Part shown: positions 1-40,647 of the stretch, one piece after another
Layout of the letters: every line of letters begins with the position of its first letter
How positions within the stretch are numbered: position 1 is the first letter of the stretch
Source of the DNA: an uncultured Bacteroidota bacterium
GTDB lineage: Bacteria; Bacteroidota; Bacteroidia; Flavobacteriales; Flavobacteriaceae
Direction of reading: 5' to 3'
NCBI GenBank assembly: GCA_903824755.1
Contig: CAIJXW010000043.1
Span: 1-40,647, forward strand
DNA length: 40,647 bases
Made by a program: the position numbers and the translations under genes
The notes under the pieces: generated by a model
Seen by the model: only the letters and a program-made list of their open reading frames with translations
Databases searched by the model: none
Told to the model about the DNA's origin: nothing

Positions 1-8
1 GCAAAACC

Positions 9-94
9 GCTCGGATGGTGAAATTGGTAGACACGCTGGACTTAAAATCCAGTGAACAGCAATGTTCGTGCGGGTTCAAGTCCCGCTCTGAGTA
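9..94 (+). tRNA. tRNA-Leu (anticodon UAA)
   Basis: The sequence folds as a long-variable-arm (class II) tRNA. A 7-bp acceptor stem pairs 9-15 with 87-93 (two G-U pairs) and leaves A94 as discriminator. The anticodon stem CTGGA/TCCAG carries the loop CTTAAAA, so the anticodon is TAA, read as leucine. The T arm is GCGGG-TTCAAGT-CCCGC. CCA is not encoded. A terminator hairpin follows directly. Confidence 0.97.
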
Positions 95-95
95 C

Positions 96-127
96 AAAAA
101 GCTTCAAACTATGTTTGAAGCTTTTTT
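96..127 (+). terminator. Rho-independent terminator of tRNA-Leu
   Basis: The stem AAAAAGCTTCAAAC (96-109) pairs perfectly with GTTTGAAGCTTTTT around a TAT loop and runs into a T tract. It begins two bases after the tRNA. Confidence 0.85.
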
Positions 128-146
128 ATTTTATTACTATTATTTT

Positions 147-503
147 ATGGCAACTTTTGTTATTAGTAAAAGATTTGACGATTATTATAAATTTGTATTC
201 ACTTCCCGAAAAGGGAAGGCAATATTTACGAGTTTTCGGTATGAGTTAAAATTTGAATGCGAGGAGGGAATAGAATATTTTAAAAATTCAATAGAAACCG
301 TAACTTTTCTAAAAGTAAAATCTCCAGGAGGAAAATTCTTTTTTAAAATAATGTTGGAAGATATTCATTTTGCAACAAGTCGAAAATACACTACTGAATT
401 ATTGTTGCAAAAAGGAATTGAAGAAATACAATTGCACAGTCAAAAATCGGAAGTTTTAGACTTTACTTCCAATGATTTTGTTTTTAATAAAGAAAAATTA
501 TAG
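147..503 (+). CDS. DUF1508 (YegP-like) domain protein
   Basis: A 118-residue protein starting MATFVISKRF. An upstream in-frame ATG at 15 lies inside the tRNA, so the start at 147 is preferred. Two repeats share the DUF1508 (UPF0339) pattern of an aromatic strand, a strand ending in T/S, a Tyr, a helix and then Gly-Ile. The first spans about residues 12-50 and ends GIEYFKNS. The second, more degenerate, spans about 66-100 and ends GIEEIQLH. The family is small and of poorly known function; E. coli YegP is a tandem-repeat example. There is no signal peptide or membrane segment, so it is probably cytoplasmic. It may be read from its own promoter or by read-through of the tRNA. Family assignment is from pattern only. 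Confidence 0.6.
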   Translation: MATFVISKRFDDYYKFVFTSRKGKAIFTSFRYELKFECEEGIEYFKNSIETVTFLKVKSPGGKFFFKIMLEDIHFATSRKYTTELLLQKGIEEIQLHSQKSEVLDFTSNDFVFNKEKL

Positions 504-615
504 CAACACATTTCAATTTCATCGGGCTACTTTAAATACAAATAACAAACTCCGAATCGTTTTATAGTTTTATCTACAACTACCTTCAGAACTATCTTTT
601 TTTAAATTTTAAGCA

Positions 616-643
616 TAAAAAAAGCCACGCATTGCGTGGCTTT
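616..643 (-). terminator. Terminator of the Ala-rich lipoprotein gene
   Basis: AAAGCCACGC and GCGTGGCTTT pair perfectly around a 3-base loop. Read on the minus strand the hairpin is followed by a T tract. It lies 27 bases past the stop codon at 670. Confidence 0.85.
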
Positions 644-669
644 GAAATTTTTTAGAAACTAATTTCTAA

Positions 670-873
670 TTATTTTGCAGCAGGAGCTTCAGCAGCAGGA
701 GCAGCTTCAGCAGCTGGAGCAGCAGTTGTGTCAGCAGCAACAGCAGCAGTATCAACAGCAACAGCAGTTGTGTCAGCCATAGGTGCTACTTCTTCTGCAG
801 GAGCTTCAGCTTTTTTACAAGAAACAGTTGCCAAAACAGCAACAAATGCTAAACTTAAAAGTACTTTTTTCAT
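670..873 (-). CDS. Small Ala/Pro-rich lipoprotein
   Basis: A 67-residue protein. Residues 1-18 are a lipoprotein signal peptide with the lipobox LATVSC; Cys19 would be the lipidated residue, followed by KK. The mature part is low complexity, made of Ala, Pro, Glu, Asp and Thr. It contains 7-residue repeats of the form DTTAVAV / DTAAVAA / DTTAAPA, then AEAAPAA. It has no catalytic motif. The gene has its own promoter-like -7 element (910-917) and a strong terminator, so it is a single-gene unit. Function is unknown; an abundant periplasmic or outer-membrane-anchored spacer protein is possible, but that is inference. Confidence 0.8.
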   Translation of the reverse strand: MKKVLLSLAFVAVLATVSCKKAEAPAEEVAPMADTTAVAVDTAAVAADTTAAPAAEAAPAAEAPAAK

Positions 874-909
874 CTTACTTAATTATAAAGGTTAATTATT
901 AATTCGAGG

Positions 910-917
910 CAAAGATA
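910..917 (-). promoter_or_regulatory. Bacteroidota -7 element for the small lipoprotein
   Basis: On the minus strand this reads TATCTTTG, a full match to TAnnTTTG. It lies 36 bases ahead of the start codon at 873. No clear TTG -33 element is visible. Confidence 0.55.
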
Positions 918-1053
918 TAAATTTTTTAATAGGTAAAAATTAAAATTTAATTTTTTTTAAAATTTAATCCTTGCAACTTTAATATTCTTAACAATTACTG
1001 TGCCAAAATCATAAAATTATATTAAAAAACATGATTATTCTCATTAACTGCTT

Positions 1054-3234
1054 CTATTTGCCTTTTTTTATTCTATTTTTTGTCTGATTTATTTTATTTT
1101 TTGGGTGAACTAATTTTAATTCTTCGATTAAGTTATTTGCTCCCGCATATTTATCGATGATAAATAAAACAAATCGAATATCGACCATTACATTTCTGCA
1201 AATGCTTGGGTCATAATATATATCACTCATTGTTCCTTCCCAAACTCTATCAAAATTCAATCCAATTAGGTTTCCATTGGCATCAATCGCTGGACTTCCA
1301 GAATTTCCCCCTGTGGTATGATTTGTTCCAATAAAGCAAACGGGCATTTTTCCGTTTTCGCCATATTGTCCATAATCTTTACTTTTATATAAGTCCAATA
1401 ACTTTGCAGGAACATCAAATTCATAATCACCTGGAATGTATTTTTCAATTGCTCCGTCCAAATATGTTACGGGCATATATAAGGTAGCGTCTTTTGGAGC
1501 ATATCCTTTTACCTTTCCATAAGTAACTCTCAATGTGCTGTTTGCGTCTGGAAACATTCGTGAATTTTTATTTAATTCTAATTGAGCTTTCATATAGGTG
1601 CGTTGCAAAGCCGTAATTTTTAAATTTATTTCATCATATTTTGGTGCTACATCTTTCAAATATTTATCGGCCATTTTTTTTATTAGAATATAACCCTTAT
1701 CGGAATTTAATTTTTCAAATATTGCTTTTGAATCTCCAGAAAGTAAACCTTGAAGCCCGTCAAGTCGAACTAATTTGGATTCTCCATAAATTTCATCTGC
1801 TAATTTTTCGGCATTAATTTCCAATAAATTAGAAGGCAAATATTCTGATGGCACTTTTAAAGCATATAAATTAATGAGTTTCTCAAAAACCTTTTTATCT
1901 ACATTTGCATTAAAATCTTTATAGAAATCAACCAATCCAGTCAATAAATTGTTTTTTCTATCCATAAATGCTTGTTCTCCTTTTGTTGTGTAAACTTGTT
2001 CTAATAAATACAATTTATAGCCAACACTCAATAATTCTGTGTTTCTTAAAGCCACTTCCGAAAAATAATCTCTTGCTAACGCAAAAGGGGCTATTTCTAT
2101 ATAATTTTTTTCGAAATCAGACAATAAATTTCCGTACTCTTCTTGTTTTCCAGCTTTTAAAACCTTGTCTTGAAATGTTTTTTCTTGTTTCAATTTGATA
2201 GCAATAGCATCAGATTTTTTTAGACCCTGAGTTTCACCGATCCATTTTTTCCAATAATTAGCAATACTAGCATATTTCGAAGCATATTGAATTTTGATTG
2301 CATTGTCTTTTCGCATGAAACCATCAGCTACTTTTAATGCTTGATCTCTAATTTCGATTTTAGCAGGATTCAATTCGTTTACAATTTGGGCTATTGCTAC
2401 TGCTGGTAAATATTCATTTGTTTTTCCAGGATAGCCAAATACCATCGTAAAGTCGTCTTCTTTTATTCCGTCTAATGATACTGGTAAAAAATGTTTTGGG
2501 GTATATGGCACATTTTCCTTCGAATAATTTGCAGGTCGATTGTTCTTGTCTGCATAGATTCTAAACAATGAAAAATCTCCTGTGTGGCGGGGCCAAACCC
2601 AGTTATCAGTGTCTGAACCAAACTTTCCAATCGAACTTGGTGGCGCCCCAACAAGACGAACATCTTTGAAGGTTTCAGTCACAAAAAGCATATATTGATT
2701 GCCTTCATAAAACGTTCTTATCTTGTTTTCTTGCCAATTTTCTTTTGGTAAAGAAATGCTCAATGCTGAAATATTTTCCTGTATTTTCTTTTGTTTTTCT
2801 GCTTCAGAAGTTAAATTTGACGTGCCTTCGATTACTTTTGAAGTTACATCTTCAATTTTCACGATAAAGGTCACTACTAAATTTTCGTTAGGCAATTCTT
2901 CTTCCATTTTATATGCCCAAAACCCATTTGTTAAATAATCATGATCTAAAGTGGAGTGATTTTGAATGGCATCAAACCCACAGTGATGATTGGTTAATAA
3001 TAACCCTTTTGGCGAAATCACCTCCGAAGTACAGCCTCCATTAAAATGTGGGACGGCATCTTTCAAACTCGATTTGTTTACAGAATAGATATCAGAGGCA
3101 CTCATTTTCATACCAAGATTTTTCATCTCTGTTTCGTTCATTCCTTCTAAAAGTGATGGAATCCACATGCCTCCCTGTTGGGCTTTGGCCTGAATGACAA
3201 ATAATAATAGTAGTATTTTTAGATAGTTCATCAT
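1054..3234 (-). CDS. dpp11: S46 family dipeptidyl peptidase, DPP11 type (Asp/Glu-specific)
   Basis: A 726-residue exopeptidase of family S46, close to the usual 700-730. A signal peptide covers about residues 1-19, giving a periplasmic enzyme. The trypsin-like core shows the histidine motif TNHHCG (81-86), the Asp-containing RHTGDFS motif, and GGNSGSP with nucleophile Ser645. In this family the residue 18 positions after the serine sets specificity: Arg in DPP11 (prefers Asp/Glu at P1) and Gly in DPP7 (hydrophobic). Here it is Arg663, in NFDRVWEG. It lies 5 bases downstream of waaA, so the two are probably co-transcribed. DPPs of this family release dipeptides from oligopeptides, a major nutrient route in asaccharolytic Bacteroidota. 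Subtype rests on counting the Arg position from memory of the family. Confidence 0.9.
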   Translation of the reverse strand: MMNYLKILLLLFVIQAKAQQGGMWIPSLLEGMNETEMKNLGMKMSASDIYSVNKSSLKDAVPHFNGGCTSEVISPKGLLLTNHHCGFDAIQNHSTLDHDYLTNGFWAYKMEEELPNENLVVTFIVKIEDVTSKVIEGTSNLTSEAEKQKKIQENISALSISLPKENWQENKIRTFYEGNQYMLFVTETFKDVRLVGAPPSSIGKFGSDTDNWVWPRHTGDFSLFRIYADKNNRPANYSKENVPYTPKHFLPVSLDGIKEDDFTMVFGYPGKTNEYLPAVAIAQIVNELNPAKIEIRDQALKVADGFMRKDNAIKIQYASKYASIANYWKKWIGETQGLKKSDAIAIKLKQEKTFQDKVLKAGKQEEYGNLLSDFEKNYIEIAPFALARDYFSEVALRNTELLSVGYKLYLLEQVYTTKGEQAFMDRKNNLLTGLVDFYKDFNANVDKKVFEKLINLYALKVPSEYLPSNLLEINAEKLADEIYGESKLVRLDGLQGLLSGDSKAIFEKLNSDKGYILIKKMADKYLKDVAPKYDEINLKITALQRTYMKAQLELNKNSRMFPDANSTLRVTYGKVKGYAPKDATLYMPVTYLDGAIEKYIPGDYEFDVPAKLLDLYKSKDYGQYGENGKMPVCFIGTNHTTGGNSGSPAIDANGNLIGLNFDRVWEGTMSDIYYDPSICRNVMVDIRFVLFIIDKYAGANNLIEELKLVHPKNKINQTKNRIKKGK

Positions 3235-3239
3235 AATAA

Positions 3240-4484
3240 TTAATTAGTTTTTTTAGTGTTAATATAGTTCAGCACATGAGCGGTAGCTCCTTTGTTCATT
3301 TCTACAAAAGTACTACAAATGTGTCCTTTTTCATTTCTTATATCTTCGTTTTTTATTAGTGTTTCTAATGCGTCAAGTAATGATTCTCCATCATTAATCG
3401 AAATACAACCCCCCATATTTACTAGTGCTATTGCTTCGGAAAAATGCGAAAAATTAGGGCCAATAATTATTGGAACACCAAAAGTTGCTGGTTCCAAAAT
3501 ATTGTGAACACCTGGATTTCCAAAACCGCCACCTACATAAGCAATATCAGCATAACTATATATTTTGGTCAAAATCCCAACTACATCAATTATAAACACA
3601 TCATATTCTGCAAGAGAATGAGTGCTGTTTTCTGTAAAAAGCACCGTTTTTTTAGTAATAGAGTTTTTTAATTCCTGAATTTGTTCAGGGTTAATATTAT
3701 GCGGTGCAATAATAAACTTCAAAGGAATTTTTGTTGAATTGATGAAGTCAACCAAAAAACTTTCGTCTTTTGGCCAAGAACTTCCTACTACAATTGTCAT
3801 TGTATTATTTTTGAATTCAGCAATATAATCTAGTGAATTATCGCGTTCTAAAATGGCAGAAACCCTATCAAACCGGGTGTCTCCAGAAACAGTAACGTTT
3901 TGCTTTCCTAATTTTAATAATAACTCTTTTGTAGAACTGTTTTGCACAAAAAAATGTTCAAAAGCATCTAAACTTTTTCTATAAAAACCACCATACCATT
4001 TAAAAAAAGCATGATTTTCTCTAATAATTCCAGAAACGAGATAGACTGGTATTTGCTTCTTTTTCAGCTCATTCAAATAATTTGGCCAAAATTCATATTT
4101 TATAAAAAATGCCATGTCTGGGCGAACAATATCAAGAAATTTTCTAACATTTCCTTTTGTATCTAATGGCAAATAAACGGTAACATCTGCAATCGTATTG
4201 TTTTTCCGAACTTCATAACCAGAAGGCGAAAAAAAAGTCAAAACAATTAAATGGTTTGGATATTTGCTTTTTATTTTTTCCATTAATGGTAAGCCTTGCT
4301 CATACTCTCCCAAAGAAGCAGCATGAAACCAAATCATTTTATCGTAGGCTCTAATTTTTGATTTCAAAATCCCAAAAGTAGCGTTTTGACCCTCTACTAG
4401 CAGTTTTATTTTGGGATTAAAAGAGGTCATTATTTTCAGAAAAAAATCAGAAAAAATAACCAATAAATTATAAATATAAAACAT
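3240..4484 (-). CDS. waaA: 3-deoxy-D-manno-octulosonic acid (Kdo) transferase
   Basis: A 414-residue GT30-family glycosyltransferase that adds Kdo to lipid A in lipopolysaccharide synthesis at the inner membrane. An N-terminal hydrophobic anchor covers about residues 4-20. The acceptor-domain motif WFHAASLGEYEQG is at about 52-64, with Glu60 at the place of the catalytic base. The C-terminal half has the donor-domain motifs VGSSWPKDE, YVGGGFG and HNILEPATFG. Length fits the family (about 410-430). It is the first gene of a two-gene unit with DPP11. It starts divergently from the sugar aminotransferase. A weak -7-like TAATTTAG lies just ahead of the start. Confidence 0.93.
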   Translation of the reverse strand: MFYIYNLLVIFSDFFLKIMTSFNPKIKLLVEGQNATFGILKSKIRAYDKMIWFHAASLGEYEQGLPLMEKIKSKYPNHLIVLTFFSPSGYEVRKNNTIADVTVYLPLDTKGNVRKFLDIVRPDMAFFIKYEFWPNYLNELKKKQIPVYLVSGIIRENHAFFKWYGGFYRKSLDAFEHFFVQNSSTKELLLKLGKQNVTVSGDTRFDRVSAILERDNSLDYIAEFKNNTMTIVVGSSWPKDESFLVDFINSTKIPLKFIIAPHNINPEQIQELKNSITKKTVLFTENSTHSLAEYDVFIIDVVGILTKIYSYADIAYVGGGFGNPGVHNILEPATFGVPIIIGPNFSHFSEAIALVNMGGCISINDGESLLDALETLIKNEDIRNEKGHICSTFVEMNKGATAHVLNYINTKKTN

Positions 4485-4532
4485 AGTCCAATTTTTTGTG
4501 TCGCTAAATTACATCACTTTATAGAATTTTCA

Positions 4533-4562
4533 TTGCAATAACTCATTAAATAACTATTTTTG
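4533..4562 (+). promoter_or_regulatory. Bacteroidota sigma-A promoter for the sugar aminotransferase
   Basis: TTG (4533-4535), a 19-base spacer, then TATTTTTG (4555-4562). This matches the TTG-N17-23-TAnnTTTG consensus well. Transcription would start near 4569, about 60 bases ahead of the ATG at 4628. Confidence 0.7.
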
Positions 4563-4627
4563 TAATTCGTTTTACAAAAAAAGGCTTTTAAAAGTAACTA
4601 GAACACCAAATTTAACCTCTATTATTG

Positions 4628-5758
4628 ATGAAAAAAATTCAAATGGTTGACTTAAAAGGTCAATATGATAAAATAAAAGAAACTGTAAATAATTCTATCC
4701 AAGAAGTTTTAGATACAAATACCTATATAAATGGACCACAAGTTCAACAATTTCAAAAAAACTTAGAAGAATATCTAGATGTAAAACATGTTATTCCATG
4801 TGCAAACGGAACAGATGCGCTGCAAATAGCAATGATGGGATTAGATCTAAAGCCTGGTGATGAGGTAATTACGGCCGATTTTACATTTGCCGCAACCGTA
4901 GAAGTGATTGCTTTATTGCAACTAACGCCAGTATTAGTTGATGTTGATTTTGTGAATATGAATATATCTATCGATGCTATAAAAAAAGCAATTACCCCAA
5001 AAACTAAAGCTATTGTTCCCGTTCATTTATTTGGACGAGCCGCAAATATGGAAGCAATAATGAATATTGCAAAGGAGCATAATCTATTCGTAATCGAAGA
5101 CAATGCCCAAGCAATTGGAGCAAATTGTAAATTTTCTGATGGGACAAAAAAGAAAGCAGGAACAATTGGACACGTAGGGTCAACCTCTTTTTTTCCTTCA
5201 AAAAATTTAGGTTGCTATGGAGATGGAGGGGCAATATTCACTAATGATGACGCACTAGCACACAAACTTCGAGGCATTGTGAACCACGGAATGTATGTTC
5301 GTTATCACCACGATGTTGTAGGGGTAAATTCACGTTTAGACAGTATTCAAGCCGCAGTTTTGAATGCAAAACTTCCTTTTTTAGATCAATATAATGTTGC
5401 ACGTCAAAATGCTGCTCGAAAATATTCGGCTGCTTTTCAAGATCATAAAAATATTATTGCACCATCAATTTGTGATATTTGTGATTGCCATGTTTTTCAT
5501 CAATATACATTAAGAATTATAGATGCAAACCGAGATGGACTCATGCAACACTTGCTAGACAAAGGGATTCCATGTGCAATTTATTATCCAATTCCATTGC
5601 ATGCTCAAAAAGCATATTTGGATTCAAGGTATAAAGAAGAAGATTTTATAGTTACAAATAAGTTGGTTCAAGAAGTTATTTCGCTGCCAATGCACACTGA
5701 ATTGGACGATGAACAAATTAAATTTATTACGGATTCAGTATTAGAATACCTAAAATAA
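4628..5758 (+). CDS. DegT/DnrJ/EryC1/StrS-family sugar aminotransferase
   Basis: A 376-residue PLP enzyme of fold type I that aminates nucleotide-linked keto-sugars. The start is the ATG at 4628; the TTG directly before it is less likely. Visible motifs are CANGTDAL (58-65, cofactor phosphate), FVIEDNAQAIGA with Asp158 near the pyridine nitrogen, and TSFFPSKNLGCYGDGG with Lys192 as Schiff-base lysine. It resembles the WbpE group, which makes 3-amino sugars for O-antigen, but the substrate cannot be fixed from sequence. galE follows 100 bases downstream on the same strand, which supports a role in surface polysaccharide or glycan synthesis. Confidence 0.88.
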   Translation: MKKIQMVDLKGQYDKIKETVNNSIQEVLDTNTYINGPQVQQFQKNLEEYLDVKHVIPCANGTDALQIAMMGLDLKPGDEVITADFTFAATVEVIALLQLTPVLVDVDFVNMNISIDAIKKAITPKTKAIVPVHLFGRAANMEAIMNIAKEHNLFVIEDNAQAIGANCKFSDGTKKKAGTIGHVGSTSFFPSKNLGCYGDGGAIFTNDDALAHKLRGIVNHGMYVRYHHDVVGVNSRLDSIQAAVLNAKLPFLDQYNVARQNAARKYSAAFQDHKNIIAPSICDICDCHVFHQYTLRIIDANRDGLMQHLLDKGIPCAIYYPIPLHAQKAYLDSRYKEEDFIVTNKLVQEVISLPMHTELDDEQIKFITDSVLEYLK

Positions 5759-5858
5759 TTTTTTTGATTCTGCTTTAAGAACTCAGCCAAAAAATATTTT
5801 AAAGTAAAGCAATCCGTTTTTAATAATCAAAATTCACGAAACCATTAATTTCAACAAA

Positions 5859-6872
5859 ATGAAAATATTAGTAACAGGAGGATTAGGATTTATTGGTTCG
5901 CACACGGTTGTAGAACTTCAAAATGAAGGGTTTGAAGTTGTAATAATTGATAATCTGTCAAACTCAGCATTGGAAGTATTGAAAGGAATTGAAGCAATTT
6001 CGGGGAAAAAGCCAATTTTTGAAAAATTAGATTTACGAGAAAAATCAAGCGTTAAAGAATTATTCAACACTCATAAAGATATTGAAGGAGTCATTCATTT
6101 TGCAGCTTCAAAAGCTGTTGGCGAAAGCGTAGAAAACCCATTATTATATTATGAAAACAACATTAATTCATTAGTGTATTTGCTTCAAGAATTACAAAAA
6201 AAACCAGAATCAAATATAATATTTAGCTCTTCTTGCACTGTTTATGGTCAAGCCGACACAATGCCAATCACCGAAAATGCACCAATAAAAACCGCAATGT
6301 CTCCCTACGGAAATACAAAGCAAATAGGAGAAGAAATCATTAGGGATATTGTCAAAGTAACTAACATTAACGCCATTTTATTGCGATATTTTAATCCAAT
6401 AGGGGCACACCCATCGGCCGAAATTGGCGAGTTGCCTATCGGAGTTCCTCAAAATTTAGTTCCGTTTATCACTCAAACAGGAATAGGACTTCGAACAGAG
6501 CTCTCGGTTTATGGAGACGATTACCCTACTCCTGATGGAACGGCAATTCGTGATTATATCCACGTAGTAGATTTGGCGAAAGCCCACACAATAGCAATGC
6601 AACGATTATTAGCCAAAAAAAACAAAGAGAAAATAGAAATTTTTAATCTTGGAACTGGAACAGGAAGCTCTGTTTTAGAAGTAATTCAAGCTTTCGAAAA
6701 TATATCTGGGCAAAAATTACCCTACAAAATAGTAGATAGGCGAGAAGGAGATATTATTTCTGCCTATGCAAACACGGATAAAGCGAATGAAATACTGGGT
6801 TGGAAAGCCCAATCATCACTTCAAGACGCGATGAAAAGTGCCTGGAAATGGGAGCAAAAAATTAGAAAATAA
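5859..6872 (+). CDS. galE: UDP-glucose 4-epimerase
   Basis: A 337-residue short-chain dehydrogenase/reductase-fold epimerase that interconverts UDP-glucose and UDP-galactose using bound NAD. The Rossmann motif TGGLGFIG covers residues 6-13. The catalytic region shows FSSSCTVYG (122-130) and Tyr150-x3-Lys154. YFNPIGAHPS and RDYIHVVDLA are typical GalE signatures. Length matches the E. coli enzyme (338). A terminator follows. With the upstream aminotransferase it probably supplies nucleotide sugars; sugar choice could extend to UDP-GlcNAc/GalNAc. Confidence 0.93.
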   Translation: MKILVTGGLGFIGSHTVVELQNEGFEVVIIDNLSNSALEVLKGIEAISGKKPIFEKLDLREKSSVKELFNTHKDIEGVIHFAASKAVGESVENPLLYYENNINSLVYLLQELQKKPESNIIFSSSCTVYGQADTMPITENAPIKTAMSPYGNTKQIGEEIIRDIVKVTNINAILLRYFNPIGAHPSAEIGELPIGVPQNLVPFITQTGIGLRTELSVYGDDYPTPDGTAIRDYIHVVDLAKAHTIAMQRLLAKKNKEKIEIFNLGTGTGSSVLEVIQAFENISGQKLPYKIVDRREGDIISAYANTDKANEILGWKAQSSLQDAMKSAWKWEQKIRK

Positions 6873-6880
6873 GTTCAATA

Positions 6881-6916
6881 AAAAACCCAAATTATCAATA
6901 AATAATTTTGGTTTTT
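6881..6916. terminator. Terminator between convergent galE and fabD
   Basis: AAAAACCCAAATTAT pairs with ATAATTTTGGTTTTT (one G-U) around a 6-base loop. A-rich and T-rich flanks let it serve both strands. Confidence 0.75.
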
Positions 6917-6936
6917 ACTTTATAAAAAAAAACTAT

Positions 6937-7809
6937 TTACGCATTTGCGGTTACTGCTTCTCGATCAATTTTGTTCACTAATCCCGACAGGACTTTTCCA
7001 GGGCCAACTTCTGTAAACAAACTCGCACCATCTTTTATCATTTGCTGTACGGATTGCGTCCATTTAACGGGAGCAGTAAGTTGTATTATCAAGTTTTTCT
7101 TAATTTCATTTGGGTCGGAAACCGCATTAGCAGTTACGTTTTGATAGACAGGGCAAATTGGGTTGGAGAAAGTAGTAGCCTCAATCGCCGCTGCCAATTC
7201 TGCCCTTGCAGGCTCCATCATAGGTGAGTGAAATGCGCCGCCAACGGGCAACAGTAAAGCTCTTTTTGCACCTGCAACTTTCATTGCTTCACAAGCCGCT
7301 TCAACCGCAGAAAACTCTCCCGAAATCACCAATTGACCAGGGCAATTATAATTTGCAGCAACCACAACTCCATTTATAGCAGCACAAATTTCTTCGACAA
7401 TTGCATCTTCAAGTCCCAAAACCGCTGCCATTGTCGAAGGTTTTACTTCACAGGCTTTCTGCATTGCCAAAGCTCTTTTTGAAACCAATCTCAAACCATC
7501 TTCAAATGATAAAGTGCCATTTGCAACTAAAGCGGAAAATTCACCTAACGAATGTCCTGCAACCATTTCTGGTATAAAATCGGCTAGTGTTTTTGCCAAT
7601 ATCACCGAGTGTAAAAATACTGCGGGTTGCGTCACTTTGGTTTCTTTTAATTCTTCGGCAGTTCCATCAAACATAATATCCGTTATCCGAAAACCCAAAA
7701 TTTCGTTTGCCTTTTCAAATAATTCTTTTGCCAAAGCGGAATTTTCATATAGGTCTTTGCCCATTCCTGTAAATTGAGCTCCCTGCCCTGGAAAAACATA
7801 TGCTTTCAT
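6937..7809 (-). CDS. fabD: Malonyl-CoA:ACP transacylase
   Basis: A 290-residue enzyme that loads malonyl groups onto acyl carrier protein for type II fatty-acid synthesis in the cytoplasm. It shows the entry motif FPGQGAQ (6-12), the nucleophile motif GHSLGE with Ser87, Arg111 in SKRALAMQ, and the catalytic His193 in AFHSPMM. Near the end EVGPGKVLSGL is also typical. Length fits (about 290-310). It has its own promoter and stands alone; no other fab genes are adjacent. Confidence 0.95.
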   Translation of the reverse strand: MKAYVFPGQGAQFTGMGKDLYENSALAKELFEKANEILGFRITDIMFDGTAEELKETKVTQPAVFLHSVILAKTLADFIPEMVAGHSLGEFSALVANGTLSFEDGLRLVSKRALAMQKACEVKPSTMAAVLGLEDAIVEEICAAINGVVVAANYNCPGQLVISGEFSAVEAACEAMKVAGAKRALLLPVGGAFHSPMMEPARAELAAAIEATTFSNPICPVYQNVTANAVSDPNEIKKNLIIQLTAPVKWTQSVQQMIKDGASLFTEVGPGKVLSGLVNKIDREAVTANA

Positions 7810-7838
7810 CTTTTTTAATTTTATAATTATAAGGTTTG

Positions 7839-7866
7839 CAAAAATAGTATTTTTTTTATGAGCAAA
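7839..7866 (-). promoter_or_regulatory. Promoter of fabD
   Basis: Minus strand: TTTG (7866-7863), a 16-base spacer, then TATTTTTG (7846-7839). A second TTG at 7870-7868 would give a 21-base spacer. It lies about 30 bases ahead of the start codon. Confidence 0.6.
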
Positions 7867-7914
7867 TCAACTCATTTCCATTGGTGATAGCTAGAAAAAA
7901 GTTCTTTTTTTTTT

Positions 7915-9075
7915 CTAATAATTGATTTTTACTAAATCCGCCGCCTTTTTTGCGCTTTCAACAATTTCTTCAATTGGAGTTTCTAAATTATCATAAACTA
8001 GCGAAACTCCCATTCGGCGATAGGGACGAGCGGTTGGTTTGCCAAAAATTCTAAAATCGGTTTTAGGCAAACAAGCTACATTTTCTAATCCAGTATATGT
8101 TGGATTATTAGAATTTTCAGAGGCTAAAATAACGGCACTTGCTCCAGCCTTTTCTAGTGTAATTTCAAAAATAGGCAAACTCAGAATGGCTCGTAAATGC
8201 AGCTCGAATTCATTGAAATTTTGTGTCCCTGCAAGTGTTACCATTCCAGTATCGTGAGGTCTTGGCGATAGCTCAGAAAAATAAACGCCGTCATCAGTCA
8301 AGAAAAACTCAACTCCAAAAAGCCCTGCTCCTCCTAGTGCATTTGTCACTTTTTCAGCCATATTCTGGGCTTCAGATAAATCCTTGTCAGAAATCCTTGC
8401 TGGTTGCCAGCTCTCTCGATAATCGCCTCTTTCTTGTCTATGCCCAATTGGCGAACAAAACAAAGTAGGGTTATTATTTTGTGAAATAGTCAAAAGTGTA
8501 ATTTCTGAATTGAATTTTACAAATGCTTCAACAATCACCTCTACCACATCACCTCGAGAGCCTTCGACTGCATAACTCCAGGCTTTTTCAATATCATCTT
8601 TGGTTTTAATTGTTGATTGCCCTTTTCCAGAAGACGACATCAGGGGTTTTACTACGCATGGAAATCCAACATCCGAAACGGCATTTCTTAATTCAGTTGC
8701 TGTTGTAGCATACCGATAATTTGCGGTTTTCAATCCTAATTCTTTTGCTGCCAAATCCCGTATGGCCCTTCTGTTCATAGTGAAATTTGCCGCTTTTGCG
8801 GAAGGAACTACCGTAAATCCTTGTTTTTCATACTCATAGAAGCGTTCAGTTCGAATAGCTTCAATTTCGGGAACAATAAAATCTGGTTTGTGTTTTGCAA
8901 CTATTCTATCTAATTCGGCACCATCTAGCATATTTATCACTTCAAAGTCATGAGCCACTTGCATGGCGGGTGCATTTTCATAATGATCTACGGCAATCAC
9001 GGTTTGCCCAATTCGTTGTGCCGCAATAACAAATTCTTTTCCTAGTTCGCCCGAACCTAAAAGTAGTATTTTCAT
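7915..9075 (-). CDS. purT: Formate-dependent phosphoribosylglycinamide formyltransferase 2
   Basis: A 386-residue ATP-grasp enzyme that makes formylglycinamide ribonucleotide from formate, ATP and GAR in purine synthesis. The N-terminal domain opens with [12 protein letters not shown] (3-14) and contains VPEIEAI. The ATP-grasp core shows [14 protein letters not shown] and [24 protein letters not shown], with the metal-binding Glu/Asn region. [10 protein letters not shown] near the end is characteristic. Length matches E. coli PurT (392). It runs in the same direction as the aspartate aminotransferase upstream, separated by 83 bases holding an inverted repeat. Confidence 0.95.
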
Positions 9076-9086
9076 GTAATAAAAAA

Positions 9087-9131
9087 GTTTAAAATTTAAA
9101 GTTTAAGGTTGTCAAACTTTAAACCCTAAAC
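9087..9131. repeat. Intergenic inverted repeat built from AAACTTTAAAC units
   Basis: The left arm 9087-9104 (GTTTAAAATTTAAAGTTT) and right arm 9114-9131 (AAACTTTAAACCCTAAAC) match at 15 of 18 positions around a 9-base loop. It lies between purT and the aspartate aminotransferase, both minus strand. It could be a weak terminator or a dispersed intergenic repeat; only one copy is in the window. Confidence 0.6.
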
Positions 9132-9158
9132 TTCAAACTCATTTAATTGTAGCGTTTT

Positions 9159-10343
9159 TTATGCGACCGCTGCTTTTATTCTTCGCAATGCTTCTGTCAA
9201 TAAATCTTCGCTAGTAGCATAAGAAAAACGAATGCAGTCTGGATTTCCAAAAGCATCGCCAGTTACTGTGGCCACGTTTGCATGGGATAAAAGATACATC
9301 GAAAAGTCATTTGCATCTTTAATAAAAGTTCCATTTAAAGTTTTTCCGAAAAAATAAGAGACATCTGGAAAAACATAGAAAGCACCCTCTGGAACGTTGA
9401 TTTTTATACCTGGAATTTCTTTTAAAAGACCAACAACCAAATCTCTACGTCTATGAAATGCTTCCACCATGTGTTTCAAAACAATTGGATCAGCGTCAAC
9501 AGCAGTAATTGTGGCTCTTTGGGCAATAGAATTTGCTCCGCTAGTAACTTGGCCTTGAATTTTTATACAGGCTTTTGCAATAAATTCAGGAGCTCCTATA
9601 TAACCAATTCGCCACCCCGTCATTGCAAATGCTTTTGCAACGCCATTTACGGTTATTGTTTTTTCAAACATACCAGGAATTGAACCAATACTACAAAATG
9701 TACCCGAAAAATTAATGTGTTCATAAATTTCATCGGCCACAACATATATATTTGGGTATTTTTCTAAGACTTTTGCTAATGCCGTTAATTCTTCCCGATT
9801 ATAGACAGAACCACTAGGATTGCAAGGAGAACTGAACCACATCATTTTAGTTTTTGGCGTTATAGCCGCTTCCAGTTGTGCGGGTGTAATTTTGAAATCA
9901 CTATCAATAGAAGTAGGAACTTCGATAGGAATTCCTCCAGAGAGTTTAATTATTTCAAAATAACTAACCCAATATGGTGCTGGCAAAATTACCTCGTCAC
10001 CGTCATTCAACATAACTTGTGCAATATTATATAAAGATTGTTTTGCACCAGTAGAAACTACAATTTGTGATGGTTTATAATCCAAATTGTTGTCCCTTTT
10101 AAATTTTCTACAAATAGCTTCTTTTAATTCTAAATAGCCTTCAACAGGAGAATAGGTGCTATAATTTTCGTCAATAGCTTTTTTTGCGGCGTCCTTAATA
10201 AAGTCGGGAGTATTGAAGTCGGGTTCCCCTAAGCTTAAACTAATTATGTCTTTTCCTTGTGATTTTAATTCTCTGGCTAAAGCAGCCATTGCTAATGTTT
10301 GCGATGTTGATAAATTATTTATCCTGTCAGAAAGTGGGTTCAT
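9159..10343 (-). CDS. Class I aminotransferase, probable aspartate aminotransferase
   Basis: A 394-residue PLP enzyme, probably cytoplasmic, exchanging the amino groups of aspartate and glutamate. Signatures are SLGEPDFNTP (37-46), the substrate motif SSPCNPSG (171-178) with Asn175, VVADEIYEHI with Asp204 and Tyr207, and NGVAKAFAMTGWRIG with Schiff-base Lys237 and Arg245. This is the Ig-subgroup type found in Thermus and Bacillus rather than E. coli AspC. A related prephenate or aromatic aminotransferase activity cannot be excluded. A near-consensus TAACTTTA precedes the gene on its strand. Confidence 0.88.
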   Translation of the reverse strand: MNPLSDRINNLSTSQTLAMAALARELKSQGKDIISLSLGEPDFNTPDFIKDAAKKAIDENYSTYSPVEGYLELKEAICRKFKRDNNLDYKPSQIVVSTGAKQSLYNIAQVMLNDGDEVILPAPYWVSYFEIIKLSGGIPIEVPTSIDSDFKITPAQLEAAITPKTKMMWFSSPCNPSGSVYNREELTALAKVLEKYPNIYVVADEIYEHINFSGTFCSIGSIPGMFEKTITVNGVAKAFAMTGWRIGYIGAPEFIAKACIKIQGQVTSGANSIAQRATITAVDADPIVLKHMVEAFHRRRDLVVGLLKEIPGIKINVPEGAFYVFPDVSYFFGKTLNGTFIKDANDFSMYLLSHANVATVTGDAFGNPDCIRFSYATSEDLLTEALRRIKAAVA

Positions 10344-10379
10344 TAGTTGTAAAGGTTGTGTTGTTTTAATTAAAGTTAT

Positions 10380-11477
10380 TTATGCTATTAATGCTGGATT
10401 TGTTCCTAAATCTTTTAGATGTTTGAAGTGAGCAATTACAGCACTTCTCATTGATTTATATTCATAATATGGCAAATTACATTCCTGAGCGGTTTGTTTT
10501 ACAATTTTTGCAATTTTGCCATAATGAACGTGACTGATATTTGGAAAAATATGATGCTCTATTTGATGATTTAAACCTCCTGTATAATAGTTGATTAGCC
10601 AGTTTTTTGGAGCAAAATTAGTAGTAGTATATAATTGATGAATCGCCCAAGTATTTGCTATTTCACCATTTTCGTCTGGGCTAGGATTTGTAGTTTCTTC
10701 GACTACATGTGCTAATTGAAAAACGATGCTCAATATTAATCCAGCTGTATAATGCATTACAAAAAAACCAATTAAGACTTGCCACCAAATGATTCCAAGT
10801 ACCATCGGAATTACTATCCAAACCCCAAAATAAATCACTTTTGTTATTACTAATGTTGTCCATAAAGTTTTAGGACTTTTAGCATCTCCATAAGATAGTT
10901 TTCTTTTCAAATAGGCTTTCATCTGCTTAAAATCAGTAGTTAAAGCCCAGTTAAATGTCAATAATCCATATAGAAAAATAGAATAATAATGTTGAAATTT
11001 ATGAAAATTATACCACTTCGCATCTTTGGTAAATCGAATTACCCTTCCTGCATCTAAATCTTCATCATGACCTGGGATATTGGTATATGTATGGTGCAAG
11101 ACATTGTGTTGAACTTGCCAATTATAGACATTTCCAGCCAAAATATAGATGCTTGACCCCATTATTTTATTTAGCCATGGCTTCGAGGAATAGGAACCAT
11201 GATTTCCGTCATGCATCACGTTCATTCCAACACCTGCCATGCCAATACCGATTACGATACTAGAAAGCAAATGCAACCAAAAAGGCATATTTAATGTTAA
11301 TATTAGAAAATAAGGAGTTAAGAAAAGCGAAAACATTACTATGGTTTTCAAGTGTAGTTTCCAATTCCCAGTTTTTTTTATATTATTGTCTTTAAAATAA
11401 TCGTTTACGCGAGAATTTAAAGTTCTAAAAAACTTCATTGAGTCGTTTCTAGAAAAAGTTGGAGCAGTAATATTCAT
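10380..11477 (-). CDS. Membrane fatty-acid desaturase (front-end/acyl-lipid type)
   Basis: A 365-residue di-iron membrane desaturase. The three histidine boxes are present: HDGNH (89-93), HNVLHH (124-129) and HQIEHH (304-309). The last, with Gln before Ile-Glu-His-His, is the form seen in front-end (delta-5/delta-6-like) desaturases, though no cytochrome b5 domain is fused. Hydrophobic segments lie at about 44-62, 68-88, 170-185 and 205-245. It introduces a double bond into a fatty acyl chain, probably to tune membrane fluidity; regiospecificity is not readable. It is divergent from rsmG, with a -7 element on its strand at 11500-11507. Confidence 0.88.
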   Translation of the reverse strand: MNITAPTFSRNDSMKFFRTLNSRVNDYFKDNNIKKTGNWKLHLKTIVMFSLFLTPYFLILTLNMPFWLHLLSSIVIGIGMAGVGMNVMHDGNHGSYSSKPWLNKIMGSSIYILAGNVYNWQVQHNVLHHTYTNIPGHDEDLDAGRVIRFTKDAKWYNFHKFQHYYSIFLYGLLTFNWALTTDFKQMKAYLKRKLSYGDAKSPKTLWTTLVITKVIYFGVWIVIPMVLGIIWWQVLIGFFVMHYTAGLILSIVFQLAHVVEETTNPSPDENGEIANTWAIHQLYTTTNFAPKNWLINYYTGGLNHQIEHHIFPNISHVHYGKIAKIVKQTAQECNLPYYEYKSMRSAVIAHFKHLKDLGTNPALIA

Positions 11478-11499
11478 ATAAAAATGATTGAATTTTCAT

Positions 11500-11507
11500 C
11501 AAAGATA
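11500..11507 (-). promoter_or_regulatory. -7 element for the desaturase gene
   Basis: Minus strand reads TATCTTTG, a full TAnnTTTG match, 22 bases ahead of the start codon. The -33 element is not clear. Confidence 0.5.
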
Positions 11508-11565
11508 ATTAATATATAAATTTATAAACCTAAAAAGCAGTTAAATATTTCAACGTTTAATTCAT

Positions 11566-11573
11566 TACTTTTG
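11566..11573 (+). promoter_or_regulatory. -7 element for rsmG
   Basis: TACTTTTG matches TAnnTTTG, 15 bases ahead of the ATG at 11589. A possible upstream TTG start for rsmG (11571) falls inside this element, which argues against that start. Confidence 0.55.
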
Positions 11574-11588
11574 TCGAAAACTTTATTA

Positions 11589-12218
11589 ATGGAAGAAATT
11601 ATTGCTTATTTTCCAAATTTGACTGAGATTCAACAGAAACAATTCCGTCAATTAGAGGTACTTTATTTTGATTGGAATTCAAAAATTAACGTTATTTCTC
11701 GCAAAGATATCGACCAATTATATATCAAACATGTGCTTCATTCATTGGCAATAGCCAAAATTCAAAAGTTTGAACCTGGAACTTATGTTTTGGACGTTGG
11801 AACTGGTGGTGGTTTTCCTGGAATCCCCCTGGCTATTCTTTTTCCTGAAACCCGTTTTTATTTGATTGATGTAATTCTGAAGAAAATAAATGTTGTAAAA
11901 GCCGTAGCCGAAGCCTTGGAACTAAAAAATGTTAAAGCTGAACAAATTAGAGCCGAAAATGTAAAAGGTGATTTTGATTTTATCGTTAGTCGTGCCGTAA
12001 CCAACATGCCTGATTTTGTTTCTTGGATTAAAAATAAAATAAAAAAACAGCAAAAACACGAACTTAAAAATGGGATTCTGTATCTAAAAGGTGGCGATTT
12101 ATCTCAAGAATTGGAGCGTTTTCCTGAAGCAACAGAATATAATATTTCTGATTTCTTTGCCGATGAATTTTTTGAAACTAAAAAAGTAGTTCATTTACCA
12201 CTGAAGTTCAAGTCGTAA
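11589..12218 (+). CDS. rsmG: 16S rRNA (guanine-527-N7)-methyltransferase
   Basis: A 209-residue SAM-dependent methyltransferase that modifies G527 of 16S rRNA. The start is the ATG at 11589, because the upstream TTG lies within the promoter. The family entry motif LYFDWNSKINVISRKD is at about 25-40. SAM motif I is LDVGTGGGFPGIPLAI (68-83), unusually Gly-rich as in all RsmG. FDFIVSRAVTNM is motif IV. The C-terminal part is Lys-rich and ends in a strand with HLPLKF. It stands alone with its own promoter and terminator. Confidence 0.93.
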   Translation: MEEIIAYFPNLTEIQQKQFRQLEVLYFDWNSKINVISRKDIDQLYIKHVLHSLAIAKIQKFEPGTYVLDVGTGGGFPGIPLAILFPETRFYLIDVILKKINVVKAVAEALELKNVKAEQIRAENVKGDFDFIVSRAVTNMPDFVSWIKNKIKKQQKHELKNGILYLKGGDLSQELERFPEATEYNISDFFADEFFETKKVVHLPLKFKS

Positions 12219-12253
12219 ATTTATAGTTTTATATATCGATTTTTTTAAATAAA

Positions 12254-12287
12254 AAAAAGCCAAATCAAAATTCTGATTTGGCTTTTT
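12254..12287. terminator. Terminator between rsmG and pruA
   Basis: AAAAAGCCAAATCA (12254-12267) pairs perfectly with TGATTTGGCTTTTT (12274-12287) around a 6-base loop. It has A-rich and T-rich sides, so it should work for both convergent genes. Confidence 0.88.
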
Positions 12288-12304
12288 CTGTTAATTAAAA
12301 TAAT

Positions 12305-13933
12305 TTATTCTCCCAAAAACGGATATCTATAGTCCTCTGGAGTTACAAAAGTTTCTTTAATTGTTCTTGGCGAAACCCAACGCAATAAATTCAATGAAGA
12401 ACCCGCTTTGTCATTTGTTCCGGAGGCTCTAGCCCCGCCAAATGGTTGCATTCCAACTACTGCACCTGTCGGTTTGTCGTTGATATAGAAGTTTCCAGCA
12501 GCATTCTGCAACGCAACAGTTGCTTGTTCAATTGCATATCGATCTTGACTGAAAACGGCGCCTGTTAAAGCATATTCAGAAGTTTCGTCAACTAGTTTTA
12601 GAGTAGTTTCCCAAGTGTCATCTTCATATATATAGATAGTCATTACGGGCCCAAATAATTCGGTTTCCATAGTAGAATATTTTGGATTTGTAGTCACAAT
12701 TACTGTGGGTTCAACAAAATATCCTACCGATTTATCATAGTTTCCGCCAATAATAATTTCGGCATCAGTATCCTTTTTTGCTTGATCAATATAGCGAACT
12801 AATTTATCAAATGAGCCTTCGTGAATTACTGCTGTAACAAAATTTCCTAAATCTTCGGGCGAACCCATTTTCATTGATTTTATATCGGTTATTAATTGAG
12901 CTTTTATTGAAGGCCAAAGACTTTTTGGCAAATAAGCTCTAGAAGCTGCCGAACATTTCTGCCCTTGAAATTCAAATGCACCTCGAGTTATCCCAGTGGT
13001 TACTTGTTTAATATTGGCACTTGGGTGAGCAATTATAAAGTCTTTCCCGCCTGTTTCTCCAACAATTCTTGGATAGGTTTTATAGTGATGAATATTTGTT
13101 CCTATTTTTGCCCAAATAGCCTTGAATACATGTGTTGACCCAGTAAAATGGACTCCAGCAAAATCGCGACTTTCAAGAACTGTATTTGTAATCATTTCGG
13201 CATCTCCAAAAACTACATTGATTACACCGTCTGGCACTCCCGCCTCTTTGAAAACATCAATAATTATTTTTGCCGAAAAAACTTGACTATCACTTGGTTT
13301 CCAAACCACAACATTTCCCATCATGGCAGCACTTGCAGGTAAATTTGCAGCAATTGCAGTAAAATTAAAGGGTGTAATTGCATATACAAAACCCTCCAAT
13401 GGGCGATATTCCAAACGGTTCCATACCGATGAATCCGAATTGGGCTGATCGTTATAAATTTGGGTCATGAATTCGACATTAAATCTCAAAAAGTCTATCA
13501 ATTCACAAGAAGCGTCAATTTCTGCCTGATGAACGGTTTTGGATTGAGCAATCATTGTGGCGGCATTTATTTTTGCTCTATATGGACCTGCAATTAGTTC
13601 GGCGGCCTTCAAAAATATTGCTGCACGTTGCTCCCAAGCCATATTTGCCCAGACATTTCTTGATGCCAATGCACTTGAAATGGCTTTTTCTATATGTGTT
13701 TTTTCTGCTAAATGATAGGTTCCTACAATGTGTTTATAATCGTGAGGAGCCGTCATGTTTTGAGTGTTTCCTGTTTTTATTTCTTCGCTTCCAATATATA
13801 AAGGAACATCAATTTTTGAGTTCCACATTTCTTTATAAGCAGAAAGAACAGCAATTCTTTCAGGCGAATTTTGGGCATAAGATTTTACGGGTTCGTTTAC
13901 CGCTTTCGGAACATGAAAAAAGCCTTTTAGCAT
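12305..13933 (-). CDS. pruA: L-glutamate gamma-semialdehyde (1-pyrroline-5-carboxylate) dehydrogenase
   Basis: A 542-residue NAD-dependent aldehyde dehydrogenase that oxidises glutamate semialdehyde to glutamate, the second step of proline breakdown. Motifs are TPFNFTAI (187-194), the NAD site VHFTGSTHVF (261-270), Glu293 in ETGGKD, and the nucleophile Cys327 in GQKCSAASR. Length (about 540) is that of the stand-alone, mitochondrial-like P5CDH rather than the PutA fusion. No proline dehydrogenase gene is adjacent here, so the first enzyme must lie elsewhere. It has a promoter-like element at 13989-13996. Confidence 0.95.
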   Translation of the reverse strand: MLKGFFHVPKAVNEPVKSYAQNSPERIAVLSAYKEMWNSKIDVPLYIGSEEIKTGNTQNMTAPHDYKHIVGTYHLAEKTHIEKAISSALASRNVWANMAWEQRAAIFLKAAELIAGPYRAKINAATMIAQSKTVHQAEIDASCELIDFLRFNVEFMTQIYNDQPNSDSSVWNRLEYRPLEGFVYAITPFNFTAIAANLPASAAMMGNVVVWKPSDSQVFSAKIIIDVFKEAGVPDGVINVVFGDAEMITNTVLESRDFAGVHFTGSTHVFKAIWAKIGTNIHHYKTYPRIVGETGGKDFIIAHPSANIKQVTTGITRGAFEFQGQKCSAASRAYLPKSLWPSIKAQLITDIKSMKMGSPEDLGNFVTAVIHEGSFDKLVRYIDQAKKDTDAEIIIGGNYDKSVGYFVEPTVIVTTNPKYSTMETELFGPVMTIYIYEDDTWETTLKLVDETSEYALTGAVFSQDRYAIEQATVALQNAAGNFYINDKPTGAVVGMQPFGGARASGTNDKAGSSLNLLRWVSPRTIKETFVTPEDYRYPFLGE

Positions 13934-13988
13934 AATATTTTTTATTTGAATTTATAGAATAGGTAGTGTTTATATGTTTTATTTTTTA

Positions 13989-13996
13989 CAAAAGTA
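13989..13996 (-). promoter_or_regulatory. -7 element for pruA
   Basis: Minus strand reads TACTTTTG, matching TAnnTTTG, about 55 bases ahead of the start codon. No clear -33 element. Confidence 0.45.
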
Positions 13997-14059
13997 CAAA
14001 TCAAAAACATATAATTTGTAGTTTATCATTTAGAAAACAAAATATATAAAAAGGGAGGT

Positions 14060-14446
14060 TTAATTTAGTGCATAAGGGGCGCTAAGTCTGAAAGAAGGAA
14101 CAACTACCCGAAAATTTCGAGTGGTTGTAAAATTAATCATATTAAAATAACCTCGCATCGCACCAAATGGTGACGAAAGCAAACAGCCAGAACTGTATTT
14201 GTGAGATTCTCCAGGTTTTAATACTGGTTTTTTTCCAATAACCCCTTCACCATCAACAATTTCCATACCAGACAATGAGTCAAAAATTTCCCAATGACGC
14301 GTGATTAATTGTACCGAATCTTTGCTATGGTTTTCTATTGTTATTTCATAACTAAAGGCAAAGTGCATTTTGTAGTTTTTGAAGTAAGTGCCTTCAAAAC
14401 TAGTCAAAACTGAAATTTTTATACCTCTTGTAATTTGTGTAACCAT
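14060..14446 (-). CDS. apaG: ApaG domain protein
   Basis: A 128-residue single-domain protein with the ApaG/DUF525 immunoglobulin-like beta fold. Typical strings are YEITIENHSKDSVQLITRHW (about 30-49), the Gly-rich segment VDGEGVIGKKPVLKPGE, and a Tyr-Ser-Ser-Gly motif followed by MRGYF. ApaG is linked in enterobacteria to cobalt/magnesium resistance and Ap4A, but its molecular role is uncertain. It follows the T9SS plug gene after 78 bases on the same strand; a TAAATTTG element in that gap suggests a separate start of transcription. Confidence 0.92.
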   Translation of the reverse strand: MVTQITRGIKISVLTSFEGTYFKNYKMHFAFSYEITIENHSKDSVQLITRHWEIFDSLSGMEIVDGEGVIGKKPVLKPGESHKYSSGCLLSSPFGAMRGYFNMINFTTTRNFRVVVPSFRLSAPYALN

Positions 14447-14477
14447 GTTCTTGAGTAATGGGATTATTTTACTTTTC

Positions 14478-14485
14478 CAAATTTA
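14478..14485 (-). promoter_or_regulatory. -7 element for apaG, inside an inverted repeat
   Basis: Minus strand reads TAAATTTG. It overlaps the edge of an inverted repeat (ATTTACAAA at 14481-14489 with TTTGTAAAT at 14492-14500) that could act as a weak terminator of the upstream plug gene. Confidence 0.4.
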
Positions 14486-14524
14486 CAAATTTTTGTAAAT
14501 GGTTTTACGTTTCTTTAAAAAAAA

Positions 14525-15775
14525 TTAATTCGTAATGTCTGTTGAGTTTGCAACCCCTTTTCCAATGATTCTGTCATATCGTTTTCCGTTTTCTCGATAA
14601 TAAACAATTACAAAATAATTGTTTTCCGTTTGAAAATAATTGCCGTCAACGTTATTTTTATAATCTATAGTCCCGCTTTTATCGGCTAGAATATATTGAT
14701 AATTTGTAAATCCTTGTTTGATGATTATCGCTTTTTCATATAACCCTTTTGATTGGTTATAATCCATTTTGTTCTCGGAACTTAAAGCATAATTATTAAA
14801 CATTCCGTTGATATAAATGTCTTTGTTTTCATAAAACGGGGCATTTAGACTAAAAAATACCCAGGTATAATCGGATTCTATTTCGCTGTTTTCAGCATTG
14901 ATACAATTTGGAATAAAGGTTCCGTTAGCATCTGGATAGAAGGTATAGGGACTTTTTCCACGAGCAAAATTGGTATATAGATGCGTGTTGTATAGGCCGC
15001 CACTTAAATCGACAGACCCCACATTGTTAGTTCTTGCTTTGGCATCTTTGTTTTCAAAAAATAAAAATTCATTACCCGCCCAAAACTGGGTTTCTGCATC
15101 ATATTTATAGATTAAATCATTTCCAATTGTATACATTGGTTTTATGTTTGTAATCATAGAATTTATTTGCCCATTTTGCATTAATGCTACTTTCACATTT
15201 TGCAACGGACTTTGAAACATTATCGATGCTGATTTTACCGAAAAATCTAAATTTTGCTTTGTGTCGATTGTCTCCATCGTTCTTGCTCTTTTGATTGAAA
15301 TGGGAACAGTAGCAAAATTTTCGGTGAGCATGAATTTTCTCGAAAAAACAATGTCTCTTTCTTCGTTTAATATGTGTAACATATAATTTCCGCTAACATT
15401 AAACTGAGTATTTTTGTTGGGAAGTGACAGCTTATAATGGGAATAAATTTGCAAAGTATTGAATGAATTTGAATAATCTTGAATCCGAATATTATCGAAA
15501 CCACTGATATATTCGTTTTTTGATAATTCGGAAGGTTTCCAATCATAATTGCAATGAACTATTTCATAATAGTAGTTGGCTTCATTACCATACAAATCAT
15601 CAAATTGAATTTGAAAACTCTCGTTTAGTCCAAAAAGCGGTATCGTGTTTTGTCCGTTTTGGATAAAGGCCACCGATTTTATATTGAATGGCGGAACGAC
15701 CTCTTTTTCTACTTGAGAATAGGAAAAGCAGGAAACCAAAAGCAACAATAGAGATTTCAAAAACACATTTTTCAT
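14525..15775 (-). CDS. Type IX secretion plug protein (DUF5103 family)
   Basis: A 416-residue exported protein. The start is set at the ATG at 15775, because the sequence from there is a clear signal peptide with Ser-Tyr-Ser-Gln near the end, while the 17 upstream residues are not needed. The N-terminal part has PPFNIKSVAF (28-37) and FDDLYGNEANYYYEIVHCNY, typical of DUF5103, later named the T9SS plug domain. In F. johnsoniae the Plug protein closes the periplasmic side of the SprA translocon. A Cys at residue 16 (LLVSC) could also be read as a lipobox. The later region (SDYTWVFFSLNAPF, DIYINGMFNNY) resembles an early-set beta domain. It sits in a minus-strand run with map and a methyltransferase. 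Confidence 0.8.
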   Translation of the reverse strand: MKNVFLKSLLLLLVSCFSYSQVEKEVVPPFNIKSVAFIQNGQNTIPLFGLNESFQIQFDDLYGNEANYYYEIVHCNYDWKPSELSKNEYISGFDNIRIQDYSNSFNTLQIYSHYKLSLPNKNTQFNVSGNYMLHILNEERDIVFSRKFMLTENFATVPISIKRARTMETIDTKQNLDFSVKSASIMFQSPLQNVKVALMQNGQINSMITNIKPMYTIGNDLIYKYDAETQFWAGNEFLFFENKDAKARTNNVGSVDLSGGLYNTHLYTNFARGKSPYTFYPDANGTFIPNCINAENSEIESDYTWVFFSLNAPFYENKDIYINGMFNNYALSSENKMDYNQSKGLYEKAIIIKQGFTNYQYILADKSGTIDYKNNVDGNYFQTENNYFVIVYYRENGKRYDRIIGKGVANSTDITN

Positions 15776-15843
15776 AATTTGATTTTTGTAAATATAAGAA
15801 ATTATAGCAACCAACAATATAACCAATAAATATGTTTTTTTAA

Positions 15844-16614
15844 TTATTTAAAACAAACTGGAATAATTTCTCCTTTTGCCAAACAATATTTTTCAACTAA
15901 CTCGTGATTGATTTTATTAGTATAATCTTCTTCAATAACCCGAAATCCTATGCTTCGCAATTTATCAAAATAATCCCGCCCATATATTCTAACATGATCA
16001 TATTGGCCAAAAATGGCTGCCCGTTCTTTTTGATTCGTAATAGTATCATCAGAAAAAGTAGTAGCTCTGTTTAGATCTTGTGGAATTTGAAAAATCCCCA
16101 TTCCTCCGGGTTTTAAAACCCGATATAATTCACTCATCGCCTTTGTGTCGTCTGGAATGTGTTCCAAAACGTGATTGCACAATATAATGTCATACGAATT
16201 ATCCTCAAATGGTAAATCACATATATCAGCCTTCACATCAGCAAGTGGAGAAAACAAATCGGTGGTAGTATAGTCGATATTTTTCTGATTTCTAAATAGT
16301 TTATAGAACGCTTGTTCTGGAGCAAAATGAAGGACTTTCTTTTTTTTATTGGAAGAAAAAAAATCAGTTTCATTGTTTAAATACAACCACAATAATCGAT
16401 GTCTTTCTAACGAAAGCGTACTGGGGGAAAGCACGTTATTGCGTTGATTTCCATAGCCATAAGGCAAGAACATTTTAAAACTTTTTTGGTCTATTGGATC
16501 CGTAAATTTATCTCCTTTCAGCAGTAAAGCTAGGATTGGTCGAGCAATATAGCTTAGCCGAATAAGGATTGGACGAGGAATGGTATTGAGGATGAATTTA
16601 AACATTTTTTTCAT
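15844..16614 (-). CDS. Class I SAM-dependent methyltransferase
   Basis: A 256-residue protein with a Methyltransf_11-type core. Motif I is degenerate: VLHFAPE at about 94-100 in place of the Gly-rich loop. Motif II/III are DYTTTDLF and ADICDLPFEDNSYDIILCNHVLEHI (about 129-153), and motif post-I RVLKPGGMGIFQIP (165-178) is clear. The N-terminus is basic and hydrophobic (residues 1-35), suggesting membrane association. The substrate is unknown. It lies 21 bases after map and 68 bases ahead of the plug gene on the same strand, so it is probably co-transcribed with map. Confidence 0.85.
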   Translation of the reverse strand: MKKMFKFILNTIPRPILIRLSYIARPILALLLKGDKFTDPIDQKSFKMFLPYGYGNQRNNVLSPSTLSLERHRLLWLYLNNETDFFSSNKKKKVLHFAPEQAFYKLFRNQKNIDYTTTDLFSPLADVKADICDLPFEDNSYDIILCNHVLEHIPDDTKAMSELYRVLKPGGMGIFQIPQDLNRATTFSDDTITNQKERAAIFGQYDHVRIYGRDYFDKLRSIGFRVIEEDYTNKINHELVEKYCLAKGEIIPVCFK

Positions 16615-16635
16615 GTCTTTGTCGGAGCTTTTTTA

Positions 16636-17454
16636 TCAAATTATAAAAGGAATTTTTCTAAATTCGTCTTCTTCATTACTCACAATTCCAAGGGCTTTAT
16701 AGACATAAGCAAAAGTAGAAAGCAGTTCTGGTTTACCGTCAATAATAGCTACATCATGCTCAAAATGGGCAGATGGTTTTCCATCGGCAGTAGTGATAGT
16801 CCAGCCGTCTTTGTGCTGTTTTATATTTTTTGTTCCCATATTAATCATGGGTTCAATAGCAACAACCATTCCTTCCAAAAAGAGTTTGCCTCGACCTCGT
16901 TTTCCATAATTTGGCATTTCTGGGTCTTCGTGCATTTTCTGACCTAAACCATGCCCAACTAATTCACGAACAACGCCGTAGCCATGACTTTCTGTATATT
17001 TTTGAATTGCATTTCCAACATCTTCAACTCGGTTTCCTATTTTAAATTCGCGAATACCTATATATAATGATTCTTTGGTAACTTGTAATAATTTTTTGGT
17101 CTCGGGAGCCACTTCGCCAATCTCAAAAGAATAGGCATGATCGCCGTGATAACCATTTTTGAAAGCACCACAATCAACCGAAATAACATCGCCACTTTCT
17201 AACGGTATATTATTCGGAATTCCATGAACAACTTGTGCATTAGGGCTCATACAGAGTGAATTAGGAAAACCATATAGCCCAAGAAAACTTGGCACCGCAC
17301 CATGGTCTCTGATAAATTCTTCGGCTAGTTTGTCTAAATATAGCGTAGTTATGCCAGGCTTAATTTCGCTGGCAATCATTCCTAATGTTTTTGAAACTAT
17401 CAATGCACTCTCGCGCATAAGTTCAATTTCTTCTCGTGTTTTCTGGATAATCAT
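16636..17454 (-). CDS. map: Methionine aminopeptidase, type I
   Basis: A 272-residue metalloenzyme that removes the initiator methionine from new proteins. All five metal ligands are visible: Asp94, Asp105, His168, Glu201 and Glu232. His78 in QVVHGIP lines the substrate pocket. Motifs VDCGAFKNGYHGDHAYSF and LVGHGLGQKMHEDP are typical. Length is slightly above E. coli Map (264). It is followed by the methyltransferase after 21 bases. This is unusual placement compared with the ribosomal-protein operon, where many bacteria carry map; a second map copy elsewhere is possible. Confidence 0.95.
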   Translation of the reverse strand: MIIQKTREEIELMRESALIVSKTLGMIASEIKPGITTLYLDKLAEEFIRDHGAVPSFLGLYGFPNSLCMSPNAQVVHGIPNNIPLESGDVISVDCGAFKNGYHGDHAYSFEIGEVAPETKKLLQVTKESLYIGIREFKIGNRVEDVGNAIQKYTESHGYGVVRELVGHGLGQKMHEDPEMPNYGKRGRGKLFLEGMVVAIEPMINMGTKNIKQHKDGWTITTADGKPSAHFEHDVAIIDGKPELLSTFAYVYKALGIVSNEEDEFRKIPFII

Positions 17455-17537
17455 TTATTTTTTTTGAAAGTGCTAAAATACAATATTCTATTGATTTTGT
17501 TTTTTATATAAAAGAATAGTTTCAAAAAGATGTATAC

Positions 17538-19055
17538 TTATAATAACGAGTGTCGGGTCATTGCTGTTGGTTTTTCTATCCCCATTAATTCAAGAATGGT
17601 CGGGGCAATATCGCCCAAAACGCCATCATGAATTGTTTTTAACTCCTTGTCGATTAGGATAATTGGGACTGGATTTGTGGTGTGAGCCGTATTTGGACTT
17701 CCGTCTGGATTTATCATTGTTTCGCAATTTCCGTGATCGGCAATAAGAAGGGTAGAATAATTGTTTTTTAAAGCTGCCGTAATTACTTTTTCGACACATT
17801 TATCTACGGCTTCACAAGCCTTTATTGCTGCATTCATATCGCCTGTATGCCCAACCATATCACCATTTGCAAAATTTAGACATACAAAATCAACTTCTCC
17901 TTTTTCTATTTCTGGCACTAATGCTTCTGTTAATTCAAACGCACTCATTTCGGGTTGCAAATCGTATGTTGCCACTTTTGGTGAATTTTTTAATATTCGG
18001 CTTTCGCCAAAAAAAGGAGTTTCACGACCGCCCGAGAAGAAGAATGTCACGTGAGGGTACTTTTCTGTTTCGGCAATTCGGATTTGTTTTTTGTTGGCTT
18101 TCTCCAAAACTTCGCCTAGTGTTTCTGTGATGTTGTCTTTATTGTAAACTACTTTTACGTTGCTGTATGTCTCGTCATAGTTGGTTAGCGTTACATAATA
18201 TAAGTTCAATTTATGCATGTTTTGCTCATGAAAATCTTTTTGAGACAATGCCTCTGTTAACTCTCTACCTCTGTCTGTTCGGAAATTAAAGAATAAAACG
18301 ACATCATTTTCCTGAATAGTTGCAATTGGATTTTCAGCTTCGTCCACCATTATTATTGGGGCTATAAATTCGTCTGTGATATTTTTTTTATAGCTTTCTT
18401 CGATGGTATTGATGGCATTTTTTGAATGAGTTCCTACTGCGTTAACTAATAAATCGTAGGCTAATTTTATTCGTTCCCATCGTTTGTCTCGATCCATGGC
18501 GTAGTATCTACCTATAACTGTGGCGAGTTTTACGGTTGTTTTTTGTATATAGTTTTCTATATCCTGAATATATTTTTTTCCTGATTTTGGGTCAACGTCA
18601 CGTCCGTCAGTAAAGGCATGAATATATACTTTTTTCAACCCGAAGTTTTGTGTTGCGTCTATCAGTCCTCGCAAATGTGATGTGTGAGAGTGAACGCCTC
18701 CGTCAGAAACAAGTCCCAGAAGATGGACGTTTGTGTTGTGGTCTTTTGCATATTGAAAGGCGTCAACTAAAACGGGTTCGGTGTTTAAAGTTTTGTGTTC
18801 TACGGCCAAATTTATTTTGGCTAAATCTTGATATACAATTCGTCCTGCTCCAAGGTTCATGTGTCCCACTTCTGAATTTCCCATTTGGCCCTCAGGCAAA
18901 CCTACATTTAGTCCGTCTGTTCGGAGTTGTGCATTTGGAAATTTTGAATATAATGATTCTATAAATGGAATGTTTGCGTTGTCGATTGCAGATACTTTTG
19001 GGTCTGGAGATTTGCCCCAACCATCAAGAATCATGAGGATTACTTTCTTGTTCAT
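17538..19055 (-). CDS. gpmI: 2,3-bisphosphoglycerate-independent phosphoglycerate mutase
   Basis: A 505-residue two-metal enzyme of the alkaline phosphatase superfamily interconverting 3- and 2-phosphoglycerate in glycolysis. The N-terminal metal site ILDGWG (9-14) has Asp11, and the nucleophile is Ser61 in GQMGNSEVGHMNLGAG. Further signatures are FTDGRDVDP, ATVIGRYYAMDRDKRWER, and the C-terminal metal motifs FANGDMVGHTG and LLIADHGNCE. Length fits (about 505-515). The structured RNA element at 19068-19149 lies immediately upstream, so it would be part of a gpmI leader if transcription starts at the TAAATTTG at 19149-19156. Confidence 0.96.
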   Translation of the reverse strand: MNKKVILMILDGWGKSPDPKVSAIDNANIPFIESLYSKFPNAQLRTDGLNVGLPEGQMGNSEVGHMNLGAGRIVYQDLAKINLAVEHKTLNTEPVLVDAFQYAKDHNTNVHLLGLVSDGGVHSHTSHLRGLIDATQNFGLKKVYIHAFTDGRDVDPKSGKKYIQDIENYIQKTTVKLATVIGRYYAMDRDKRWERIKLAYDLLVNAVGTHSKNAINTIEESYKKNITDEFIAPIIMVDEAENPIATIQENDVVLFFNFRTDRGRELTEALSQKDFHEQNMHKLNLYYVTLTNYDETYSNVKVVYNKDNITETLGEVLEKANKKQIRIAETEKYPHVTFFFSGGRETPFFGESRILKNSPKVATYDLQPEMSAFELTEALVPEIEKGEVDFVCLNFANGDMVGHTGDMNAAIKACEAVDKCVEKVITAALKNNYSTLLIADHGNCETMINPDGSPNTAHTTNPVPIILIDKELKTIHDGVLGDIAPTILELMGIEKPTAMTRHSLL

Positions 19056-19067
19056 GTTTGCAGTTTA

Positions 19068-19149
19068 ATAGCCCAGATGGCAGTGGAAATCCTTTTTGTT
19101 TTTTCTTTAAAAAACAAAAAGATTGAAACGCACAGCTGGAAATAGCTCC
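19068..19149 (+). ncRNA. Structured RNA element resembling the Flavo-1 motif
   Basis: Nested pairings enclose a long central hairpin: AGC (19070-19072) with GCT (19145-19147), CCAG (19073-19076) with CTGG (19136-19139), GTG (19083-19085) with CGC (19129-19131), and AATC (19088-19091) with GATT (19121-19124). The central stem of 13 perfect bp joins 19092-19104 to 19109-19121 with a CTTT loop. Purine-rich internal loops (GGAAAT, GAAA) on the plus strand suggest that strand is the RNA. The overall pattern matches my recollection of the Flavo-1 RNA family, common in Flavobacteria and of unknown function. Both neighbours are on the minus strand, so a role as a gpmI leader or terminator on that strand cannot be excluded. 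Confidence 0.55.
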
Positions 19150-19156
19150 AAATTTA
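19149..19156 (-). promoter_or_regulatory. Possible -7 element ahead of gpmI
   Basis: Minus strand reads TAAATTTG, about 95 bases ahead of the gpmI start. If used, the leader would contain the structured element. No -33 TTG is seen. Confidence 0.35.
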
Positions 19157-19166
19157 AGAAATAAAA

Positions 19167-21587
19167 TTAATGTTTGAAGCGATTATAATCTATAAAATAG
19201 CGAAGACTCAATGAAAAAACGTGTCCAAGAGCGTCATTATTCAATAAATTTGAGATGTTTTTCCCAAAATCTTTATTGATAGATTGTTCGAAAGTGTTTG
19301 AATTGTTGCGGTATAAGACAGAAAGTTGGCTACCAGGAGCGAACCACCAAGAATAGGAAAGGTCAAAATTCCAGGAGTTATAGTTGGAGTCTTTGTTAGT
19401 GATGGCGGTCGATCCAGAATAGTCAGAATATTTTCCGTTATCGTTCAGGGCAAGAAAATTCTTGTTTTCGGAATAGGACCAATATTGACGCACAGACAAA
19501 TTGATCGTCATCAGACTATTTATGGAATATTTTCCTGCTATCGAATTGGAATAGGTGATCACATTTCTATTGGCAAAGATAATTTCGTTTGCTGTGTTTG
19601 GGTTGTTGTCTAGGTCTAAATCTGAGACATTTATATAGCCTTTATTGTTGTTTTGTCTAAAAAAATTGAAGTTATAATTCAATGAAAATTTGTCGTTGAA
19701 ACGATATCTAGGCCCTATATTTATTCCGTATGAATTTCGGCCAATTTCATTTAGAACGGCTGCAGTTGGGTTGATGTCGAGGGCAAATTTGTAATTATAA
19801 TTTGACGAAAAATAAATCCAGCCTCCAAATTTTGTAGGAAAAATTACAAATCTGTTTTCTGTTCTTGGTTCATAATAATCGTAGTTTTCAAATGGATTTG
19901 CATTGATTCCAAACCCTAAATAGTGATTTTTTTTGTTGGTTAAATTGATGTTCAAATTGATTTGATTGGCTTGTAGTTTTCCTGTTTCTTTTTGAAATTG
20001 GGAGAAAACATTGATATTCGTAAAAAACGAGTTTAGGTGTTTTGTTGAGGTTAAAATTCGATAATTGGCATTTCCAAAAAGGCTATAATAATTGGTTTGA
20101 AAATTTATTCCAAGGTCGTTATTGTCAAAGTTTTTTGTATTGACATCTCCCCCAATTCCGTATCTAATTTTCCCGCTGGTTTTTCCTAAATTTAAAGACG
20201 AAAAGATTCCTTTTTTTATTTCGCCATCATTTATATAACTGTATTTAAAATCGCCCGAAAGGTTGAATGTGTTCTTTTTTGTGTTTAAATCGAACACAAT
20301 TGCCGAGACGTTTGCATCTCGAAAGCTGCCGTTTCTCGTGACGTTTGTGTTTATTAATGAAACGGAGGAATTTTTGTTAAATCGTTGGTCAAAAACCAAC
20401 ACATTATAGTTTGTTAGAGGCTCAATTTCTACTCTTTTTGTAGCTTGTGTCACTGTGTTTCTGACGGTGACAAAGGTGTCTTCGGTCACCGCATTGAGCA
20501 CCCCGATTCCTAATCCGTTTTTTGTTCGTCCCGATATTTTTAGTGCATTGATGAGTTTTACATTATTTGGATATTCCTCCACGATTTCATCAGAATTTAG
20601 TGTGGGATAGGAGGAAGGGCTTCCGCCAATTCTTCTAGAATATAATAAATTCCCTTTGTTGAACAAGTCTGTTCCTTCGGTAAAAAAAGCTCTGTTTTCG
20701 TTAAATTGTTGCTCGAAAGGGCCTAGATTTAGAATTTTTTCGTCAAATTTTGCTTGTCCAAAATCTGGAACCAAAATTGCATCTAGCGTAAACGCATCAT
20801 TTATTCCATATTTTATATCAAGCCCTCCTTTTATTGTCCCTTTTGTTTTTTGAGTACCACCATCTAAATAAAAAGAAGAATAAGGCATTAAAAATAAACG
20901 AGTTGGGGTTTTAATATTTTGAATTCCTTCTAGGTTTCCTGCTTGCTGAATTACATTCCCTATTTTATTATCAATATTTGTCCAGGTATATACTTGATTG
21001 TCTCGCTTTATAGCACGGACAAAGTTGATTCCCCACGACTGAATTTTTTCGTCCGAAAAGCGAATTGCAGCATACGGAATCCTCATTTCTACGACCCACC
21101 CAAAATCGGTTATTCTTGTTTTGCTTCCCCAAACGGCGTCCCACGAAAAGTCTTCGCCAGTGGTTTCGGTTGCCAAACAATCCGCTTGTGTTCCTGATGC
21201 CGTGCAGAAAAATCGAAAATCTTGTTGCCCATCATTGAAGCCATTTATAAATACGCCAAAAGTATCTGTTGTCCCAAAATCATCTCGTTGCGTAATTTCT
21301 TTTAAGATTTTATTTGGTTCATTGTCATAGAGCATTGCTCCGATATAGACATATTCATTATTATATATGATTTTTACTTCCGTTTTTTTATCGTTTGAAA
21401 TAGGCTTTCCATTATCAGGTTCAAACATGATAAAATCCTTAGCGATTTCGGCATTTTTCCAAATCGGCTCATCTAGATTTCCGTCTAAATTAATGGGTTC
21501 CGAAACAGGAATTGTGTGCAAGATCTTTTTTTGAGAAAAAGATTTTGAAAACGAAAACAGAAATAAAATAATAATTGCTTTTTGCAT
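19167..21587 (-). CDS. CBM9-like/DUF5916 outer-membrane protein
   Basis: An 806-residue exported protein. A signal peptide (about 1-18) ends SFSQ. Residues about 25-210 form a carbohydrate-binding family 9-like domain: IPVSEPINLDGNLDEPIW (26-43), YVYIGAMLYD, and WVVEMRIPYAAIRF. The rest is DUF5916: PDFGQAKFDEKILNLGPFEQ and ENRAFFTEGTDLF are its usual core strings, followed by about 450 residues of alternating aromatic strands typical of an outer-membrane beta-barrel. Such proteins are common in Bacteroidota; binding specificity is unknown. There is no T9SS C-terminal domain and no SusC/SusD partner next to it. Confidence 0.85.
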   Translation of the reverse strand: MQKAIIILFLFSFSKSFSQKKILHTIPVSEPINLDGNLDEPIWKNAEIAKDFIMFEPDNGKPISNDKKTEVKIIYNNEYVYIGAMLYDNEPNKILKEITQRDDFGTTDTFGVFINGFNDGQQDFRFFCTASGTQADCLATETTGEDFSWDAVWGSKTRITDFGWVVEMRIPYAAIRFSDEKIQSWGINFVRAIKRDNQVYTWTNIDNKIGNVIQQAGNLEGIQNIKTPTRLFLMPYSSFYLDGGTQKTKGTIKGGLDIKYGINDAFTLDAILVPDFGQAKFDEKILNLGPFEQQFNENRAFFTEGTDLFNKGNLLYSRRIGGSPSSYPTLNSDEIVEEYPNNVKLINALKISGRTKNGLGIGVLNAVTEDTFVTVRNTVTQATKRVEIEPLTNYNVLVFDQRFNKNSSVSLINTNVTRNGSFRDANVSAIVFDLNTKKNTFNLSGDFKYSYINDGEIKKGIFSSLNLGKTSGKIRYGIGGDVNTKNFDNNDLGINFQTNYYSLFGNANYRILTSTKHLNSFFTNINVFSQFQKETGKLQANQINLNINLTNKKNHYLGFGINANPFENYDYYEPRTENRFVIFPTKFGGWIYFSSNYNYKFALDINPTAAVLNEIGRNSYGINIGPRYRFNDKFSLNYNFNFFRQNNNKGYINVSDLDLDNNPNTANEIIFANRNVITYSNSIAGKYSINSLMTINLSVRQYWSYSENKNFLALNDNGKYSDYSGSTAITNKDSNYNSWNFDLSYSWWFAPGSQLSVLYRNNSNTFEQSINKDFGKNISNLLNNDALGHVFSLSLRYFIDYNRFKH

Positions 21588-22050
21588 TTTTTGGATAAAA
21601 ATATATTGTAGTATCTATGAAATCTAAAGTCGTTTATTTTTAGCAAAAAGACTGACTTTTATTGATATTGTTACATCATTTAACGTTTATTTTTGATAAA
21701 ATTTTTTATGGGCCTCTTTTTTTGTAAGCAAAACCTAATAAATTGGGATAGACTGTTAAAAATTCTAGCCTATTATCACATCTTTTTGTTTAAAAAAGCA
21801 ATTCAATTTGAATAATTATATGTTTTTAACGAAGTTTGAGGTGGTATATTATTTATTATAAGTTATCTGTTTTATTTTATCTAAATCCCAAAGATTTTTT
21901 TTTGCATTTATAACGCTCAACTATTTCATATTAAAATAATTACCACCACAATTAGGGGGTGCGTTTGTGATTATTTTAGAAAGTTTGATATTTTTTTCTA
22001 AAAAACTTGCATCAAAGCCAACTAATTTTTTATATTTGCACCGTTGTAAT
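21588..22050. other. 463-base AT-rich intergenic region before tRNA-Gly
   Basis: Very AT-rich sequence without a credible reading frame. The only supported signal is the tRNA-Gly promoter at its right end (22007-22038). The left end should contain the promoter of the CBM9/DUF5916 gene on the minus strand, but no full TAnnTTTG match is seen there. Confidence 0.6.
22007..22038 (+). promoter_or_regulatory. Promoter of tRNA-Gly
   Basis: TTG (22007-22009), a 21-base spacer and TATATTTG (22031-22038). This fits the Bacteroidota housekeeping consensus, with the tRNA beginning 13 bases later. Confidence 0.75.
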
Positions 22051-22123
<73 letters not shown>

Positions 22124-22125
22124 CT

Positions 22126-22157
22126 AAAATCCTCAAACTTTGTTTGAGGATTTTTTA
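22126..22157. terminator. Terminator of tRNA-Gly, overlapping the pepE stop
   Basis: AAAATCCTCAAAC pairs with GTTTGAGGATTTT around a TTT loop, then a T tract. The right flank overlaps the pepE stop codon on the other strand, so it probably ends both transcripts. Confidence 0.85.
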
Positions 22158-22874
22158 TTTTAAATAGCTAAGGTCACTTCCAGCGGCTATTTCTACGGCC
22201 GATTTGTCCTGTTGAAAAAGTCGAGCGAAAAGCGTCCCTCTCAAAGTGATTTTTTCTCCCGAAACATCTAGCCAACTTCCTTCCCTTAGCCCTAAAACGG
22301 GAGTTGTGTTGAACTGATGAAACTCGTTTATTCTGGTTTCACGCGTTTCGCCCATGTGTTTAGAATGTTCATTAGAATCCAAAAAATGGGGGTTTAAATT
22401 GAATGGAATAATACCCAAAGTTCGAAAACTTGGCGGATATACAATAGGCATATCATTTGTGGTTTGCATAGTTAATCCACAAATATTACTGCCAGCACTT
22501 GTCCCTAAATAGGGTGTTCCGTTCTTTATAGAAAGGGCTAAAGCATCAATAATCTTGAAACGATATAACTCGGCAACCAATAAGAAAGTATTTCCTCCTC
22601 CTATAAAAATCCCTTCCGCTTCTTGTATTGCTTTCAAAGGATTTTCAAATTCATGAAGGCCATTTACGGACATATTTATTTTGGCGAAAGCCACACCTAC
22701 CTTTTCTGTATATTCATCATGCGAAATCCCACTTGGCCGAGCATAGGGAACAAATAATAGCGACTTGCAGTCTTTGAAGTGAAGGGCTAATTCGGGCAAA
22801 AGATAGTCTAAATATTCTCCTCCAAATAACGTAGAAGTACTAGCTATAATGCATTTTTTCATGTTTTGTTTCAT
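22155..22874 (-). CDS. pepE: Alpha-aspartyl dipeptidase, peptidase S51
   Basis: A 239-residue cytoplasmic serine peptidase of family S51 that splits dipeptides with N-terminal aspartate. Numbered from the first Met, the nucleophile motif is GTSAGSN (124-130) with Ser127; NDMPIVYP supplies the Asp141 region and NPHF the His163. IGGGNTF is the family oxyanion-side motif. Met5 is an alternative start (22862) giving 235 residues, nearer to Salmonella PepE (229). It has its own promoter (22885-22916). Together with the acidic-specific DPP11 upstream in the window it fits use of Asp-rich peptides, though the two genes are not linked. Confidence 0.93.
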   Translation of the reverse strand: MKQNMKKCIIASTSTLFGGEYLDYLLPELALHFKDCKSLLFVPYARPSGISHDEYTEKVGVAFAKINMSVNGLHEFENPLKAIQEAEGIFIGGGNTFLLVAELYRFKIIDALALSIKNGTPYLGTSAGSNICGLTMQTTNDMPIVYPPSFRTLGIIPFNLNPHFLDSNEHSKHMGETRETRINEFHQFNTTPVLGLREGSWLDVSGEKITLRGTLFARLFQQDKSAVEIAAGSDLSYLK

Positions 22875-22884
22875 ATATTAATTT

Positions 22885-22916
22885 CAAAGTTACATTTTTA
22901 TCAGAGAATTTCTCAA
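22885..22916 (-). promoter_or_regulatory. Promoter of pepE
   Basis: Minus strand: TTG (22916-22914), a 21-base spacer, TAACTTTG (22892-22885). It begins 10 bases ahead of the first possible start codon, implying a very short leader or use of Met5. Confidence 0.65.
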
Positions 22917-22966
22917 TATAATTCAACCAACTTTTAACTTTTTATTGGCTTGCCTTTATCATTTAA

Positions 22967-22999
22967 TTTGGGAGGTCTTGATTTACTTTTATACCTTTA
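22967..22999 (+). promoter_or_regulatory. Probable promoter of the carboxypeptidase-regulatory-like gene
   Basis: TTTG (22967-22970), a 21-base spacer, then TACCTTTA, one mismatch from TAnnTTTG. The ATG follows 31 bases later. Confidence 0.5.
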
Positions 23000-23029
23000 C
23001 AAATCAATGAATTTTTAGCTAATATAATT

Positions 23030-23731
23030 ATGCGGTTACTATTTTTCTGTTTCATTTCGACTTCAATAATTTTAGCTCAAAATAGTGAATCAAAATTAAT
23101 TCATGGAAAAATTGTTGCTCAAAACGCTCTAGTCGGAAAAATTGACATTGTGAATTTAGTCAATGAGAAAGCTACTTATTCAAACTCAGAGGGTGATTTT
23201 TTTATTTTGGCCAAAGTAGGAGATGTTTTGGTTTTAGAATCAAATAATCTTGAGTTTCAAAGAAAAATTATTAGCGAAGACGACCTGTTGGCAAATCCTT
23301 TTATTGTCAATATGACCCCAAAAGCAATTGAACTCAATGAGGTTTTAGTTTCAAAAACTGCTTCGGAAGGAACAAGTTTTTTCTCAGGACAAAAAACCTA
23401 TTCTCCTGCAGAACGAAAATTGCATACGGCAACATCGGGGATTTTGGACGCTCCAATAAACTGGATGACGGGTCGTACCGCAATGCTTAAAAAAGAAGTG
23501 ATTGTCGAAAAAAAAGAACGACTCCTTAGTCGTGTTTCAGGATTATATAGCGATGATTTTTATACAAAAAAATTAAAAATACCATTTGAATATATTGAGG
23601 ATTTTCAATATTATATGATAGATGATAAAGATTTTCAAGCGGCTTTGAAGTCAAAAAACAAAACGATGCAATTGTTTCTTGTCTCCAAATTAGCCACAAA
23701 TTATAGAACGATTATGGCCAATTTTAAATAA
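23030..23731 (+). CDS. Exported carboxypeptidase-regulatory-like domain protein
   Basis: A 233-residue protein with a signal peptide (about 1-16, ending ILAQ). Residues about 22-95 look like a CarboxypepD_reg-like beta sandwich: LIHGKIVAQNA, ATYSNSEGDFFILAKVGDVLVLES and the closing KAIELNEVLVSK. This is the same layout as the plug-side domain of SusC/TonB receptors, but here it stands alone without a barrel. The C-terminal 130 residues have no recognised domain and are Lys-rich. It is a frequent type of orphan in Flavobacteria; function is unknown. tatA begins 91 bases further on. Confidence 0.78.
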   Translation: MRLLFFCFISTSIILAQNSESKLIHGKIVAQNALVGKIDIVNLVNEKATYSNSEGDFFILAKVGDVLVLESNNLEFQRKIISEDDLLANPFIVNMTPKAIELNEVLVSKTASEGTSFFSGQKTYSPAERKLHTATSGILDAPINWMTGRTAMLKKEVIVEKKERLLSRVSGLYSDDFYTKKLKIPFEYIEDFQYYMIDDKDFQAALKSKNKTMQLFLVSKLATNYRTIMANFK

Positions 23732-23786
23732 AACTGTAAGCCTTTTTAGTTTTGTAAAATAATATAATCTTGTCGAAAAATCTTAG

Positions 23787-23794
23787 TAACTTTG
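23787..23794 (+). promoter_or_regulatory. -7 element for tatA
   Basis: TAACTTTG, a full match, 28 bases ahead of the tatA ATG. A TTG at 23770-23772 is only 14 bases away, shorter than usual. Confidence 0.5.
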
Positions 23795-23822
23795 TGTTTT
23801 TAAATTAAAATAATTAATTAAT

Positions 23823-24158
23823 ATGTTTGGAATTGGTGGTGGCGAATTAATATTCATTTTGTTTATTGTATTGATGCTTTTTGGGTCTGATAAAATCCCT
23901 GAAATTGCTCGAACAATGGGGAAAATGATGGCACAATTAAAAAATGCGACAAACGATTTGAAAAGCGAAATTCAAAAAGGTGCAGACGCAAATGGATTTG
24001 ACGCAAAATCAATCACAGATATAAAAGGCTCAATTTCGTCAGAAATAAATAAGGCAAAAGAGAATCTATTGAGTGATGATAAAACAACTTTGGATAATCC
24101 AGAAATTTCAAAACCAGAAATAGACGAAATCGAAGGACCTATAAAACGGAATTTATAA
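23823..24158 (+). CDS. tatA: Sec-independent translocase subunit TatA/TatE
   Basis: A 111-residue inner-membrane protein forming the pore of the twin-arginine pathway. One N-terminal transmembrane helix (about 7-20, GELIFILFIVLMLFG) ends at the conserved Phe-Gly hinge, followed by the amphipathic helix DKIPEIARTMGKMMAQLK. The acidic, Lys-rich tail (about 50-111) is longer than the core needs. No tatC is in the window. The last base of its stop codon is the first base of the next ATG (TAATG), which implies translational coupling with the PAP2 gene. Confidence 0.9.
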   Translation: MFGIGGGELIFILFIVLMLFGSDKIPEIARTMGKMMAQLKNATNDLKSEIQKGADANGFDAKSITDIKGSISSEINKAKENLLSDDKTTLDNPEISKPEIDEIEGPIKRNL

Positions 24159-24718
24159 TGCTTGAAAAAATAATAGAAATAGATAAAAATAGCTTTCTTT
24201 TTTTATACAATCTTGGCTCTGAACAATTTGATTCTTTTTGGCTAATTATCACACAAAAATTGTCTTGGACGCCCTTTTTTATTTTTATTTTATTTTTATT
24301 TCAAAAAAAATTAGGCTGGAAAAATCTAGGTTTTTTTCTATTATTTCTTGGAGCTTTAATTCTAATAAGTGACCAAACGGCTAGTTTTTTCAAAAATCAT
24401 TTTCATCGCCTTCGACCTTATTTTGACACTTCCTTTGTTGATGTAATTAGAACTTTAAAACACGAACCTGGCCGTTATAGTTTTTTCTCTGGACACGCAA
24501 CAAACTCAATGGCAACAGCTACTTTCGGGTTTTTGATTTTGAAAAATTATTACAATCGTCCTTACTGGTTATTCCTATTCCCAATCATTTTTGCCTATAG
24601 TAGAATATATCTTGGATTGCATTATCCGTTGGATATTCTAACAGGATATGCTTTCGGGGCAACCTATGGATTTGTATTTTATAAATTATATTCAAAATAC
24701 ATACTCAAACTAAACTAA
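24158..24718 (+). CDS. PAP2-family membrane phosphatase
   Basis: A 186-residue integral membrane phosphatase with the full type 2 phosphatidic acid phosphatase signature: K79-x6-R86-P87, F110-S-G-H113, and S148-R149-x5-H155-x3-D159. The histidines are the nucleophile and the acid. Hydrophobic helices lie at about 39-50, 55-71, 115-128, 136-150 and 160-178. Likely substrates are undecaprenyl pyrophosphate or phosphatidyl phosphates; the choice is not readable. It is coupled to tatA by a one-base overlap. Its stop overlaps the stop of the convergent O-methyltransferase by three bases. Confidence 0.9.
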   Translation: MLEKIIEIDKNSFLFLYNLGSEQFDSFWLIITQKLSWTPFFIFILFLFQKKLGWKNLGFFLLFLGALILISDQTASFFKNHFHRLRPYFDTSFVDVIRTLKHEPGRYSFFSGHATNSMATATFGFLILKNYYNRPYWLFLFPIIFAYSRIYLGLHYPLDILTGYAFGATYGFVFYKLYSKYILKLN

Positions 24719-25356
24719 AGTATTCTACTGACTGTCAATCCGTCTCGAATGGGCAGCAAGACAGTTTCTACCCGAGGATCGTTTTTTAGTAATTCATTAT
24801 ATTTTAGAAGGATTTCGGTACTAGAATCATTTTTTTCAAGCGGTTCTAAAACTTTACCACTCCACAACACATTATCAGATAAAATGATGCCGCCTTTATT
24901 CATTTTTGGGATAATCATTTCATAATAATTGATATAATTTTCTTTGTCGGCATCGATAAAAACCAAATCAAATTTTGTTTCCAACGTTGGAATTACCAAA
25001 AGGGCTTCGCCCAAATGCTGAATTATTTGTGTTCCCCATGGTGATTTATCAAAATATTTTCGCTGAAAATCAACCAATTCTTCTTTGATATCAATGGTGT
25101 GAATTTGCCCATTTTCTTGCATTCCTTCACACAGACATAAAGTAGCGTAGCCAGTATAGGTGCCGATTTCAAGTATGTTTTTTGGACGAATCAGCTTTGA
25201 TAACATACTCAAAACCCGCCCTTGAAAATGGCCGCTCAACATTCTTGGCAACAACACTTTTTGATACGTCTCTTTGTTGAGTTGTGCCAATAACTCTGGT
25301 TCGTTTTGCGAATGCCTTTCAATATAATCCTCTAATTCTTCTGAAATAAAATGCAT
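24715..25356 (-). CDS. O-methyltransferase (caffeoyl-CoA O-methyltransferase family)
   Basis: A 213-residue SAM-dependent, metal-dependent O-methyltransferase. Motif I is ILEIGTYTGYATL (61-73); IHTIDIKEELVDFQRKYF holds the SAM ribose-binding acid; LVFIDADKENYINYYE (131-146) is the metal/substrate site; GGIILSDNVLWSGKV is also typical. The family methylates catechol-like hydroxyls; the natural substrate here is unknown. It is probably cytoplasmic. It has a good promoter (25373-25401) that overlaps the divergent rlmN promoter region. Confidence 0.9.
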   Translation of the reverse strand: MHFISEELEDYIERHSQNEPELLAQLNKETYQKVLLPRMLSGHFQGRVLSMLSKLIRPKNILEIGTYTGYATLCLCEGMQENGQIHTIDIKEELVDFQRKYFDKSPWGTQIIQHLGEALLVIPTLETKFDLVFIDADKENYINYYEMIIPKMNKGGIILSDNVLWSGKVLEPLEKNDSSTEILLKYNELLKNDPRVETVLLPIRDGLTVSRIL

Positions 25357-25372
25357 TTTTTATAATTTTCTT

Positions 25373-25401
25373 CAAAGTTATCAATTTATAAAATAATCAA
25401 A
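25373..25401 (-). promoter_or_regulatory. Promoter of the O-methyltransferase gene
   Basis: Minus strand: TTTG (25401-25398), a 17-base spacer and TAACTTTG (25380-25373). Confidence 0.65.
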
Positions 25402-25415
25402 TCCACAATTTACAC

Positions 25416-25423
25416 TAAATTTG
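25416..25423 (+). promoter_or_regulatory. -7 element for rlmN, four bases ahead of the ATG
   Basis: TAAATTTG ends only four bases before the ATG at 25428. With the usual distance from the -7 element to the first transcribed base, the mRNA would have almost no leader. Confidence 0.55.
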
Positions 25424-25427
25424 TCCC

Positions 25428-26471
25428 ATGCAAATCGAGAAAAAAGATATTAGGTCATTATCCAAAGAACAATTAAGGGATTTTTTCGTTTCACAAGGCG
25501 ATCAATCGTTTCGTGGAAATCAGGTATATGAATGGCTGTGGAGCAAAGGAGCCCATAGCTTTGAAGACATGACCAATATATCAAAAGAAACGAGATTGAT
25601 GTTGCAAACTAATTTTGTTATCAACCATATTAAGGTCGATACGATGCAAAGAAGTGCCGATGGAACCGTAAAAAATGCCGTTAGATTGCATGATGGTTTG
25701 ATTGTTGAAAGCGTGTTGATTCCAACAAACACCCGAACAACAGCCTGTGTTTCTAGCCAAGTAGGGTGCAGTTTGGATTGCAATTTTTGTGCTACCGCAA
25801 GACTAAAACGTATGCGAAATTTAGAACCTGGTGAAATTTATGATCAAGTGATTGCTATTGATAAAGAAAGCCGCCTTTATTATAATCACCCACTCTCAAA
25901 TATTGTATTTATGGGAATGGGCGAACCATTAATGAATTATAATAATGTCTTGAAAGCCATAACGATGATTACCTCTGACGAAGGTCTAGGAATGTCGCCA
26001 AAAAGGATTACAGTTTCTACTTCTGGGGTTCCAAAAATGATAAAAAAATTAGCTGACGATGAAGTAAAATTCAAATTGGCCGTTTCTTTACACGCTGCAA
26101 TTGATGAAATACGTTCTAAAATCATGCCTTTTTCAGCAAATTTTCCCTTGGCCGATTTGCGAGAATCCTTAGAATATTGGTATGCCAAAACAAAAAGCAA
26201 AATAACATACGAATATGTGGTTTGGAAAGGCATAAACGACAACAAAGAATCAGTAGATGCACTCATAAAATTCTGTAAATACGTGCCTTGTAAAGTAAAT
26301 CTAATTGAATATAATCCAATTGATGATGGCGATTTTCAACAAGCTTCCGAAGAATCAATCCATGCTTATTTGACCGCTTTGGCTAGTAATGATATTGTGG
26401 CAAAAGTGAGAAGAAGTCGCGGAAAAGATATAGATGCCGCCTGTGGACAATTAGCTAATAAAGAGGCATAA
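25428..26471 (+). CDS. rlmN: Dual-specificity RNA methyltransferase RlmN (23S A2503 / tRNA A37)
   Basis: A 347-residue radical SAM enzyme making 2-methyladenosine in 23S rRNA and some tRNAs. The iron-sulphur motif Cys114-x3-Cys118-x2-Cys121 (CSLDCNFC) is intact. The second catalytic cysteine is at 339 (DAACGQLA). VFMGMGEPLMNYNNV and RITVSTSGVPKMI are RlmN signatures; the N-terminal helical region contains GDQSFRGNQVYEWLW. Length fits (about 345-385). There is a terminator directly after it. Confidence 0.96.
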   Translation: MQIEKKDIRSLSKEQLRDFFVSQGDQSFRGNQVYEWLWSKGAHSFEDMTNISKETRLMLQTNFVINHIKVDTMQRSADGTVKNAVRLHDGLIVESVLIPTNTRTTACVSSQVGCSLDCNFCATARLKRMRNLEPGEIYDQVIAIDKESRLYYNHPLSNIVFMGMGEPLMNYNNVLKAITMITSDEGLGMSPKRITVSTSGVPKMIKKLADDEVKFKLAVSLHAAIDEIRSKIMPFSANFPLADLRESLEYWYAKTKSKITYEYVVWKGINDNKESVDALIKFCKYVPCKVNLIEYNPIDDGDFQQASEESIHAYLTALASNDIVAKVRRSRGKDIDAACGQLANKEA

Positions 26472-26472
26472 A

Positions 26473-26498
26473 AAAACGCCCAAAATTTTGAGCGTTTT
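26473..26498. terminator. Terminator between rlmN and the lipoprotein gene
   Basis: AAAACGC and GCGTTTT pair, with an inner CAAAATTTTG palindrome and one mismatch. It lies between convergent genes. Confidence 0.7.
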
Positions 26499-26517
26499 AA
26501 TTTAAAGTTTTTTAGAT

Positions 26518-27372
26518 TTAGAATGTAAACGGCACTGCTGCTCCGCCATCAATGGCAATAGTAGCAATATTATCACAAACTCCATCACCATAATCCAAAA
26601 TAGCAGTATGGTTAGTTTTTACAATTGTCACCGTTCCTCGAACCAATTTATAATCACAATTCATTCTAATTCTTAACGGATTTGTTCCAGAAATAGTATT
26701 GGTATGCACGTTTCCGTTTGGAAAAGTTGTAGCCCAAGCCCCTGTGATTACATATATATTATCATTCCAAATTTGATTTGTTGCAAACCCTTCTACACAC
26801 TCTCTAGTTCTTGAACCAATGCGTGTAAAGACTTCGCCAGTAGGACTTGTAATGGTCATATTGATATCCATCACATGAACTGGGTGCGAAACCGCAGCAT
26901 AATTTGTTGATTGAAATGAACGAGTTACCGTTCTACTTCCTTGAACTAAATAATCATTATGATAAAAATTCTCAAAAGTATAATTCATCACATATTGCAT
27001 TTGATTTGTAACGATACTTCCGCTAATAATTATTTTGCCTCTCAAAACGGCACCGTTTGGCATCGGGCAACCTGTAGTTCCAAAATCGATGGTTCTAGTC
27101 CAAGTTGTAGGCGTTAAAACAGTAGTTTTTGTGGCACACGAAGGTAAAATGGAATTAGCAGCAGTACTTGATTTTCCAGTAGGGTTTTGTTCTAAATACT
27201 GATCATCAACAATATCTGCAACATCATTTGAAACCGCATCAATTTTTGCATTAGTAGTGATTTCGGCTTTTGTTAATCCCGAATTGCTGTTTGAATCATT
27301 GTCCTTAGAACAACTTACTATTAAAATAACAGCAAATAATAAGCTAATTTTTAATAAAACATTTGTTTTCAT
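26518..27372 (-). CDS. Putative surface lipoprotein of unknown function
   Basis: A 284-residue protein with the lipobox ILIVSC; Cys21 would be lipidated. The residues after it, SKDNDSN, are acidic and Lys-containing, as in the lipoprotein export signal that sends Bacteroidota lipoproteins to the cell surface. Thr/Ser/Asn-rich linker follows to about residue 75. The rest is predicted beta strands with repeated NMTITSPTGEVFTRIG-like segments and five cysteines, probably a beta-sandwich. I do not recognise the family. It is a single-gene unit with a promoter-like TATATTTG upstream and a terminator shared with rlmN. Confidence 0.75.
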   Translation of the reverse strand: MKTNVLLKISLLFAVILIVSCSKDNDSNSNSGLTKAEITTNAKIDAVSNDVADIVDDQYLEQNPTGKSSTAANSILPSCATKTTVLTPTTWTRTIDFGTTGCPMPNGAVLRGKIIISGSIVTNQMQYVMNYTFENFYHNDYLVQGSRTVTRSFQSTNYAAVSHPVHVMDINMTITSPTGEVFTRIGSRTRECVEGFATNQIWNDNIYVITGAWATTFPNGNVHTNTISGTNPLRIRMNCDYKLVRGTVTIVKTNHTAILDYGDGVCDNIATIAIDGGAAVPFTF

Positions 27373-27411
27373 AACTATATTGATTTTATTGATTTGTTAA
27401 TTAGAACACTA

Positions 27412-27419
27412 CAAATATA
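27412..27419 (-). promoter_or_regulatory. -7 element for the surface lipoprotein gene
   Basis: Minus strand reads TATATTTG, 39 bases ahead of the start codon. The -33 element is not clear. Confidence 0.5.
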
Positions 27420-27500
27420 AAAGGTTTAATTATTAAATGAAAAAAAACAGAAATTTATAATAGTTCTTTTTTCTTCTTATAAAAATATAATCCAAAAACG

Positions 27501-27508
27501 TACCTTTG
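27501..27508 (+). promoter_or_regulatory. -7 element for the polyprenyl synthase gene, eight bases ahead of the ATG
   Basis: TACCTTTG ends eight bases before the ATG at 27517. The leader would be only a few bases long. Confidence 0.55.
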
Positions 27509-27516
27509 AGCCGCTT

Positions 27517-28494
27517 ATGAATACAATCGCTCAAATAAAAAATCCAATCAATAGTGAAATGGAACTTTTTGAAAAAAAGTTCTTCGACTCTATGAGTTCA
27601 AAAGTAGCTTTGCTCAACAGGATTACCTATTATATTGTGAACCGTAAAGGAAAACAAATGCGTCCAATGTTTGTTTTTCTTACCGCCAAAATGCTTTCTA
27701 ACGGACTAGTAAACGAGAGAACCTATCGAGGCGCCTCAGTTATTGAGCTAATTCATACCGCCACTTTAGTTCATGATGATGTGGTAGATGACAGTAATAG
27801 ACGAAGGGGTTTTTTCTCTATAAATGCACTTTGGAAAAACAAAATTGCCGTTTTAGTAGGGGATTATTTGCTGTCAAAAGGAGTCTTGTTATCAATTGAC
27901 AATGACGATTTCGATTTGTTGAAAATAATTTCTGTAGCAGTTCGCGAAATGAGTGAGGGCGAATTACTACAAATAGAAAAAGCAAGACGACTCGACATCA
28001 CCGAAGCAGTCTATTATGAAATTATTAGAAAAAAAACGGCTACATTAATAGCTTCGTGTTGTGCTCTTGGAGCAAAATCGGTTGTCGATGATATGGGACA
28101 AGTCGAAAAAATGAGAAAATTCGGAGAATTAATTGGTATGGCGTTCCAGATAAAAGATGATTTATTTGATTATTCAGAGGAAGCAATTGGAAAACCAACA
28201 GGGATCGATATTAAGGAACAAAAAATGACACTTCCATTGATTCATGTTCTCAATAATTGTTCAAACAAAGAAAAATCTTGGCTTATCAATTCGATAAAAA
28301 ATCACAATAAAGACAAAAAACGAGTCAAAGAAGTTATTGCATTTGTAAAAAACAATAACGGACTTATATATGCCGAAAATAAAATGGTAGCTTTTCAACA
28401 AGAAGCGCTCCTTATTTTGAATAACTTTCCGAATTCAATATACAAAGACTCCTTAATTATGATGGTTAATTATGTAATTGAACGAAAAAAATAA
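27517..28494 (+). CDS. Polyprenyl diphosphate synthase (IspB-like)
   Basis: A 325-residue trans-prenyltransferase that chains isopentenyl diphosphate units for the menaquinone side chain. The first aspartate-rich motif is HDDVVDD (86-92); the second is KDDLFDY. GKQMRPMFVFL (45-55) is the IPP-binding arginine region, and VGDYLLSKG and KTATLIASCC are family motifs. Octaprenyl and hexaprenyl synthases share these features; Flavobacteria mainly carry MK-6, so a hexaprenyl product is plausible but not shown by sequence. It has a promoter element directly before the ATG. Confidence 0.92.
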   Translation: MNTIAQIKNPINSEMELFEKKFFDSMSSKVALLNRITYYIVNRKGKQMRPMFVFLTAKMLSNGLVNERTYRGASVIELIHTATLVHDDVVDDSNRRRGFFSINALWKNKIAVLVGDYLLSKGVLLSIDNDDFDLLKIISVAVREMSEGELLQIEKARRLDITEAVYYEIIRKKTATLIASCCALGAKSVVDDMGQVEKMRKFGELIGMAFQIKDDLFDYSEEAIGKPTGIDIKEQKMTLPLIHVLNNCSNKEKSWLINSIKNHNKDKKRVKEVIAFVKNNNGLIYAENKMVAFQQEALLILNNFPNSIYKDSLIMMVNYVIERKK

Positions 28495-28579
28495 ACAATT
28501 ATTTTTATATTCAAAAAACTGATTTTCAACAAAGTATGTATTTTTTATTTTTAAAATATTTTTTTTTACCAATTGATGC

Positions 28580-28603
28580 AACCTTTTTCCTACAATAATC
28601 GTC
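28580..28603 (+). promoter_or_regulatory. ECF-type promoter ahead of the sigma factor gene
   Basis: GCAACCTTTTT contains the -35-like AAC (28580-28582). After 17 bases follows CGTC (28600-28603), then TA. This is the AAC-N16/17-CGTC layout of extracytoplasmic-function sigma promoters, and it is unlike the TAnnTTTG elements of the neighbours. It lies 27 bases ahead of the sigma factor ATG, as expected for autoregulation. Confidence 0.6.
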
Positions 28604-28630
28604 TATGCTAATAGTATTTAAATAAATGCC

Positions 28631-29191
28631 ATGAAAGTGATTAATTTATATTATCAAGAAAGCGAAATAATTCAAAAAGCCATCGAGAATAATCGAAAGG
28701 CTCAAGAGCAAATTTATGTCAAGTTTTCTCCAAAAATGTTAAGCGTTTGTCGTCTATATATTAAAGACATGCAATTAGCAGAAGATATAATGATTACTGC
28801 TTTTATGAAAGTTTTTTCTAATTTGAAAAGCTTTGAAAGCAAAGGTAGTTTTGAAGGTTGGATTCGAAGAATAATGGTCAACGAATGTATTTCATTTCTT
28901 AGAACACAATCAAAATTTCAAACTATTGAATTTGAAAATTATAAAGAAACGGCAATAAGTTATTCCGATACTGAATTTTCTGTTGAAGAAATTCAGAGTT
29001 TGATTGATAATTTGCCAGAGGGTTATAAATTGATTTTTAATTTATATGCCATTGAAGGTTTTAAGCATCACGAAATTGCAACCCTGTTATCAATAAATGA
29101 GGGAACATCAAAATCGCAGTTGTCACATGCTAGAAAATTATTGAAGGAGCAGATTTTAAAAATGAAAAAGCATCAAAATGGAACAGAATAA
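28631..29191 (+). CDS. ECF-type RNA polymerase sigma factor
   Basis: A 186-residue sigma-70-family factor with only regions 2 and 4. Region 2 is about residues 25-92: LYIKDMQLAEDIMITAFMKVF is region 2.2, and GWIRRIMVNECISFLR is region 2.4. Region 4 is about 118-178: VEEIQSLIDNLPEGYKLIF and the helix-turn-helix with GFKHHEIATLLSINEGTSKSQLSHARK. It overlaps the next gene by 14 bases. An ECF-type promoter is upstream. Together with a membrane protein and an outer-membrane protein this suggests an envelope-sensing regulator. The target genes beyond the operon are unknown. Confidence 0.93.
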   Translation: MKVINLYYQESEIIQKAIENNRKAQEQIYVKFSPKMLSVCRLYIKDMQLAEDIMITAFMKVFSNLKSFESKGSFEGWIRRIMVNECISFLRTQSKFQTIEFENYKETAISYSDTEFSVEEIQSLIDNLPEGYKLIFNLYAIEGFKHHEIATLLSINEGTSKSQLSHARKLLKEQILKMKKHQNGTE

Positions 29192-29822
29192 ATTAGAAAA
29201 ATCATTTAAAAATCATTTAAATTCAAGAAAAATTGAGCCATCAAATGCTGCTTGGCAAAAATTAGAATTAAAATTGAATTCAAAAAATAATCACAAAAAA
29301 CAAAAGTTTTGGAGATCGATAGCTGCCATTTTTATTGGGGTTATAGCCATTGCGTCACTCTTTTTTATTCAGACAAATGATACAATTGATAACAAAATTG
29401 TTTTGGCTACCAAAAAAAAATCAGAAGCTCCAATTATAAAAGCTAATATTAATAAGGAACAATTCATTTATAAATCCAATGCTTATATTGCTCAAAAAAA
29501 CATAAACAAAATTAAAGGCGATACTGAATCGCCAAAAAGCACTCCTAACTTAGTAACAGAAGAAACTAAAAAAGAAGAAATAATTAATGTCGAAAATGGT
29601 ATAGTTCAGGCAATTATCGAAAATAATCCGAAGATTAGTAGCCCTGAGAATACAGCAATAATGGTCGAAATTAATAATCCTGCCGTAACTGTAAATTCGA
29701 AAATGCTACTTTCGCAAGTAGAAGAAGAATTGAAACTTACTTTTAGGCAGAAAGTTTTAAAAACAATTATAAAAAATTATAAAGCTACAAAAGATATTTT
29801 GGTATCAAGAAATCAAGAATAA
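29178..29822 (+). CDS. Probable membrane anti-sigma factor
   Basis: A 214-residue protein beginning inside the sigma gene. Residues 1-44 are a charged cytoplasmic part with AAWQKLELKL, residues 45-65 form one transmembrane helix (FWRSIAAIFIGVIAIASLFF), and the remaining 150 residues are periplasmic, Lys/Asn/Glu-rich and low in structure. There is no FecR domain and no classical zinc-binding anti-sigma motif. The call rests on the overlap with an ECF sigma gene, the size and the topology. It may be an anti-sigma of an undescribed Bacteroidota type. Confidence 0.65.
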   Translation: MEQNKLEKSFKNHLNSRKIEPSNAAWQKLELKLNSKNNHKKQKFWRSIAAIFIGVIAIASLFFIQTNDTIDNKIVLATKKKSEAPIIKANINKEQFIYKSNAYIAQKNINKIKGDTESPKSTPNLVTEETKKEEIINVENGIVQAIIENNPKISSPENTAIMVEINNPAVTVNSKMLLSQVEEELKLTFRQKVLKTIIKNYKATKDILVSRNQE

Positions 29823-29845
29823 ATAACCCAATTTAAATAAAAAAT

Positions 29846-30967
29846 ATGAAAAAAATTATCTCCTTAATTGTAATTATTATTTTATGCTATCCTTCAACAG
29901 TAGCCGCACAAGACCAAACGGATAAAATCGAAGCAAGAAAAAACAAAATCGAAGAGAAAAACATTGAACGAAACGGTAGATATAAATTAAGCACTTTTGA
30001 TAAAAAAGTAAAAGAAATCGAAAAGCGAATTGAAAACATCGCTTTGGAAGAAAAAAATGCCTTGAAACTAGAAATAGAATCGCTGAATAATCAATTGGAA
30101 AAGGGACAAATAAATGAAGAAAAGGCGACCGAACAAAAGTTGAAATTGTCAGAAACATCGGCTACAAATATAGAACGCAGAATTGCAGCTGCGAATCAAG
30201 ATTTGAAAAATTTAATACAAGAAAAAGTTGATGGAAAACTAAAACAAGACGATTCGATAACGGGCTATTATTTTTCATTTCCATCAATGAAACTTAAATA
30301 TAAAACATTAGATTCAAATTCAGATCAGGATAGAACCACGACTCAATTTGTAATCGCTGTGGGCTTCAACAATCTGATTACTAACGATCAAGTGGCACAT
30401 TCTGATTATCGATATTGGGACTCTAGATTCTATGAGTGGGGATTAACTTTCAATACTAGAATTTTAAAACAACACAATTTATTGCATGCAAAATATGGAA
30501 TTTCTTTAATGTATAACAATTTGCGTCCAACCGAAAACCGCACTTTTGTTATAGACGGAAATCAAACGAATCTCGAAGTTAGCCCAATTCATTTGGAAGA
30601 TTCTCGATTTAGAAATGTATATTTAGTAGCGCCAATTCACCTAGAATTTGATTTTTCTAAATCCAAAACTAAAATGGGTAAAAAACATTTTGCTTCTCAC
30701 AAAAGTATCCGATTGGGTTTTGGAGGATATTCTGGAATTAGAATTAAGTCAAAACAATTGTTATTTTATACTGATGCCGATGGAAATGAAGTTAAGAACA
30801 AAACAAAAGGAAGCTTCAATTCGTCCGATTTTATCTATGGAATTAGCACATATGTTGGGTATAAACAAACAAGTTTGTATTTGAAATATGATTTGAACCC
30901 TATTTTTAAATCAAATATTGTCAAACAAAATAACATTTCTTTAGGTTTGCGTTTCGACTTGAATTAA
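29846..30967 (+). CDS. Exported coiled-coil plus beta-barrel protein of the sigma operon
   Basis: A 373-residue protein with a signal peptide (about 1-21, ending VAAQ). Residues about 27-130 are almost continuous charged heptads (KIEARKNKIEEKNIE and similar), a long coiled coil. From about 138 on, alternating strands with aromatic residues (YYFSFPSMKLKY, FYEWGLTFNTRIL, SLYLKYDLNPIF) and the ending LGLRFDLN suggest a small outer-membrane beta-barrel. It begins 23 bases after the anti-sigma gene and is followed by a strong terminator, so it is the last gene of the unit. I do not recognise the family. A role as sensor or target of the sigma system is inference. Confidence 0.7.
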   Translation: MKKIISLIVIIILCYPSTVAAQDQTDKIEARKNKIEEKNIERNGRYKLSTFDKKVKEIEKRIENIALEEKNALKLEIESLNNQLEKGQINEEKATEQKLKLSETSATNIERRIAAANQDLKNLIQEKVDGKLKQDDSITGYYFSFPSMKLKYKTLDSNSDQDRTTTQFVIAVGFNNLITNDQVAHSDYRYWDSRFYEWGLTFNTRILKQHNLLHAKYGISLMYNNLRPTENRTFVIDGNQTNLEVSPIHLEDSRFRNVYLVAPIHLEFDFSKSKTKMGKKHFASHKSIRLGFGGYSGIRIKSKQLLFYTDADGNEVKNKTKGSFNSSDFIYGISTYVGYKQTSLYLKYDLNPIFKSNIVKQNNISLGLRFDLN

Positions 30968-30986
30968 CGAAATAAAAATATTTTTT

Positions 30987-31026
30987 AAAACTCTCAAAGA
31001 GTTTCAAATTCTTTGAGGGTTTTTTT
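30987..31026 (+). terminator. Terminator of the sigma/anti-sigma operon
   Basis: AAAACTCTCAAAGA pairs with TCTTTGAGGGTTTT (one G-U) around a 9-base loop and runs into seven T residues. Confidence 0.88.
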
Positions 31027-31040
31027 CTAAAAAAACTTTG

Positions 31041-31048
31041 TAACTTTG
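31041..31048 (+). promoter_or_regulatory. -7 element for dnaG
   Basis: TAACTTTG, a full match, 23 bases ahead of the TTG start of dnaG. The preceding terminator ends just upstream, so dnaG is expressed separately. Confidence 0.55.
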
Positions 31049-31071
31049 AAACCTTACCAAATTATAATTAA

Positions 31072-33045
31072 TTGATTTCAAAAGCTACCATAGATACTGT
31101 TTTCGAAACTGCTCGCGTTGAGGAGGTGATTGGCGATTTTGTTCAGTTGAAACGTGCTGGAAGCAATTTCAAAGGACTAAGCCCATTCTCTGACGAACGT
31201 TCGCCTTCGTTTATGGTCTCGCCTGTAAAACAAATTTGGAAAGATTTTAGTTCAGGAAAAGGAGGCAATTGTGTCGCTTTTTTAATGGAGCATGAGCATT
31301 TTACCTATCCTGAAGCCATTCGATATTTGGCCAAAAAATATAATATTGAAGTTGAAGAAACGATTCAAACCGATGAAGAAAAAGCAAATACAGATGTTCG
31401 AGAAAGCATGTATTTGGTTTCTGAATATGCCCAAAAATATTTTCACGAGACACTTTTAAATTCAGAAGAAGGAAAAGCAATTGGCTATACTTATTTCAAA
31501 GAAAGGGGATTTACGAACGAAACAATAAAAAAATTCTCGCTAGGTTATTCGCCAGAAACTTGGGACGCATTTTCGCAAGATGCACTTGGGAAAGGCTATA
31601 AGCTAGAATTTCTGGAAAGCACAGGGTTTACAATTGTTAAGGAAGAAAAACTTATTGACCGTTTTCGTGGTCGGGTGATGTTTCCAATTCAAAGTATGTC
31701 TGGACGAATATTAGGGTTTGGAGGTCGAATTTTGTCAACCGATAAAAAAGCAGCCAAGTATCTAAATTCTCCCGAAAGCGATATTTATCATAAAAGTAAA
31801 GTTTTGTATGGGATTTTTCAAGCAAAACAAGCCATAGCCAAACAAAATAATTGTTTTTTGGTAGAAGGTTATACAGATGTAATTCAATTTAATCAGGTTG
31901 GAATCGAAAACGTAGTTGCCTCTTCAGGAACGGCTTTAACGCCTGATCAAATTAGATTAATCAACAGATTAACAAAAAATATCACCGTTTTATTTGATGG
32001 AGATGCCGCAGGACTTCGGGCTTCTATTCGTGGTATCGACTTGATTCTAGAAGAGGGAATGAACGTAAAAGTTTGTGCTTTTCCAGACGGGGAAGACCCA
32101 GATAGTTTTGCTAGAAAAACACCTTATGAAGAATTGGTTTTGTATTTGGAAGAAAATTCCAAAGACTTTATTCAGTTTAAAGCTTCACTTTTGATGAATG
32201 ATGCCAAGAATGATCCGATAAAAAAGGCGGGTTTAATTCGAGATATGGTGACGAGTATTTCTAAAATTCCAGACCGCATTCAACGAGAAATTTATATTCA
32301 AGAATGTTCCAGAATAATGGATATTTCCGAGCAGGTATTGATTAGTACATTAGCTCAAATGATTCAAAAAGATGCAGTTGAATCAGGAAAAAAACTAAAA
32401 CAAGAGCAGAAATCTTTTGAGATAATAAAAAACGAACCCGAAGTTACGGTAGAAAAAATTGACATTCTCTATCAATTAGAAAGAAAAATAATTGAAATTT
32501 TATTGCTTTATGGACACAAAACAGTAGAGTTTGAAGACATTACTATTAAAACTAATGAAGATGGGGAAATTAAAGACGTTTCCGAAAACAAAGAATATTT
32601 AGTCTACCAAAGGGTTTATTTGAGTTTGCAAGAAGATGAGGTAGAGCTTGCAAATCCATTTTTTAGAGCTATTTATGTAAATTTAATTGAGTACTTTAAT
32701 CAAAATGAACACTTCAATATTGAGCAATATTTGATGCAATTGCCACCAGAATTTGCCCAAGAAGTAACCGATGTTTTGATGGAAGACGAACGATTAACAC
32801 TACATGATTGGGAGGGGCAAAATATATTTGTCAAACAAAAAGATCAAAATATTAGCCAATATGTTTCCGAAACAATATTAACGCTCAGATGGTATCTTGT
32901 CGATAGGCTAATTGAGGAAATAAAAGGCTCAATCTCTTCCGAACCCGAATCTGATAATTCAGAACCGCTATCTCTGGCAATGGATTATTATAAACTGATT
33001 AACTCTTTTTCAAATAAATTAGGGCGTGTAATGACACGTTATTAA
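31072..33045 (+). CDS. dnaG: DNA primase without zinc ligands
   Basis: A 657-residue primase that makes RNA primers at replication forks. The start codon is TTG: an in-frame stop lies directly upstream and the product MISKATIDTV matches the family N-terminus. The N-terminal domain aligns with the CHC2 zinc finger, but the four ligands are replaced: Ser37 and Ser40 in GLSPFS and Asp58 and Ser61 in KDFSSGKGG, where CPFH and CFxCGxGG are normal. The TOPRIM catalytic core is intact: FLVEGYTDVIQF and VLFDGDAAGLRA. The C-terminal helicase-binding region is about 430-657. The fold is probably retained without metal. Confidence 0.95.
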   Translation: MISKATIDTVFETARVEEVIGDFVQLKRAGSNFKGLSPFSDERSPSFMVSPVKQIWKDFSSGKGGNCVAFLMEHEHFTYPEAIRYLAKKYNIEVEETIQTDEEKANTDVRESMYLVSEYAQKYFHETLLNSEEGKAIGYTYFKERGFTNETIKKFSLGYSPETWDAFSQDALGKGYKLEFLESTGFTIVKEEKLIDRFRGRVMFPIQSMSGRILGFGGRILSTDKKAAKYLNSPESDIYHKSKVLYGIFQAKQAIAKQNNCFLVEGYTDVIQFNQVGIENVVASSGTALTPDQIRLINRLTKNITVLFDGDAAGLRASIRGIDLILEEGMNVKVCAFPDGEDPDSFARKTPYEELVLYLEENSKDFIQFKASLLMNDAKNDPIKKAGLIRDMVTSISKIPDRIQREIYIQECSRIMDISEQVLISTLAQMIQKDAVESGKKLKQEQKSFEIIKNEPEVTVEKIDILYQLERKIIEILLLYGHKTVEFEDITIKTNEDGEIKDVSENKEYLVYQRVYLSLQEDEVELANPFFRAIYVNLIEYFNQNEHFNIEQYLMQLPPEFAQEVTDVLMEDERLTLHDWEGQNIFVKQKDQNISQYVSETILTLRWYLVDRLIEEIKGSISSEPESDNSEPLSLAMDYYKLINSFSNKLGRVMTRY

Positions 33046-33090
33046 TACAGTTTTTAGTTACTAAAAATCCTAATTCAATAAATAATTATA

Positions 33091-33906
33091 CTACAAAATA
33101 GATTTTATTTCTAGAGGAATAGTACAAACAGGAATTGGATTCATTTTGTGCTTATTTTGAGTATTTAATCGGATATATATATCAAAAACTTCACTTTCCC
33201 GTCCCACAAAATCAGTTTTTTTCTTGCCTATTGCGTGTTGGTTCATTGCCCATTCTAGTTCATTATAACTAGCTCCAAGTTGCTCCTCATCGGTTCTGGA
33301 GTCAACAAAAAGACCATCGGTTGGAGCCGCTTTTAAAATAGCATCTGGAACTTTCAAAAATTCGCCTAAAGCAAAAACTTCCGATTTCATTAGATCGGCA
33401 ATTGGACTCAAATCGACCCCGCCATCACCGTATTTTGTATAAAAACCCACTCCAAAATCTTCTACTTTATTGCCCGTACCAGCAACCAAATAGCCATGAA
33501 TCCCAGCAAAATAATAGAGCGTTGTCATTCTTAGCCTTGCTCTCGTGTTTGCCAACGATAAATATAGTTTTTCTTCATTTTCAGTTGAAGACAACGCTTT
33601 ACAAAAGGAATCGAATAATGCTGTCAAATCCGCTTCTTCCGAAGTAACATTATGGAATCTATTTTTTAGTTGTAGAATATGTTCTTTCCCTCGATTTATC
33701 TGATTCTCAGCTTGGTGAATAGGCATTTCTACGCACAAAGTTGGAAATCCAGTTTGGGCACATAGCGTGGAGGTCACCGCCGAATCTATTCCGCCAGATA
33801 TTCCTACAACAAATCCATTCACTTTTGAAGCAATTGCATAATCTTTCAACCAGCTTACAATGTGAGCATTAACTTTTTCAACCTGAATTGTGCTTTTTTT
33901 AAGCAT
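33091..33906 (-). CDS. nadE: NH3-dependent NAD synthetase
   Basis: A 271-residue enzyme turning nicotinate adenine dinucleotide, ATP and ammonia into NAD. The ATP-binding P-loop SGGIDSA is at 37-43. Further signatures are RARLRMTTLYYFAG, GTGNKVEDFGVGFYTKYGDG and DLSPIADLMKSEVF. There is no glutaminase domain, so ammonia is the nitrogen source. Length fits E. coli NadE (275). It is convergent with dnaG and divergent from gldB; overlapping promoter-like elements lie between nadE and gldB. Confidence 0.95.
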   Translation of the reverse strand: MLKKSTIQVEKVNAHIVSWLKDYAIASKVNGFVVGISGGIDSAVTSTLCAQTGFPTLCVEMPIHQAENQINRGKEHILQLKNRFHNVTSEEADLTALFDSFCKALSSTENEEKLYLSLANTRARLRMTTLYYFAGIHGYLVAGTGNKVEDFGVGFYTKYGDGGVDLSPIADLMKSEVFALGEFLKVPDAILKAAPTDGLFVDSRTDEEQLGASYNELEWAMNQHAIGKKKTDFVGRESEVFDIYIRLNTQNKHKMNPIPVCTIPLEIKSIL

Positions 33907-33935
33907 AGTTTTTATAGTTTTAAAAATCAGCGATG

Positions 33936-33951
33936 TATATTTGCAAAAATA
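33936..33951. promoter_or_regulatory. Back-to-back -7-like elements between nadE and gldB
   Basis: TATATTTG on the plus strand (33936-33943) directly abuts TATTTTTG on the minus strand (33951-33944). The minus copy would serve nadE (about 38 bases ahead of its start); the plus copy would give gldB a leader of about 135 bases. No -33 match is clear for either. Confidence 0.4.
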
Positions 33952-34085
33952 ATAATTATTTGGAGCTATTTCCTGCTTTCTGTTTCATTCTTTTCAAAAA
34001 AGGATTTTCACGATAATCGAATTTTGACGAATACTTCAAAAATAAAGGGTTAGTGAAGAAATTAGAGCAAAAAAATTAAATAAAT

Positions 34086-35042
34086 ATGAAAAAAATTCTT
34101 CTTCTAACGACATTCCTATTTCTTGTTTTTTCATGCAATCAAAAAAGCAAGGTAGAAAAAGAGATAGAAAATAGTATTGTTTCGGTAAAATTAGAACGCT
34201 TTGATAAAATATTTTATGAAACACCAATCTCTCAATTTGGTAAAATAAAAAGCAAATATCCTTATTTTTTTCCAAAGCAAACTCCAGATTCAGTTTGGAC
34301 AAACAAAATGTCAAATCCTTTATACAGAGAATTGTATGGCGAAGTTCAGAAAAAATATAAAAATAGTGATACTATTCAAGCCAATTTGGACGAGCTATTT
34401 AAACACATTAAATATTATTTTCCTGAAACCAAAACACCAAAAGTAATTACGCTTATATCTGAAATGGATTATCAAAATAAAATGATATATACTGATAGTT
34501 TAGTTTTGATTTCATTGGATTTATATCTTGGAAAAAACCATCGTTTTTATGAATTTCCTGATTATTTGAAACAAAATTTTGAACCTTCGCAAATCATGCC
34601 TGATCTAGTGGATAGTTTTGCACCCTATAAAATCAAACCACCCACAGACAAAACGTTGCTTTCGCAAATGATTTATGCCGGAAAGCAATTGTATTTGAAG
34701 GATATTTTGCTTCCAGAAATTACAGATTACGATAAAATTGGGTATAAGCCCGAACAGCTAAAATGGTGTCAAGAAAACGAAAGTTATATGTGGAGTTATT
34801 TTATAGAAGACAAATTGTTATACAGTTCGGAGTCAAAATTAGCCAATCGATTTATAAATTTAGCCCCATTTTCCAAGTTTTATTTAGAGATTGACAACCA
34901 ATCTCCAGGTCGTGTAGGGACTTGGATTGGCTGGCAAATAGTGCGTTCTTTCATGGAGAAAAACCCTGTTTCAATTTCTCAATTAATGACAATTGATGCT
35001 ACTGAACTTTTTCAAAAATCAAAATACAAACCCAAAAAATAA
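34086..35042 (+). CDS. gldB: Gliding motility lipoprotein GldB
   Basis: A 318-residue lipoprotein required for gliding in Flavobacterium. The lipobox is LVFSC, with Cys17 lipidated and NQKSK after it. The body carries the family strings VSVKLERFDKIFYE (about 34-47), the segment around KSKYPYFFP, the stretch LISLDLYLGKNHRFYEFPDYL, and the C-terminal SPGRVGTWIGWQIVRSFMEKNP. Length fits GldB (about 315-320). Its stop codon shares one base with the gldC ATG (TAATG), so the two are coupled. Its exact role next to the T9SS motor is unsettled. Confidence 0.95.
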   Translation: MKKILLLTTFLFLVFSCNQKSKVEKEIENSIVSVKLERFDKIFYETPISQFGKIKSKYPYFFPKQTPDSVWTNKMSNPLYRELYGEVQKKYKNSDTIQANLDELFKHIKYYFPETKTPKVITLISEMDYQNKMIYTDSLVLISLDLYLGKNHRFYEFPDYLKQNFEPSQIMPDLVDSFAPYKIKPPTDKTLLSQMIYAGKQLYLKDILLPEITDYDKIGYKPEQLKWCQENESYMWSYFIEDKLLYSSESKLANRFINLAPFSKFYLEIDNQSPGRVGTWIGWQIVRSFMEKNPVSISQLMTIDATELFQKSKYKPKK

Positions 35043-35377
35043 TGGCAAATACAAATACATCAGAAATAAAATTCTGTATTGAATTAGACGAAAACAAAGT
35101 TCCCGAAAAATTATCATGGTCGGCTGAAGATGGCGGAATTAAAGATGAAGAAGCAAAAGCAATTATGCTTTCTGTTTGGGACAGTAAAGAAAAACAATCG
35201 ATGCGTATTGATCTTTGGACAAAAGAAATGCCTGTTGATGAAATGAAAATATTTTTTCATCAAACTTTAGTGGCCATGTGCGACACTTTTCAACGAGCTA
35301 CTGGCGATGAAAAAATGGCTGATACGATGCGTGATTTTAGTGATTATTTCGCAGAAAAGTTAGAATTAAAGAGATAA
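35042..35377 (+). CDS. gldC: Gliding motility protein GldC
   Basis: A 111-residue soluble protein without signal peptide. It begins MANTNTSEIKFCIELDENKVPEKLSW and contains the conserved WSAEDGG, LDEF-like helix around MRIDLWTKEMPVDEMK, and HQTLVAMCDTFQRATGD. In F. johnsoniae gldC follows gldB and loss of it partly impairs gliding; its biochemical function is unknown. The one-base overlap with gldB supports coupled translation. Only 10 bases separate its stop from that of the convergent engB. Confidence 0.94.
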   Translation: MANTNTSEIKFCIELDENKVPEKLSWSAEDGGIKDEEAKAIMLSVWDSKEKQSMRIDLWTKEMPVDEMKIFFHQTLVAMCDTFQRATGDEKMADTMRDFSDYFAEKLELKR

Positions 35378-35387
35378 AACTACCGAT

Positions 35388-36008
35388 TTAAAACTCATTT
35401 TGATTCTTAAACACTTCTTGATTTACTTCATCAATATAGGCAAGTAAGGCTTCTTTTCCAGTGCCTTCGGAAGATGAGGTTACAAAATAGTTAGGCATTT
35501 CGGCCCAGTTGTTTGCAAACATTTGCTTCTTGTAGGCAGCAACATGCGAGTCGATTTTTACTTTGCTAATTTTGTCTGCTTTTGTGAAAATTATACAAAA
35601 CGGAATTTCACTTTCACCCATATAAGACATAAACTCAATGTCAATATTTTGAGCTTCGTGGCGAATGTCAATCAAAACAAAAGCACAAACAAGTTGTTCT
35701 CTTCGTTCAAAATAATCGGTGATAAATTGTTGGAAAACAGATTTTGTTTTTTTGGAAACCTTCGCAAAACCATATCCTGGTAAATCGACCAAAAACCAAT
35801 TTTTATTTATCAGAAAATGATTTATAAGTTGCGTTTTTCCTGGTCTTCCAGAAGTTTTAGCCAGGCTTTTATGATTAGTAAGCATGTTGATTAATGAAGA
35901 TTTTCCAACGTTTGAACGGCCAATAAAGGCATATTCGGGCAAAAAATCTTTTGGACATTTAGCAACTTCTGAATTGCTAATAATAAATTCGGCAGTATTA
36001 ATTTTCAT
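35388..36008 (-). CDS. engB: Ribosome-assembly GTPase YihA/YsxC (EngB)
   Basis: A 206-residue GTPase for large-subunit assembly. The start is taken as the ATG at 36008 (MKINTAEFII), the usual beginning of the family; an in-frame ATG at 36044 would overlap the upstream hydrolase gene. The G1 loop GRSNVGKS is at 30-37, the G3 motif DLPGYG and G4 TKADK are present, and the ending is Gln/Asn-rich. It follows the hydrolase by 25 bases and is probably co-transcribed. Confidence 0.93.
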   Translation of the reverse strand: MKINTAEFIISNSEVAKCPKDFLPEYAFIGRSNVGKSSLINMLTNHKSLAKTSGRPGKTQLINHFLINKNWFLVDLPGYGFAKVSKKTKSVFQQFITDYFERREQLVCAFVLIDIRHEAQNIDIEFMSYMGESEIPFCIIFTKADKISKVKIDSHVAAYKKQMFANNWAEMPNYFVTSSSEGTGKEALLAYIDEVNQEVFKNQNEF

Positions 36009-36033
36009 ATTTTTTATTGCGGTACTTTTGCCG

Positions 36034-36798
36034 CTATAATTCATTCTTTATTAGCCAATCTTCCATGTGCAGATTAAACTCTTCAGGTCGCTCCATCATT
36101 GCTGCATGACCACATTTGTCAATCCAATATAACGAAGAATGAGGAAGTAGCTTGTGAAACTCATCGGCCACTTCGGGAGGTGTGACTAGGTCATTTTTAC
36201 CCCAAATAATGCAGGTAGGAACGTGCATTTTAGGTAAATCTTTGGCCATATTATGTCGAATGGCACTTTTTGCTATTGTCAAAGTTTTGATTAATTTAAT
36301 TCGGTCATTTGCCATCAAAAAAACTTCATCAACAATTTCTTTAGTGGCTATTTTTGGATCATAAAAAACAGCTTCTGCCTTTTGTTTTATATAGTCATAA
36401 TCACCGCGTCTTGGATAACTATCGCCCATCGCACTTTCATAAAGTCCTGAACTACCAGTTATTATAAGACCGAGCATTTTTTCGGGATACATTTTTGTAT
36501 GATACAAAGCAATGTGACCACCAAGAGAATTTCCGAGGAGAATCACACGTTCAAAACCCTTAAAAGTAATAAAATCTTTTACATATTTTGCAAATGCTTT
36601 TACGTTAGTTTTAAGGATATTTTGAGTATAAATGGGCAACTCAGGAATAACCACTTTATATCCTTTATTAGGAAAATAATTTGCTACCCCGTCAAAATTG
36701 CTAAGCCCTCCCATCAATCCGTGAAGAATAATGATTGGAGTTCCTTCTCCAGCCTCAAAATAGGTGTATTTTCCTTCCTTAATTAAATTGTGCTCCAT
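36034..36798 (-). CDS. Alpha/beta hydrolase
   Basis: A 254-residue alpha/beta-hydrolase-fold enzyme. The oxyanion-hole HG is in ILHGLMGG (24-31) and the nucleophile elbow is GNSLGGH with Ser91. CIIWGKNDLVTPP holds the acid Asp, and CGHAAMMERPEEF the catalytic His. There is no signal peptide, so it is cytoplasmic. The substrate is unknown; esterase or carbon-carbon hydrolase are both possible. In Flavobacterium genomes a gene of this type lies between engB and mraZ, as here. It has a -7 element at 36825-36832. Confidence 0.88.
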   Translation of the reverse strand: MEHNLIKEGKYTYFEAGEGTPIIILHGLMGGLSNFDGVANYFPNKGYKVVIPELPIYTQNILKTNVKAFAKYVKDFITFKGFERVILLGNSLGGHIALYHTKMYPEKMLGLIITGSSGLYESAMGDSYPRRGDYDYIKQKAEAVFYDPKIATKEIVDEVFLMANDRIKLIKTLTIAKSAIRHNMAKDLPKMHVPTCIIWGKNDLVTPPEVADEFHKLLPHSSLYWIDKCGHAAMMERPEEFNLHMEDWLIKNEL

Positions 36799-36824
36799 TG
36801 TGCTATTTGCATTACAAATTCAGA

Positions 36825-36832
36825 CAAATATA
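36825..36832 (-). promoter_or_regulatory. -7 element for the hydrolase-engB unit
   Basis: Minus strand reads TATATTTG, 26 bases ahead of the hydrolase start. Confidence 0.5.
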
Positions 36833-37074
36833 TGATAATAATGCCAAAAATAAATTGTGTTTCGTTTTAAAATGTATTTCTTCAAAAAAACGTATTAAAT
36901 TTTTTAATTAAAAAAACAAATTTTCATTTTTTTAATAATCACTCAAAGTTAGAATCTTTTATTAATAGACCTACTATAATCAACAAATTTCACATAATCT
37001 TATTGACTTCTTAACGATTTGTTTGCGAGAGATTTGTCATAAAAATCCTTAAAAATAGATGCTTTTTTTCAAAA

Positions 37075-37122
37075 GTGGTAAAACTTATTAACAAAGTGGT
37101 AATTTGTGGTAAAATGTGGTAT
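37075..37122 (+). promoter_or_regulatory. MraZ operator: four GTGGT boxes
   Basis: GTGGTA occurs at 37075, 37096, 37106 and 37116. The last three are exactly 10 bases apart (GTGGTAATTT, GTGGTAAAAT, GTGGTATTTT) and the first is 21 bases before the second, so all lie on one face of the helix. MraZ of E. coli and Mycoplasma binds tandem GTG-containing boxes with a 10-base period ahead of its own gene. The array overlaps the promoter. Confidence 0.75.
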
Positions 37123-37130
37123 TTTTTATT

Positions 37131-37138
37131 TATTTTTG
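37131..37138 (+). promoter_or_regulatory. -7 element for mraZ
   Basis: TATTTTTG lies 19 bases ahead of the mraZ ATG. A TTTG at 37103-37106, inside the MraZ boxes, is 24 bases upstream and may be the -33 element. Confidence 0.6.
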
Positions 37139-37157
37139 TCATTATCATTTAAAATTA

Positions 37158-37637
37158 ATGTACTTGAATTCAATTATTGGAACATATGAGTGTAAGGTTG
37201 ATGCAAAAGGAAGACTTCTTTTGCCAGCTCCTTTGAAGAAGCAATTGACAGCTTCGATTCAAGATGGCTTTGTCTTGAAGCGTTCTGTTTTTCAGCCTTG
37301 CCTTGAGTTGTATCCAATGTCTGAATGGAATTTGATGATGCAAAAAATAAACAAACTCAATCGGTTTGTGAAAAAAAACAATGACTTCATTAGACGATTT
37401 ACCGCAGGTGTAAAAGTGATTGAAATGGATAATCTTGGCCGATTATTAGTGCCAAAAGATTTGGTTTCATTTGCTGCTATTTCAAAAGATATAGTGCTTT
37501 CATCTGCTGTGAATATTGTCGAAATATGGGACAAAGAGCTGTATGAAAAATCCATCTCTGAAGCCGAAGTTGATTTTGCCGATTTAGCCGAACAAGTAAT
37601 GGGAAATTTTAATGATGATGAACATGGAGTATCATAA
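37158..37637 (+). CDS. mraZ: Transcriptional regulator MraZ
   Basis: A 159-residue DNA-binding protein with two SpoVT-AbrB-like halves. The repeated signature is DAKGRLLLPAPLK (about 14-26) and DNLGRLLVPKDLV in the second half. The start is the ATG at 37158 (MYLNSIIGTYEC); an in-frame upstream ATG at 37116 lies within the operator. MraZ controls the division and cell-wall cluster and binds boxes upstream of its own gene, which are visible here. It overlaps rsmH by up to 26 bases. Confidence 0.95.
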   Translation: MYLNSIIGTYECKVDAKGRLLLPAPLKKQLTASIQDGFVLKRSVFQPCLELYPMSEWNLMMQKINKLNRFVKKNNDFIRRFTAGVKVIEMDNLGRLLVPKDLVSFAAISKDIVLSSAVNIVEIWDKELYEKSISEAEVDFADLAEQVMGNFNDDEHGVS

Positions 37638-38520
37638 CCCGGTATTGTTGAAAGAATCCGTTGATGGATTGAATATCAAGCCAGACGGAATATATGTCGA
37701 TGTGACTTTTGGCGGTGGTGGTCATTCCAAAGAAATTTTGAGTCGCCTTGGGCCAAACGGAAAATTGTTTGCCTTTGATCAAGATGAAGATGCTCTAGAA
37801 AACGCAATTGATGACAGTCGGTTTGTTTTGATTAATGAGAATTTTCGATTTATAAAAAGGTTTTTGAGGTTTCATAATATTAAAAGTGTAGATGGAATTT
37901 TGGCCGATTTGGGGGTTTCATCTCACCAATTTGATGTTGCCGAAAGAGGTTTTTCTACTCGATTTGATGCCGAATTGGATATGAGAATGAGTCAAAAAAA
38001 TGATTTGAATGCCTATCGAGTGGTCAATGAATATGACGAAACTAATTTGAGAAGAGTTTTTTTGGATTATGGAGAATTAAAAAACGCTCCCGCAATTGCT
38101 AGAGTGATTTTGGAAGCCCGAGAAATTAATCCAATAAAAAACACCGAACAATTAAAAACAGTTTTAAGTCGGTTTTTACCAGCACATAAAAGCCATAAGA
38201 TTTTGGCACAAATGTATCAAGCCATACGAATAGAAGTGAATCAAGAAATGGATGTTTTGAAAGAATTTTTAGTTCAATCTTTAGAAATATTAAATTCTGG
38301 CGGACGATTATCTGTGATTTCCTATCATTCATTGGAAGACAGATTGGTGAAAAGATTTATAAAAAACGGCATGTTTGAAGGAGAGCCAGAGAGAGACTTT
38401 TTCGGTAATTTTTCAGTTCCGTTTATGACAATTGGGAAACTAGTAGTCCCTGATTCAAATGAAATTAAGATAAATAATAGAGCTCGAAGTGCAAAATTAA
38501 GAATAGCAGAAAAACGATAA
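37612..38520 (+). CDS. rsmH: 16S rRNA (cytosine-1402-N4)-methyltransferase
   Basis: A 302-residue SAM-dependent methyltransferase (MraW) acting on C1402 of 16S rRNA. HNPVLLKESVDGL and VDVTFGGGGHSKEIL are the N-terminal and SAM-binding motifs. LADLGVSSHQFDVAERGFS and VISYHSLEDRLVKRF are also diagnostic. Four ATG codons are possible (37612, 37615, 37618, 37624); the last gives MEYHNPVLL, and the exact start is uncertain. All overlap the end of mraZ, so translation is coupled. ftsL begins 3 bases after its stop. Confidence 0.95.
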   Translation: MMMNMEYHNPVLLKESVDGLNIKPDGIYVDVTFGGGGHSKEILSRLGPNGKLFAFDQDEDALENAIDDSRFVLINENFRFIKRFLRFHNIKSVDGILADLGVSSHQFDVAERGFSTRFDAELDMRMSQKNDLNAYRVVNEYDETNLRRVFLDYGELKNAPAIARVILEAREINPIKNTEQLKTVLSRFLPAHKSHKILAQMYQAIRIEVNQEMDVLKEFLVQSLEILNSGGRLSVISYHSLEDRLVKRFIKNGMFEGEPERDFFGNFSVPFMTIGKLVVPDSNEIKINNRARSAKLRIAEKR

Positions 38521-38523
38521 ACA

Positions 38524-38877
38524 ATGAAAAATGGAGTTTATAGCATATTAAAAGCCAGATTTCTTATAAATGAAGAAGCTAATGCCACTAAAAACTGGCG
38601 TTTCATCATTTTTCTAATAGTACTAGCCATTTTTATGATTGCAAATAATAATCGTTTTGATCAAAAAGTTTTCAAAATTATTGAGCTTACAAACCAAGTA
38701 AAAGAATTACGCTCTGAATTTGTTGATGTCCGTTCTGATTTAATGAAATTAAAAATGGAATCAACGATAACCCAGCAAATGGCCATCAGAGGGGTCGTTC
38801 CTTCATCGGTTCCGCCAGTTAAAATAACAGTTAAAAAAGTAGAAGAAAAAGGATTTCTAAATAAATTATGGCAGTAG
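38524..38877 (+). CDS. ftsL: FtsL-like cell division protein
   Basis: A 117-residue bitopic membrane protein. A short cytoplasmic part (1-25) is followed by one transmembrane helix (about 26-41, RFIIFLIVLAIFMIAN) and a periplasmic coiled coil (about 45-85, FKIIELTNQVKELRSEFVDV). This is the FtsL topology, and the place between rsmH and ftsI is the standard one. Sequence similarity to FtsL is low in all Bacteroidota, so the call depends on position and layout. It overlaps ftsI by 10 bases. Confidence 0.85.
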   Translation: MKNGVYSILKARFLINEEANATKNWRFIIFLIVLAIFMIANNNRFDQKVFKIIELTNQVKELRSEFVDVRSDLMKLKMESTITQQMAIRGVVPSSVPPVKITVKKVEEKGFLNKLWQ

Positions 38878-40589
38878 AAGATAAAAATATTTCTTACAGA
38901 ATTTACCTGGTTGCGGTTGCCATTTTCTTTATGGCTATCGCAATTACTGTGAAACTCACTAATATTCAGTGGGTTCAGGGTAATTTCTATAGAAAATTAG
39001 CAAAAGAGCGAACCGTTCAAACTTTTGTTATTCCTTCCAATAAAGGAAATATTTATTCTTCTGACGGTAGCTTGTTAGCAACATCAATCCCAAATTATGA
39101 AATTCGATTTGATGCCGTTGCTCCTAAGCCAGAGGATTTTCAAAACAAAGTAAAAGCACTTTCTGATTCGCTTTCCCTTCTATTTGGGAAACCTAGCTCC
39201 TTTTTTCAATCAGAATTAAGAAAAGCTAGAGCCTCAAAAAATAGATATTTATTGATTGCCAGAGCTGTAGATTATACTGATTTTACTCGAATGAAAACCT
39301 TTCCGTTAATGAAACCGGGGACAATTATTGTAGATCAAAAAACCGTTCGGAGACATCCAATGGGCGAAATTGCTAGGAGAACTATTGGTTATGAGCGAGT
39401 TAAACCAGACGGAGCTCCTGATGGAAAAGGAATTGAGTGGGCTTATAGAAATTATTTGAACGGGAAAGACGGAAAAATTTTAAAACAAAAAATCGCAAAA
39501 GGACAATGGAAACCACTTCGTGATATTAGTGAAATAGAGCCTCAAGATGGGTATGATATTGTTTCGACAATAGATGTTTATGTTCAAGATGTTGCTCATC
39601 ATGCGTTATTAGAACAATTGACAAAATATTCCGCCGACCATGGTTGTGTGGTGGTAATGGAAACCAAAACAGGTTATATAAAAGCCATTTCAAACATTGG
39701 AAAATCTGCTGATGGCACTTATAATGAAACAGAAAATTATGCAATAAAAGAGGCACATGAGCCAGGCTCTACCTACAAATTGGCGGATATGATGGCGCTT
39801 TTGGAAGATAAAAAAGTGGATACAAGTACTGTTTATAATACTAATGGAGGTATAGTTACCTATTTTGGAAAAAAAGTTGTCGATTCTCATAAAGGGGGTT
39901 ACGGATCAATTTCTTTGGCAAAAGGTTTTGAAAAATCATCGAATACTGTGATGGTTCAAGCGGTTTATAATAATTACAAAAACAACCCTTCCCAATTTGT
40001 AAATCAATTGAAATCATTTGGGTTATATAATAAAATTGGATTGCCGTTTCAAGGAGAGGGGCAACCTTATATTCCAGTTCCTACTGACAAAAAGTGGTCT
40101 AATATTTCACTTCCTTGGATGGCTTTTGGATACGGAGTTTTGATAACACCACTTCAAACACTAACATTCTATAATTCGGTTGCCAATAATGGTGAAATGG
40201 TTAAACCCCAGTTTGTTTCGGAAATTAAAGAATTAAATCGCACCGTAAAGAAGTTTGATAAAATTGTAATGAATCCAAGTGTTTGTTCGGGAGAAACGGT
40301 TTCAAAATTAAAAGCAGTTTTGGAAAATGTTGTAAAAAGAGGAACAGCCTCATCATTGTTTTCTAAAGATTTTTCAATGGCTGGAAAAACAGGTACGGCT
40401 CAAGCAAATTATGGTTCTAATGGCGGTGCGGACAAGTATTATATCTCCTCATTTGTAGGTTATTTTCCTGCCGATAATCCAAAATATTCTTGTATTGTAG
40501 TAGTTCACAAACCAGACACGTCTAATAATAGTTATTATGGAGCTGATGTTGCGGGGCCTGTTTTTAAGCGAATTGCTCTGAGTGGGTAA
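38868..40589 (+). CDS. ftsI: Division-specific penicillin-binding protein (FtsI/PBP3), C-terminus lost or replaced
   Basis: A 573-residue peptidoglycan transpeptidase with an N-terminal transmembrane helix (about 11-30). The dimerisation domain is about 50-220, with the core motif RRHPMGEIARRTIGY. The penicillin-binding domain has all three active-site motifs: S301-T-Y-K304, S357-S-N359 and K507-T-G-T510. The domain ends at GADVAGPVFKRIA. Flavobacterial FtsI usually continues for about 90 residues with a PASTA domain. Here the frame ends at once with LSG and a stop, and from about 40577 the base composition changes. This is probably truncated at the sequence end rather than a natural C-terminus. 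Confidence 0.9.
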   Translation: MAVEDKNISYRIYLVAVAIFFMAIAITVKLTNIQWVQGNFYRKLAKERTVQTFVIPSNKGNIYSSDGSLLATSIPNYEIRFDAVAPKPEDFQNKVKALSDSLSLLFGKPSSFFQSELRKARASKNRYLLIARAVDYTDFTRMKTFPLMKPGTIIVDQKTVRRHPMGEIARRTIGYERVKPDGAPDGKGIEWAYRNYLNGKDGKILKQKIAKGQWKPLRDISEIEPQDGYDIVSTIDVYVQDVAHHALLEQLTKYSADHGCVVVMETKTGYIKAISNIGKSADGTYNETENYAIKEAHEPGSTYKLADMMALLEDKKVDTSTVYNTNGGIVTYFGKKVVDSHKGGYGSISLAKGFEKSSNTVMVQAVYNNYKNNPSQFVNQLKSFGLYNKIGLPFQGEGQPYIPVPTDKKWSNISLPWMAFGYGVLITPLQTLTFYNSVANNGEMVKPQFVSEIKELNRTVKKFDKIVMNPSVCSGETVSKLKAVLENVVKRGTASSLFSKDFSMAGKTGTAQANYGSNGGADKYYISSFVGYFPADNPKYSCIVVVHKPDTSNNSYYGADVAGPVFKRIALSG

Positions 40590-40647
40590 TGAAATACAGA
40601 GTTCCACCTGTTTTGGCGGCTGCATTTGCAGTACCTGCGGTACCTAC
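40589..40647 (+). CDS. Possible partial reading frame at the right end
   Basis: The ATG overlaps the ftsI stop (TAATG). The visible 19 codons give MKYRVPPVLAAAFAVPAVP, Ala/Pro/Val-rich like an export signal, with GC content well above the surroundings. I do not recognise it. It may be foreign or chimeric sequence rather than a resident gene. Confidence 0.25.
   Translation, partial: MKYRVPPVLAAAFAVPAVP

Follow-up and report, generated by a model that had tools for sequence, protein, structure and literature searches.

A DNA primase of Flavobacteriaceae with a zinc-ribbon domain lacking all four zinc ligands, and the recurrence of this form in Bacteroidota, Chlorobia and Alphaproteobacteria

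The dnaG locus

The stretch of DNA analysed here (40,647 nt, hereafter the window) comes from an uncultured bacterium of the family Flavobacteriaceae and carries a dnaG gene, whose product exceeds the curated cut-off of the NCBIfam profile (283.6 bits) and has the DNAG_N, TOPRIM and DnaB-binding segments of a replicative DnaG (Table 1). The Pfam model Zn_ribbon_DnaG spans residues 3–96 of this product. The TTG start is the commonest one among the sampled Flavobacteriaceae dnaG genes (TTG in 38 of 68, ATG in 29 and GTG in 1). Inspection by eye of the upstream region (30985–31048) points out an inverted repeat and a T run that look terminator-like, as well as a TAACTTTG box resembling the −7 element of Bacteroidota; positions 1–95, with which the window opens, resemble, again by eye, a leucine-type tRNA.

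Table 1. Features of dnaG in the window and location of the alphaproteobacterial zinc-less ribbons
Feature	Position	Strand	Remarks
dnaG, DNA primase, 657 aa, TTG start	31072..33045	+	TIGR01391, 422 bits
CHC2 zinc-ribbon domain without zinc ligands, residues 1–95	31072..31356	+	Pfam PF01807, 90.6 bits
Lys34, polar, three residues ahead of the first ligand place	31171..31173	+	Lys/Arg in 126/133 zinc-less DnaG
Ser37 (AGC), place of ligand Cys 1	31180..31182	+	Ser in 133/133 zinc-less DnaG
Ser40 (TCT), place of ligand His	31189..31191	+	free position in relatives
Asp58 (GAT), place of ligand Cys 2	31243..31245	+	Asp or Cys only in zinc-less DnaG
Ser60 (AGT)	31249..31251	+	133/133 in zinc-less DnaG; Gly in most CHCC DnaG
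Ser61 (TCA), place of ligand Cys 3	31252..31254	+	Ser/Thr only in zinc-less DnaG
DNAG_N, N-terminal part of primase catalytic core, residues 124–252	31441..31827	+	PF08275, 131.8 bits
TOPRIM domain, residues 262–346	31855..32109	+	PF13155, 70.4 bits; E265, D309 and D311 in invariant columns
DnaB-helicase binding segment, residues 380–421	32209..32334	+	PF10410, 36.9 bits
Alphaproteobacterial zinc-less ribbons (Methylobacterium, Methylorubrum, phage Sansa)	L381 1501-1845, L382 1501-1845, L378 156-500

Absence of the zinc ligands

The zinc site of the template-reading domain of DnaG is regarded as essential in textbooks. When the ligand places were set by alignment to the Cys, His, Cys and Cys of Aquifex DnaG (PDB 2au3), the window protein was found to have Ser37, Ser40, Asp58 and Ser61 there, so that all four ligands are gone, as the original prediction had stated; the codons are AGC, TCT, GAT and TCA. 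The same prediction took the TOPRIM core to be intact, and E265, D309 and D311 indeed do not vary across 67 aligned sequences, the window DnaG included.

We also asked whether other residues might serve as ligands. Cys and His occur within residues 1–110 only as C67, H74 and H76, and we rejected these as substitutes because they are not conserved among the zinc-less DnaG described below: C67 is unique to the window protein among 133 such sequences, H74 is present in 85 and H76 in 81. Sequencing error at the four codons was ruled out, since the same four-place replacement recurs in genomes that were sequenced independently, among them those of every one of the 27 other family members sampled. 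We also rejected a pseudogene, on the basis of the same state in relatives and of the strong conservation.

A search of the genome to which the window belongs (190 contigs totalling 2.0 Mb; completeness 88.8%) with PF01807 gave one match, the window gene, and no second CHC2-ribbon protein. Nor was a zinc-bearing CHC2/DnaG partner found in this 88.8% complete genome, to which the window gene might stand as a zinc-sparing paralogue of the Zur-type C-minus kind. With its intact TOPRIM residues, the gene appears to be functional, as had been proposed.

Ligand states in relatives and phages

We collected dnaG genes from whole Bacteroidota genomes and from a scan of GTDB species genomes with the pattern I-(F/W/Y)-K-x-F-S-(S/T)-G-K-(G/A)-G. 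The scan matched at least 118 contigs, and the matches listed are all titled Bacteroidota or Chlorobiota, a few MAG titles being plainly misnamed (e.g., records labelled 'Chitinophaga pinensis' whose primase is Crocinitomicaceae-like). In the sample of 209 full-length DnaG, which includes pattern-scan matches, 76 have the ligands Cys-His-Cys-Cys (CHCC) and 133 have S-x-(C/D)-(S/T), which we call zinc-less, and none is mixed; among the 119 proteins that were not selected by the pattern, the corresponding numbers are 76, 43 and 0.

The replacement residues are highly stereotyped. In the 133 zinc-less proteins of this sample, Ser37 and Ser60 are present without exception, position 58 is Asp in 106 and Cys in 27 with nothing else, and position 61 is Ser in 78 and Thr in 55, again with nothing else. 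Position 40 is free (S, T, H, V, A, N, K, R or G). Lys34 or Arg34 accompanies these residues in nearly all cases, Chlorobia included, at a place that is mostly hydrophobic in CHCC DnaG. The Cys58 variant, which keeps Ser37, Ser60 and Ser/Thr61, has been found in Chlorobia, Crocinitomicaceae, several Cytophagales and Alphaproteobacteria, and this Cys58-only form may be an earlier step of the replacement. Such a restricted choice of residues indicates a specific polar replacement, not mere tolerance.

The zinc-less form is shared by all sampled Flavobacteriales, among them the 27 further members of the window's family and the 5 of the order's other family; named genera and groups include Flavobacterium, Tenacibaculum, Polaribacter, Chryseobacterium, Crocinitomix and Cryomorphaceae. 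It is also present in some Cytophagales (Roseivirga, Reichenbachiella, Marinoscillum and Shiella), in Mucilaginibacter, in some Bacteroidales MAGs and in all Chlorobia read, including Chlorobium, and both forms occur in the two families that we numbered f3 and f8. Outside these phyla, two Methylobacteriaceae replicons carry the form, a 2.8-Mb one of Methylobacterium bullatum (S-N-C-S) and the megaplasmid of Methylorubrum extorquens (S-Q-C-S), and the primase of Caulobacter phage Sansa has S-T-C-S (Table 1). Copies with CHCC were found in Tistrella, Sphingomonas, Paracoccus, Pseudorhodobacter, Sinorhizobium, Shinella, Burkholderia and E. coli. The statement in the original prediction that Bacteroides keeps the ligands agrees with our data, the Bacteroides-like families f11 and f12 being CHCC; its placement of the loss inside Flavobacteriia proved too narrow in view of the Cytophagales, Mucilaginibacter, Bacteroidales, Chlorobia, Methylobacterium/Methylorubrum and phage cases.

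In phages, all 29 viral contigs matched by the pattern encode a zinc-less CHC2 domain; a second viral pattern, of the HCFSSG type, matched 10 contigs. The eight that were scanned from the first set comprise long primases of about 1070–1190 aa, shorter proteins with ribbon and TOPRIM, one of the ribbon–TOPRIM–DnaB type and small ones with DUF6371. Phage primases and small proteins combining CHC2 and DUF6371, with the same zinc-less domain, were noticed among the viral contigs L339–L367. As for named phages, Flavobacterium phages laban6-1 and 1H and Cellulophaga phage Ingeline_1 have the zinc-less form, and Porphyromonas, Helicobacter and Leptospira phages have the CHCC form. The state of the phage primase agrees with the known state of the host group, and we regard this as a lead that comes from few lineages and is drawn at the level of host groups.

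Constraint on the zinc-less ribbon

The frame of the ribbon outside the ligand-site columns is alike in zinc-less and CHCC DnaG in our alignment. Within Flavobacteriaceae (f1), the ribbon domain has a mean identity of 85%, whereas the catalytic core reaches 76% and the C-terminal domain 44%; the zinc-less ribbon is the most conserved part of DnaG within families (85–93%), and CHCC families have the same ranking of ribbon, core and C-terminal domain. As far as sequence comparison tells, the zinc-less ribbon is therefore unlike a decaying domain, and the constraint on it is strong.

This conservation bears on the view that the ribbon drifted after its role was lost, and that primers are started either with no ribbon to read the template or at a relaxed specificity. 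A precedent is animal Twinkle, in which primase activity was lost along with the zinc ligands (PMC7231222), and the DnaG literature treats the CHCC residues as highly conserved (PMC6163395). We nevertheless consider such a drift unlikely, because the domain that should have drifted is the best conserved one with invariant ligand places, the TOPRIM residues are intact with no other CHC2 primase found in the 88.8% complete genome, and phage primases keep the zinc-less domain joined to quite different partners. On the same ground of conservation we suppose that template reading may be retained.

Predicted fold and a possible hydrogen-bond lock

Structure prediction is in line with the expectation that the fold is kept without metal ligands. 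AlphaFold with mixed relatives (a model of 440 aa) gave pLDDT of 84–92 over the ribbon domain, and in a Foldseek search the model superposed on chain A of Geobacillus DnaG (1d0q_A) with an rmsd of 1.0 Å over 92 columns. With zinc-less relatives only, pLDDT was 88–94 for residues 11–90, and the best match was again 1d0q (1.1 Å). The predicted structure is thus a CHC2 ribbon fold, although AlphaFold, whose training included zinc-bound structures, can yield such a fold with no regard to whether the metal-free form is stable. It had been suggested that primer-site recognition works without metal, perhaps by the fold alone; the predictions do retain the fold, but the wording is an understatement, because the stereotyped replacements point to a specific polar substitution and not to mere tolerance of the loss.

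The two zinc knuckles, C-x2-H and C-x2-C, have become S37-x2-X40 and D58-x-S60-S61 with Lys34 alongside, and we propose that these residues form a buried polar lock. Asp58 would take the backbone NH bonds normally accepted by a knuckle cysteine sulfur, and Ser37, Ser60 and Ser/Thr61 would donate across to Asp58, keeping the beta-ribbon in the shape that zinc otherwise enforces. With the shape kept, the same DNA-reading surface could be offered to the template. Asp58 is not obligatory, and because about one fifth of zinc-less DnaG have Cys58, the network cannot be identical in all of them.

The closest parallel that has been worked out is the lid of adenylate kinase, in which four Cys bind a metal in Gram-positives and a hydrogen-bond network does the holding in Gram-negatives (PMC4155613). 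In the sequences of the PDB chains, Geobacillus Cys130, Cys133, Cys150 and Cys153 align to E. coli His126, Ser129, Asp146 and Thr149, followed by Gly. Zinc-less DnaG and adenylate kinase alike show a set-wise change from Cys to polar residues in which Asp takes the third place and Ser/Thr the fourth. Because Asp third, Ser/Thr fourth and a following Gly are shared by DnaG, this lid and the DUF164 ribbon described below, we favour a metal-free polar lock.

The same residues permit another reading, in which the oxygens of Ser, Asp and Ser bind Mg2+, Ca2+ or another hard ion. By chemical reasoning, Asp and Ser/Thr oxygens might coordinate such a cation, but the coordination sphere would be poor with place 40 free, place 58 being Cys in 27 of the 133 proteins and Ser37 and Ser60 unchanged, and Asp/Thr at the same places of adenylate kinase belong to a hydrogen-bond network. 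A bound hard ion is accordingly very improbable in our judgement.

Other zinc sites of the same genomes

Other zinc proteins of the same genomes were compared with DnaG. The cysteines of PriA (eight Cys), RecR and LigA are kept, in the window genome too, LigA having been read in all but one Chlorobia genome; a general loss of replication and repair zinc sites is rejected on this basis. The RecR of G318 (L262), a Roseivirga-like genome, has a one-residue deletion in its zinc motif, with C-T-C in place of C-x2-C.

The clamp-loader subunit DnaX behaves differently from these three proteins. Its C-x8-C-x2-C-x2-C module is deleted in the window genome (G000:C154:94-1116, L251) and is absent in all genomes searched of families f1, f2 and f7 and in the zinc-less ones of f8; it is present in f6, Mucilaginibacter, Chlorobia and all 35 CHCC genomes searched. 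These states were judged mostly by match length and score, a sample having been read directly. The DnaX of G166 (L294) has extra residues inside the module with the cysteines retained.

A third ribbon, that of a DUF164 (FlgZ-like) protein, has S-x2-S and D-x2-S for the two C-x2-C in the window genome (G000:C50:16425-16517, L330), where A-S-A-G-S...T-D-E-H-S-G stands against A-C-G-G-C...V-C-E-H-C-G. The pattern SXXS-X20-DXXS has been reported for DUF164 of Flavobacteria (PMC3372290). We found S..S/D..S in f7, P..S/D..S in f2 and A..C/D..S in two f8 genomes; the ribbon is intact in Mucilaginibacter, in Chlorobia, in G318 of family f8 and in those CHCC genomes that were read, the state in four other genomes, f6 among them, having been judged by score.

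The states in the three proteins are nested, indicating from their distribution over genomes that DnaG lost its ligands first, then DnaX its module and then DUF164 its cysteines. The lineage would accordingly have shed structural zinc in this order while sparing PriA, RecR and LigA. Zinc economy may have been the driver; this is a correlation, and the three spared proteins keep zinc in the same genomes. Independent-pairs tests, counted on supported branches only, of co-change of K34, S60 and A29 and of DnaX with the DnaG state went in the expected direction with only 3–4 pairs and gave no significance. Altogether, the window gene is probably the cell's working replicative primase, bearing a metal-free ribbon held by a hydrogen-bond lock as part of a stepwise shedding of zinc.

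Evolutionary history

Mapping of the ligand loss on a DnaG tree of Bacteroidota had been proposed as a check, and for the catalytic domain it gives several changes, not one within Flavobacteriia. The tree of this domain agrees with taxonomy and requires 8 state changes, well-supported branches forcing 4 of them. A single zinc-less clade is rejected by the catalytic domain (p-AU 1e-6), and the ribbon without the ligand columns is compatible with it (p-AU 0.44); for Bacteroidia alone, the ribbon test gives p-AU 0.64, and the joined tree scores better.

This disagreement between domains would fit a history, compatible with the polar lock, in which zinc-less ribbons had one or a few origins in Bacteroidia and spread by N-terminal exchange, or some lineages re-acquired the zinc type, in place of many losses in situ. 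The ribbons of Mucilaginibacter and the zinc-less Cytophagales are as close or closer to those of other families than to those of their own zinc-bearing kin, with a cross-over near residues 100–120 beyond which the likeness is to their own kin, and phages bear zinc-less ribbons. On the other hand, the ribbon has 97 columns only, residues adjacent to the site may converge jointly, and both trees place Chlorobia on a branch to themselves. An exchange of the N-terminal domain, or else a joint change around the site, is thus possible in Bacteroidia, and we regard the exchange history as a real possibility that we somewhat doubt.

Codons at position 37 favour separate changes. Nearly all zinc-less Flavobacteriales, Cytophagales and Bacteroidales encode Ser37 by AGY, whereas Chlorobia, Mucilaginibacter and the three cases from Alphaproteobacteria use TCN. 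Because no single substitution turns AGY into TCN and very few switches between them are found inside Flavobacteriales, we infer at least 3–4 separate Cys-to-Ser changes.

Significance

The window DnaG appears to be a local case of a widespread and stereotyped zinc-free form of the ribbon that is apparently unreported. No prior report of a zinc-less DnaG was found in the open-licence literature for zinc and Bacteroidetes, Chlorobium or Alphaproteobacteria, and one may exist elsewhere. Zinc-losing ribbons as a kind are already known; as far as we searched, what is new is that the essential primase of replication is concerned, that the letters are repeatable and that phages show a parallel. A plausible generalization, which we offer tentatively, is that zinc knuckles of nucleic-acid machines can be swapped as a set for a metal-free lock with Ser first, Asp/Cys third, Ser/Thr fourth, Ser before it and Lys nearby, and that primases of Bacteroidota, Chlorobia and Alphaproteobacteria have repeatedly arrived at this lock by identical letters, in a set order relative to further zinc sites of replication, phage primases having the version of their hosts.

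Whole bacterial orders appear to replicate their chromosomes with a naturally zinc-free primase ribbon. The role of zinc in priming becomes directly testable by comparing natural zinc and zinc-free ribbons, and primase evolution becomes linked with the zinc loss that ribosomal proteins of these phyla have undergone. Caution is needed in annotating zinc-less DnaG as zinc-binding, and the finding is relevant to primase inhibitors directed at the zinc domain.

Comparison with known systems

The closest structural references are the DnaG of Geobacillus (1d0q) and Aquifex (2au3), which the window protein resembles in domain order, predicted fold (1.0–1.1 Å to 1d0q), TOPRIM residues and the frame P38-F39, S46-F47, G62 and G65; it differs in that the four ligands have become S, S, D and S and that Ser60 and Lys34 accompany them. 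The adenylate kinase lid resembles DnaG in that the knuckles have been replaced as a set, with Asp third, Ser/Thr fourth and Gly next, and with the fold kept, but it belongs to an unrelated protein and has His and Ser at the first two places where DnaG has Ser and a free residue. The flavobacterial DUF164/FlgZ-like ribbon (PMC3372290) is of the same lineage and, as seen in the window genome itself, has the same S, S, D and S, whereas it is an unrelated ribbon with another function and stands later in the order of loss.

Recurrent lineage-wise loss of ribbon ligands, as in DnaG, is known for the C-minus ribosomal proteins (S4, L31, L36 etc.; Makarova 2001, PMC3087516), with losses strongest in groups including Bacteroidetes and Alphaproteobacteria; Table 2 of that paper gives mostly C-minus ribosomal proteins for Bacteroidetes and likewise for Alphaproteobacteria. 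Such C-minus proteins often have paralogues and zinc regulation, whereas the window DnaG is a single gene for which no paralogue was found in the 88.8% complete genome. The N-terminal domain of animal Twinkle (PMC7231222) is likewise a DnaG-type ribbon without the zinc residues; unlike Twinkle, which has lost the primase function, the window DnaG keeps conserved catalytic residues together with a conserved ribbon.
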